The notes below the pieces were generated by a model that had not been told where the DNA came from, did no database searches, and worked only from the letters and a program-made list of their open reading frames with translations. A DNA stretch of 64,000 bases from Magnolia sinica (lineage: Eukaryota; Streptophyta; Magnoliopsida; Magnoliales; Magnoliaceae). Below are positions 1 to 64,000 of this stretch, piece after piece (the stretch's first letter is position 1; each line of letters begins with the position of its first letter). Where the stretch lies: the NCBI RefSeq assembly GCF_029962835.1, contig NC_080573.1, forward strand, positions 92,251,501 to 92,315,500, given 5' to 3'. Made by a program: the position numbers and the translations under genes.

Positions 1-1248
1 TGGACACTACTGCTTGAATCTAAGGTACCCCTCACCAATGTAAAGGCCCACTTACAGCATGGTACCATGATTCGCTAAGACTCATGAGCCGAGCATTGTG
101 GTATGGGACATCGTATTCTAATTGTCAGCCTACGCTGGGGTGACGAGCCTCCCCATAGTGACCAATGAACAACCAAGATTCGTGAGCCAGGCATGGTGGT
201 ATGAGACACCGTGTTCGAGCTGTCGGCCTACACTAAGGTGACGAGCCTCCCGTAGTGACCGCGAGTATAAATTCTTAAATTTTCCTATCGACTGTTTTCC
301 ATTAAGAGTGATGCCCGACAACTTGCCTATCATATGTGCCTAACTAGGAGTGACGAACCTAAATGGATCCTTTGGTTCGGGTCAATGATATAAAGGGAGG
401 TACCCTAACTTCCTAAATCTATTGTATGAATAAGCTTAATTAAGTACTCAGCTAACACGACCATGCATCACATTGCATCAGTTAGGATGTGCTTTAAAGG
501 CGATGAAGATTGGACGAGAGGCAATGATGTCATTACTTGCACTCTATTCATTGCATCAGTTAGGATGTGCTTTACGAAATATGTTGTCGGAGTCACTTAT
601 GAGGGAGCTTTGATGCAAGGGCATACATCATTACTTGCACTCTATTCCTGAATTAACAAGAGTAGTTAGGAAGTGATTGTTATGATTCCCTTATCATTAC
701 TGCTTGATTGACTTGATAACATGTTAAGTTTTACCTTATAGTACCACTGAGTTGGCCACTCATTCCCACCCTAGGATGGTGTTTTAAAACATTAACCAGA
801 CTCTAGTTTAGATGCATGTACTGATGAAGTCTATGCGACGGAGCAGGACTTTATGTATAAGGAGTTCTCCTACTTTCAGCCCTCGGGCGGGTCTACATAG
901 ACCTCGTGCTAATGTGCAGGAACTACAGGGATACTTTTCTTAGTTGGACACATCTAATTTTTTGCATTTTGTATATTTTGAAACAATTTATGTATATATT
1001 GAGCCCGGTTACATATTCATACTCTGGAAGTTTGTGAAACACTTACATGTTTAAATATATATGTTTCAGACTTCCGCTTGCTTAATTTAATTATATCCAG
1101 AGTATGATATATTATTTTAGTATAATTCTACTCATACTTAACTCATTAATATAGACGAAATCTGAACATCATCACCCATATTACATAAGTGATGTTCTGG
1201 ATCTCGGGAGTAGAGCTTTACTCGACCCTTGAAATTTAAGGCGTTACA
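1..1248 (+). repeat. 5' LTR (3' part only) of Tekay-like gypsy element A
   Basis: This stretch is repeated near the other end of the element: position 1 corresponds to about 12006 in the downstream copy, and the two run in parallel to the same GTTACA end with scattered substitutions and small indels. It is followed at once by a tRNA-Met-type primer site, which marks it as the 5' LTR. The first part of the LTR (about 1.9 kb by comparison with the 3' copy) lies outside the window. The short ORFs inside it are not conserved and look non-coding. Confidence 0.9.
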
Positions 1249-1251
1249 AGT

Positions 1252-1269
1252 TGGTATTAAAGTATGATT
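1252..1269 (+). promoter_or_regulatory. Primer binding site of element A (tRNA-Met type, mutated)
   Basis: The sequence TGGTATTAAAGT lies three bases after the LTR end. It resembles TGGTATCAGAGC, the initiator tRNA-Met primer site of plant gypsy and copia elements, with C-to-T and G-to-A type changes. It sets the inner border of the 5' LTR and the + orientation of the element. Confidence 0.75.
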
Positions 1270-2103
1270 TGGATTAAATCGAACTTGGGTTATAGGTAAC
1301 ACGACGCACTCTGAAGCACTCTGACTTAGGAAGGGGGCGATGGAATTTAGAGACCACATCAGGATCCCAATTTTTCATCAATGGGCAAGACCAAACACAG
1401 TTGTATGGTCCACAACGTATCTTAGATCACCTCTAGGCCTTCAGTTGATGGGTTTGAGTCGTAGTTGACAAATCTCGAACCTGAAACAGATCCAAATGGC
1501 ATGAATATGCATGCGTTGGACCGCGAAAACAGACCCGTGTCACGTTATTCGGTGGGGCCCAGGGGGTCCCACACATCAAAACCCGATATCGGGGGGTGGC
1601 CACCGTCGGACCAACTAGGAAAGGGTGGCGGCACCACCCCATCGGTAGTGCACTGCCAGGCAACCTAGGTAAGCTCGGCGGCACCGCCCGATAGGCGGCA
1701 CACCGCCGACCGGCCCAACCAGCTGTGGCGGCATTAAGGATGCGGCACCGAGGGTGCGGAAGCGCACCGCTATCAGGCCGACCTTGGTGGGTCCCTCCCA
1801 CATGTGAGGCCCCCCTTTTAACACCCCAAACACCCATTTCTCCCTCATTTCACCGTTCCCTAACCCTCTAAGCACTTTTAACCCTCCAAAAACTCCCTTC
1901 CTCTCTTAAATCTTCATTTCCATACGTTCAAACACCCATTTTTCTCTACATCCTACACCCCACCACCACTATTTCTCCATAATTATCCCTTACAACCCCT
2001 AATCTCCCTTATTCTCACTCATTTAAGCACAAAATCCTCTTTTTTGTGTATCATAACCTTCATACTTTCAAATCTACTTCATCCTTAAAGCTTTTCTATC
2101 TCA
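1270..2103 (+). other. Leader of element A between PBS and first ORF
   Basis: No coding capacity is supported here. The first 560 bases are GC-rich (around 1540-1810) and the last 300 are C/T-rich and A-poor, as in an untranslated leader. Overlapping minus-strand ORFs in the GC-rich part show no recognisable motif and are taken as chance ORFs. Confidence 0.5.
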
Positions 2104-2160
2104 ATGGCTCTCTTTGAGATTGTGATCACCATCTTCTCCATTTCAATGCTCCTTTCCCTT

Positions 2161-3383
2161 ATGGGAAAGAAGAGAGCGGCCCTGGATGAGATCGGGCCTA
2201 CCCGTTCAAGCCCTTCTAAAAAGAAGAAGAATGTCGAAGCAAGTGCAAACGCTGAGAGAAGGTCGAAACGGGACCTCGACCCTCGAATCCTAGCAAAGAG
2301 GTCCCTATCAATGGGCACCGGACTCGGTAAGTTTCATAATCACAAAGTTATTTTCGAAGCACACGTGGATAAGAAGTTGTTTGGCATATATCCTGTCATT
2401 GTCCACCTCCTGGAGAACGAGTGGGGTCCCATATTTGAGGGAAAACACACGCTAGTGAGGGCACTGTATGAGCCTTCTATGCACACATACGGGACCCAAC
2501 TCTTGAGCCTCTCCAGTTTACCTTTCCGTTGGGGAGATCAGAAGCCAGGGTCGATGTGGATATCATGGCACGTATCATGGGAATAGAGCGGGGAGTTGTA
2601 CATGCCAGTGATACAAATCTTGCTAGTGGATGGGAGAGATCGCCGCACACATTTCTTTTGCGGCCAACTTGTCGATGGAAGTGAGGAAATAGTCTCGCAT
2701 CGACCTGAATGACGGAAGATTTCTGCCTGCTCTACCATATATGCACATACAACGTGTATCCTAGGTGGAGTAACTGCACATAATGCATAAGATTTATGGT
2801 AGACTTCCTGTATCGAGTTGGATAAGGAGAAAAAGTGTGCCTACCTACTCTCACCTTGACTCAGATAATTAATACTACACGGTCTACTCGTGGGGATGCC
2901 TCCCTCCCATTCGGCCGACTCATTTGCAAGATCGCTCACAATTTTGGCTTCAGGCTCCATATGGATAATCTCGCCCCTACCCATTTCATCAGTGAAACAA
3001 CACTCAACAATATGAGAATATGCCCCAAGTAACGCCAAGCCAAAATTGATGAGTTCGGGGATGAAATAGAAGAAGAGACCAAAGACAGGGAAAACAGTGA
3101 AGAAGAGGAAGGCAGTGAAGAAGAGGGGCAGGAAGAAGAAGAGGGGGCCCAGGACTTAGACAAGGGAACTCTTATTGCTCGTGAGGACCACCATGACCGG
3201 GCCACCCTAGAAGCCCACATGGCCAAGATCAAAGAAAATCAAGCCTACTTGAAACAGAAGTTCGAGGAGAACCATGCTTACCTGAAGCAAAAGTTTAAGA
3301 GAATGTCCCACACCCTGAAGGCCCTCCTGTGCTATATGCAAGATAAGGGAGCACCTCTACCTTCACAAGAATTGGAGGACTAG
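2161..3383 (+). pseudogene. Extra ORF upstream of gag in element A (putative plant transposon protein-like)
   Basis: Interrupted reading frame between the leader and gag. The N-terminal part has a basic stretch (KKRAALDEIG, then KKKK) and a line resembling the plant 'putative transposon protein' family found as an additional ORF in gypsy elements. After frameshifts and stops, the segment around 2880-3030 (GDASLPFGRLICKIAHNFG) fits the family's C-terminal half. One in-frame TAA at 3030 is followed by 116 open codons: a strongly acidic Glu-rich run, then a helix with two near-identical coiled-coil repeats (AYLKQKFEEN / AYLKQKFKRM), ending at TAG 3381. An upstream in-frame ATG exists at 2104. 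The family assignment rests on remembered consensus and is moderate. The broken state is plain from the sequence. Confidence 0.6.
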
Positions 3384-3654
3384 TAGTGTAGTTGTAGTTA
3401 CTTCTTGTTGCTTTTTGTAATAGCCTTGGGTAGGCATAGTTTGGATGTTAAGTTAGTAAGTGTTGAAGTTTCCTTTTGTGAGCTATCATGTATTCCCTGT
3501 CATAGTACTTGAATACCACTACATATGTAACTGTACAATTTTATTAAATGAAATGCATGAAGCTTCTTTTGTGTAGAGATGTCTAGAATGTGTGAAAAAA
3601 GTGGATGATGTTATCCTAATCATATAAACGTTGCACCCTATATTGTATATAGGG
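3384..3654 (+). other. Spacer between extra ORF and gag of element A
   Basis: AT-rich non-coding stretch of about 270 bases. It contains aataaa-like and tattaaatgaaatg strings compatible with a linker between two ORFs. No further feature is seen. Confidence 0.4.
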
Positions 3655-4890
3655 AATGCCTCTTAAAAATACTCGGAACATGGCACGTCTCCCACTTAGT
3701 GGATCGATTCCCCGAGCAATAGTCACATGGACCCTAGTTTGGGCCCAGGTATCGAGACAATGCCGGATTCACAACTGGCCACTGGCCCCACAAATGGGCC
3801 AACACCGAGTGCACCACCAGATCTGGGTCAGAACCGTGCGTCTTCGTTGATGCCACACATGCCTCAGGCGGCCTCTCCCCCTGATAGGTTGGAGCAGATG
3901 ATGCTCCTAATGCAACAACAACAACAAGTTCTGGCCACTATAGTGGGGGCCATCGCACAAAACATGAATGTGGCCCCGTTGATGCCACCTGTATAGCCTA
4001 GTGGGACTATGACTACAAGTGGCCCGTTCGAACGCTTTCAGCGCCTCCATCCTTCCAATTTTACGGGTACTCATAGACTCGAGGAGGCTGAGTATTGGTA
4101 GGATCACATTTTTAAGATGTTAAAGCTGTTACACTGTACAGAGGCGGAACAAGTTGAGCTAGTCACATATATGTTTGAAAAGGAAGCTAGCCTATAGTGG
4201 GACAGTGTCCTTCGAACCGTTCCCACAGGATTTGCGTGGACATGGGACGAATTCGAGGTACACTTCCATAAGAAGTATTTCCCCCTCACTTACCGCAATG
4301 AAAAGGAGGGCGAATTCCTTCATCTCTGATAGGGGAAATGACAATGGCAGAATACGAGAATCGGTTCACGAAGATGGCTAGATATGCTCCTTTGATTTTG
4401 GCAAACGAGCCGATGAGAATGCGGCGACTTTCAGAAGGGTTGTGGGCTGACATACGCACTAAGATGTGTTGCGGTAGCATCCCCAACTATGCTGATCTAG
4501 TGAACATGTCCGTGCGAGCTGAGCAGGATGGTGAAAGAGTGTCTTGAACACACATGCCTGAATTATAGAATCGGTCATTTCTCGGCAAGAGGCCGCGTAT
4601 GAACTCACCTTCCAGACTAATGGCTCCGCCGGCTTAGCAGAGGTGAACTGATCTTTGGTATACTTATTGTAACAAAGCATACCATGTTGCCCCTTTTTTT
4701 TTACCAAGATGAGGGACAATAGCTACTCACTGCCTCAGAAGATCAACTGCCCACCACAACACGCCATTTTAGCCCCACCTTTACGATCTGTGGCACCAGC
4801 GCAACCATACAACTGACCTCTTATATCCCGTAATAGGCCACCTCAACGACCTATGGCAATGCAACCAAATCATCCACATAAAGCTTGAGT
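3655..4890 (+). pseudogene. gag of element A (retrotransposon gag domain), decayed
   Basis: Encodes the structural Gag that would form the virus-like particle. The first ATG at 3655 gives a short frame, and a second at 3727 opens the more convincing N-terminus with a Gln run (about residues 57-62). The gag core is readable across 4020-4540: FERFQRLHPSNFTG, EEAEYW, WDSVL, TWDEFEVHFHKKYFPLTYR, EYENRFTKMARYAPL and the RRLSEGLWADI line, matching the plant retrotransposon gag family. Stops sit where Trp or Gln is expected (after EAEYW; before WDSVL) and a frameshift lies near 4330. The zinc knuckle expected near 4660-4700 is reduced to a remnant with one Cys and one His. Not translatable as one protein. 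Confidence 0.85.
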
Positions 4891-4957
4891 ACATGCCCTT
4901 GCAGCCGAAGCGTCTGAATCTACGGTTGAAGTGTCGTTATCTTCCGATATTATCGAG

Positions 4958-5056
4958 ATTTGTATTTCTATTGGTGGACACTGGGTCCAATGTTTCTATG
5001 ATAGCATGCTCTTTAGTCAAGTAATTAGGGTTGGACACTACCCCTATGGTTGGGGT
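4958..5056 (+). pseudogene. Aspartic protease of element A, N-terminal half
   Basis: The active-site triad lies in VDTGSNVSMIACSLVK, followed by a stop (CAA to TAA) and LGLDTTPMVGV. The frame then runs into inserted DNA. The missing second half is found 2.03 kb downstream, where the reading resumes in the same phase after a repeat of the last five bases (GGGGT). The Asp-Thr-Gly motif is intact, but the domain is split and carries a stop, so it is inactive. Confidence 0.85.
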
Positions 5057-7088
5057 CGAAGGTGCCCTGGTTTGTCAATTAGCGTGAGCATTGAGTCAGC
5101 AAGACAAAGGATCCCCATAGGAAGATTGATCAAGCATCTGCCTCAACTGGATGTGTGCCCGAACTCGTCATAGGTAAAACTTAGCCTCACATCCCCATGT
5201 CCTAAAACACCAGGTAAATAAAATCCTTAAAATTGAATAGAACACCTTAGGGTTTTTTGCTAGAAAATTTTTTCAAACTTCAGGAAAATCTTAAGTTTTC
5301 TACCTTTGTCGATTTATCGACAAGTGGTTTGATGAAATCGAATCCTGTTGCCAATGTCCTCGAAGCTCACTCGATCTTATCGAAATGAGGACCTAAGATG
5401 TCCAGCAACCATAAAAATATCTGGACTGAATTATCGATGGATCGATGGACTCATCGATATCATCGAAGTTTGAATCTTAAGTCCATCGAACTAACTCGAT
5501 AAAGTTAACATCTGTCCTGATGTGTCCAAAGTACTGCTAAAACAAATCATATAATCCTCAATATATCAAAGAGCTCCTCAATATCCTCGAAATTCAAATC
5601 TCGATGATATCGAAAGTCCTTTGATGATATCAGATTAGGACACATATCTATCCAGTAAGTGTTCAAGTTATTTTTCTTCGACCGAGAGTCACTCGATAAA
5701 ATTGACATTCAAATATCAATCATATCGAGGCAAGGTCGATGTCATCGAAAGTGGACATAAACTGTCCAACAAGCTTATAGGAAAATTTCTTAGAATTATC
5801 GATGAATCGACATTGCCCTTGATATCATCGATATTCAAATTCTGATGATATCGAGTGATGCTCGATCATATCATATACCTAAAATATTTCAATGGCAAGT
5901 GCTCTCACATTTTCAAATGTCAATGAATCGAACCTCGTGTCGATGAAATCAGAGTTCGAAATCCGATGACATCGACACCCGTTCAATTTCCTCGACCAAT
6001 TGGCAAAAGATTTTAAAAGCGTTTGACAGTTGAGTTCGTATCATCGAGCGGCCAGTCGATGCTATCGGGAGTATATGCTCGATGATATCAAGCTCTGTAA
6101 AAAATGTAACCGTTTTATATCCATGGGAACCTTTAATGAGAGTTTTCCCTTGGTTGTTTGTAGAGAAAATAGAGAGTGTTTTTGTGTATTTAACCGTAGA
6201 TCATATACCCTAAGTCTCTTCTCTCATAAAAGTTCATCCTCCAATCCACCCTCATCAGTGACATTCAATAGAGTGGATTAGAGAATGAACTTTCACATTC
6301 AAGGATCCTATAGCTACTACCTTAATGGCAAATCATTAAACTGGGATGCCTTGAATGCATAGATGATTAGAATCACTCTATCTTCCTTAGGTCCTTGTGT
6401 AGGTCCTTAACCTATGTGGTCTAAAAGTTGGGTGTTGTGTGTTGACCCTTGCTCATGGGAGCATAAATTGGTGAGGTTCCTTGTGTGGATCCTTGGCCTG
6501 TGTGGCATAAAAGTTGGGTGTTGTGTGTTGACCCTTGCTCATGGGAGCATAAACTTGTTTCGTGTAGACACGTTGTGTCAGCCTAGGTGTAGGTTGTACT
6601 GGTTAGAGGTGAACCTGATTTAAAACCTCCGGGTTTAAGGTGAACCTGCTCTAAAACCTCCGTTAGTGAGATCAAGTACACTCAAGGGTTGAGTGCGTCC
6701 ACTGCAAGTGGAGTAAACAAGTAGTCGAACCATTATAAAAACAAACGTGTTTGAGATTGATATTTTCTTTGATTGCTTCTGTAATTTCCCTAAATGCTTT
6801 TGAATATATTTATCTAAGACAACACCTCACACACAGTTACATCCATTATAAACTATGATTTGCATTTTGTTCATCTTTCAAATAGTGTTTTGACTGGATC
6901 CTCTATTTGGCTTGGAAGCCATTAGAGTTACTTTGAAGAAATCCTGATATATGCATATTTTTCTTAGGATAAGTTTGATAGGATTTTAAATTAGCATAAA
7001 ATTTTAAAAAGTCCTATTCCCCCCCCCCCCCTCTAGGACATATTGGCATATTCTCACTTCAACTAAAGTAGTCATTACCGTGATTTTA
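5057..7088 (-). mobile_element. 2.03 kb insertion (family E) inside the protease of element A
   Basis: The insertion is bounded by GGGGT at 5052-5056 and 7089-7093. Removing it and one GGGGT restores the protease reading phase, so the five bases are read as a target-site duplication. The interior is non-coding and rich in degenerate TCGAT..ATCGA palindromes, and it includes an 87 bp near-perfect tandem duplication near 6420-6560 and a C-run (7020-7031) next to TCTAGGACA. Read on the minus strand, its first 65 bases match those at about 52949-53013, so it belongs to a repeated family. The 5 bp duplication suggests a solo LTR, but the outer ends are not TG..CA, so the class is uncertain. Confidence 0.7.
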
Positions 7089-7237
7089 GGGGTGAGAGTC
7101 ATCACCGCAGCAGGAACCTTCTCAGATGCCACTAAGCTTTGCAAGAGTTGCCCGGTAGACTTAGGGAGCAGAATGGTGCACATTGACCTGATTGTCACCA
7201 CAATATATCATTACGACGTCATCATCGGCATGGATTA
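7089..7237 (+). pseudogene. Aspartic protease of element A, C-terminal half
   Basis: Continues the interrupted protease: RVITAAGTFSDATKLCKSCPVDLG, then HIDLIVTTIYHYDVIIGMD, matching the second half of plant gypsy proteases (CPV..LIV....DVILGMDW). The final Trp is a TAG stop. It leads straight into the RT linker. Confidence 0.85.
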
Positions 7238-7247
7238 GCGCACTAAA

Positions 7248-8003
7248 ATGAAGGCAGAAATCAACTGTGAAACCAGATTGGTGACAACCCATGGGCCCGA
7301 GGGCACGGCCTTCACCTTCTCAGTTCAGGTCAATTGTGCTTACCGCATCCATTATTACGCCTCCCTGTTGGAAAATTGTGATAGTCTGTCACTTGGGGAC
7401 ACGCCAGTAATTCAAGATTTCATGGACATGTTCAGAATGATTCCTGGATTACCTCCTCCGCGCGAGATTGACTTTACTATTGACCTTGTTCTAGTTGCGA
7501 CACTTATTTCCTTACCGATGTATCGCATGCATCCATGTGAAATGGAGAAACTGAGGAAGCAGATAGATAATTTGTTGGACTCGGGATTCATACAGCTGAG
7601 TGTATCTCCTTGGGGATCACCTATGTTGTTTGTGAAAAAGAATGATGGATTGCTGCGATTGTGTAGAGATTATCCCCGGCTAAACCATGTCACGGTGAAG
7701 AACAAGTATCCTCTGCCCAAGATAGATGACTTATTCAATGAATTGAAGGGGGCGCAGTATTTTTCTAAGATAGACTTATAGTCCTAGTATCATTAATTAC
7801 AAGTCAAGAATGAAGATGTGTAAAAAACTGTATTCAGAACCAGTTTCGGGCACTAAGAATTCCTCGTGATGCCATTTGGACTTACAAATGCACTGGCCTT
7901 ATTCATGGATCTTATGAACCGGGTATTTTGCCCGTACCTTTACCGATTCATCATCGTATTCATAGATAACATTTTAATATACTCAAAGACTCGGAAAGAT
8001 CTT
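7248..8003 (+). pseudogene. Reverse transcriptase of element A, with lost catalytic Asp and deleted thumb
   Basis: The frame from 7248 to 7781 holds the linker and fingers: VQDF-like [72 protein letters not shown] and [10 protein letters not shown]. Three stops follow in quick succession where Gln or Gly is expected, then [17 protein letters not shown] and [16 protein letters not shown]. The catalytic box reads F-I-D-N instead of F-I-D-D, so the second metal-binding Asp is missing. Directly after it the frame jumps to the RNase H connection ([15 protein letters not shown]), so roughly 90 residues of the RT thumb/connection are deleted at about 8000. The enzyme cannot be active. Confidence 0.92.
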
Positions 8004-8460
8004 GATTTTGCTTGGAATGAGAAAACAGAGGCAGCCTTTCAGGAATTTAAGGACAAGCTGATGTCTACACCCTTACTAGTACTGCCAGAGTAAGGGGTTA
8101 GATATAGTATTTACACCGACGCTTCTCGAGTCAATTTGGGGTGTGTACTTATGCAGGAGGATAGGGTGATTGCCTATGCCTCCTGAAAGTTGAGGAAACA
8201 TGAAGAAAATTACCCCACTCATGATCTGGAGTTTGCGGCAGTCATCTTCGCATTAAAACTATGGGGACATTACCTCTATGGAGAGGAGTTCGAGCTCTTT
8301 TATGACCATAAGAGCCTCAAGTACATCTTTACATAGAGGGACCTGAATATGAGGCAATGACATTGGATGAAGACTTTGAAAGACTAGTTTGAAGTCTCCT
8401 ACCATCCTGGCAAGGCCAACCTTACTGCCGATGCACTGAGTCACAAGAAAACTATAGAAT
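8004..8460 (+). pseudogene. RNase H domain of element A
   Basis: Readable in pieces: [20 protein letters not shown], then a stop, YTDASRVNLGCVLMQE (first catalytic Asp), VIAYAS then a stop (CGA to TGA), [32 protein letters not shown], and YHPGKANLTADALSHKK, the usual end of plant gypsy RNase H. Several stops correspond to Gln, Arg or Trp codons. This domain would degrade RNA in the RNA:DNA hybrid, but it is interrupted here. Confidence 0.88.
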
Positions 8461-8597
8461 TTGCGGCTCCACTGATGATAGGAGAGTGGAATATGGTGGA
8501 GTTCGTGTAAGATTTTGAACAGAAGCTGATATTAGAGGAGCAATTTTAGAGTGTCACACACTTCCACATGCAACCACTTATTGACGACTAGATCATT

Positions 8598-9560
8598 GTG
8601 GCTCAAGAAGATGATGAGCTACTGTCGAAGATGAGAGAGTGTGCAGGCGATAGTGAAGACTCAGAATGGAGAATCGACCTGGATAGAGGCCTACAGTATC
8701 GAGGCCGCCTATGCGTCCTGAACCTTCACGACTTGAGGAGAGAAGTCCTTGAGGCCGCCCACAATTCAAAGTTGGCGATGCATCCAAGTAGTACAAATAT
8801 GTATCAAGACGTGAATCGTTCATACTGGTGGAAAAACATGAAGGCCCAAATTGCAGATTTTGTGTCCCGATGCCTTACGTGCCAGCAAGTCAAGGCCTAG
8901 TATCGTCGACCCCCTGGTTTACTATAGCCCATGCCCATAGTTGAGTGGAAGTGGGATTTCATATCTATGGATTTCATTTTCGGGTTACCAAAGATGAGAA
9001 AGGGACATGACTCCATTTGGGTGATTGTGGACCGATTAACGAAATCAACCCATTTTCTCCCGATTAGAATTTATAATTCAGTAGATGATCTGGACAAGCT
9101 GTACATCAAGGAGATAGTATGACTGCATGGGGTTCCTATAGAGACTGTGTCAGACCGAGACATACGATTCACGTGTATTTTCTGGACTCGAATCTAAGAA
9201 GCAATGGGAGTGAAACTGAAGTTCAGTACCGCGTTCCACCCACAGACCGATGGGCAGACAGAGCGGGTAAATCAAATACTTAAGGACATGTTACGAGTAT
9301 GTGTACTTGACTTCAAGGACAACTAGGATAACTGTCTCCCTTATGCTGAGTTTTCTTATAACAACAACTTCCAAACAAGCATTGGCATGGCTCCTTACAA
9401 AGACTTGTATAGACGCCCATGTTGAGCCCTGCATTGTTGGGCGAAAGTTGGCGAGAAAAGCTTGGTTGGCCTAGATCTGGTTCAGGCGACCTCAGAAAAG
9501 ATTGATATTATCAGGCGTTGACTCCTTATAGCCTAGAGTAGACAGAAGAGTTACGCTGAT
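8598..9560 (+). pseudogene. Integrase of element A (HHCC finger and catalytic core)
   Basis: The open frame 8598-8900 carries the N-terminal finger: LEAAHNSKLAMHPSSTNMY (two His) and SRCLTCQQVKA (two Cys). After a stop the core begins: WDFISMDFIFGLPK (first Asp), DSIWVIVDRLTKSTHFLPI, then VSDRDIRFT (second Asp) and [18 protein letters not shown]. Stops lie at 8898, 9119 and in the line before EAMGVKL. The order RT-RNase H-integrase identifies a Ty3/gypsy element. It decays into unreadable frame after SYNNNFQTSIGMAPY. Confidence 0.9.
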
Positions 9561-9839
9561 ATGAGACGGAGATAGTTAGAATGCAAAGTTGGGGACCATG
9601 TATTCCTTAAAGTTTCTCCAATGAAAGGAGTACTTTGTTTAGTAGGAAGGGGAAACTCATGCCGAGATTCATTAGCCCATTCCAGATTTTAGACCGAGTG
9701 GGTGTGGTGGCATACCGTCTCGCCTTGCCCACACCACTCGCAGGCATACACAATGTGTTTCATGCGTCGATGTTGAAGAAGTATGTTCCCAACCCTACTC
9801 ATATTATCAAGTGAGAGTAAGTGTAGCTAAGTGAAGGCG

Positions 9840-10040
9840 CTGCCTATGTATTGCAGCCCAAGTGTCTTCTAGATATGAAGGAACAAGTGTTACGTAGGAA
9901 GGTTATCCCACTCATGAAAGTGTTATGGACACACCATACCGAGGAGGAAACTACTTGGAAAACGGAAGCTAAAGTCCGTAAGAACTACGCTCAGATCCTC
10001 GAGGAGGGAGAAAAGGTACTAATTTTGGGGATGAAATTTT
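9840..10040 (+). pseudogene. Chromodomain-like C-terminus of element A
   Basis: The frame reads PKCLLDMKEQVLRRKVIPLMKVLW, HHTEEETTWKTEAKVRKNY. This fits the C-terminal line of Tekay/Del-type chromoviruses (ILDRKEQVLR..IPLVKVLW..H..EEATWE), a chromodomain-related module thought to guide integration to chromatin. It places element A in the chromovirus branch, Tekay-like. The conserved aromatic residues at the end of the domain are not evident. Confidence 0.75.
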
Positions 10041-10058
10041 TCTTTAAGAGGGGTAGAT
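10041..10058 (+). promoter_or_regulatory. Polypurine tract of element A
   Basis: An AAGAGGGG purine run directly precedes the 3' LTR start, as required for plus-strand priming. Confidence 0.7.
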
Positions 10059-13000
10059 TATAACATCTCAAAAAAATCCAAACAAGGACCCGAGTACCAC
10101 CTCAGGCAGAACTACCCAAGGACTGCATCTTGTCGTATATTTTAGGCAAAATTTAGTTAAGTACTAAATTAAATAACCAATGAATTAAGCTCGGGTCACT
10201 ATTTTCACAAATGAGAAGGCCTAAAACCATTAATACCACTGACTCAACGTCACTTAAAGAACTAGGAGAAATCCCAAGAGCTTGTTGCTCTCGGGAGTAC
10301 ATTGAAACCCCGTATCCGACCTAGACCGCACGTTGAGGGTCCGATGACCGCGGAACTATAGGACTATGTCTGTTCTACTGGGCTTGACAACCAACACGGG
10401 AATCAAGCCTAGATAGTGTCCAAAAACGTACAACTTGGGCCAAGAGTAAAGTGTGTGAGAAACGTGATATCTTTAGAAAACAAACCAAAACTTAAGTGAA
10501 TTGGGGCATTCGCTCTCACGCAAAATTGAGAATTTTAGACCGTCAGTTTTTGACCAAACTTCGGCTATGGAACAGAAAATTTCCCTGCACATATCCGTAT
10601 AACTGTGGCCCTGATCGAGTAAGTATAACCGTTGTTCTGACACAAGTCCTCCACAGATGATCAGCCTATCCGATCACACCGAAATCATGTCCTAGCATAG
10701 ATCCATTGTCAAGGAGCATACCCTATGACGTAGGTGGGCAGTAGGCCTCCCTATCAGCCTTGTTTGTCAAAAACAGTCGCCCAAAGGGTATAAACCATGT
10801 ATATGGTGGCCCTAGGGCTATGTGCATCACTTTTGGGGTTATAAATAGCCCTTATTCCACACCATCTCTCTCATATACGAATTTCTCCAAAACCCTAAGG
10901 GAGAGAGGAGAGAAAAGAAGAGAAAAGAGGAAGGAGAGAAGAAGGATTTTAGGAGATCGTTGCAGGAATCTTCTCACACGATTCCATGCACCAAATCTCC
11001 ATCCCGTCAAGCTACTGAATCTCTTTCGGTTACAATTTTGGGTAAGAAAACTTAACCCTAATATCGTTGTAGAAATTCAAGTTGATTATTCGTCAAACTA
11101 GCTAACCTATCACGTTATTTAGGTGCCCGACGTCCCATTTTCAGAAACGTAAAGCTTGAACCGAGTTTGAATGAGTATTCTGACGAAGGGTGCATACTAT
11201 AAATGCTTAGGTTATAGTTCTCATTGCTTTCAATGTCAGCTAATGATTTATGCCTGATTTGATTGCTGTCGTGTCATCTTAGATACGCTGTTTTCGGTAT
11301 AATATACATGTATGAAATGTGTTAAGCAAAAGATGCATCCCATGTGCTTGTTGAAATATTTGAATGAACATTTAAACATGATTTGTGCTTGCCATGATTA
11401 CTAATCTAGGATTCATCATCGTCATATGCATGTTGATCTCTCTGTATAAGGAATTGTTAAAATATATGTTGTAACTAATCTAGTCTATGTATTTGGTGAA
11501 TTATAGTCTAAGTGTTTGATGAATTGTCTGAATGAGAAATTATTGATGATTTGTATTTATTAAGAGTATTAAGATAGGATTCTTAATTACCTTATTTGTA
11601 TGTATAGTCTCTTCCATGTTATCATATTTGCCTCTACGCAATTTATAGATAAAATGCAAGTGTTTGGTAACAAGATCAATGTGTTTGATGAAATGCTCGA
11701 ATGAGGAAATACTTGGATTGTTTGTTAAATGCTAAAATGATAATTACATATGTTTATTTGCTGCATGTGAGTAAGATTGGGGCTACAACGTAGCCTAAGC
11801 AATCGGTTACAGTCCCTGTTCGGGTGGCCGAACTAGTCTCACCACATTGGGTATACTCGATGAATCCAGGTCGCACGAAGATTGTCGACAGTGGCTAGGC
11901 CACGAGGAGTGCTTATGCGCTTCATGTCGATTAATTCAATGTGTGTCCATACCAATCAAGCTTGCCTAACAACTCGATTGGCCTATTATGTGTTTACCAT
12001 GTATGAACATTACTGCTTGAATCTAAGGTACCCCTCACCAATATAAAGGCCCACTTTAACCATGGTACCACGATCCGCTAAGACTCATGAGTCGAGCATG
12101 GTGGTATGGGACACCGTGTTCGAGCTGTCGGCCTATGCTAGGGTGATGAGCCTCCCTGTAGTGACTAATGAGCAACCAAGACTCGTGAGCCAGGCATGGT
12201 GGTATAGGACACTATGCTCGAGCTGTCGGCCTATGCTGAGGTGACAAGCCTCCAGTAATGACCGCGAGTATAAATTCTTAAATTTGTTTATCGACTATTT
12301 TTCATTAGGAGTGATGCCCTACAACTTACCTATTGTAATCCCTAACTAGGAGGGACGAACCTAGATGGATCCTTCAGTTCGGGTCAATGATATAAAGAGA
12401 GGTACCCTAGCTTTCCAAATTTGTTGTATGAATAAGATTAATTAAGTACTTAGCTAACATGGCCATGCATTGCATTGCATTAGTTAGGATGTGCTTTAAA
12501 GGCGATGAAGTTTGCACGAGAGTCAGTGATGTCATTTGAAAAATAGGTTGTCGGAGTTGCTTGTGAGAGAGCTTTGATGCGAGGGCATATATCATTACTT
12601 GCACTCCATTCCTGATTAACAAGAGTAGTTAGGTAGTGATTGTTATGATTGCCTTATCATTACTGCTTGATTGACTTGATAACATGTTAACTTTTGCTTT
12701 ATAATACCACTGAGTTGGCCACTCATTCTCACTCTGGGATGGTATTTTAAAACACCAACTAGACTCTGGTTTAGATGCAAGTGTTGATGAAGTCTATGTG
12801 ACGGAGCAGGACTTTATGGATGAGGAGGAGTTCTTCTACTTTCAGCTCTCGGGTGAGTCTACGTAGACCTCGTGCCGATGCACAGGGACTATAGGGATAC
12901 TTTGCTTAGTTGGACACATCTACTTTTCTGCATTTTGTATATTTTGAAAAAATTTATGTATATATTGTGCCTGATTACATATTCATACACTGGAAGTTTG

Positions 13001-13213
13001 TGAAACACTTACATGTTTAAATATATATGTTTCAGACTTCCGCTTGCTTAATTTAATTATATCCGTAGTATGATATATTGTTTTAGTATAATTCTACTCA
13101 TGATTAACTCATTAATATGGACGAAATCTGAACATCATCACCCATATCGCATAAGTGATGTTCTGGATCTCGGAGCAGAGCTTTGCTCGACCCTTGAAAT
13201 TCAGGGCGTTACA
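10059..13213 (+). repeat. 3' LTR of element A (3155 bp)
   Basis: Starts TATAACATC (a mutated TGTAACATC) after the purine tract and ends GTTACA, giving TGTAAC/GTTACA imperfect terminal inverted repeats. Its last 1.2 kb match the 5' LTR in this window. A TATA box lies at 10839-10847, followed by a GA-rich transcribed-leader-like stretch. The LTR is long for a gypsy element. The flank after 13213 is ATATG; the matching duplication would lie upstream of the window. Confidence 0.9.
10839..10847 (+). promoter_or_regulatory. TATA box in 3' LTR of element A
   Basis: TTATAAATA in a GC-richer context, with a C/T- and GA-rich leader 30-60 bases downstream. This is the expected U3/R arrangement of a retrotransposon promoter. 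Confidence 0.6.
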
Positions 13214-15876
13214 ATATGCTTTATACCCATACCGTCCATGTGTATTGGATGGTGGGCCCAGATGTTTGTGGCTTGCCCTGATGTATATATTGTATATCCA
13301 CCGTCCATCTGGGTGTCCGACTGTGATATGTGTTGCATCGTCCAGCAAATCAGGACCGTCCTAGCTAGACGGTCCGGATACCACCATGATGTATGTATTT
13401 CCCCAGCACGTCTAACAAGGAGCTAGACGGTAGGCCCTGACCAGGTGTATGTGATACATTCACGCCGGTGGGGCATGCATGATGTATGTGTTTCATTCCT
13501 GCTATGTGGTGCACATCATGATGAGTGTGTTTTTGACCCATGTTGTCCATTCTCTGGATAGGTGGGGTCCATCTTGATTTATGTATTTTATATACACGTT
13601 GTCCATTTGTGGCCCATCGTGATATGTGTTAAACCCACACCGTGCATCTGCAAGGCCCACCTGATGTATATCCATACCGTCCACATAAGACGTGGGCCCC
13701 ATGTGATATACGTGTTTAATCCAAACTACCCATATGTGAGGCCCAATCTGATGTGTATAAGGCCCATTTGGTAAGGCCTGATGTGATGTAATGAGGCCCA
13801 TTGAGATTGTATGTGGCCATTGTGATATGTATTAGACCCATGTAATGCGGCCCACTTGACATTTATGAGGCCCATTGGTGTAGCCCGTTGCTGCGGCCCA
13901 CTCGATGTATATAAGGCCCATATGATGAGGCCCGATGTGTTGTTTATGAAGCCCATGTGAAGCGGCCCATTGTGGTATGTGAGGCCCTAATGGTAAGGCC
14001 CATTATGATTGTATGAGGCCTGTTGAGATTGTATGTGGCCCATTATATTGTGTATGAGGCCCTTGTGTGAGGCCATAGGCCCACTATATGTTTGGCCCTA
14101 TGAAGGCCACTCCTTGGGAGCAATGTTAGTTAAATGTCCACATTGTAACCTTCCCTTAGACCCTTTGTTAGGCCGATTGTTGATGCCGATTATTGATGCT
14201 TGTTATCGATACCAATTATAAGTATGTGACAACATAGCATTATGATACATGCCCATACGCATCATCTGCATGCTTGTTATGAGATGTGGATGACTATTGC
14301 ATATGCAACAGGGTAGGTTGTTTATGGGACTCCCTGATAGGTGGAGTCGTCCCACATAAGCACATGGTATCCGCAGGGTTGATGCATGATTAGACTGTGT
14401 GACTCATGCATCTCGCATTTTGGGATATGACTACTATACGCCCTAGCGACATTAGGGTCGTGGCCTTCACAGGTATATCGTGGGTGGCTAGAGGGGACAC
14501 CAAAAATCTTTTTCTACATGGGGTATCATAGATGTTGTTGGGTGAAAGTCCCTAAACCTCCGTGACCAGGAGATACTCCAATGTCTAGACTGAGTGAATA
14601 CATGAGCACCCGAGTGCCGAATACCATAAGCCACATCTCCCACTGTATCATGGTCGGTTGGAAGGGGGTGTGGCCTTACCCTCCCGAGGGTAAGAGGCAT
14701 AGCTAGGTTGAGTTGGACCGGCTCATAAATGGGTCTGCATCGATGTGTCGGGTAGATATTTCCTGATTACTGGCCAGGCGGATAGTGAGGTCTCTTCCAC
14801 TTGCATGGTTGTGCATCCAGTGGGAGGGAATCATGTGTAGAGTGTACTAGACCCCGGTGATGATCCCATAGATGTACGGTACTAATATGTGAACTTATTG
14901 AGGAGGAGTTGCATACTCATTCACTCATTCATTCACTATCCACTCGGGCTAGTGGTGCGTAACTAATTATTATGTGTATCTTCGCAATGGTAAGAATTTT
15001 GGTTGGGGCACGCGACCAACTTGAGGTCAGGAGTTTATCACATTGAGTCTATCTATCCAAATTTAGATATGGGACTGGTATGGATAGAAGTCCCTTGTGA
15101 TGAACCCCGTAGCCTGCAATACTATATACTATCATCCCGACTTCACACTCCAGCTTGGTCATTTCATTCGCACCACATATTGCATTACATCCGTGGCATA
15201 TGGTATTCTTGGTTGCTACGTTTCTGCATTTATATGGACTAGATGAGGTTGACGGCATTCGTGGACTCGTCAGGATTTGCATATTGCATTATATCCTCAG
15301 TATATGATATTTAGTTTACTATGTCTCCGTATTCCATAGCTGATCTACATTGCTTCCTCAGTATATGATATTGGCTTATTATCTTTTTGCATCACATAGC
15401 CTGGATAAGGCTAATGGTATTTATGGACTTACCAACATATTTTCGCATTGCTCTGATATTGTATACTTAGCACTTACCTTAAGCACACACTTACACCACT
15501 CTCTAAGCTTTTTATAAACTTATGCATGATAGATACGTGCATGTGACATTAGGTTACAGCAGCGTTGAGCCTGGAGTGTGCAGCGGTCTTCTGGAACTTT
15601 AATTTTTGATATATGTATATTTCCCTTTCAGCACTGTATTCAACTTTTTATATTAGTGGATATGTGATGATGATGTTGCCTTTGTGATTGGGTAAACTTG
15701 TGGTTATACTTATTACGAGATAAATGTACATTTAAAAATCCTCCTTGTAGGATCCTAGGATTGGAATCTGGCATATGGGTGCTGGGAGCCGAGAATGGGG
15801 CACTATGGAGGCTATCGGCACGGGATTTGGCAATCAGGAATTCTGTGAGCTCGATTTTTGAGTTTGGAGCATTATA
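13214..15876 (+). repeat. LTR-B copy 1 (3' part)
   Basis: Matches the right-hand part (about 33.1-37.0 kb) of the complete 5.7 kb solo LTR-B elsewhere in the window, including the tailing TTTTTGAGTTTGG. Its final bases are GAGCATTATA where the complete copy has GGGGCGTGACA. The left 2 kb are absent; element A abuts it exactly, so A probably inserted into this LTR. The first 900 bases carry degenerate repeats of a GGCCCATTGTGATGTAT type unit. Short ORFs here are not conserved between the two copies. Confidence 0.8.
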
Positions 15877-15984
15877 GTGCTAGCCGCCATAATTGGCATT
15901 TATGACTTCACGACCTAACCTAAATCCGACCCAAACTGAGTCAGGCTTACTTCTCAAGCCTCTTTAGATCATCTTGAAAAGTAA
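15877..15984. other. Unassigned 108 bp between two LTR remnants
   Basis: No motif is recognised. It may be internal sequence that followed LTR-B or genomic flank. A weak GGCATTTATGAC string is too degenerate to call a primer site. Confidence 0.3.
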
Positions 15985-16686
15985 TGGGGGCTTACTATTG
16001 GGTGGAAAAATAGTTTAAGTCGAATAGGTCGACTTATGGAATAGACCAACTCTACTAAACAGCACGAGCCCTCAAAATTCGACCCCCAAGGGGTTTTCAT
16101 GCCCAGAAATAGGCCGACCTTCAAGGAGGTCAATTCAACTATAAGAACACTCGAAGAGAATGCAATAATAAGATCACTTCGAATGGCCAATTGTTGACCG
16201 AGCCCATAGGTCGAAACTACCCTGACAAGGCAGTTGCCTATTAAATGACATCTGACATACTCTTTATGATCTATCCTCGGATTAACAGCCTGAGAATGTC
16301 TCCGACAGCTCGAAGATCTTCTAAAGATCTTTGGAGGATCATAACAGATCCCAAGAGTCTCGAATGACAATAATCTTGGGAAGATCCTGGACGAATCTCC
16401 AAGCGGATTTATCTCCTACATATCAGGAAAGACTCTTCACGGTATCACCTTCCTTCTATTATAAATAGAGGTATCCTCAACCAATGTAAGTTATGCACAC
16501 CTATACCCTAATACTTGATTGTTAACTCTTTTCCAAAGAGATCATACCCTACAAAAGACCCCAAAGATCTGACTTAAGCATCGGTGGATCCCCTGTACAA
16601 GTCAGGGTCTCCTTTGTCTCTTGTTTTTATTTGTGCAAGTCTAGATGGGTTAATCAGGGAGGTTCTGCCAAAAAACTACATCAACA
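15985..16686 (+). repeat. Probable solo LTR of Tat/Retand type
   Basis: Starts TGGGGGCTTACTATTGGG and ends ACTACATCAACA, the usual ends of plant Tat/Retand LTRs. A TATA box (16459-16467) is followed by a short leader, and CTGACTTAAGCATCGG plus TCTCCTTTGTCTC near the end are typical of their U5. No primer site follows, so it is solo or truncated. The flanks (AGTAA / TAATA) do not form a clean duplication. Confidence 0.6.
16459..16467 (+). promoter_or_regulatory. TATA box of the Tat-type LTR
   Basis: TTATAAATA followed by GAGGTATCC and a pyrimidine-rich leader, in the expected place for an LTR promoter. Confidence 0.55.
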
Positions 16687-16795
16687 TAATACATGGCCTT
16701 GAAATATGAACATGCTCTATGGAAATACAAGTCGTATATTGTCATCATGCATTTACTCAAGCTTGTTGTGGCAATACACATGGAGCATGGAGAAA

Positions 16796-17120
16796 GGACA
16801 CGAATTAGCTACTAATCTAACTACTAAAGTGGTGTCACCAAGTTATGTGGCCCCACTATGCTGCGTGTGTTATATCTACACCATTCATCCATTTAAAGAG
16901 ATCATTTTAAGGCATGAGTCAAAGAATGAGGCAGATTCAAAGCTCAAGTGGACCTCACCACAAAAAACAGGGGGAATTGAACGCCTATCCTTAAAAATTT
17001 CTTGTGGCCACAAATTTTTTCGATCAAGCTGATATTTTTGTTTTCCCTTTATCCATGTCTGTGTAAACTTATGTGGCTCATCTACATCTATGGAGAAATT
17101 TTCATAAAAGCCTTTGTTGG
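16796..17120 (+). repeat. Half-MITE, copy A of a foldback family
   Basis: Begins GGACACGAATTAGCTAC and runs through the family's marks: ATCTACACCATTCATCCATT, GGCATGAGTCAAAGAATGAGG, AAGTGGACC(T)CACCACA, GATCAAGCTGATATTT. The next 300 bases repeat the same order, so A and the following arm are direct repeats about 325 bp apart. Confidence 0.6.
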
Positions 17121-17123
17121 AGG

Positions 17124-17826
17124 ACGCGAATTAGCCAGCCTGGCTATTGAAGTGACATCATCTAGTTTTGTAGGCTCCTTCATGATGTATGTTTTGTATC
17201 CATGCAATCCATCCATTTGGAGAGATCATATTAGGGCATGATGCAAAGAATGGTTTAGATCCAAAGCTTTTGGATCTAGTGGACCACACCACAGAAAATG
17301 GTGGGGAGAGTGATGCTCATTAAAAACTTCTAAGGGCCATGAAAGTTTTCGATCAAGCTGATATTTGTGTTTTTCCTTACTTCTTAATTTATAAACAAGT
17401 TAGATCTCAAATAAACATCATCCTTCTTTTCTATTTCTTTTTCTTTTTTTCTTTTTTTTTACACGCACACACACCCCACACACTCACGCTAGTTGAATTT
17501 CACCACCTATGGATACTCGAACCCTTGACCGGGTGTTGAAAATCCTAAAAGTCTACCACTTGAGCAAGTGTAAGGATCCAAATAAACATCATCCTAGACC
17601 TTAGGTAGGTTTCAAGGGTGGGTGTCACTCTCCCTACTGTTTTCTATGGTGGGGTCCATTAATGCTCTGGATCTTCCTCATTCTTTGTCTGGTGCACTAA
17701 AATAATGTCTCCAAATGGATGGACGGTGTAAATACAAAACATATATTACGGTGGGCCCCATAGAACTTGGTGACATCACTTCAACAGCCAATCTCACTAC
17801 TCAAACCTGTCAGTAGCTAATCCTCA
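17124..17826. mobile_element. Foldback MITE with 250 bp arms, split by a SINE
   Basis: The left arm (17124 to about 17407) and right arm (about 17596-17826, inverted) share GAATTAGC..., TTGAAGTGA.ATCA, ATCCATCCATTTGGAGA and GTGGACC.CACCA. A SINE lies in the middle, and its 17 bp duplication is part of the original loop. The right arm ends next to the 8 bp duplication of a hAT-type MITE, so these elements are packed end to end. No coding capacity. Confidence 0.65.
17425..17578 (-). mobile_element. SINE 1 (tRNA-derived), minus strand
   Basis: Read on the minus strand it has an A-box-like TGCTCAAGTGGTAGAC, a B box GGGTTCGAGTATCC, and an A-run end. It is flanked by a perfect 17 bp duplication (CAAATAAACATCATCCT) at 17408-17424 and 17579-17595. 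About 154 bp, the usual size of plant SINEs. Retrotransposed by LINE machinery; no coding sequence. Confidence 0.88.
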
Positions 17827-17844
17827 TCATCTGTTGGCCCTACG

Positions 17845-18438
17845 TAGAGGTGTACACAAACCGAGCTAGCTTAGTTAGCTCGCTTAACTCGACTTGAAAA
17901 GGCTCAATTCAACTCGATTCGAAGCTGAGTTAGAGCCAAGTCAAGATAATTTTTTTAGCTTGAAAATGAGTTCAAGCTGAATTCAAGCTGGCCCTAGCTC
18001 GACTCAACTCAGATCGAACCCAGCTCGAATTGAACTCAGATTGAACCAGTTCGGTGACTCGGTTACTTTGATATTGATGTTGCTTACCAAGTGTTTGATG
18101 AGATGACTTAACGAAGTGGATGAGATGACTTAACAAAGTGTGGCTGGTGGCAAGGAAGGTATGTATATGAAACCAATACCCATTTTTTCTTGATTTTAAT
18201 GTTGCTTAGAAGGTGTTTGATAAAATAACTGTAAAACCATTGCTGTTGTCTTAAATACAATGAGATTTTAAAGGCATAATCCAGGTGTTTGTGAAAATGT
18301 TGCACAGGTGAACTCGCTCGAGCTAGCCTGAGCTGCTGACCAAATCAAGCTGAGCAGGCCAGTCAAGCTTGAGGACCAAGCTGAGCCGAGTTCGAGCTGA
18401 GTTAAGTTGGTGGCCGTTCAACTCGATGTACATCCCTA
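17845..18438. mobile_element. hAT-type MITE, 594 bp
   Basis: Starts TAGAGGTGTACAC and ends GATGTACATCCCTA, imperfect terminal inverted repeats of the TAGGG.TGTACAC type known from plant hAT elements. The 8 bp flanks GCCCTACG (17837-17844) and GCCCTAAG (18439-18446) match at seven positions. The arms are rich in GAGCT/AACTCG words and inverted relative to each other. No transposase. Confidence 0.85.
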
Positions 18439-18446
18439 GCCCTAAG

Positions 18447-19250
18447 CAGTTTTCCTGCCAACTCGCTACAGGAAAGTTAGGTGGTGTTGACTGATGTTTA
18501 GGGGAAATCCACCCCTTTCATACGTTTCCGATGTCATGCTAAGGAAATGTAAGTAGGTAAATGCCTACCATTGAAACGTCCTTAGGATCAAACGAGGTGT
18601 GTAAATGCCTACCATTGAAACCTCCTCGGGATCAAACGTGGTGTTTACTTACCCTTCATACTGTTCATAAGTCATTCCTATTGGTACGAGCTAAAAAGAT
18701 AAAAAAAATTAGCTAAAATAGTTGGACAATGTGAATGTGACTTGGCATTATTTTTGGACCTATGTCTTAACATGATCTGAAAAATAGGTAAATGAGGTGG
18801 ATTTCCAAAATAGATGGACAATGTGAATTTTCCACAAACATCACGATTCCCTATTAGTTTTCGGTTGTTGTAAGGTCCGCCTAAAGCTTTTCCCAGCAAT
18901 CCGCGTTCCTTTCTAGCATATTTTTTCTTATTTTGTTGTTTTCTATTTTCTTCTTTCTTTTTTGTTTACTCATTTTATATACCTAGCCGATGGACACTTG
19001 TGTCATGTGACGTGACAGTTGCATCCAAATAGTGAAGTCCACTGGACAATATGGTATGGAAATGACATCTAGCCTACAACCACATAGACTAACAGTAATC
19101 CTAGATCCTAGATAGAGGCTGACAGTAATCCTAGTTGTCAGCAACAGCTCCGTAACCATGGATGACATGTACCATGATAAGAAATGCTTGTATGAGCCTG
19201 GGAAAGCGTGATACCGCACAACTATATCTTTAGGATGCGGATTGGGTAAT
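18447..19250. other. Non-coding stretch with a 45 bp tandem duplication
   Basis: Near 18555-18645 the string GTAAATGCCTACCATTGAAAC and its following 25 bases occur twice in direct order, with a few differences. The rest is AT-rich and shows no gene. Confidence 0.45.
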
Positions 19251-19254
19251 AACT

Positions 19255-19815
19255 GGCCCTGTCCGAACTTGGCAAAGGTAGGACGCCATTATGTATGGAT
19301 TTTATCCACACTGTTTATTTATTTTACCATATTATTTTAGGCTATAATATCAAAATTAAGGTAAATCTAAGGATCTCAAAAGTTGTAACACGAGCTCATG
19401 GGTTCTAGTACCCATTGTGGTGAAAATTCACTGTGGTGTGTGTAAAAAAGAAAAATGTGAATACAAGGATAAATTGGACCATAAACGAGGTGTAGTAGGG
19501 ATAGGTTAAAACCTTTTTATGGAAAGGATGATATTTTTCACATCCAACCTATTCATGTAGTCACGTAAACCTAGATGAAGAGAAAACACAAAATATCAGC
19601 TTGATCCAAAACTTCTTTAGCCCATAAGTAGTTTTCGGTGGTAAGAATTTAATCCCCACTATGTTGTTTATTTCAACCTTGGATCCATGTAATTTTTGTG
19701 CTTAAACCTTAAATGATATGACAATCTAGGTGGATGGTGCGGATAAAATCCATACATCGTGATAGGCCCTCAGAACCTCGGCTTGTTTAAATGTTGGCAC
19801 ATGCCCGTTAGTACC
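19255..19815. mobile_element. Foldback MITE related to the 17 kb family
   Basis: ATGTATGGATTTTATCC at 19291-19307 recurs inverted at 19746-19762. The arms carry the same words as the neighbouring MITEs (GATCCAAAACTTCTTTAG.CCATAA, GATGGTGCGGATAAAATCC). It is immediately followed by another half-copy at about 19845-20110. Outer ends are unclear. Confidence 0.5.
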
Positions 19816-19844
19816 AATCCCCGAGGGTGGCAGAATTGGACTAG

Positions 19845-20110
19845 GCAAGGGCTATATAGGGCCACCATGATGTGTAGATTTCATCCCCATTTTTTTTTAT
19901 TATTTTAGGAAACAAAATGAGCCCAAAAATAAGGCAAATCCAAAGCCCAAGTGGACCACACAATGAGGATGAATGTCCACTATTTAAAACTTCTTCAGAG
20001 CATAAAAGTTTTCTATTAACATGAAATTTGTATTTTTCATCTATGTTACTTCAAATGGTGCGGTACCTGAGCTTGGGTCCTATCTTAAAATGACATGGAA
20101 AAATAAATGA
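19845..20110 (+). repeat. Half-MITE of the same family
   Basis: Carries GGGCCACCATGATGTGTAGATTTCATCC, then AAGTGGACCACACAATGAGG and AACTTCTTCAGAGCATAAAAGTTTTC in the family order. The second arm is missing. Confidence 0.45.
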
Positions 20111-20389
20111 AGCTCCACAGAGCCCCTACCTAGACCAATTTCTGTCCAGGCAGGGTTGAATGCAATCCTCTTCCCCTAAACAAAATCTTTATGTTCATCA
20201 TAAAGAAGAGTATAAAAAGTTATGAACAATGTTGTTTGATAGGTCTGATTTTTAAACATAATGCCTCCATTGACTAGCCCCATTGGATGCATGGTAGTGA
20301 TTGCTAAGTAGACTTTATGCCTGACTTTGTTAGTGCACTACTTTATGCACCTTATTTGTCAATCAGGCGAGTTTAAAGCAAATGATGGA

Positions 20390-21026
20390 GCCTCGACTGT
20401 TGTTGTCTCTTCAGTTACAACCATAGCTTCTTCCAGAGCCGGGACTCCCACGATCATTAAAAGAGTTGGTTCTGCAGCAGGGAGCATCAGCTGAACAAAT
20501 AGTTTCTCGGCCGATCGGTGGGAGAGAGGTGCCTCAGCTGCCTTTTGATCGGCAAGAGTGGAAGGACTGGAAGGGATCTAGATCACGTACTCTGAATTAG
20601 AAGGGAGAGTACTGACTTTAGAAGGGTTATGGGAAGGAAGGACCTCATTGTTAATCATTCTTTCTGAATCAATGGTCTGAATCTCAGTGACCACAGGAGC
20701 ATCGACCACTAATGATGGTTGTTGTTGTTGTTGTGGTTGTGCCATGCGAATTTATTTGTCTACAGCTGTAAGCTCCCTGAGTGACTATAAAAGAAACAAG
20801 GAGAGTTAGCTGATGTAAAAATAGGGAATTCAGAATAGTTAAATATACATATAAGCGAGCGATCTCCACTTAAGTCAGATCAGACAATGTAGATAGTGAG
20901 CCGATTACTAACAGCCTGAGGCTTTCTTATTATTGTCGCCAGCAGTTGAGTTAAAGTAGGGAATAGTGGTGAATTAGGACAGTAGGGAGTAAGATACTTC
21001 TTATTAAAGGGAAGATTGGGATTATT

Positions 21027-21078
<52 letters not shown>

Positions 21079-22020
21079 CCCACCATTTATTCCAACATTT
21101 ATTGTAATGAGCATCTTCGTGACATTTCAAGCCTTCTTTGATTTCTTTTAAGTAATCAGTGATGAAAAGACCCGGCTAGTATTTGGTTTTAAAATACATT
21201 TCAAAAGAAGGGATGGCCTTAGCCGAAGAAGTACCTGATGGTAGCTAAGGCTCGGAGGATGCTGGCAGCGGTCGAGCCTCGATTATTGTTGTGGGGTTGA
21301 GGGGATTGACATGCCAGAGGATCAAGACTGGTGCCTTAGGAGGCGGACCAAGTGGGGCTTCCAAGTCTAAAATCCTCTTTAGAGCTGTTGGAGGTTGAGG
21401 AGCTGGCACAGGACCAGGAGCAGCGAAAGTCTCTATCATGACCTCTTGGCTTATTAGAGCAGCAGCCTCACTCGTTGGAGTTTTGGAAGGAGAGGAGGTG
21501 GACGATCTTATCTTCGGCTTACTTATTTTCTTAGGAGGTGCAATGGCAGCCAAGGGGACTGCTACTCTTTTCTTTCCTTTCATCATGAGTTGCAAACAGA
21601 GGGAGCAATGATATCTTTATGATGCTTCTGCCTCAGTAACTTGTAATAGTAATTCTCCCACCACTCATGGAACCTATCCATTGCTTGTGATAAGTTGGGA
21701 TAATTGGGAAGTTTGAGAGTGTTAGCTGTATTACAGAAGGAAGAATGGATGGATGGATAAAGACCTACATCGATCACCACACCACAATTAAAGAGCAGCT
21801 AGTTGCAAGTTTTCTTAGTGAGAGCGCAAGGGATGCACTTAACTAGGCCGAGTTGCTGAGCAAGAAACTAGGGGTAATATTATTCAACCCCAACTTTGGC
21901 ATTCTTACCTTGCTCAACCAACCCTCAATATGGAAGATCTCAACTGATGAGATAGCTCCTCCATGCCTAATGAGACCGAGTCGCAATCTACTCGTCTTCT
22001 AATGTAAAGTGGCCGGTAAG
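20390..22020 (-). pseudogene. Decayed minus-strand ORF region, possibly plant mobile-domain-like
   Basis: Two minus-strand frames follow each other: 21583-21780 (65 codons, ending ...FHEWWENYYYKLLRQKHHKDII) and 21245-21595 (116 codons), which continues with a basic MMKGKKR stretch, a Ser/Thr/Pro/Lys-rich linker and a Pro-rich tail. The double-Trp line before a basic, low-complexity tail recalls plant mobile-domain and related transposon proteins, but I cannot confirm it. A (CT) run of 44 bases cuts the region at 21031-21074. Upstream and downstream frames carry stops. Could also be a host gene remnant. Confidence 0.3.
21031..21074. repeat. (CT)22 microsatellite
   Basis: Perfect dinucleotide run. 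The apparent Arg/Glu ORF across it is an artefact of the repeat. Confidence 0.95.
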
Positions 22021-22227
22021 CTAGCCTGGGCCGTATTCTCCTTCAAAGAAAGGCATGAATGTCTTTTTTTTTTTAATTTTATTTAGAGAAAAGAATGTAG
22101 TTAGATATACTTCATATGTAAGATTCTCCTCAAGACAGTGGAGGATCTGTTTGCCATATGAAGTGTAGGTCTCAGTGTCATGCATATAATGTTGCACCAA
22201 AGAAGGGCAAAAATATACATAAATGTG

Positions 22228-22456
22228 TGCCCAAAATCTGAACTGTTCATGTGATGCAGCACTCCATGAAACCTCGGGGCCTAACTTTTACCCTTATCCA
22301 AAACTTTGGTGGGCCGTTACAAAAAAGAGAGACAAGTCAAAGGGAGGAAATAGTTTCCTTTTTCCATGGCCCACCAAAGTTTTAGATCAGTTTGAAAGTT
22401 GAGCCTTGGGGATTTCATGGAGTGCTACATCACATGGATAGTTTAGATTTTGGGCC
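22228..22456. mobile_element. Foldback MITE, 229 bp
   Basis: The left end TGCCCAAAATCTGAAC and the right end GTTTAGATTTTGGGC are inverted. Further in, GATGCAGCACTCCATGAAA..CTC pairs with TTTCATGGAGTGCTACATC, and AAACTTTGGTGGGCC pairs with GGCCCACCAAAGTTT. Almost the whole element can fold into a hairpin. Confidence 0.75.
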
Positions 22457-22530
22457 CACATCACATGTGATGAGCTGTGAAAAAGTTCTCACGAGAACTC
22501 ATGAGAACTAGTGTGTAGGTGAGCATTCCT

Positions 22531-22851
22531 TTGCACACCTTCTTACGTGAGCACCCATGGGCACCTTTGCACATGTGCCATGGACATAGAATCTGAATAG
22601 TCCACATGATGCAACACCCCTTAAAACCACATGCGCCCAATTTTTAGCTCGATCCAACACTCTGGTGGGCCATGGCAAAGGGAAACAGTTTCCTCCCTTG
22701 ATGTGTATTTCTCTTTGTTATGGCCCACTAAAGTGTTAATCAGGCTAATAATTGGGCCCATAGAGTTTCAAGGGGTTCCACATCATGTGGACTGTTCAGA
22801 TTTTGTGCCCATGACCCATGTGCAAAGGTGCTCATGTAAGAAGGTTTGCAA
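22531..22851. mobile_element. Second foldback MITE, related to the previous one
   Basis: The outer arms GCACACCTTCTTACGTGAGCACC and their inverse before 22851 enclose the same inner words as the 22228-22456 element (AATCTGAATAGTCCACATGATGCAACACC; CTGGTGGGCCATGGC / GTTATGGCCCACTAAAG). Two elements of one family thus lie 75 bp apart. Confidence 0.7.
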
Positions 22852-22870
22852 GTGAGCATTCCTCTCTCTT

Positions 22871-22874
<4 letters not shown>

Positions 22875-22929
<55 letters not shown>
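22875..22929. repeat. (TG)n microsatellite
   Basis: 55-base perfect run, followed by a degenerate TATATG/CACACA region to about 23030. Overlapping His/Thr ORFs are artefacts. Confidence 0.95.
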
Positions 22930-22933
<4 letters not shown>

Positions 22934-23033
22934 GTATATATATGTATATATGCATGTATATGTGAATAGATGCACATATACATACATACACATTCATATA
23001 TGTGCATATATGCACACACACACACACACAAAT

Positions 23034-23557
23034 ATGGAAATAGTACTGTGAGGTCGAACTCATGGGAACATCCCATGAGGTTGAGCAGTGTGGGCCCTAC
23101 CATGATGTGTGTTGAATATCAACACCGTGCATTTGATGAGTTCCCTTTAGGTTATGGGATATCCCAAAAAATTGTCGTATATGGAACTCAGTTGGGCCAT
23201 ACCATCTAAAATCATGTAAACACATGCCTAAAACATATAAAAGCATTTGGTGGGGCTTACCTGAGTTTTTGATGCAATTGAAACTTGGTCTGACCCTTCA
23301 TCCAAGTGGGACACACACATTGGATGGGTTGGATTTGTGAACCACATTTCAGTGGGCCTAATAAATGATTATGAATGTTTTAATGGGAGAGTAACTCCTC
23401 TCAAATGTTGTATGTGGTGTGGCCCACCCAAGTCATGGATTGACTTGATTTTTAAGGCAGTGGACTAGCATGGAATCGGTTTATCTGACTGATGGGGTAG
23501 ATGTTCAACAAACATCACTGTGGGTCCACATAGTTTGACCTCATAGTACCATTTCCC
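23034..23557. mobile_element. MITE with TGG(G)AAAT.GTACT.TGAGGTC ends
   Basis: The left end TGGAAATAGTACTGTGAGGTC is inverted at the right end (GACCTCATAGTACCATTTCCCA). GGGCCCTACC..GATGTGTGTTGAATATCA pairs with GATGTTCAACAAACATCACTGTGGGTCC. Non-coding interior. It is followed by an (AT) run where a TA-type duplication could hide. Confidence 0.65.
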
Positions 23558-23559
23558 AT

Positions 23560-26500
23560 ATATATATATATATCAAGGGTTCAATATCCAATTATTCAAA
23601 CAAGAGGAGGATGAATCGAAATATAGCTACAACACCAATACAGGGGAACCGAAAGCCCTTCTTTGAAGTTCCTCCCAGATACATGGCTTACATATCCTGC
23701 TTAACATTCTTGGAAAACAATTGAATTGAGGATTTTTAATGACTTGGCCATTCAATCTTTTGAACTAATTGAGATCAAAATTGGAGAACGAGATATGAAT
23801 GGAGTGGAATAACTAAGCGATGAAGGAACATGAAGCCATTTTGTTTTAATAGAGGTATGGGAAATGGTTGGGGCAATGAAGTAGGTGAAGTGGTTGGATT
23901 TTGTGAGCTGTTCCAACCACTGATGGATGTGATTCCAAGAGCTGAATGAGAATGAATACCACACAAAAGAGTCAAGACAGGGCTTCCTAATGGAATGTTT
24001 AACCAAAGGCGCATATATATGATCCTGTGTGCGCTAATTGACCCTAACATTGATCAATGGCATAATCAACAGGATATAAAAGGAGAGGTGAGCCAGAGCC
24101 ATTTCTCTGAGCTCCTTGAATCTAGTTGTAAGGCTAGAGAAAGGCCCTTCAATCTTTATGGAATTGATGGAACTGCATCTCTAACTACTACTTCAATAAA
24201 TACATCTGAGAGTTGGATCTGTTACTGGGAGACACATAAACCCCAAATCCTGTTGGAATGAATAGGTATAGGGGCTATTTGTTCTCGAATTAGAAGGAGT
24301 GGGACATCCATGCACTGAAGGTCGGAATCATACTTACGAACGTTGGGATCTCGCTCCCTATGGCTACTATTATTGGTGTTTTTACCTATATAACATGGAG
24401 TCAAAGGAAGAAAACTAGCCTCCTGAACAAATCATCTTCGCTTCAGTAAGGTAGTTTCTCGACCTGTGCCTTAAAGCTTAGCTTGACTGGGGGCTTGAAT
24501 CCGGGTGTCGCAACCCCCCGGTCCCGCAAACACTACTAACTACCAATCTAATAAGAAGTGGGTGATAGGATCATGTCATTAGGGGTTGCCTCAAAATGAC
24601 CTTTCAATTCAATCAAGGAGCACATGAATTGAAGGAAGGGTCGCCTATTCACTCCCGTCACATGCTTATAAGGGCCCTTCTTCCTGATACATGCTTTAGC
24701 AGTCCTTCCACAGTCTCACCATCAATGGGTTATCTCCTCTGATTATTCAACTCAAGTACTCGGAGAGAAGGTGAGCCTCTTCCCCTTGTGTCGTGGCCAA
24801 TCACTCACAACTGTAATACACCCGCATGAGCTTTCCTGCTTCTAGGGTTTGATCCGCAAATGAATTCCTAAAAGAAAGGTGATTTGAAAGAGAGATTAAC
24901 CGCCAAGTAGGTAAGGCCCTGGGGATAATAAGATTATGCTCAATCGATATAAGAGGCATTGTTATAAAGATTCAAAAAGGGAATTAAAGTTGTTCAAATT
25001 GATTCAGTTCTGAGGCCTTCAAATTCCTGAATTCCTCCTCCCATCCCTTTGGTCCATATTTTTTAACTCATCCTAGCAACGAACACCTTCCTAAAGCAAG
25101 GTGAGGCTCTGCCCTTCCCCTAAAATAAACTCCGAGCCCTTATGTAATAGGTGGAACAACTAGTCCAACTTCTTGAGTAGCCGACATATTGAACAAAAAA
25201 CATTTGATTGAATTCCTTGCCTCACCTAGAGATGAGAGGGAAGGTTGATGTTTGACGCGAATCCTGGACTTGATCTTTAATCCTACACCGATTAATGATG
25301 CAATGGGAGAAGTTTTTCATGTTGGCTGGCCCAGTCGAGGCTCGGGAATGCCCAAGGGACATTACTTCGATCTACCCCTAGCCCTATGATCAACCCGTCT
25401 TCCCCAGTCCCTGAAAGCCCTCCTGGGCCTAGCCCTCTTTCTCCACTCGAGTTTGAAGTTCAACGACTTTCATTATTGACGAACACCTACGATAATAAAA
25501 CAAAGACAAAGGAGTCTATGTTTTGAATGAATCAGTAACAATGGAGGGAAGGGGGGAGGAATGGCCTATAAATCATTGGTGGACCTGGACTTGAATCAGT
25601 CACAGAGCTCTCAACTAAGTTGTTTAAGTTCTAGAATTCCATCTTGTTTTGGGGGTTTCGGTTCAAAGGTTATAAAATGTGGTGCGGGTTCATCTCCGTA
25701 AGATATAGACCTATAGACCCATGAACCTATTAACCTTCGAACCTAAGGAATAGAGTTCCTCATCAAAAAGCCTCTTACTCATTGGAAAGCTCCCTTCCCT
25801 CTAGGTTCAGTATGTTCAAACTACTCGGCCTTGTTCACCACTTGGTTGGAATGTCATTCGGTAGGGTTCTACGGTTCTGCATTCTTCAGCAAAGACATAT
25901 TCGGCATGGTCTGTAGTTACATCTTCCACACTTAGGCCACCCACTTGTTATGCTTTTATCAGGAGAATGTTCTGTAGAGCCATTGTTTGGAATGGGATGG
26001 TCAGGCTTTAGACTCCTCAGCATGAATAGAGTCTCCACATCGGGAAGCTACTCCTTGGGCTGTTTGGTCTATCCATAGTTCGGGTTATTCGGTACTTTAT
26101 ATGCTTGACGCGGATAAAGACTACTTTCCTAGTCGCATACCTGTGCGCCTCTACTCAAGTAGGAACTCCCTCCAAGATTGGAAGTGTCACTGCATCACAT
26201 GGCTTACCGGCTTTCCTTTAGAATGGACTAGTTGAAGTGACGCTTCGCTAGCATCAGGATTGACGAGCTTGCTTGACATTTAGGTATTTAGTCCAGTCTT
26301 GTGTTATTAGCATTGACACTTGCGAAGAAAGAACCTCAGGAATGGAATTAACACTCCACAAAATGGACAGGCTCACCAACCGGCCAATCACTTCGTTTGT
26401 CCCATACTGGAAGTTTTGACCTACCCAACTTAGGCTTTCCTGGGACTTGCTGGGCATATAATAGTTCTAAAGGTGCTCCTCACTGGTCTTTTTACTCCGC

Positions 26501-27296
26501 ATGGTTAAGCCTACTCCTCAATAAACATCTTATCTCATCCACTCAATATTCATTTCCTCATATTCCTCCATGAGGTTACTACTCAACTCAGGATAAAAGT
26601 ATTATTCAGACTAAACTGGATCCACTCATGTTGGACTGACTGTGCAATACTAACAATGGAGCACGTCGACCTTCTCTACTCAGGAGGACTGACCGATCTA
26701 CTGACCTCAAGACTCAAGGCATCACTTAAGACTCAGGGCATCACTCAAAAACCTCCCCTGGGTCTCGATCACTCATAATAGACAAAGGTTATCATTCTAA
26801 AATGATGAATTTAAATTGTACCTTTGACCTAATTGAGCGCCTCAGATCGAAACCGTCGGCGGGGTACTGTAGAAAGTACCCTTGAACTCCATGATGCTCC
26901 TTCTAAGCCCAAAATCAATGTATGCACAGATTTCAATGAGTTCATCTACTTAGGACTGACATTTCATAAGTTAAACAAAAAATCCCTCTTGCACTACTAT
27001 TAAATATAAGGAAAAAGGGAGGAGTTAAGGTGAAGGCAATGGCTGGAGATGGTTCCAAGCTAATGTTATTCTAGGAATCTTGATGTTAAGGGATAGAACA
27101 AAGAAAACCATAAAGCTCTCCCAATATAAGATATTTATTATCTTCTAAAGCACCATGATGTGTATGATCATAAAGTGGTTAGTAGTCCTTTCAATCCTTG
27201 TCTAAAGCTCTCTTCCGAGATGTATCCAACAGATTAAAAATCTAAAGAAAGGATGGCAGAATTCCCTTATGCATTTGTAGTTGGAAGCATAATGTA
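23560..27296. other. 3.7 kb without a recognised gene; organelle-like texture in part
   Basis: No ORF here has a recognisable domain and no splice-consistent frame was found. From about 24.4 to 26.9 kb the base texture (balanced composition, many CTTTCC/GAAAGG words, no MITEs) looks like plant mitochondrial intergenic DNA. That is an impression, not a match. The segment around 24480-24540 has a short G/C-rich run. Confidence 0.3.
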
Positions 27297-28783
27297 TGTA
27301 ATTCACAACCCCAAGTGTAGGGTCGTGATGTAGTAATAACTCGGTGAGACTGAGGTCAAATCTACAAGGACTAAACTTGTACGTATTCTGAAAATAACTA
27401 GAACTAGAACTAGAATAGGATCTAAATCTAAATCTGGAATAATTGAGAGTAATTGTGAATAAAATATCAAATATCAAAGGAAACTAGAGTGCCAAGCATC
27501 CACTTGTAGCTGTCAGGATGTTACCTTACTTTGATTCAAGAAACATAATTGGAATTGAAGTCCTATCCTATCCAATTGGAAGATGAAGCAATTAAACCAA
27601 ATCTGAACTTTTCATTAACCTAACCACACATGGAGTATTGTTATGATTAGAAGGTATTCCATCATCCTACCATGCCTAGGAGATGATGGTGAATAACAGG
27701 ATTTACCAATCTCATAATCTCAAAACAGGAAAAGAAGATATTCAAATCCATCACAGCATCTATTGTAATTTACATCACAATAAGTCATAGAAAACTGAAA
27801 ATATTCCTTAAATTCAAACTAGAAGTCAATGATGTTCAGTAAAAATAAGAATTAAAGTAAGAAAATCATCCTAGTATGCTATAAGCTTCACCTCTTAGCC
27901 CTAGCCAAGAGGTTTAGCTAACCATATACATGATTGGATCTAAAACCCTAAAAGAAAGCATTAAAAAAACTAAAGAAGGAAGAAAAGCTCTTGGGAGGCT
28001 ACTCCACCCTTTAGCTCTACTTCTTAAAACCTAATTCATGTTTAGAACTCCTCAAAGAACCTATATTTGTAGCCTTTGTTTGACTGTCGTTGAAAACTGC
28101 CTCAAATTTATGCACTCTGCGTAACGCCTTCAATGTTATCGAACAACCTTCGATGTCATCGAACGTAACTTGAATTTGTAAGTCACGCCTTTTTGCACTA
28201 TATAACTCTTCATGTCATCGAACCTTCTTTCGATGTCATCGGACAGTCCTTTGATGTCATCAAAGGGTGTTCAATCAATCGAGAATGTGTCCAGTGTGTT
28301 CCAGTAAATTGCTAAAAAAATATGCAAAAATCTCAATGTCATCGAACTGCCTTCGATGTCATCGAGAACTGCATCCAATTTGTCCAGTAACCAACTTGGT
28401 TTTCATGTAGCTCTTCGATGTCATCGACCCGTGTTCGATGTTATCGAACACTAGCTTCGATGTCATCAACTAGCGGTAGATGACATAGATAGTGAAGTTC
28501 AGACTTTGTGAATTTCTGCATTTTGCACTTTTGACTTCTTTCCTTCTTCACTTAGTTTCCTTGAATCTTGGGATCTTGAAATCTTCAATCTTGGTTTCCT
28601 AAGATTCATCTCTTGCCTTGGTGATTCTTGAGCATCAAATCTATGCTTTTAACATTTTTTTCAATCCAGCTCTCAGATTCACCTTACAATACAAACATGT
28701 ATAAAATATACCCATTAAGCATTATTATGTTCATAAAATCAAGATATAAATTGGGAAAAGTATGCAATATTTAACACTCAACA
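27297..28783 (-). repeat. Family-C (Athila-like) LTR, copy C1
   Basis: On the minus strand the LTR starts TGTTGAGTGTTAAATATTGC and ends near GGGTTGTGAATT. Its + strand left part (CACAACCCCAAGTGTAGGGTC..GATGTAGTAATAACTCGGTGAG) recurs at 46743 and 50167. It contains a cluster of TTCGATGTCATCGAA-type palindromes at 28115-28500. Internal sequence with a GGGGG purine tract abuts on the right, so it is a 3' LTR. Confidence 0.85.
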
Positions 28784-29806
28784 CACCCCCAACCAGCATT
28801 TTGCTAGTCCCAAATAAAACACACTTGACATAATCTTCAATTCTTAATGTTTAAACATCTTTTAGAAAATAATCTTTTGTGTAATCAAGTATGAATGAGT
28901 ATAATTCAAAGAAGCGAGATTGAAAATTCGAAAACCTAAAGTCAAATCATACGAGTAATCAATCAATATAGGTTCTTTATTAATTACTTAGGAGAGTAAG
29001 TTCATATACCAAGTTTTTCTAATATGTTCAGTGAATTCCTACTTACTTTCCATAAAAGTACTATCATTTCATAGTGTTAGCCATGCTCATCACCTCAAGA
29101 TTGATTGAATAGTCAAGTGCTGATTCCGAACTTATCTCATTTTTCTTCTTTTTTCAATTTTTGATTTTATATCAACAGTCACTTTTATGTATTCATTCTT
29201 TTTAGTCTTTTCATTCTTTTCTAGTCTTTTCATCTTACATGACCTTTTTGTCGATCTCTCTATTTTCAAACTAGTGCTTTTCATTTTTTTAAGGTGGATA
29301 AAATTCTCCAGACTTAATTCTCAACGTCTATCAATGATTCACATATTAACAATCAGAAATTCTAGGATAATTCACAGAAAATAAATTGAATGTGTCTTGT
29401 GATTTAGGTCAACATGATATTCAAACTTCCGCTTAATCAATTAGATGAGAGAACTTAAGTGATAGTCTACTCAATTGATCAAACTCCAACAATTCAAAAT
29501 TCGATCTCCATCTTATCATCATACTCAAAGCATTCTTAATTAATTAGACTTTTATTTTCTAAATAGTTTTCTACTTGAAAAATTGAAAATTTTTAAAACT
29601 TTTTGCTCAAAGACTAAGAAAACACTTGTTAGTTTACCTAATCCACACCCCCAACCTAAAATCTACATTGTCCTCAACGTAAAAGATATAAGCATGTAAT
29701 GCACATATGACAACAAAAGAAAGGAGAAGTGATGGACAGGTAGTACCTGAATAAGGAGAATTGAGACATTTCCAAAGTTCTTAACATGCAGATGGAAAGG
29801 TACTAC
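28784..29806 (-). mobile_element. 3' internal spacer of a family-C element
   Basis: Non-coding region between pol and the 3' LTR in family C. It recurs, split by LTR-B, at 31115-31315 and 37033-37860. No env-like ORF is visible. Near 29645 a second CACCCCCAACC (purine tract on the minus strand) repeats the one next to the LTR. The copy stops abruptly about 29806, where another LTR begins. Confidence 0.75.
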
Positions 29807-29811
29807 CCATC

Positions 29812-31114
29812 TGGAATATCATATAGTAATTAAAAGGGAACTAGGGTGCCAAGGATCCACTTGTAGCTATCAGGATGCTACCTTGCTTGATTTAAGAGAC
29901 ACAATTGGAATTGGAGTCCTATCCTATCCAATTGGAAGATAAAGTAATTATACAAAATCTGAACTTTTCATTGACCTAATACTCAATGGAGGAGAATTGT
30001 GATGATTGGAAGGGATTCCATCACCCTATCATGCCCAGGAGATGATGGTAAAAACACAATTTACCAATCTCACAATCTCTAAACAGGAAAAGAAAATATT
30101 CAAAGCTATCATAATATCTATTGTAATTTGAGTCATAATAAATCATAGAAAACTGAAAATATTCCTTTAATATCAAACTCGAAATCAATGAGGTTCAACA
30201 AAAATAAAAATCAAAGCAAGAAAATCATCCTAACACACTACAAGCTTCACCTCTTAGCCCTAGCTAAGAGGTTTAGCCAACCATAGACATGATTGGATCT
30301 AAAACCCTAAAAGAAAGCATTCAAAATAGAAAAGGAAAGAAGAAAAACTTTGGGAGGCTCTCCACCATTTGGCTCTACTCCTTGTAACCTAATTCATGTT
30401 TATAACTCTTAGAAAAACCTATATTTATAGTTGTGTCCGTCTAATTTCAGAAAATTGCCTCAATTTTAAGCAGTTTACATAACTCTGCGTAAGACCTTCG
30501 ATGTCATCGAATAGCCTTTGATGTCATCGAATGTAAGTTGAATCTGAAAGTCATGCCTTTTCACACTACGTGACACGTTTCGCACTGCTTAACTTTTCAT
30601 GTCATCGAACCAGCCTTCAATGTCATTAAATAGTCCTTCGATGTCATCGAAGGGTCTTCAATCCATTAAGAATGTGTCCAGAGTGTTTCAACAAGTTGCT
30701 TTAAAAATATGTAAAAAGTTTAATGTCATCAAACTGCCTTCGATGTCATCGAGAACTGCATCTAATTTATCTAGCAACCAGAATTGATTTTCTGTAATTC
30801 TTCGATGTCATCGAACGGTGGTCGATGACATAGATAGTGAAATTTCTGCACTCTGCACTTTCGACTTCCTTCCTTCCCCACTCACTTTCCTTTGATCTTG
30901 GGGTTTTGAAATCTTCAATATTGGTCTCCTAAGATCCATTCCTTGCCTTGGTGATTCTTGAACATCAAATCTAAGCTTTTAATATTCTTTTTAGTTCAAG
31001 CTCTTAAACTCACATTGCAATACAAACATGTATAAAATATACCCATTTAGCGATATCATGTTCATAAAACCAAGATATAAATAGGGAGAAATATGCAACA
31101 TTTGACACTCAACA
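29812..31114 (-). repeat. Family-C LTR, copy C2 (truncated)
   Basis: Parallel to C1 from its base 170 onward (GGGAACTAGGGTGCCAAGGATCC) to the CACTCAACA end, but lacking the first 170 bases. It has its own TCGAT..ATCGA cluster at 30495-30835. It is the 3' LTR of the pol-bearing element to its right. Confidence 0.82.
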
Positions 31115-32971
31115 CACCCCCAACTAGCATTTTGCTGGTCCCGAGAAAAACATGCATGACAAAATCTTTAATTCTCAATGTTCAAATCACTTTCACAAAA
31201 CAATCTTTTGTGCAACCAAATATGATGAGTATAATCCAAAAAAGCAAGAGTGAAAATTTAAAAACTTTGAGCCGGATCACACAAGAAATTAATCAAATAG
31301 GCTCTTCATCAATCATGTGAGACCTGTATCCTAGTCCGTACTGTTCCATGGGCTTCTACGGTCCTCTCGGTCAAATTTAGGCAACCCTCGACCTGTATCC
31401 AATGTTTGCTCGCGATCCTAAGCCGAGTCATGCATATCGGAGTTGACTTGACCCGAAAGATGTACCCTAGCGACCGCGCCGTCGCTGCGGTTCCGACGTC
31501 ACATCTCGCACGCCGAAACAATACCCAGGTCAGGAGATGTGGGCCGGCATTCAGTTCGAGAAAATGCCATGCATTTGTGAAATCCCAAGAGAATCTCTAC
31601 AACATGTCAAATCAATTAAGGACATGTCACATCACCCAAAAGTAACCCAAAGTCAACTCTTTCTCTCTCCACCCATCCCTTTTCAAGTACACCCATCACT
31701 CACCCCATCACTCTCTCTCTTTCAATCTCTCTCTCTCTCTCATTTTCAAAATCCATCTTCCAAGCAACCATGGGAGAGGTGTTCATCCATGGGAGAGAAG
31801 TCATGTGTGGCCCACCTCCCTACCACCCAATCTAGCTATCCAATCTCCATCATCCTCCATCAAAGTCGAAGCCAAGGAGTTTGGCGATCCATTGGACCAA
31901 GAAGGTGGCCAATGGGTGGGTGATTTTTGTTTTGATTTGATGATTTGAGGGCCTACGTATGTGGGACACTTCTTGATGTATGCATATAATCATATGAGGG
32001 GCCCATAGTGTCGGGGTCCCTCCACTACACCATCCTTCTCTTTCTCTCCCTCTCTTTCATTTCTTTAGTGGTGATGTGGTCGTGTGGCCCACCTGAATGG
32101 ATCCCACCATGATGAATGTATTTTATCCATGCTGTCCTCCGAGTGGGCCCACCGTTCGGACGAGCCTGATTGGAGGAAGACACAAATATCAGCTTATCTA
32201 AAGCTACTGGTGGGTTCCACACATGTGTGCCCACCTCATGCGAGCATTGAATTCGGGTCGTCCATCAGTTGGACGCCCAACAGCACGTAGCTGCTGGACC
32301 GTCGGTAAGTTCTGTGGGCTCCATCCCACCGTTAGTCTGTCCAAACATCCAAACATCTGGACGTTGGATTTTTTAATAATAATATAATAATGGTAGTATA
32401 TATCATATATAATATATATGATGGTGGTGGGCCCACGTGGGACCCACGTGCTGAAGTAGATTGGCCGGTGTATATCACACCATCTATATATCATGGTGTG
32501 GAGGGCATCAGCACACCAGACGTATGGGCCTCATCCACACCATCCATTGCTTGGACGGTGGGGCCCACTCCCACACGTGAGGCCTACCTTAGAGATATGT
32601 ATATCCACACAGTCCAATCCCTGGATGGTGGGGAAGGTGGATTGCTGACGTGCCTCACACTAGCAGGTTGCTGCTGTGAAGAGTAAGGAAGGAACCCACC
32701 GTGCTTATGTGCTTCATCAACACCGTCCATTTGTGGACGAGCAGCAGAATAGCTGCTGTGTTGACGCAGCAAGTTCTATGGGTCCCGTGTGAGCCATGTG
32801 TTTTATCCAAGCCGTTCATCTATTTTGGCAGGAGGGGTCCACCATGATATGTGTTTCATTCACGCCATCCATTAGTGTTTCATCAAAGCCGTCCACCTGT
32901 TGTGTGGGTCTAGATCATGAGGTATGTGCTATATGTCCAACCGTCCAACCATCTGATCATGAGGTATTATA

Positions 32972-32994
32972 TACACACACACACACACACACAC
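32972..32994. repeat. (AC)n microsatellite in LTR-B
   Basis: Short perfect dinucleotide run. Confidence 0.9.
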
Positions 32995-34619
32995 CGTCCG
33001 TCTGGTCAGTGGGGCCCACGCAGAAGAAATGCTGCTGCTTTGATGTCAGGAGCTCTGTGTGCCCACTGATGTATGTATTGTAATCCACACCTTCCATCAG
33101 GTGGACTCCACTATGATGTATGAGTCTCATCCACACCGTCCAGATGGCAGGACGGTGGGACCCACCCCTGATGTATTTATTCTATATCCACGCTGTCTAT
33201 CAGGTGGACCACAATGCAAATAGTGGGGATTGAACATCTACCATTGAAACACTTTTTGGGTCACAGAAGTTTTGGATAAATATGAAATTTATTTTCATTC
33301 TTAATCTTGTGACGTTATGACCAAATTGGATGAAGAATATAAGCTATGGTGGGCCCTAACTTGATGTATGTATTTTATGCCCACACTGTCCATCTCCGGA
33401 TGGTGCTGTGGGGCCAACTGTGATGTTTCTGCTTCATCCACATGTGCTGGACAATATTTTGATGTTGCTAATGAGCTGGACAGTGTCCAGATGGTGCTGA
33501 TTTACATAGACAATGTTGGGATAGTGCTGATTTACATGGACAATGTTTGGGTGGTGCTGATCGTCATTAGTGTGTCACGTGGGACCACCGTGATGTATGT
33601 GATTCATCCACACCAACCATTGTTTGGGATGGGAGACCACCATGATGTATGTGTCGTATACAAAGCACCCATCCATTTTACCAGTAGGGCCGTGGGCCCC
33701 ATTATCTTGTGAGATCCACCATGATATATATGTGCTATATACACACTGTCCATCCATTTTTAAGGACCATGGGCTGCCTAACAGGCCCATTATAATGTGT
33801 ATCTAGGACCGTCCATTCTTTGTAATATCTAGCAGGCCCACCTATCGTGTATTTATGGCCTATTTAGCAAGGCCCATTATAATGTAATTCTGGCCCATAT
33901 GTCGTGGCCTATTGTGATGTATATTGGGCCTAAGTGATGAGGCCTATTGTGATGAATTTGAGGGCCAAGCGATGCAGCCCACTTAATGTGTTTGGGGCCC
34001 ATGAAATATGGCCCAATGTGATGTACATATGGGCCCATTATGAAGTACATGTTTTATTTGCACCGTCCATGGGATGTGGGCCCGACTTGATGTATGTGTT
34101 GTATCTATTCCGTCCTTCCATGAGAGACGTGGGGTCACCGTTATGTTTGTGTTGTATAATTCTGCACCATCTAGCTTGCTGGACGATGGGCTCATCTGCA
34201 ATGTAATCGCAGGGCCCACCATGTTGTATGTGTTTCATCTATGCTGTCCACTTATGCCGCCCACCTTTATGTGTGTACAGCAGGTACATTGTTCATCTGT
34301 TGGGGCCCATTTGATATGTGTTGGGCCCGCCTCGATGTGTTGTGTGTAAGGCCCATTATGAGGTATTTGAGGCCTAGATATGAGGCCCATTGTGATGTAT
34401 GAGACCCTTGTATAAGGCCCATTATGATTGTATGAGGCCTATTGAGATTGTATGCAGCCCATTGTATTGTATATGAGGCCTTTGTGTGAGGTCATGGGCC
34501 TACTATATGTTTGGCTTTAGCTATATGTGGGCCACTTCTTAAGAGTGATGTTGGTTAAATGTCCACATTGATAGGAGATGATGGTTAAATGTCCACATTG
34601 TGACCTTCCCTTAGGCCTC

Positions 34620-34960
34620 TTGTTAGGCCGATTATCAAAGCCGATTGTTAAGGCCAATTTTGATTCCAATTGTTGAGGTTGATTCTGATTCTGATTGTCG
34701 ATACCAATTCTTATTGTTGAGGCTGATTTCGATTGTTGAAGCCGATTTTGATTTCAATTATCGAGGCTAATTCCAATTGTCGAGGCTAATTGTTGAGGCC
34801 GAGGCCGATCCGATTGTCGAGGCCAATTGTCGAGGTCAATTCTTATTGTTGAGGCCGATTATATAGGCCAATTGTCGAGGTCAATTATCAAGGCTAATTC
34901 TGATTATCGAGGTTGATTATCGAGGCTAGATATCTAAGCCGATTGACGAGGCCCATTGTA
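34620..34960. repeat. Degenerate tandem repeats (GAGGCCGATTGTC-type, about 20-25 bp)
   Basis: More than a dozen imperfect units of the form GAGGC(C/T)(G/A)ATT.TC run in one direction inside LTR-B. Copy 1 has only three units at the matching place (14165-14215). Confidence 0.7.
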
Positions 34961-37032
34961 ATGTATATGTGACCCGTATTTGCGGCCCATTGTGATGTGC
35001 ATTTGGTCCATGTTTGAGGCCCAATGTGATGTATATGCGGCCCAAATTTGAGGCTCATTGTGATGTGTATTCAGCCCATGTTTAAGGCCCAATTGATGTA
35101 TATGAGGCCTATGTGATGAGGCTCATTGTGATGCATTTGAGGGCCAGGCGATGGAGCCCATTGTTATGTATGTTAAGCCCATATGAAAGGCCCATCGTGG
35201 TGTATTAAGCTCTTGAGTGAGGCCCATGTTGTTGTATATTTGTCCCTTGTGCGAGGCCACGGGTCCACTATATGTTAAGCTCTATGTGGGCCATTCCTTG
35301 GGGGAAATGTTGGTTAAATGTCCACATTGTCAAGGTCGATTGTCAATGCCAGTTATTGATACCGATTATGAGTATGTAATAGCATAGCATCATGATACAT
35401 GCCCATACACATCATCTGCATGTTTGTTATGAGATATGATTGACCATTACATATGCCATAGTGACAGTGGTTTATAAGACTCCCTGATAGGCGGAGGTAT
35501 CTCACATGAGCGCACGATATGCGCAGAACTGATGCATGACTGGATTGTATGACTCATACATCTTGTATTGTGTGTTGTGATTACTGTACGCCCTAGCGAC
35601 ATCAGGGCCAAATCCTCCACAGGCATATCGTGGATGCCTAGATGGGACACCAGAAATCTATTATTAGAATCGGATTGTCATAGATGGCCCTGGATTAAAA
35701 TTCCTAAACCCTCTTGGTACCAGAGGACGCCCCAACTTCAAGACTGAGTGGATACATGAGCGCCTGAGTGCTGAATACCAAGATGCCGCGTCTCTCACTG
35801 TGTCGTGGTTAGTTGGGAGGGGGTGTGGCCTTACCCACCCAAGGGTAGGGGGCATAGCTAGGCTGAGTTTGACCAGCTTGTGAATGGGTCCGCTATCGAC
35901 ATGCCTGGTAGATATTGGTTGACTACTAGCCAAGCGAATAGTAAGATCTTTTCCACTTGCATAGTCTCACGTCAGTGGGTGACGATTTGCATGTAGAGTG
36001 TACTAGACCCCGGTGATGATCTCAGAGATGAATAGTACTAATATGTAGACTTGTTGAGCAGGAGTTGCTTACTCATTCATTCACTATCCACTCAGGCCGG
36101 TGGTGCGCAACTATTTGTTATGTGTACCTTCGTAATGGCTAAGATTTCAGTTGAAGCGCAAGACTAACCTGAGATGAAGAGTTTACCACATTGAATCTGA
36201 CTATCCAAATTAGGTATGGAACTGGTTTAGATAGAAATCCCTTGTGATGGACCCCATAGCCTGTGATACTACGTACTATCATCTCGACTTCACATTCCAG
36301 CATGATCATTCCATTCACACCACATATTGCATTACATCCGCGGCATGTGGCATTTTGGGTTACTATGTTTCTGCATTTATATGGTCTAGATACGGCTAAT
36401 GATACTCGTGAACTCATCAGAAATTATATATTACATTACATCCTCGGCATCTGATATTTGCCTCTTTATGACTCCTCATTTGCATAACTAATCTGTATTG
36501 CGTACTCTGATATTGTTTGACTCATGGACTTGTCAATATTTTCACTTACTCTGATATCGTATGATTCATGATCTTACCAGTATTTCTGATATTGTATGAT
36601 TATGATGATGTATTTGTGTGCTTGGCACTTATCTTGCACATACACTTTCACCACCCTCTAAGCTTTTTATAAGCTTATGGACGATAGATGCGTGCAGGTG
36701 GCGTTAGTCGCAGTGGCGTTAAGCTTAGAGCGTGCAGCTGTCTTCTGGAGCTTTGATTTTATTTTGACATATGTATTTCTTTTTCAGCATTGTATTCAAA
36801 TTTTATATTAGAGGATATGTGATGATGATGTTGCTTTTGTGATTTAGGTAAACTTGTGGTTATGCTTCTTACGAGATAAATGTACATTGGAAAATCCTCC
36901 TTATGGGATCCCAGGATCGGAACCTGCCATATGGGCGCTGAGAGCCAAGAATGGGGTACTAAGGAGGCTGTCGGCACCAGATTCAGTGATCAGGATTCCT
37001 GTGAATCCGATTTTTGAGTTTGGGGCGTGACA

Positions 37033-37952
37033 AATCACGTAAAAGTATAAGTTCATATATCAAGTTTTTCTTATGTGCTCAGTGAATTCCAACTTACTTT
37101 CCATAAAAATATTATCGTTTCATAATGTTAGTCATGCTCATCATCTCAAGATTGATTGAATAATCAAGTGTTGATTTCGAACTTATCCCCTTTTTCTTAT
37201 TTTTCCAATTTTTGATTTTATATTCGCTTTTATTTATTCATTTTTTTAGTCTTTTCATCTTCATTCTTTTCAGACTTTTCATTCTTTTTCATCATATATG
37301 ACTTTTTTGTTGATCTCTCTGTTTTTTAACTAGTTCTTTTCATCTTTTTAAGCTAGATAAAATTCTCCAAACTTAATTCTCAACATCTATCAATGATTCA
37401 CGTACTAACAATCAGAAATTCTAGCACAATTCACAGAAAATAGGTTGAATGTGTCTTATGATTTAGATCAACATGATATTCAAACTTCCTCTTAGTCAAT
37501 TTGATGAGAGAGCTTAAGTGATAGTCTATTTAGTTTATCAAACTCCAACAATTCAAAATTCGATTTATATCTTATCATCATACTAAAAGCATTCTTAAGT
37601 GCACAAACTATCATTTTCCAAACAGGTTTTTAATTTAAGAAGTTGAAATGTTTTAAAATTTTCACTCAAGGGCTAAGAGAATATTAATTAGTTTACCTAA
37701 TCAACACCCCCCAACCTAAAATCAACGTTGTCCTCAATGTAAAAGAAATAATCATGCAATGCACATTAGACAACAAAAAGAAAGGAGAAGTGATGGAAAG
37801 GTAGTACCTGAAGAAGTTGAATTGAAGCTTTTCCAAAGTTCTTAACATGTGATGGGTTAGTATGAAGACTAAACTTATTGAAAAATAAAATATCCTAATA
37901 CTAAATCTTATGAAATCAATGAACCTAACTACACCTCCATCAGACTAGGAGG
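37033..37952 (-). mobile_element. 3' internal spacer of Athila-like element Y (continued)
   Basis: Continuation of the spacer interrupted by LTR-B; parallel to 28990-29790. It contains a CACCCCCCAACC purine-tract-like motif near 37706. No ORF. Confidence 0.75.
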
Positions 37953-39300
37953 TCAATCCTGATGCACAAGATCAATCAGAGGCATGAACATATCCTCTGA
38001 ATCAAACTTCTCAACAAATGGCTTTAGACGATGTCCATTTACCTTAAAAACATTGCCATTCATTAGATTCTTTATTTCGACATCCCCATGAGGATTAACA
38101 TTAGTAACAATGAAAGGTCTAGTCCAACGAGATAGAAGCTGACCTGGAAAAAGATGTAACCAAAAATTATACAAAATGACTTTTGACTAGGTGTGAATGA
38201 TTTCCGAAGGATGTTCCGATCATGAAATACCTTCATCCTATCCTTGTAAATTCTTGAGTTCTCGTATGCATCATTTCGGATTTTCTCGAGTTTATTTAAT
38301 TGAAATTTATGTAGCGAGCTACCATTGTCCAAGTTAAAATTCAGATTTTTGATTTCTCAGTGGGCTCTATGTTCCAACTCCACAAGTAGGTGACAAGCTT
38401 TCCCATAAACTAGTCAAAAGGGAGATATTCCAATGGGGGTCTTCTAGGCTATACGGTAGCCCATAAAACATCGGTCAATTAGATTGACCAATCCTTACGG
38501 TTGGGGTTAACCGTTATTTTCAGAATTTTTTTAATTTTCCTGTTGGAAATCTCAACTTGTCCACTTGTCTCTGGGTGGTATGGAGTGCTACCTTGTGAGA
38601 GATACCATATTTCTTCATTACGTTCTCGAATGGCCTATTACAAAAGTATGAACCACCATCACTAATAATGACCCGAGGCGTTCCGAAGCTGGAAAGAATG
38701 TTCTCTTTTAAGAATTTAATGACCGTTCGATGATCATTGCACCGGCATGGGATCACTTCAACCCACTTAATGACATAGTCTACTACCAATAAGATATAAA
38801 TATTTCCAAAGGATTAGGGGAATGGCCCCATGAAATCGATGCCCCATCAATCAAATGCTTCAATGATAAGAATTAGGTTTAATGGCATCATATTTCAACG
38901 AGACAATCCTCCTAATTTCTGAAAACGTTAACAAGTTTTACAAAACTCATGAATATCTCTAAACATAGTGAGCCAGTAAAAGCTGCACTGCAGAATTTTG
39001 ACGATGGTCTTTTTAACAGAAAAGTGACCACCACGGGCCTGAGGTGAAAAAAGGAGATGACTCTGATGTTCATCGTCTAGCACACATCTCCTTAGAATTT
39101 GGCTTGGGCAATACTTAAATAGATAAGGATCATCCCAGAAAAACTTACGTACCTTAGCAAAGAATTTTTTTCTTATCTTGCGTAATCTAATATGTTGGCG
39201 TGAAACCTGTGGCAAAATAATTTGCAATGTTAACAAACCAAGGTAATTAGGAGAGTTTAAACAATTGTTCATCAGGTAATATGTCATTTATTGGTATCGA
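37953..39300 (-). pseudogene. Integrase and C-terminal region of element Y
   Basis: Minus-strand frames in order from right to left. 38928-39287 holds the zinc finger (HQSHLLF..ARGGHFSVKKT, ILQCSFYWLTMFRDIHEFCKTC). 38520-38789 is the core ([38 protein letters not shown]), where the DDE signature is incomplete because SGQVEISNR is degraded. 38072-38332 and 37953-38174 give the Athila-type tail (YENSRIYKDRMKVFHDR; SRWTRPFIVTNVNPHG..EIKNLMNG..FKVNGHRLKPF). Frames are shifted relative to each other and interrupted. Confidence 0.88.
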
Positions 39301-39740
39301 CTCAAGGGAATCAGGAAGATCAAGCCTAAAGAGATGGTCAGCCACTACGTTTTCTACTCCCTTTTTGTCTCGTATTTCTATGTTGAATTCTTGGAGTAGA
39401 AGGATCCATCTTATCAAGCAGGACTTAGCATCATTCTTAGAAAGAAGGTACTTTAGTACCTCATGATCAATGTAAATGATAGTCTTGAATCCGATCAAGT
39501 AGGACCTAAATTTGTCCAAAGCGAACACTACGGCTAAGAGTTCCTTTTCCGTAGTAGAGTAGTTCACTTAAGCAGAATTTATAGTTCTACTCGCATAATG
39601 AATTACATAGGACTTCTTCTCTTTTCTTTGGCCTAACACCACCCCAATAGCATAGTCAAACGCATCGCACATGATCTCAAAAGGGATGCTCCAATCCAGT
39701 GATTGTATGATAGGTGTGGTTGTCAACATGCCTTTAAGCT
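39247..39740 (-). pseudogene. RNase H of element Y
   Basis: Minus strand. NYSTTEKELLAVVFALDKFRSYLIG, IIYIDHEVLKYLL (Asp present), KSCLIRWILLLQEFNIEIRDKKG and VENVVADHLFRL match the Athila/Tat RNase H order. The frame is open for 106 codons from 39567. The part upstream (YASR-like) is across a stop. Confidence 0.88.
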
Positions 39741-39768
39741 TAGTGAAAACTTCTTAGCATTGCTCAGT

Positions 39769-40590
39769 TCACTCATATGGTGCATCCTTTTGAATTAGAT
39801 TACATAAAGGATGAGAGAGGTGGTTAAACTCCTTTATGAATCGTCTATAAAATTTGGCGTATCTTAAGAAGGATCGCACATCACGTATACTCTTGGGTGG
39901 AGGTAAGTTAGAGATAAGGTCAATTTTAGCATTGTCTACCTCAATTCTCTTATACGAAATTATATGTCCAAGCACTATTCCCTTCGGAACCATGAAATTG
40001 CATTTCTCCCAATTTAGAATCAAATTCTTTTCCTCTCATTGCTTCAGCATATTTTTAAGATTTTCCAAACACTTGCTGAAGAATGGGCCAAAAATAGAGA
40101 ACTCATCCATGAAGACCTCTAAATATTGCCCCATCATGTCAGAAAAAATACTTAACATGCATTGCTAAAAAGTGTCGGGAGCATTACACAGTCCGAATGG
40201 CATCCTTCGGTAAGCAAAGATGCAAAAGGGACATGTGAATGTTGTCTTTTCTTGATTTTCAAGGGCTATCTCCATCAGATTAGACCTAGAATACCCGTCA
40301 AGGAAACAATAGTAAGAGTGACTAGCTAGCCTTTCCAAAATTTGATCAATGAAGTGCAAAGGAAAGTAGTTTATCCTTGTGACAGTGTTCAATTTTTTGT
40401 AGTCAATACACATTCTCCAACTAGTAGTGACTCTAGTTAGCATGAGTTCATTGTTGGCATTAGCCACGATGGTGAGTCCGGACTTCTTAGGAACCACCTG
40501 AGTTGGACTCACCCATTGATTGTCAGATATATGGTATATAATACCCATAACCAATAACTTAAGTACCTCAGCCTTAACCACTTCCTTCAT
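39769..40590 (-). pseudogene. Reverse transcriptase of element Y, catalytic box FMDE
   Basis: Minus strand, 40165-40590: KAEVLKLLVMGIIYHISD, WVSPTQVVPKKSG, TTSWRMCIDYKKLN, LERLASHSYYCFLDGYS, KTTFTCPFCIFAYRRMPFGLCNAP. This is the Athila-type RT signature. After a frame break the catalytic box at 40102-40115 reads F-M-D-E (normally F-M-D-D), and the domain continues to GHIISYKRIEVDNAKID and [17 protein letters not shown] at 39769-40023. The second metal-binding Asp is replaced by Glu, and frames are broken, so it is not expected to be functional. Confidence 0.92.
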
Positions 40591-40797
40591 ATTTAGATTT
40601 AATCAATGTCGTGGTTGCCGGAAGGTTTTCATATTATTCTCAAGATGGATGCAGTGAGTACAAATCAAATGGTCAATTCTCTTAAGGTCCGCAATCAACT
40701 ATCCAAGGGCTCATTTATGCTCAATAAGAGTCGAAATAATCACACTCTCCTATTCTTTCTCAAGGTGGGAAGAAATTACCATCGTTTATGTCTCATT

Positions 40798-41560
40798 TTA
40801 ACCTAAGTAGACATATTTAAGATCAGCGGGCAAAGGGTTTAGGTCAAACTTCGGTGCTTTAAGGCTAGAGGGTAGAGGCACTACATCGGTTAATAGAAAT
40901 TTCTTAAATTGTGGCCTCCAGCGGTTAACTTCAAGTACCAGTGTAGCATCAAGCATGGCATCTATCTCCCTAATCATGTCATAATCCAAATCAAGGGAGT
41001 GAGCCAAGCACGTCTCTAGAGTGTCAGAGTATAAAGTCAAAAGTGCTCTATCTTCTACGAAAGAAACTATCAAGTTAATGTCGTGGATATCATCAACATC
41101 CTTTAAATGTTTACCCATGTTGAAAAATATATTAAGCTCTAATGTCATATTTTTGAAAGATAAATTCATAATTTCATTCCTACAATTAATGATTGCATTT
41201 GATGTAGCAAGGAATGGACGACTAAGAATTATGGGAATTTGAGTGCTCATATCTATGATGGGTTGAGTATTCAAGACAATAAAGTATATTGGATAGTAGA
41301 ATTTATCAACTTGGACCAGCACATCCTCAATCATCGCACTCGGTACACGGACTGAACGATTAGCAAGTTGTAATGTGGTCTGAGTGGGTTTTAATTCACC
41401 TAGACCTAGTTGTTCGTATACTGAGTAAGGCATCAGATTTACACTCGCCCCCAAGTCAAGAAGTGCATGCTTAACCTAGTGATTCCCAATTATACATGTG
41501 ATAGTTTGGCTACAAGGGTCTTTATATTTTTATGGCACATATTGCTTGAGGATGATGCTC
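40798..41560 (-). pseudogene. Aspartic protease of element Y
   Basis: The minus-strand frame 40798-41454 starts inside the active site: (L)GASVNLMPYSVYEQLGLGELKPT follows a readable Asp-Leu codon pair just upstream, giving D-L-G-A as in Athila elements. It continues LQLANRSVRVPSAMIEDVLVQV, YFIVLN.., IILSRPFLATSNAIINC. A 100-residue linker to RT follows (DALLTLYS..; EVNRWRPQFKK). Open for 218 codons, the longest coding remnant in the window. Confidence 0.88.
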
Positions 41561-41569
41561 ACCTTTTCT

Positions 41570-43213
41570 GTTAGAAAAATTTTCTTTTGAATGTTTTGCC
41601 ATCTTTTGGTAGTGCATAGATCTTTTAAAAATTTAACATATGAAGGGATTTGTTTAATGACATTTAGCAGAGGAATGTTGACCTTTACTTTCTACAAGTA
41701 CCTCTAGAATATCTTGAGAATTAAATAGAGGTTTTGGTGCAATCAATCATTGAGGGAATGGCGCAATCGAGTTACTTTGAGGTTCTAGTTCTAACTCATG
41801 TGGAGCATTGCTATGTTTGTCATTCTCAGCTTCTTTTGGGTCCATAGGCTTTTCAGCCCTGCCGGAATAATTTTGTCAATAATCTTCCCACTCCTAAGAG
41901 TGGTGATAGACTTAGCTTGCTCCATCTAATTTAAAGAGTTTGAGTTACTTATTTCATATTGCGGTTTTGGATTGGGAGGAGGCTAGGCCGGAAGGATACC
42001 TTTCTCCCTAATCGAATTTTTTATCTCAAGCCCTTCTATGGCCTTTGTAAGTCTTGAAATGCTTGTAGCATACCCTAATTAAAAAGCTCTTGATTTTGAA
42101 TGTGTTTAAGATCGGATCCTCTTGAGGTTTCCTTTGATTAAGAAATTGGTTAAGGATCCCTTAAGGAGTAACAGTTTGTCCATTCCTCCAACTGAAATTT
42201 ATATGTATTTGAGGTGGGTCCACTGAAAGGTCTTTGGTAGTTGTTTACGGCATTTGATTACTCATTCAATATCTCTTGAAAGTAGGAATTATTAGGCAAT
42301 TCTCAATTATATGTATGTTGTAAACACAAATACCATAAACAACTTCTGCAGCCTTTTCGGGTTCTGCCTTCTTAAGTTCCATGGCCTTGACTTTTCTTGT
42401 GAGTTTGGCCAATCTTGCATTTACATCATCTTCCTCTTTGAAGACATAAACTCCTCCCATTTCCTTTGATTAAGTAGGCTTATAAGTGGTGGTTCTTGAG
42501 GAGGTATCCCATGATTGCGCGTTTTTAGCGAGTTTATTAAAATAATCCCACGCATCATCGGCTTCCTTGTTCATGAATTCCCCATTACACATCATCTCCA
42601 CAAATTGTCGTATGGATGAGGTCAATCCCTCAAAAAAAATCTTCTAATCCTCCATGTTTCATAGCCATGTTGTATACATGAATTTATGAGATCGTTAAAT
42701 TGCTCCCAACATTAGAAGGTCTCATCTTCTTTTTGTACAAAATTCATGATTATTTTCCTTAAGGTATTCATTTTGTGATATGGAAAGAACTTTTTGAGGA
42801 ACTCTCTTGTCATCTCAGCCCATGTGCCAATGGACTGTGGTCTTAAGGAATGCAACCACAACTTAGTATTTTCTTTCAAAGAGAAAGAAAACAATTTCAG
42901 TCTTATTGTGTCCTCAGACACGTTTGGGAAGTGTAATGTAGATATTATCTCATCAAACTCTTTCATATGCAAGTATGGACTTTAAGATTCTAGTTCATGA
43001 AACTTAGGAAGGAGTTGAATAACCACCTGTTTAACATCCATAATTGTTGCATTCAATGAGAATATCATGCAGGAAAGTATACTCACCCCCGCTGGTCGTA
43101 AATAATCTCATAGAGTATAAGGCGGGGGTGCATTATGCACCTCATTTTCAACTTGAACTTTCTCAACTGGAGGTTGAGGTTGATTTGCAACCATCACTTC
43201 TACTGACTTAAAG
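41570..43213 (-). pseudogene. gag and linker of element Y
   Basis: Minus strand. 42712-42972: MKEFDEIISTLHFPNVSED, LKLFSFSLKENTKLWLHSL, TWAEMTREFLKKFFPYHKMNTLRK, the Athila-type gag core. A zinc-knuckle remnant (YGICVYNIHIIENC) lies at about 42320-42370, with the first Cys replaced by Tyr. The leader is cut at 43213, where LTR-D begins; the 5' LTR and primer site of Y are missing. Confidence 0.82.
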
Positions 43214-44654
43214 TGTAACACCCCAGATTTTTGCTACTTGGAATTTGCTAAAAATCCTTTACTTTTTTTGTAATAACTAGCCACGTCATCACTTATGGAC
43301 AATTGACACTCGAGGTGAGCTTACATGCGACTGGTACTAATAAAGAACCGTACAAATAAGATTGATCAACCACAGAAAACTAATGAACCCAACCGATCAC
43401 TTAAACATCAAGTTTATCCCCATGATATGTTCACATCGGGCCCAAATCTAACCGACCTACCACTGATTAATCAAGACAATTGTAACTAAATTAAAAGATA
43501 AGATCTACCCGAAGCGAAGTTATATAAGGCACGGATCTTGACTAATGTACCAAATCAAACTAGTTACTCTTTTAGCCTAAAACCGACGGTTTAGGCTGAT
43601 CATGACTGAATCACCATTTTCACTGATTTGGAATAGGTCATACTATGAACTTAGTTAATCCATACCTTAACAACTGCGACCAAGAAATTTTCCTACCCAA
43701 TTTATTCCAGAAATACCCCGATTACCCGAACAAGCTCTAGATCGCTCGTTAGTGGGCCACTAGTTTCAAAATTGTAGAGTAATATCTACCTTTGGGCTTG
43801 TGGTCCATTGCAGACAACAGACTCAGATGACGCCTAAAAATAGATGATTTGCACTATCCTGTCGGCACTTGTAAAATGCAACTCTCCCTAGTATTAACAA
43901 AAAATCTGAATTTTATAGCAAATGGTCCCACCACTTAGGATAATAAATTAGGGCATTTTAGCTATTAGATTTCACCCAAATTTACACCATATGCTAGAAA
44001 TATTTTCCTGCCCTTGCCCATAAAATCTGACCATAGATCATGGAATGATGACCGTTGATCGTGAATCGGGCTGTTGCGGAAAAATCCCGCATCCGTTTGC
44101 TATCAAACTTTACCCAACCCTTCATCGGGTCATGGGGAACCTATCCAATAAATTAGATGGGCTAGGGGTGCATCAGGGCAGCCCCAATAACCAGAATGGG
44201 CCCCGTAGGGCCATTAAAGGCACTTCAAGAAACTCAGGGCCAACAGAAATAAATGTGGACCTATATAAGTTCAACCCTATCTCATTTGTTAAGATTCCAG
44301 CAGCTAAAATTTGAGAGAGAGAGAGAGAGAGAGCAAGGGAGGAGAGAAAAGGGCCATTGTGGTGTGCATGTGAGCTTGGTGCTTGGAAATTAAAAATTCC
44401 GACACCCTCACCTCTCCATTACCAGAAAGCACCGACACATTTTGTTGTTGGAGTGAAATTCTGCCTCATCTAAGGTAAGATAGGGTCCTAAACCTCATTT
44501 CCTTTTTTTATTAACAACATGCATGTGATTTTCTATCTGCTCCATGCAATGCACGGCCCCGACACCTCGAGCTTATGGACCCAGCGTCGCTAGGACAATC
44601 CCAGCAACCTTCTACCAAGAATAGGTGCGGACCATTACCTTCAGATCGCCGATT
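43214..44654 (+). repeat. LTR-D, gypsy LTR truncated at its 3' end
   Basis: Starts TGTAACACCCCAGATTTTTGC, the common start of plant gypsy LTRs, abutting the gag leader of Y. A TATA box (44261-44268) is followed by a GA-rich leader with a (GA) run. No CA-terminated end with a primer site is found; at about 44655 the sequence changes to family-C pol. ORFs inside (such as 44045-44314) have no recognisable domain. Confidence 0.65.
44261..44268 (+). promoter_or_regulatory. TATA box of LTR-D
   Basis: CTATATAAG, with a GA-rich transcribed-leader-like run starting 45 bases downstream. Confidence 0.55.
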
Positions 44655-46737
44655 ATTGCATAATCTCAAAAGGGATGATCCAACCGGGTGGCTACATGAT
44701 AGGAGCGGTAGTCAACATAGCCTTGAGCTTAGTGAAAGTTTCTTGGCATTATTCAGTCTACTCGTATGGTACATCCTTTTGAAAGAGATTACATAAAGGA
44801 TGAGAGAGATGGCTAAAGTCCTTTATGAATCGTCTATAAAATTTGGCATGTCCTAAGAAGGATCACACATCACGTATTCTCTTGGGTGGAGGTAGGTTAG
44901 AGATAAGGTCAATTTTAACCTTGTCTACCTCAATTCCCTTGAACGAAATTATATGTCCAAGTACTATTACCTTGGGAACCATAAAATGGCATTTCTCCCA
45001 ATACAGAACCAAATTCTTCTCCCCACATCGTTTCAACACATTTCAAAGATTTTTCAGACATTTATTAAAGGATGGCCCAAAAATAGAGAAGTCATCCATG
45101 AAGACCTCTAAATATTACCCCACCATATTAGAAACTATGCTTAACATGCAGCGTTGAAAAGTGGCGGGGGCATTGCACAGTGCGAATGGCATCCTTCGGA
45201 AAGACAAGGTGCCAAAGGGACATGTGAATGTTGTTTTTTATTGATCTTCAAGCTTTATCCCTATCTAATTGTAGCTCGAATAGCCGTCAAGGAAATAGTA
45301 GTAAGAGTGACTAGCTAGCCTTTTCAAAATTTAATCAATGAAGGGTAAAGAAAAGTGGTCCTTTCTTATAATGATATTCAACTTCCTGTAGTCAATGCAC
45401 ATTCTCCAACTAGTAGTGACTCTAGTTAGTCCAAGTTCATTGTCAGCATTGGCTACTATGGTGATTCCAAACTTCTTAAGAACTACTTGAGTTGGACTCA
45501 CTCATTGACTGTCAGATATAGGGTATATAATAGCCACTTCCAAGAACTTAATTACCTCAGCCTTAACCACTTCCTTCATTTTTAGATTTAATCGACGTTG
45601 TGGTTGCTGGGAGGTTTTTGCATTATCCTTAAGATGAATGCAGTGAGTACAAATCAAAGGGTCAATTCCCTTGAGGTCCGCAATCGACCATTCAATGGCT
45701 CCTTTATACTCAAGGAGAGTAGAAATAAGTATACACTCTTATTTTTTCTCAAGGTGGGAAAAAATCACCACCGAATATGTCTCATCTTAACCTAAATAGA
45801 CATATCTAAGATTAACAGGCAAAGGTATAGGTCAAGCTTTGGTGATTTGAGGCTTGACGGTAAAGGCACTACATCGGTTTAGGAAAATTTCTCAAATTAT
45901 GGCCTCCACCTATTAACTTCAAGTACTGGTGTAACATCAAGCAAGGCATCCATCTGCGTAATCATGTCATCATCTAAATCAGGGGAGTGGACCATGCACA
46001 TCTCTAGAGGGTTAAAGTATAGAGTTAAAAGTGCTCTATCTTCTACGAAAGAATCTATCAAGTTAATGTCGTAGATATCATCAATATCCTCTGACTGTTT
46101 GCTCATGTTGAAAAAAATATTGAGCTCCACTGTCATATTTTTGAAAGTTAAATTATAATTTCATTCCTATAATTAATGAATGCATTTCATGTAGCAAGGA
46201 ATGGATGACCAAGAATAACAGGAATTTGAGTGCTCATGTTTATGATGGGGTGAGTATCCAGGACGATAAAATATACTGGATAGTAGAATTTTTCAACCTA
46301 GAACAATACATCCTTAATCATCCCTCTCAATACACGGACTGAACGATTAGTAAGTTGTAATGTGGTACGGGTGGGTTTTAATTCACTTAGACCCAATTGT
46401 TTGTATACCGAGAAAGGAATCAAATTCACGCTCACTCCCAAGTCAAGAACTGCATACTCAATCTAATGATTCCCAATTATACAGGTGATAGTTGGGCTAC
46501 TAGGATACTTATATTTTTATGGCACATCTTGCTTGAGGATGACACTCACCTTTTCTGTCAGAAAAATTTTCTTTTGAATATTTTACCGTCTTTTGGTAGT
46601 ACATAGATCTTTCAAAATTTTGGCATATAAAGGGATTTGTTTAACGACATCCAGTAGAGGAATATTGACCTTCACTTGCTAAGAACCTCTAGAATATCTT
46701 AGAATTAGATATAGGTTTTGATGCAATCAACCACTGG
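44655..46737 (-). pseudogene. Partial pol (RT and protease) of Athila-like element Z
   Basis: Parallel to 39660-41750 in element Y at nucleotide level throughout. On the minus strand the protease-RT linker is open at 45897-46136 (MTVELNIFFNMSKQSED...EVNRWRP), and RT motifs read with stops. The catalytic box at 45091-45105 is F-M-D-D, intact here unlike Y. RNase H and integrase are absent because the element is truncated at LTR-D. Confidence 0.88.
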
Positions 46738-46742
46738 GGTAA

Positions 46743-48277
46743 TGTTCACAACCCCAAGTGTAGGGTTGTGATGTAGTAATAACTCAATGAGATCGAGGTC
46801 GAATCCACTAAGACTAAACTTGTATGTATTCTAAAAATAATTAGAACTAGAACTAAAAGGAGATCTAAATCTAAATCTGGAATAAAAGAGAGTAATTGTA
46901 AATAATTTTGATTAAAATTATCAATTGAAAGGTGGGAACTAGGGTGCCAAGGACCCACTTGTAACTATCAGGATGCTACCTCACTTTGATTTAAGGGACA
47001 CAATTGGAATTGGAGTCCTATCCTATCCAATTAGAAGATGAAGTAATTAAACCAAATATGAACTTTTCATTGACCTAGACACACATGAAGGAGTATTGTG
47101 ATGATTGAAAGGGATTTCATCTTCCTACCATGCCCTGGAGATGATGGTGAGCAACAACATTTACCAATCTCATAATTTCAAAACAGAAAAAGAAGATATT
47201 CAAAGCCATCACAACATCTATTGTAATTTAAATCATAATAAATCGTAGAAAACTGAAAAGATTCCTTAAATTCAAACTAGAAATCAATGAGGTTCAAGAA
47301 AAACAAGAATCAAAGTAAGAAAATCATCCCAACTTGCTACAAGCTTCATCTCTTAGCCTTAACTATGAGGTTTAGGCAACCATAGGCATGATTGGATCTA
47401 AAACCCTAAAAGAAAGTATTACAAATAAATAAGGAATGAAGAAAAACTCTTGGGAGGCTGCTCCACCTTTTGGCTCTGCTTCTTAAAACCTAATTCATAT
47501 TTAGAACTACTCAAAGAACCCATTTTTATAGCCTTTATCTGACCATCTTTAAAAACTGCAACAAATTTACGCACTCTATGTAACACCTTCGATGTCATCG
47601 AACGTAAATCGAATCTAGAAGTCATGCCTTTTCACACTACGTAACACCTTTCACACTGTGTAACTTTTCATGTCATCAAACATACCTTTAATCTCATCGA
47701 ACAGTCTTTCCATGTCATCAAAGGTGTTCGATTAATCGAGAATGTGTCTAGAGTGTTCCAGCGAGTTGCTTTAAAAATTTGAAGAAATCTTGATGTCATC
47801 GAACTGCCTTCGATGTCATCGAGAAGGTCTTCGAGCAATCGAATAGGGCTTCGATGTCATCGAGAAATGCATCCAATTTGTCCAACAACCAAACTTGATT
47901 TCATATAATTCTTCTATGTCATTAACCCATGTTCAATGTCATTGAACACTAGCTTCAATGTCATTAACCAGTACTCAATGATATAGGGAGTGAAGTTCAA
48001 ATTCTGTGAATTTCTGCACTTTGCACTTTTGACTTCCTTCTCCACTTGGTTTCTTTAAATCTTGAGATCTTAAAATCTTCAATCTTGGTATCATAAGATT
48101 CATCCCTTGTGTTGGTGATTCTTGAGCATTAAATCCATGCTTTTAACATTCTTTTCAATCCAAGCTCTCATATTCACCTTACAATATAACATATATAAAA
48201 TATACCCATTAAGTATTATCATGTTCATAAAAGCAAGATATAAACAGGAAAAAATATGCAATATTTGACACTCAAAA
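46743..48277 (-). mobile_element. Solo family-C LTR nested in element Z
   Basis: Starts TGTTCACAACCCC on the + strand and ends CACTCAAAA (ancestral CACTCAACA). It interrupts the gag-pol linker of Z: the flanks GCAATCAACCACTGGGGTAA and AGGAATGGCACAATCGGC join as in Y at 41740-41770. The duplication is imperfect (GGTAA / AGGAA). No internal sequence, so it is solo. TCGAT..ATCGA palindromes cluster at 47590-47860. Confidence 0.85.
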
Positions 48278-49620
48278 AGGAATGGCACAATCGGCTTACT
48301 CACTCTTTCTGGTTCTTCCTCATATGGGGCATTGGTAGGTTCATCATTCTTAGTTTCTTCTAGGTCCTTAGGCTTTTTTTCCCTCACCGGAATAGTTTTG
48401 TCAATAATCTTCCCACTCCTAAGAGTAGTGATAGGCTTAACCTGCTCCATCTGATTTCAAGATCTTGGGTCACTTATTTCATATTGTGATTTTGGGATGG
48501 GGAGAGGTTGGGCCGGAAGGATCCCATTCACCCCAATCGAATTTTTTGTATCAAGCCTTCGTATGGCCTTTGTAAGGTCTTGAAAGGCATGCAACATACC
48601 CTGATTAAAAAGCTCTTGGCTTTGCATGTGTTTTAAGACCGGATCCTCCCGAGGTTTCCTTTAGTTTAGAAATTGGTTAAGGATTCCTTAAGGAGTAGCA
48701 GTTTGTCCATCCCTCCAATTGAAATTTGGATGGTTCCTCCAACTTGAGTTATATGTATTTGAGGTGGGTCTACTAAAAGGTCTTTGGTAGTTGTTCACAT
48801 TATTTGATTTCTCATTCAATATCTCTTGAAAAGTAGGAATTGTTGGGCAATTTTCAGTTATATGTATGTTACAAGCACAAATACCACAAACAACTTCCAC
48901 AGCCTTTTTGGGTTCTACCTTCTTAAGTTCCATGGCCTCAACTTTTCTTGTGAGTTTGTCTATTCTTATATTTATATCATCTTCCTCTTTTAAAACATAA
49001 ATTCCTTTCCTTTCCTTTGATTAAGAAGGCTTAGAAGTGGTGGTTCTTGAGGAGGTATCCCATGATTGTGCACTGTTAACGAGTTTATTAAAATAATCCC
49101 ACACATCATCGGCTTCCTTGTTCATGAATTCCCCATTACACATCATCTTCACAAATTGGCGCATAGATGAGGTCAATCCCTCATAGAAAAAGCTCGTTAC
49201 ATGCCATGTTTCATACCCATATTGTGGATATGAATTTATGAGATCTTTAAATCGCTCCCAACATTGGAAGAAGGTCCCATCTTCTTTTTGAGCAAAATTC
49301 ATGATTTCTTTCCTTAAGGTATTTGTTTTATGATATGGGAAGAACCTTTTAAGGAACTCCCTTATCATCTCAGCCCATGTGCCAATAGATCGTGGTCTTA
49401 AGGAATGTAACCACGATTTAGCCTTTTCTTTCAAAGAGAAAGGAAACAATTTTAGTCTTACCATGTCCTCAGACACGTTTGGGAAGTGTAATGTAAATAT
49501 TATCTCATCAAACTCTTTCATACGCAAGTATGGACTTTCATATTCTAGTCCATGAAACTTAGGAAGGAATTGAATCACCCCCAATTTAACATCCATGGCT
49601 CATACATTCAATGGGAATAT
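48278..49620 (-). pseudogene. gag of element Z
   Basis: Minus strand. 49021-49596, 191 codons open: GVIQFLPKFHGLEYESPYLRM, the gag core (FPFSLKEKAKSWLHSL, TWAEMIREFLKRFFPYHKT), FFQCWERFKDLINSYPQYGYE, FYEGLTSSMRQFVKMMCNGEFM. 48688-48933 carries a CCHC-like knuckle CGICACNIHITENC. It is the best-preserved gag of the window. A stop separates the two frames. Confidence 0.88.
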
Positions 49621-50140
49621 TATGCAGGAAGGTGTACTCACCCCCACCGGTTGCAAATAATCTCGTAGAGTACGAGGCAGGGTGCATGATGCACCTCATT
49701 CTAATCCTGGGCCTCCTTAACTGGGTGTCAAGGTTGATATGCAGCCATTGCTTCTATTAACTCAGAGGATCTCACGTGGTGTTTAATCTGGTGATGGATA
49801 GGCAACACTTTAACAAATCCTCCTTCATTCAAGAGACGAAAAGTGTTATCACAAACCCACTTGGGCAAGAAACACTCACAACCCTCAAGTAACTAAACAA
49901 TTGAAATCTAAAAGGAAATAAAGCTAAAACCTACAACAAATAAGAAATCTCAAAAGATAAGGGAGATTGGAGAGAAGTTACCTGATTAGGGTTGCTGTGT
50001 TAGGATCCCACAAAATAGAAAACAAAGTTAGTTTCTAAAAATAATTTTAGAAAAATCCCAACCTAAAAGCATAGCAGAAAAAATAAACCATAATCTTAAC
50101 CCAATTCTAATACCAATTAATCTCAGAAAAATGCAGATGT
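49621..50140 (-). other. Leader of element Z between gag and primer site
   Basis: Non-coding 5' leader on the minus strand, AT-rich. No ORF or repeat is seen. Confidence 0.5.
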
Positions 50141-50160
50141 AGTCCCCGGCAACGGCGCCA
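50141..50160 (-). promoter_or_regulatory. Primer binding site of element Z, tRNA-Asp type
   Basis: On the minus strand TGGCGCCGTTGCCGGGGACT follows the LTR after six bases. It is complementary to the 3' end of plant tRNA-Asp with one late mismatch, the primer used by Athila elements. This fixes the LTR border and the minus orientation. Confidence 0.9.
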
Positions 50161-50166
50161 AAAACT

Positions 50167-51688
50167 TGTTCATAACCTTAAGTGTAGGGTCACGATGTAG
50201 TAATAACTCGGTGAGAACAAGGTCGAATCCACATGGACTAAACTTGTACGTATTTTGAAAGTAACTAGAATTAGAATTAGAATAAGATGTAAACCTAAAT
50301 CTGGAATAAAGGAGAGTAATTGCGATTAGTATTGATTAAAAATATCAATTGAAAGGTGGGAATTAGGGTGCTAAGGATTCATTTGTAGCTATTAGGATGT
50401 TACCTTACTTTGATTCAAGAGATACAATTGGAATTTGAGTATTATCCTATCCAATTGGAAGATGAAGCAAGTACACTAAATCTGAACTCTTCATTGACCT
50501 AGCCACACATGAAGGAGTATTGTGATGATTGGCAGGGTTTCCATCATCCTACCATGCTCAGGAAATGATGTTGAATAATAGGATTTACCAATCTCATAAT
50601 CTTAAAATAGAAAAAGAAGATATTCAAAGTTATCACAGCATCTATTGTAATTCGAGTCACAATAAATCATAAAAAATGAAAATATTCCTTAAATTCAAAC
50701 TAGAAATCAATGAGGTTCAAGAAAAATAAGAATCAAAGTGAGAAAATCATCCCAACATGCTACAAGCTTCACCTCTTAGCCCTAGCTAAGAGGTTTAGCC
50801 AACCATAGACATAATTGTTTCTAAAACCCTAAAAGAAAGCATTAAAAATAAATAAGGAAAGAAGAAAAACTCTTGAGAGGCTGCTCCACCCTTTCGATTT
50901 GCTTCTTAAAACCTAATTCATTCATAGAACTCCTCAAACAACACATATTTATAGCCTTCATCCGACCATCTTTGAAAACTGCCTCAAATTTACGCACTCT
51001 GTGTAACGCCTTCGATGTCATCGAACGTAAATCAAATCTGAAAGTTTCACCTTTTCGCACTGTGCAACGCCTTTTGCACTGCATAACTCTTCATTTCATT
51101 GAACATACCTTTGATGTCATCGAACAGTCCTTCGATGTCATCGAAGGGTGTTCGATCAATCGAGAATGTGTCCAGAGTGTTCCAGCGAGTTGCTCTAAAA
51201 ATCTATAAAAATCTTGATGTATCGAACTACCTTCGATGTTATCAAGCAGGTCTTCGAGCAATCGAACAGGGCTTTAATGTCATTGAGAACTACATCCAAT
51301 TTTTCCAGCAACCAACTTGATTTTCATGTAATTCTTTGATGTCATCAAACACTGGCTTCGATGTGATGTCATCAACCGCTGGTCGATGACATAGATAGTG
51401 ACGTTTAGATTATATGAATTTTGCACTTTGCACTTTCGACTTCTTACCTTCTCTACTTGGTTTCCTTGAATCTTGGGATTTTAAAATCTTCAATTTTAAT
51501 CTCCTAAGATCCATCCCTTGCCTTGGTGATTCTTAAGCATCAAATCCATTCTTTTAATATTCTTTGCAATCCCAGCTCTTAAACTCACCTTACAATACAA
51601 ACATGTATAAAATATACCCATTAAGCATTTTCATGTTCATAAAACTAAGATATAAATAGGAGAAATATGCAATATTTGACACTCGACA
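50167..51688 (-). repeat. 5' LTR of element Z (family C, complete, 1522 bp)
   Basis: On the minus strand it runs from TGTCGAGTGTCAAATATTGC to GGTTATGAACA, next to the primer site. It contains a TATA box (50945-50953) and a dense cluster of TTCGATGTCATCGAA-like palindromes (51010-51390). The right flank ACATG lies inside a copia RNase H reading frame, so Z inserted into a copia element. Confidence 0.9.
50945..50953 (-). promoter_or_regulatory. TATA box of family-C LTR
   Basis: TATAAATAT on the minus strand (GGCTATAAATATGTG). The corresponding site in C1 is degraded to ACAAATATAG. Confidence 0.55.
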
Positions 51689-51691
51689 ACA

Positions 51692-51870
51692 TGCACTCGC
51701 CTAGACATCGCTTGTGCTGTAAGTGTGACTAGTAAATTGACTAGTAACCCCGGTTTGGAGCATTGGAATGCATTGCTAAGGATAATGAACTCATGCATGG
51801 ATCTTAATCTGGTGTATAGAAGAACAAGTCTTCTCCTAGAAGGATATAGCGATGCAGATTGGGGGGAAAA
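51692..51870 (+). pseudogene. Ty1/copia RNase H fragment
   Basis: Plus-strand frame reads CTRLDIACAVSVTSKLTSNP, LEHWNALLRI, YRRTSLLLEGYSDADWG. This matches the copia RNase H line (TRPDIAYAV..LSRF..NP...HW.A..R.L.YL...LEGYSDADW). It is cut at its start by the LTR of Z and loses similarity after DADWG. Only about 60 residues remain. Confidence 0.8.
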
Positions 51871-52948
51871 TTTGATTCACATATCTTGATCTTCAAGGAG
51901 AACAAGTTGCCCTTACTGGCTGGCCTGAAGTCACTCCCCACTTTGAACGCAGGTCTATGGCAATGGCAACTTGAGTGAAGCGTACCAGTACCCCATCGAC
52001 TGCTTCTCCTCCATACAAGATAAAGCTCTGTGTCAGTCATCTATCTTATGTGGGCTCTTAGTTTCTCTCCCTTTTTAGAGTATGAGGCCCTATAATCCTG
52101 CAAGGGCTTCATTCCCTTTGCTCCCAGCCCGCTGGCAGCCTCCGCAAAATGGCCTAACTAAGATCCCCGAATGGCATGATGGTAGCTAGTTTCCTCTTTT
52201 GATCGAGGTCTGGGTCGGTACTTCACAATCAATATCAACTAAATAAATGGTCGTGAGCGAGTGTAGGGTCTTCTTCCTCTTCTTACCCATGGTAATAGGT
52301 GATTCCTGCTATGAACCGTGGGCTCCTTCCTAAGCCCCATAGTCAAACATCTCGAAAGAAAGACTACGAGAGGGAGTGAAAAGACAAAAGGTGAAGGTGG
52401 CTTGTGGGGAAACTGACTTCATCCCTATTGTGGTAGAATGGAGTAAGGGAGTGAACTCCCCTACATGCGGGCATCGAGTATGCTTAACCCTCGTAAGACA
52501 GTGAAAGGGTGAGCCTATGTCCAATGTATAGATATAAACCAGAGTGGGGATATTTGCAGAAGTATCCATTTGCTAGGTTGATCTGCTCTTGCACGAGCCT
52601 TAGTAAGGTCTTACAGGCTTAAGTTTGCAAGCTTAAGTGGCTTGATGAGCAGCCTCTCCTAAATGCAAGTTGCTCCTCTTCTCCCTTTACTAACAACCTC
52701 CGTGGCAGGTGAGCGGCAAACCTTGTCATTGTTAAGTCCTATGGGAACCTCACTAGGGTGTAATCTTATGCATGTTTGTCTAGTTACGAGCTTTGCAGGT
52801 TCCTTCTTGCTGAGGAGGAAAGTAACCATCGGATTAAAATATTTAACCATCCATATCTATTTTCCTTTTGATGGATGTACTATTCTACTTATTCTGTAGT
52901 CCTTTATACTACTGGATGTAGGAGAGAACAAAGTCCTGACCCTCAGAT
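51871..52948. other. 1.1 kb without recognised gene
   Basis: Short ORFs on both strands have no recognisable domain. The texture resembles 24.4-26.9 kb and suggests organelle-derived or old intergenic DNA, without proof. Confidence 0.25.
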
Positions 52949-54650
52949 AGTTAATACTGAAATTGTGGTAGGACTGCTACTATTGAAGTATGGATGTATG
53001 TCCAAGTGTCCTAGAGGGGGGTAAATAGACTTTTAAAACTTTAATCCCCCTAAACTATAAATCTACCAATTTAAAACAAGTTAAGTAGGATTATCAAGAA
53101 GTCATTCATATTCAACTTTTATGATAGTGAGGAATCTAAGAGTTGCATTATATCAAGCATATATTGTGTATAAAGTAAACATTCCAATGGTCAATACATA
53201 TGAGCTAGAACAATCATCACAAACGCAGCAATATATAACGATTTGGCTATGTGCCTACTCCACTCCCAGTTGACACAATCCACCCTAAAGTGTGCCAGAT
53301 TTCACTATTAATGATTTTAAATCAAGTTAACTATAAACCTTTACAACCTACACAAGGTTAACTAAGGAGCCTACATAAGACATCCTTAGGTGCCTACACA
53401 AGGCAACTCACTGTGCATATACAAGGCAAACACTCATGCCTATACAAGGCAAATACACATGCCTATACAAGGCAATAGGTCATACATAAAGACAACATAT
53501 GTATTCTCCCATCAGAGACCTACGAATGGTCTTAGTGAGTTTGAGAACAAAATCTAAAACCAAATCCTACACAAGGAAGAGGCTTCAGACTCTATGGAAT
53601 CTATTACTTACTTGTAAGAGATTGATCCCCTTGTTAGCACATGTTGGAGAAGATCTTCTTATTGATGAAGAGTCTTCAAATCCCTTGAACCGCAACCGTT
53701 TTTTGATGCTCCAATCAATAGACTGAGGTTGTTGGTTTAAGGTTTGGTATGATCTTCTCTGATAAATGATTTGTCTTTAGAAGTTAGAGAAGATTCCCAT
53801 GAGCTAAGCATTCAAAGATTCCAGTACAATGATTTTCCATTAAAATGTGTTGCTGGAAACTAAATGAATGCCAGAGTTTGTAATTCAATTAAGCAATGAA
53901 GATGGCAATAAATGCTTGAGTAATGGATTGAATGATGAACTCTTATGGGAAAAAAGACATGAGGATGAGGGCATTAACTACTACGATAATTCTCTCAAGC
54001 TCTCTTCAATTCTTGCTTATTTTCTCAAGTAACTACCTAAGAATTTATATAAAGAAGAATTCCAATGGTAAAAAAAGGGCAGAAATTGGATCTTGTCGAT
54101 GCCATTGAAAGGTCTTTGATGTCATCATATTCATGCACCAAGGTTTTTCAAATAGGTGCAGGGCAGATTCTGTCCAATGCCATCGAGCATACTTCGATGT
54201 TATCGAAGATGTCTTCGATGTCATTGATATTTCCTTTGTAAAGATCTCTTTGGTTGCTGGACAAATTTGTCCCTTTTTCGATGCAATCGATTAGACCTTC
54301 GATGCCATCGAAATTTGAACATCGAACTGTCTTCGATGTCATTGAACTGTCTTCGATGCAATCGAAAATATTACATTTTCCTAAAAAGCTTGTTAGACTA
54401 ACTAGTCCAAATTTTGATTAGATCAACCTGCTTTTTTTTTGTTAGCCTGTTAGTACACCCCACTATTAGTTCACACTTCACTATTAGCCACCTCGAGAAT
54501 CGATACCAAGACCTAAGCGTTGAAACGAGGTATCTTTCACTAAGTCTACCACTTGAGCCATGGATCAGGGTGTATGAGATCGATCTGCTTTCGATATCAT
54601 TGATAATTTACTTTTGATGGCACCGAAAGGCATTTAATTACATCAAATAA
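52949..54650 (+). mobile_element. Second copy of family E (relative of the protease insertion)
   Basis: Its start (GAAATTGTGGTAGGACTGCTAC, then TGTCCTAGAGGGGGG) aligns with the minus-strand start of the 5057-7088 insertion. Both share the order: AT-rich 300 bp, a TGCCTACTCCACT / AGTGTGCC block, short tandem repeats (here CATGCCTATACAAGGCAA, about four copies at 53390-53475), then TCGATG..ATCGA palindromes (54180-54370). The right end is not determined. A SINE lies inside. Confidence 0.6.
54432..54576 (-). mobile_element. SINE 2 (tRNA-derived), minus strand
   Basis: Read on the minus strand: A box TGGCTCAAGTGGTAGAC, B box GGTATCGATTCTCG, A-run at the end. Flanks AGATCAACCTGC (54420-54431) and AGATCGATCTGC (54577-54588) match at 10 of 12 positions. 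Same family as SINE 1 by its A-box region. Confidence 0.8.
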
Positions 54651-55659
54651 CACTTAGGGCGTGTTTGGATGTTGGGCCCATATGGTACAGCATTGTATAT
54701 TTTAATAAAATATACATTTCACTCATTTGAATCCAAACATCAACACGTGGTTCGTTGGCAGGCCAAGTACGTCGCCGAACCATTTTGTGGACTCCACGTG
54801 TCTCGTATGTTAGAGTACAATGCAGGTTGCATTACAATGCTTTCATTGCACTGCAACGCCACAGCAAAGAGAAGTAAAAAAAAAAGGGTTGTTTTCAACT
54901 ACATGGTTTAGGGGATCATTTCTCAGCTCTACTCTCTCTTTTATAATTTTTTCCTACTCACAACCTTGGATGTTGAAGATTGTCCTGTGGTACACTTATC
55001 CAGAGACGTCCACCATCATTTATGGTCGATAATTCACATAGCGATCGTTGAAAATCCCTGAAGCTTTTGTTTCTCTGTCCTCCTTCCGTCCACAAATTCT
55101 TGTGAGTGATTTGGCGAAGACAGGTATTTCCTTGCGTTTCCTTTACAGAAGGTGTAATATACAACGTTAATGCTCAATTCGGGGAGAGAGTATTCATGTT
55201 TGTGGGGGATAGATGTTATCTAGAGAATGTATTTCTCCTTTACTCGGTATACTCCCTAAACACAGTGATGTTTTGGGGATGCATGAAATTGTGGAGTACC
55301 CACCACATTTCCAAATCACTCTACGAAGATGGCAAGTAGGCGCAGGACACCCCAATAAGATTTTCCTGGCAGTTGAACCTTTCGGATTTACTATGTATTT
55401 GCAGTGTATCTGGGAGATGGATTCCGTATACTGCCACATGCGACAGGACCTATGTGTGTCAATGAGAGTGGGCGTACTGATCTGCCCTCCTCATCAGAAC
55501 CATTTCTAGAAAGTTTATATAAGATATTCTTGTCTTCCTTCTTCTCACATTGTTTTCTTAATTATATCGTTACGTTTTGCCCCGAGTCTAGGTGTTCTTA
55601 TATAGGCCAGGTAATAATTCATTGTCTATGTTAGCAATGTTTTCTACTGGATCGAACAT
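54650..55659. other. Flank of the CACTA element; no recognised gene
   Basis: Contains a GGCGTGTTTGGATGTTG / CCAAACATCAACACG pair at 54658-54752 that resembles a small MITE end. The rest has short ORFs on both strands without recognised domains. Confidence 0.35.
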
Positions 55660-55790
55660 CACTACCAAAAAAAAGAGTAAAGGCTACGGACTTTGAAATT
55701 TTTTTGCTACGGATTAAATCTGTAGCATTAATCCGTAGGTAAAACCTGATTGATCTGTAGCTAAAAGTTACCTCCTCACTGTAACTTTAT
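55660..55790 (+). repeat. Left terminal and subterminal repeats of the CACTA element
   Basis: Terminal inverted repeat followed by GGCTACGGAC, GCTACGGATTAAATCTGTAGC, AATCCGTAGG and ATCTGTAGC, inverted versions of one short motif. Confidence 0.85.
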
Positions 55791-55809
55791 TGGATATTGT
55801 TGGTGCTTA

Positions 55810-56100
55810 AGGAGTTCCATGGGGCCCATTGGAATATGTGTGTTTGATCTAAGCCACCCATCAATTTTGATATATAATTTCAGTGGATGAGCCCAAAAAT
55901 TATGTAAATTAAAGATCTAACTAGACCACACCATAAGAAATAATAAAAATTAAATTTCTATTGTTAATATATTGTGTGGTCTTCTTACAGCTTTGATATG
56001 ACTCATTTTTTACATCAATAGTTAAAATAATAATTTAAAACTAATGGACAGAGTGGATAAATAAAATACATCACGGTGGGCCCCACGGTCCTAAAACCAT
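55810..56100. mobile_element. MITE nested in the CACTA element
   Basis: The left arm CCATGGGGCCCATTGGAATATGTGTG and the right arm CATCACGGTGGGCCCCACGG are inverted, with the family words GAGCCCAAAAATTATG and GACCACACCATAAGAAA in between. Confidence 0.6.
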
Positions 56101-56129
56101 CAGATAAACGTCGTCCGCCACGCTCCTCC

Positions 56130-56396
56130 CAAAATGAAATGCAAAATCTATCTGTCATTTTCTCCTATGCATAGTAGGCCTCCAAAACCCTTCTCTCAAT
56201 CTCTCTTCGTCTCTCTCTCTCACTCAGCCTCTCTCTTTCCCTCGCCCTCTCTCGATCTTTTGCTCTCCCTCACCCTCTCCCTGTCTCTTAGCTGCATACC
56301 CCTCTCTTTGTTTCCCAACCCCTCTCTCTCTCTCTCTCACTAGGGTTTTCAAAACCCCCTTTCGCCACAAGAAGGAGAAGGAGAAGAAGAACGATT

Positions 56397-56445
<49 letters not shown>

Positions 56446-56450
56446 CTGAA
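56130..56450 (+). other. CT-rich leader-like region with (CT)n run
   Basis: Over 300 bases of CTCTCT-rich DNA with AGGGTTTTCAAAACCCCC and AAGAAGGAGAAGG, then a 40-base (TC) run (56401-56440). The look is that of a plant 5' untranslated region, perhaps captured with a promoter-proximal piece of a gene. No coding frame is claimed. Confidence 0.4.
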
Positions 56451-57097
56451 ATTTATTGCGTTTGAATGCACCATCCTTCAATCCCTATGAATGGAAACTC
56501 ATTTTCATTGACCAATAAAGTTGCTCTGATGGACCCCAACATGGATGGTAGATGCCCCATAAATCTACCAAATCAGATCTCCATGCTCTGACGTCTCTTC
56601 TGAAGTTTCATATGAAGTTTCTGTTTCCTGATTTTCTTTAGGTGGTTTTAGCATTAAATGATAGTTCAATTTTTTTGCTTTTTTCTATTTTCTTTTCAAA
56701 ATTTTTGTTTTGGTGATCTTTTTGTTGCCTTTTCTGAGGTGGGTTTTTGTTTTAGAGAGATTTGGGTTTTTCTTTCTTTTCTTTTTTATTTTGTAAATTC
56801 TGCCGGTATTATTATTATTTTTTTTGTTGAGGTGGGTTTTTGTTCTTGGGTAATTTTAATTTGAAGTGTTTTTTTACTTTTAAAAATTAATTTTAGCATG
56901 GATTTATCTTTGGATTCCTTTTCTAAGGTGGGTATTTGTTATTGGACTGTTTTTAGCATTAGATTTTGATGGTAGTTTTAGCTGAGAGCTTTGAATTTAC
57001 TACTGTTATCAACTGGGGCATCTTTCTTGCAGTTTTTTCTAATTTTTTATTGTTTCTGTATGAATTGGGAGCTTTGAATTTTACTACTTCTGTAATG

Positions 57098-57100
<3 letters not shown>

Positions 57101-57138
<38 letters not shown>
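57101..57138. repeat. (AG)19 microsatellite
   Basis: Perfect dinucleotide run within a T-rich, intron-like region. The overlapping Arg/Glu ORF is an artefact. Confidence 0.95.
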
Positions 57139-57144
<6 letters not shown>

Positions 57145-57728
57145 TTTTGGGTTTATGGTGGAAACTGAGATATCGGTTTGTTTTTCTATCACTGATTCTT
57201 CTGAGTTGTCATTTTTTTTTTAAGTTTTTTCCCCAGGTTTAGCTTTTAAGTTGAAAGCTTTCAAGTTACTGTTTTTCGAAGTTGAGAGATGGCCATTAAT
57301 TTTTTCGTTTTGAATTTTTTGTTGGGTATTTTTTTCCCTGAGGTTGGTTTTTAAATTTACTATTTTTCCTCATTTAACAAAGTTTTCAATCTTTTTCCAA
57401 GATAGATTTTGATGGTTGGATGAGTTGGGAAATCTGAATTTTGTTTTACAGCCATTACTGGTATTATCTTTTTCATGTAAAGTGAGATTTATTCCTTTTT
57501 TGCTGCTTTAAATGAGGTTAGGTTTGTTATTTCCATAGTTTTCTAGATTGCGATGTTAGCATCCATCGAAAGCTTCAAAATTTACTGTTTTCTCAGCATT
57601 TCGAGAGTTTATGAGGAGTTTCTTCCTCAAGTAGAAAGTGGTTAGTTCTTGTTTGTTTAGCTGAAAAGCCGAAAATTTTCCTGTTTTTCTCCTTGTTTCA
57701 TGGGTTTGCTGATTGAGAATAGTTGTAT

Positions 57729-57902
57729 CTTTTTTTTAAGACACAGGGTGTCCCCACCTCTTTTTTGAAGTGAGACTAATCCCGGCGGATACACGCAATC
57801 ACCCACAACCACGTGTATCGGGTAAAGCCAAGGAGGGGAATCGAACCCTCACCTATAGGGAACAAACCTACAGTGAAGACCATTCGCCCAAACCTCGTTG
57901 GG
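57729..57902 (-). mobile_element. SINE 3 (tRNA-derived), minus strand, inside the CACTA element
   Basis: On the minus strand: A-box-like TGGGCGAATGG, B box GGTTCGATTCC, and an A-run end. Flanks TTGAGAATAGTTGTAT (57713-57728) and TTGAGAATCGCTGTAT (57903-57918) match at 14 of 16 positions. It inserted after, or was carried with, the captured DNA. Confidence 0.87.
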
Positions 57903-58132
57903 TTGAGAATCGCTGTATTTTTTTGGGCTACTAATAGAAAAGATGACTTTTCTTTTTCTTTTTTTCATCAGTCTAAAGCATTTTTGGTATGTTTTCATCG
58001 TCGAGAATTGATAGATTTCTTTGTGGGCTTAGGGTTTCAGTGATCTGCTATTGATGTTAGGATTTGCTTCGATTCGGGACGTGGTTGAGTGGCCAGTTAT
58101 TGGTGTTAATTCCTGTTAATTTTGGAATTTTG

Positions 58133-58247
58133 ATGGCATCGACACCGCCCAATGAGGAGAGTAATAAAGGGAGCGGTCTTGGGCCAGAAGCTTGATCAGC
58201 CCATGGATGAGGAGGTTAGGAGGCTGAGGAACATGTATAGGGAAAAG
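58133..58247 (+). pseudogene. Unidentified first-exon-like fragment in the CACTA element
   Basis: ATG at 58133 opens MASTPPNEESNKGSGLGPEA, then TGA. In a shifted frame the same exon reads LDQPMDEEVRRLRNMYREK up to a good donor (AAAAG|GTGAG at 58248). The two halves look like one exon with a small frameshift near 58193. I do not recognise the parent gene. It lies downstream of the CT-rich leader-like region and a long T-rich, intron-like stretch. Confidence 0.45.
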
Positions 58248-59346
58248 GTGAGATGTTTGGTTTTGATTTTTTGAGAAGATTCTTATTCCATCTTTTGTCG
58301 AGTCCAGATGATATTAGATTCCATGTTTTGTTATGCAAAGTTTCATATGAAGTTTTTGTTTTCCACATGTACAAATAGGGAAAGAGGCTATTTTAGAGAA
58401 TGCAAATACCATTATAGCTCATCTTATTGGATTGGTTTCCTACCCACACATGATGGTAATATCTCGTGCCACACATTGATTTCCTTGTTTAGTTTATTAC
58501 TTTCCCACCTAACCAGTTATATTTCTTTACTTCATTTCTTACCACTAGTAACCGATGCCTTTTTATCCGGTTCTTCTTTCTTAATTTCATTTCTAATCAC
58601 CTTGTCATTGATCTATAAGGCTACTTTTTTTGTACCAAAAATCATCGAATTTCACAATATTCTACACCAAGTTAAACTGATTAATCATGAAATTGTTGGT
58701 CATGGTCCATCATCAGTGGGACAAAATAGGACCACTTCTCTAGATAGTTTACAGTTTTACACAGCCACTTGGGTGCAGTCCTTTTTTCTCTACTTCGATG
58801 ATTGTATTTCGTTAAGTGGAAAGAAGCCATAGATGCATTTTAGAAAAAAAAAAAGGATTAGATGTGCTCAATCAAGAGCAATCCAGCAGTTTAACATGTG
58901 GTGCCCACCTTAGAGTGTCTTGTGAGATTGGATGGGCCGGACTTTAATTATCTCACCCTTGAAATGATCTTAGCCGCCGAATGAGATAACATGGAGTAAG
59001 GCACTAGAGTATCTCCTCTTCTTGGTGGGGCCACCCTGTAAATAATTTAGATCACAAGGTGGGTGTACATGTTCATTTAACTAAGGGACGTTTTTAATAT
59101 GCCTGAAATCTTACCTCTTATGTGTATGGAGTGATAAATTAAAAGGATGTAAAAAAATGTCCACCTTATGAAAGCATTGGAGGAGGCCTATTTTTCTTTT
59201 ACTAATGCAATGAGTAATTTTTATTTATTTTTTGGTAAAACCTTTACAACTATAATTAAAAAGAGTTTGATGTGGTATTTTAGCAGCTTTCCTACCTTCT
59301 CTCTCTAACATCTTCAAAAGAGAATGTAACATGGTAAATATCTTAG

Positions 59347-59470
59347 ATCTGCACCCTAATGGGCAACAATAGACTTATAGGAGTTTCAACACGAGGTCAA
59401 GGGTTCATAGACTCATTGTGGTACGAGTGTGCAGGCTTGTGTGGAGAGTATGAGTACGCATGAAAAAATA
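59347..59470 (+). mobile_element. SINE 4, related to SINE 1, plus strand, inside the CACTA element
   Basis: Aligns with SINE 1 across TAGACTTATAGGAGTTTCAACAC, GGTCAAGGGTTC and the GTGTG-rich tail, ending in an A-rich run. Flanks AATATCTTAG (59337-59346) and ATAATCTTAG (59471-59480) are close to a duplication. The A box is partly lost. Confidence 0.65.
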
Positions 59471-59576
59471 ATAATCTTAGGCATATCAAGTATTTTAATA
59501 TATATATATATATATGGATGTGAATACTCATTTGGTCATGTTTCTATTCTTAATGACTTCTCTAAACTATGATCAG

Positions 59577-59804
59577 GTACACGAATCCTTGACTTTAGGT
59601 CCTTCTCATGCTATTGACATAACAAGGGAGGTACACATTTTCCTTGAAAGTATGATACATGAGCCTAGTTCATTTTTGTCATTTTTAGGAAATTTTGGTA
59701 GGAAAGTATGCTTTGAACTGGTTGTATATTGGTGGGTTATATAGGCCGTAAGGGAGGGAACTGATGCTGTGATAGCAATTGGAGGTGATGGTACGCTTCA
59801 TGAG
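59577..59804 (+). pseudogene. Sphingoid long-chain-base kinase-like gene fragment, two exons
   Basis: Exon 59577-59630 follows a GATCAG acceptor and reads VHESLTLGPSHAIDITRE; donor GTACAC. Exon 59745-59804 follows ATATAG and reads AVREGTDAVIAIGGDGTLHE; donor GTGTGT. Together they form the nucleotide-binding core of the diacylglycerol-kinase catalytic domain (GGDGT loop). The flanking residues match plant sphingoid long-chain-base kinase (LCBK2-like), which phosphorylates sphingoid bases. Both exons are phase 0 and 54 and 60 nt long, and all 38 codons are open. The rest of the roughly 300-residue domain is absent, so no kinase can be made. The next sequence is from a different gene. Confidence 0.87.
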
Positions 59805-59889
59805 GTGTGTTTTTTCTTCCTTCATCCATCAAGTAAAGTTCTTAGTTTTCAATCTCCATCCATAAAAGGTTATTCATGCCTTGCTGTGA

Positions 59890-60440
59890 ATTCATGGGAA
59901 GAGGAATTCAATCTTGGAGGTAGAAAGTACAAATGGCAAGGTTTTTCCTGTCTTTTTGTAGCCATTGCATAAAAATTTACTACATTATTGCATGTCGTGT
60001 TTGCTAAAGCTGCTATGATACCTCTTTAAATTTAACAGCTTCAAAATCGAAGAGGCCATACTTTGAAGTGCAGCCATTATGTTCCATCAACTTTCCTGAA
60101 AAGCATTCCCCTACCATGTGTCATTTACTGCCATGGAAATAGGTTGGTTTGATAACTGTGGTGGTTGATTTTTTCCAAGAGGTTGTCATTGTTTACTTAT
60201 CCATATTAAGTTCTGGGTATGTTTGGTATAATTTTTTAATTTTACTCTTTATGCAAGCAACCTTCTAAATTGTACTTTTGTCATTTCTGAGTTCCACTTT
60301 CATTACAAGGGAACATTTCAGTTAAATGGCAAATCTTGTTTATTTCTTTTTTCCTTGACTAATGCAGTGGCTGTAGAGCAGATGCAAATGATGCAGCTGC
60401 AATCCTACTTCCTTCTAATATTACTGTATTTACTCTTGAA
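59890..60440 (+). pseudogene. Plant alpha/beta-hydrolase gene fragment, three exon pieces
   Basis: Piece 1 (about 59893-59940): WEEEFNLGGRKYKWQ before a donor GTTTTT. Piece 2 (60039-60142): LQNRRGHTLKCSHYVPSTF...LPCVIYCHGN, donor GTTGGT. Piece 3 (from 60368, after AATGCAG): (S)GCRADANDAAAILLPSNITVFTL. The Ser codon is split AG|T across the intron. The order and words fit a widespread plant alpha/beta-hydrolase family (WEKEF..AGR, RGH.L.CSHY.P, YCHGNSGCRADANEAA, VFTLDFSGSG). HGNSG would be the oxyanion-side loop. The nucleophile elbow (GxSxG) and everything after it are missing; similarity ends at about 60440. The piece 1/2 junction is out of phase. Confidence 0.87.
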
Positions 60441-60783
60441 ATTTTCCTTTTTTTCCTTTTCTTTCTTGAAATTTTTTCTTTTCTGTTTTGCAAAAAGTAA
60501 TAAATTGATTGAAGATCGGATACTTCACCATTTTCTCCCACGCACAATAGGTATTTGTGTGGCTTTCTGGATTATTAATAAAATTCCATCATTCAAAAAA
60601 ATGACACAACTCTGTAAATATCTAGGAAGATTAGTGGCAAGATGAGGATTTTGTTCCTTGTAGGATTTTACAGTTGTGTAAAACTTCTAAGTCTCATGGT
60701 GGATGTGGCTACCATATGCTAGTTGTTGTCATTTATGCTGGTTTTGATTCTTGATTCACTTTGTAGTTATTCTGCTTTTTAAG

Positions 60784-61186
60784 AAGTTCTCCCACATGCT
60801 CCAACATTGATGACTGATGTGTTCGGCAATTATGTTATTGAAAAGGTATGATTTTTCTGGAAAAACAATCATTGGTTTCCTTCCATTTTTTTTCTTTTTT
60901 TTCTTTTCCCCATAAAGATACCTTCCATTCTTTTTCCCCTGTTCATCTACCCTCCTTTATCTTTTTTAAAAGGCTATGAGCTGGTGATCTGGTAGTCTCT
61001 ATATTCATTCTCATGTTGGTCGTATGAACTCGTTCGCCTATGATATAAAAATGCTCGGTTATTGTTTGTCTTTGCAGTTTTTTTTAGCATGGAAGCCTTG
61101 AACAAAGAAAAGAACTAGCAAATCAGCTTGCTGGCTACTTTCAACCTTTGAGCCTTCAGATGTATAGGTGCTGGGTAATTCAAAAG
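60784..61186 (+). pseudogene. Pumilio (PUF) RNA-binding protein gene fragment, two exons
   Basis: Exon 60784-60845: EVLPHAPTLMTDVFGNYVIEK, donor GTATGA. Exon 61078-61186 after [40 protein letters not shown], donor GTATTA. This is one and a half PUF repeats; NYVIEK and CWVIQK are the RNA-contacting helix positions (family form NYVIQK, GCRVIQK). PUF proteins bind 3' UTRs and repress or localise mRNAs. A GAG-to-TAG stop stands before HGSL, and the exon start has an extra T. Eight repeats are usual, so this fragment cannot make a working domain. Confidence 0.9.
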
Positions 61187-63120
61187 GTATTATTATGGGT
61201 CATTTGTTGGGTGGGGCTTGGCATGTACTGTTTTCTTCTTTATATAGACAAATAGTTCTTGGCAGCTGGCTTTTGGACTGTCCTATATACTACTCAACAT
61301 TGATCAATGCACACATTGTATACTAGACAACTCAATATTTATGAGGATACGAATGACTAATTTGGATTCAATTTGAATTTTCAAGGCTAATCCAGGCTTA
61401 CACATGTTGCCCTTTTTAATGGACGGTATGTGCTTGATTTTATTTTTTTTATTATTATAGTTGTTGAGGGATGCAAATATGCTCTGCTTGAATTCATGAT
61501 GGGAGCTAATTACTTGGGTTTTACCAGTCAAAGGGTAGGTGTTAATGTAGATGGACAACATTCTTATGATCTTAGACTAGTTTGAGATCTGTGACTAAGA
61601 CTCACTAACACAACATCGGCACCATATACAGACCAATGTTTCAAAAATTGAACCATAGGCCAACCCATTTCATAAGTAGGAAGAAAATCAGGTGCAATAG
61701 AAATGCTTGTTTTGGTTGATGGCAGGAAAATGTGAACCTAATGCATGAGAATTAGTTTGAGTTAAGAAACACTTTATAAGATGTCTCATCTAGAGTGCAT
61801 CCCGTTTTTAGTTGTGTTTGGACTAAGCGTTGCGGCCCATGTGTTGGAAATGTACGTGCTTGTATTTTTAAATCTTGTTTAATTAATATTATTTCAAATC
61901 TGTAAATATACACGAGTGCAAATAATTCTATATATGCTTCATGCATTTATCAAATCATTGTAGTTGTCCGATCAGTGTGATTTGGGCACTATGGTGTATC
62001 CATGATTGGGTCCACATAATAATCTGGGTCACCATGTGCAACCTGTATTGCACTTTATATTGCTGCCTTGCTGGTTATATAATAGGTAATTTGCAATATG
62101 GATGTATACTTCTAACATGTCTGGATCTTTTTCTTGGAAGTGGATCTAAATGGTGCATAGGTAGCTGTCCTAAATATTTTCTTTTGTTTGTAGTCTAAAT
62201 TTGGTTTTTTGTCTAATTAGCTAGCAATCAAAGGCCTCAAATGTATTTTTTTTAAATAACTTGTTAGGCATCAAATGGTTTTTACTAAATCTATTTCATC
62301 ACTATAGCCTTGTCCTAGCTATTAGGGGCAACCCAGGCAGGATTCCATGAAAATCTATTTGTTGATCAAATTCCATTGCTGAATACATTAGGTAGTTTGT
62401 TGTTCTCTTAACATTAGCCCACTTCTGATTATTTTTTTTTCTATCTGAGAATGATTTAGTATTGCACATCAGCTCAACAAATGTTTGTTGAATGTAAGGT
62501 GCTCATTTCCATGGGTCACCAGGTTGATGTGTAAAATTCCGGAACAAACCAAATATGGGCTTTGCCCCAAAAGTTGTAGCCTCTTGGATGATCCTAAGCC
62601 CTTGAATTGTGGTAGAACTATGATCACAAGCATTTTTGGGTCTTATGCTAATTGAGTGGTTGGGATTGTGGAAAATTTACAATTTTTGGCCATGTCTCAC
62701 ATATAGCGTGGTAAAAGCCAAGGTAAAAAAAAAAAAGTGAAAATTAAGAAAACTCATAGTCAGAAGCAAGCTAGGATTTGGTTTCTGTTTTCCAAATAAA
62801 CAATATACTACTAGCTTCCATCATCTACTATTGGCTTCCATCATGGACACATGTTTCCCAAAGAGCCAAATCGTCCATTTATAAATGAGTATTGAATGTA
62901 ACTATTTTATCTGTTCTTAATATATGCTTATGTGATTAGATTGCTTTATTGCACATGTATGTGCACTTAGTAAAGCTCTGTTCTTGATGTAAAGTTTTTT
63001 GTTCAAATTAGAAGGAGGCTTCTAAGAATATCATTATCTTTCCTTTTTCTTTTGCTCTATTCTTGATGTGTATCATTGTTTGCTCAAATTGGAAAGGAGG
63101 TTTCTAAGTTCTTTCATTTC
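61187..63120. other. CACTA interior without a clear gene
   Basis: T-rich, intron-like or intergenic. A short piece after TTATTATAG (61459-61540) has an acceptor-like start and an open frame, but no match is recognised. AT-rich ORFs elsewhere look incidental. Confidence 0.35.
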
Positions 63121-63132
63121 TTTCTTTTCTTC

Positions 63133-63220
63133 TTTTGACAGGCTTGTTGGTTGATGACAATTCACAAGGAGTAGAATGGCTATATGGAGCTCTTTCTGCT
63201 CATATGTGGTCAGGGATGAT
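63133..63220 (+). other. Possible further captured exon
   Basis: After a good acceptor (TTTTGACAG) one frame reads LLVDDNSQGVEWLYGALSAHM, open for about 28 codons. I do not recognise it. It could be a fourth captured exon or chance. Confidence 0.25.
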
Positions 63221-63289
63221 TTGCAAGGAGTAGAGATAAACTTTTCTTTGTTTCTATCTTACCTTTTCTTTTTATTTCTTTTTCTTTGG

Positions 63290-63312
63290 TTTTTTTTTTT
63301 TTTTTTTTTTTT
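63290..63312. repeat. Poly-T run
   Basis: 23 T followed by seven G. The length is likely uncertain in the assembly. Confidence 0.9.
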
Positions 63313-63659
63313 GGGGGGGTTTCTCTAGTGTTCCAACAGAATTGTATAATCATATGTGAGAGACATGATAGCCCTTGAAAGAGCTTATAAGACAAAATAC
63401 TCTCTTGTTATGCATGTAATTAATTAAGTGTGATGTATTTCTTCTATTATTCTTTATTCGTATTAGTTTAGATTGGTAATGGATTTGTAAGCCATAAAGT
63501 CTTTATCTTTATCAGCATATTAGATGGGTCGATCTACTAGGGCATGTACTACAATGAGTAATTGTAATTGAATGAATGAATGATTGTAATCGAATGAATG
63601 AACGATTATGCAGGTGGTAATTGAATGAATGAATGATTAAAAAAAAATTAATGTATGAA

Positions 63660-63966
63660 ATAGCTACGGATATTGACCATAGCCAGTAATCTGACAGCTG
63701 TAGCCATTATTAAATTTGACATATTGTTATGGACTTTTAGCTACAAATAATATTCGTAGTTGTTTATGCTTATCGCTACAAATATAATTGCTACGATTAT
63801 ATTTGTAGCTCTTGTAACATAAAGTTACGGATTAAATCTGTAGCTATAGGTTCCAGACCTATTGTTATGGCACCTACCACTACGATCGTGCTACGGACTA
63901 GAACCGTAGCCATAGGTCTATGGCTACGAATTTTATCCGTAGCCTTTACCCATTTTTCTGGTAGTG
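63660..63966 (+). repeat. Right subterminal and terminal repeats of the CACTA element
   Basis: About ten direct and inverted copies of GCTACGGAT / TGTAGC-type words lead to the terminal inverted repeat. Just before, at 63555-63640, a TAATTGAATGAATGAATGATT unit is repeated three times. Confidence 0.85.
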
Positions 63967-64000
63967 CATCCTTGTTCTCATTTGAAATGTTCCATATATT

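What the first reader, a model, noticed from the sequence alone, without database searches (positions are those of the whole stretch)
55660..63966. A CACTA transposon carrying exons of three unrelated plant genes
Termini (CACTA..TAGTG, 28 of 31 positions matching), a perfect CAT duplication and subterminal repeats define the element. Inside, in the same orientation within 1.7 kb, are exon/intron pieces of a long-chain-base kinase, an alpha/beta hydrolase and a Pumilio protein. Capture of several host genes by CACTA elements is known from other plants; this particular combination may be undescribed. It could give a chimeric transcript or small RNAs that act on the parent genes.
Basis: partly seen in the sequence, partly recalled or inferred. 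Interest (0 to 1): 0.93.

Follow-up and report, generated by a model that had tools for sequence, protein, structure and literature searches.

The report
Jumping DNA carrying plant-gene fragments
This is a non-autonomous plant transposon that has stitched together pieces of at least four unrelated host genes and moved them as one block; the kind of thing is known, but its relatives in the same genome carry the same pieces in other combinations, so the steps of its assembly can be read.

Summary
55660-63966 has CACTA..TAGTG ends (28 of 31 positions), CAT/CAT duplication and clustered subterminal motifs. A second copy of the whole composite on C13 is 91% identical from terminus to terminus with its own CCA/CCA, so the cargo moved as one unit. 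The 31-nt terminus (up to 3 mismatches) occurs 2952 times in the genome, 0 in the reversed control.

The cargo is larger than reported: besides kinase, alpha/beta hydrolase and Pumilio exons, the left 2 kb comes from the 5' part of a HAK/KUP potassium-transporter gene. Candidate parents for all four lie on other contigs. Relatives carry the pieces in other combinations; one junction is a 14-bp microhomology between two relative types. Exons are only slightly closer to the parents than introns, and this copy's Pumilio exons have two stops: mainly passenger DNA. A 148-aa spliced chimera is open here but has two stops in the sister.

It is a Pack-CACTA element, close to soybean Tgm-Express1: a new member of a known kind with readable assembly history. 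Expression was not testable.

The parts
55657..55659 (.). target-site duplication CAT (left)
55660..55690 (+). 5' terminal inverted repeat, 31 nt
   Evidence: family count
55660..55789 (+). 5' subterminal repeat region (4 motif matches)
55782..56460 (+). 5' segment shared with 12 other scored loci at 78-87%, a different set from module A; includes a CT-rich 5'UTR-like stretch
56399..58465 (+). module A: up to 58329 from a HAK/KUP-type potassium transporter gene (5'UTR-like part with (CT)n, intron, first coding exon); shared with 20 scored loci at 90-94% besides the sister
   Evidence: candidate parent locus C12:17515583-17518000, Pfam K_trans 4.5e-24 for the parent's next exon
58133..58247 (+). 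potassium-transporter first coding exon; a 5-bp deletion, shared with the sister, breaks the frame from the ATG used by other copies
58452..58465 (+). junction of module A and module B: 14-bp microhomology GATGGTAATATCTC
58452..60538 (+). module B: kinase plus hydrolase block, shared with three loci on C17, C5 and C3 at 94-96% (60385-60538: 97% C5, 88% C3, not seen C17; window has extra 59270-59530)
59528..59867 (+). sphingoid/long-chain-base kinase (LCKB2-like, name recalled) fragment; exons 59577-59630 and 59745-59804
   Evidence: 93.5% to C6:94330700-94332000; Pfam DAGK_cat
59890..60439 (+). alpha/beta hydrolase fragment; exons about 59890-59940, 60039-60142, 60368-60439
   Evidence: 88% including introns to gene at C10:2648136-2651721
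60538..60549 (+). scar where relatives hold a spacer and a piece of an LRR receptor-kinase-like gene
60549..62490 (+). module C with Pumilio fragment; shared with 12 loci (60549 to 61560, 61617, 62232 or 62490) and 6 more (60549-61376)
60771..61196 (+). Pumilio (PUM) gene fragment, homology starts inside an exon; exons 60771-60845 and 61079-61187, each with a premature stop in this copy
   Evidence: 82% including intron to PUM gene at C9:1868700-1870900
62051..63966 (+). 3' module shared with another set of family members; 3 of them (L046, L047, L048) match to the 3' terminus
63637..63966 (+). 3' subterminal repeat region (13 motif matches)
63936..63966 (-). 3' terminal inverted repeat, 31 nt
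63967..63969 (.). target-site duplication CAT (right)
58152..60500 (+). hypothetical spliced chimeric ORF of 148 aa (transporter, kinase, kinase, hydrolase, hydrolase exons); two stops in the sister copy
   Evidence: no RNA evidence

Best explanation
A non-autonomous Pack-CACTA transposon. Shown: its termini, 3-bp duplication and subterminal repeats; no transposase domain in the 10 of 71 ORFs scanned; a second complete copy elsewhere; fragments, with introns, related to four host genes; relatives with other combinations of the same pieces. Inferred: a TNP2-type CACTA transposase, whose domain is abundant in this genome, acts in trans on the terminal and subterminal repeats and moves the whole block. 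The cargo was assembled stepwise: fragments of host genes lying between neighbouring elements were enclosed, elements then fused or recombined with one another at short homologies (14 bp at 58452-58465; perhaps within the CT repeat near 56400), and internal deletions trimmed the result (loss of the LRR piece at 60538/60549). The cargo now mostly decays as passenger DNA, with possible but unproven chimeric transcripts or small RNAs.
For: TIR/TSD; 2952 ends genome-wide, 0 in control; sister on C13 91.4% over 55660-59436 and 91.1% over 59431-63967, with a 3.1-kb insertion between, TSD CCA/CCA read by eye from its flanks; candidate parents on C6, C9, C10, C12 while the element is on C1; pieces in other combinations; 14-bp microhomology junction; Transposase_21 domains abundant: 1669 candidates, 150 scored, all 150 over cut-off; 0 of 14 control genomes; 10 of the 71 ORFs of 45 aa or more scanned without transposase domain; exon/intron identity to parents 95.6/94.2, 96.5/93.1, 92.4/91.1%; stops in the Pumilio exons in 8 of the 16 transposon copies examined.
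Against: No autonomous element with these exact ends was identified; only the sister was fetched terminus to terminus, and 5' ends of the other relatives were not read. Parent loci are candidates: only the best 40 DNA candidates are scored per search, so a closer donor could be missed, and for the C6 kinase locus only two exons were seen. Direction at junctions (fusion versus later loss in relatives) is inferred. The right-hand flank compared with the sister is only about 33 bp, as the window ends there.
Confidence: 0.93

Rival explanations
1. The block became a functional chimeric gene: transcription from the captured potassium-transporter 5' region, splicing of transporter, kinase and hydrolase exons into a 148-aa protein.
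For: The splice sites used are GT donors and AG acceptors, phases match and the window reading is open for 148 aa from ATG 58152; soybean Tgm-Express1 fragments are spliced as exons (PMC1947982, abstract seen).
Against: The ATG at 58133 is out of frame through a 5-bp deletion shared with the sister; the sister has two stops in the same frame; exon identity only slightly above intron identity; phase agreement by chance is about 1 in 9 for the two inter-gene joins (own estimate).
Confidence: 0.07
2. The cargo works as a source of small RNAs that dampen the parent genes.
For: Cargo keeps 91-97% identity to the candidate parents in aligned columns; maize captured fragments act as siRNA reservoirs (review PMC13317346, passage seen).
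Against: The identified fragments are all in the same orientation; of 144 inverted pairs found, the 25 longest, the only ones listed, are all CT/GA repeat pairs, so no cargo hairpin was seen among them. No small-RNA data.
Confidence: 0.15
3. The two termini belong to different, overlapping elements and the cargo is ordinary genomic DNA between them.
For: By eye, none of the 12 scored loci that share the 5' segment lies near a listed locus of the 3' module.
Against: The same composite with both termini and its own TSD is at C13. The different sets fit an ancient fusion, not a present overlap.
Confidence: 0.02

Closest known systems
Tgm-Express1, CACTA element of soybean (Zabala and Vodkin 2007, PMC1947982; abstract and outline seen)
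   Same: CACTA element composed of several unrelated host gene fragments with introns (five there, at least four here)
   Different: There chimeric splicing is shown by RT-PCR; here no RNA data. Here a full sister and many recombined relatives are seen in one genome.
Pack-CACTA / Pack-TYPE elements of Arabidopsis, rice and maize (Catoni 2019, not held, known through PMC13317346, passages, and PMC8903248, passages and sections 9-10)
   Same: TIR-bounded, no transposase, captured coding DNA from several loci; fusion of neighbouring elements proposed, with AB and BB fusion groups shown for a rice Pack-Mariner and similar cases reported for CACTA
   Different: Here an 8.3-kb element whose gene pieces recur in several combinations, with a 14-bp microhomology at one junction; whether published cases show the same was not checked in full
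CACTA-like elements of Chenopodium (PMC8978399, passages seen)
   Same: CACTA with captured gene fragments, there in the 5' region
   Different: In the passages seen, the elements have transposase domains and each holds fragments of one gene, such as 80 bp of AP2
Pack-MULEs (recalled)
   Same: exon-intron fragments of several genes inside one non-autonomous element
   Different: different superfamily: TIRs and TSD length differ

Membership tests
CACTA (En/Spm) superfamily | termini begin CACTA and end TAGTG, inverted | tested here: met
   28 of 31 positions
CACTA (En/Spm) superfamily | 3-bp target-site duplication | tested here: met
   CAT/CAT in the window; CCA/CCA at the sister
CACTA (En/Spm) superfamily | clustered subterminal repeats | tested here: met
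   17 of 21 motif matches in the outer 460 bp
CACTA (En/Spm) superfamily | TNP2-type transposase (Transposase_21) in the element | tested here: not met
   10 of 71 ORFs scanned, none with it; defining only for autonomous members
Pack-CACTA | host gene fragments inside compatible TIRs, no transposase | tested here: met
   (transposase: 10 of 71 ORFs)
Pack-CACTA | moves as a unit: more than one copy with same cargo and separate TSD | tested here: met
   C13 sister
Pack-CACTA | mobilised in trans by a CACTA transposase | not testable with these tools
   Transposase_21 abundant in genome; no autonomous copy with the same ends identified
Pack-CACTA | cargo acquired by fusion of neighbouring elements | tested here: inconclusive
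   mosaic relatives and a microhomology junction fit it; intermediate arrays were not fetched

The most novel reading that the evidence does not exclude
This CACTA family evolves as a mosaic: a shared pool of host-gene pieces (transporter, kinase, hydrolase, LRR kinase, O-GlcNAc-transferase-like, Pumilio) is reassorted between elements by recombination at short homologies, so that exchange among elements, more than fresh capture from genes, makes new exon combinations, some of them open as spliced chimeras.
Probability: 0.35. Interest if true: 0.65.

Novelty: new member of a known kind. Interest (0 to 1): 0.42.

Why it matters
How non-autonomous plant transposons gather exons of several genes is still largely a model. 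Here one genome holds a two-copy composite, candidate parent genes, and some 40 relatives with partial, overlapping cargo (12 + 6 + 3 loci, 20 loci), so order of capture, breakpoints and homologies can be read. That makes the fusion model testable. The paper searches (listings only) did not surface this combination. Only named one of the genes: none of its 10 listed papers (of 62) contains 'Pumilio'. So absence from print is not shown.

Tried and rejected
Considered and rejected: two overlapping elements (sister has both ends); segmental duplication as the source of the sister (homology stops at 55660 and at 63967; about 160 bp of left and 33 bp of right flank compared); a functional chimeric gene as the default (stops in the sister); a transposase remnant (10 of 71 ORFs scanned); an Rfam RNA in the element (none at gathering score). 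The first TIR pattern was off by one base in its spacer (42 + 52 matches) and was replaced. A protein search with the 38-aa kinase peptide found only one exon of the window itself, so parents were sought by DNA. An attempt to link a Transposase_21 locus to listed TIR places by eye gave nothing firm; one search lists only about a hundred of 2952 places.

Led nowhere: the open frame at 61442-61515 and the exon-like stretch near 63150 (no match over a Pfam cut-off); the origin of 58452-59269 (in one search, besides the relatives, a 73% match on C16).
Full report
What was checked. The window lies at G000:C1:92251501-92315500 of a 1.84-Gb genome in 127 contigs. The termini at 55660 and 63966 match at 28 of 31 positions and are flanked by CAT/CAT. 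A 31-nt pattern of the terminus with up to 3 mismatches matches 1481 times forward and 1471 times reverse, against 0 and 0 for the reversed control, so the family probably has more than a thousand copies (inference from the ends). Of 21 matches to eight GCTACG-like hexamers, chosen after seeing the ends, 17 lie in the outer 460 bp and 4 in the other 7847 bp; the rest of the window has 54 in 55656 bp.

One transposing unit. On C13 a second copy aligns from terminus to terminus: 55660-59436 at 91.4% and 59431-63967 at 91.1%, with a 3.1-kb insertion of other repeat DNA between. Homology does not extend into the roughly 160 bp of left flank or beyond one base of the roughly 33 bp of right flank that were compared. 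The sister's flanks read CCA before the first base and CCA after the last (read by eye). This speaks against the ends belonging to two different present-day elements.

Cargo. The kinase exons 59577-59630 and 59745-59804 give a peptide with the diacylglycerol-kinase catalytic domain (1.7e-7); the name LCKB2-like is recalled. A candidate parent on C6 matches 59528-59867 at 93.5% (two exons seen). The hydrolase block 59890-60439 matches a gene on C10 at 88% through two introns; that gene continues with further exons in L038, and its spliced peptide hits Hydrolase_4 at 7.3e-8 and solved esterases weakly (best 9.2e-5). The Pumilio block 60771-61196 matches a PUM gene on C9 at 82% through its intron, beginning inside an exon; the window peptide hits solved Pumilio structures. 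New here: the left part up to 58329 has its candidate parent on C12 (84% over 56638-57732, 89% over 57903-58329). The next exon of that parent, not in the window, carries the K+ transporter domain at 4.5e-24. So the element holds what looks like the 5'UTR, an intron and the first coding exon of a HAK/KUP transporter gene, and the cargo is related to at least four genes on four contigs other than C1.

Relatives. With 59500-61600 as query, 51 match rows were returned (40 of 234 candidates scored). Besides the window and the sister, 12 loci (L011-L022) share 60549 onwards; upstream all 12 carry a piece of an LRR receptor-kinase-like gene, and further upstream L011 has a TPR piece like O-GlcNAc transferase; that upstream part of L011 aligns at 90-98% with the other 11. 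Six loci (L026-L031) hold the hydrolase piece, a 45-60-bp remnant of the LRR piece, the Pumilio piece and parts of the 3' module; the longer stretches L046, L047 and L048 of three of them reach 63966 and L043 of a fourth 63961. Three loci (L023-L025) hold the kinase and hydrolase block, two of them with an LRR piece. L074 on C6 holds hydrolase exons, the LRR piece and one Pumilio exon. The transporter module recurs at 20 further loci at 90-94% (40 of 2091 candidates scored). Only the best candidates are scored, so these numbers are lower bounds.

Junctions. At 58452-58465 the left-hand type and the right-hand type share exactly GATGGTAATATCTC and differ on both sides; the window follows the one to the left and the other to the right (two loci of each type). 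Two further loci match 58328-58692 across this junction (C13 and C11), so the junction is not private to the window copy and its sister. The change from the 5' segment to the transporter module falls near or in the CT repeat at 56399-56441. At 60538/60549 the window lacks the spacer and LRR piece held by relatives, most simply a deletion. These fit recombination or fusion between elements followed by trimming. Which state is ancestral at each junction is inferred.

Function. Identity to the parents in aligned columns is 95.6% in exons and 94.2% in introns for the kinase, 96.5 and 93.1 for the hydrolase (33 gap columns in its exons left out), 92.4 and 91.1 for Pumilio (43 gap columns in its intron left out): slightly higher in exons each time, but no clear excess; no test of significance was made. 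In the Pumilio exons the window has two stops, the sister none; 8 of 16 transposon copies examined have a stop and one more (L029) a 4-base insertion (13 of the 18 relatives held, plus window, sister and L074; L026 and L074 have a 3-base gap, L074 covers one exon only). An open spliced reading of 148 aa from ATG 58152 through five exons exists in the window; in the sister the same reading has two stops. I therefore hold the cargo to be mainly passenger DNA, with transcripts and small RNAs possible and untested.

Mechanism. Shown: the anatomy, the second copy of the composite, the mosaic relatives. Inferred: movement in trans by a TNP2-type transposase; the Transposase_21 domain is abundant (1669 candidates, 150 scored, all over the cut-off, 0 of 14 control genomes), none was seen in 10 of the 71 ORFs of the element. 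The fusion model is that of Catoni and colleagues, not held here, read through PMC13317346 (passages) and PMC8903248 (passages; sections 9 and 10). [quoted passage not shown] Soybean Tgm-Express1 (PMC1947982, abstract and outline) carries five gene fragments. Hence a new member of a known kind.

Noticed in passing
window 49214-49321 (+): Rfam snoR71 match above the gathering score (45.2 bits against 40) lying antisense inside a 192-aa gag-like ORF at 49021-49599 (-) ('gag-like' is my reading); probably a family hit on retrotransposon DNA rather than a snoRNA gene.
   Followed up: no
window 1-1248 and 11882-13213; L039 1115-4210: The 3.1-kb insertion in the C13 sister, with TG..CA ends by eye, matches parts of these two window stretches at 70-83%, so the window holds copies of the same repeat.
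   Followed up: no
window 59270-59530: 261-bp stretch present in the window, absent at the same point in L023-L025; its right part recurs at 85-93% elsewhere: a small inserted repeat or a deletion in the relatives, lying right at the start of the kinase fragment.
   Followed up: partly
L076 (C14:47870900-47871900) and seven further places: A 152-154-bp block (59528/59530 to 59681) with the first kinase exon recurs at 97-98% without the rest of the module being listed there, as if this exon travels in yet another repeat.
   Followed up: partly
L011 (C4:81368255-81372353) and 11 alike loci: Another composite with 12 loci: LRR receptor-kinase-like piece and Pumilio piece, with an O-GlcNAc-transferase-like TPR piece upstream in L011.
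   Followed up: partly
window 7239-7781, 40798-41475: Long ORFs that look to me like retrotransposon polyprotein pieces, not part of the element.
   Followed up: no
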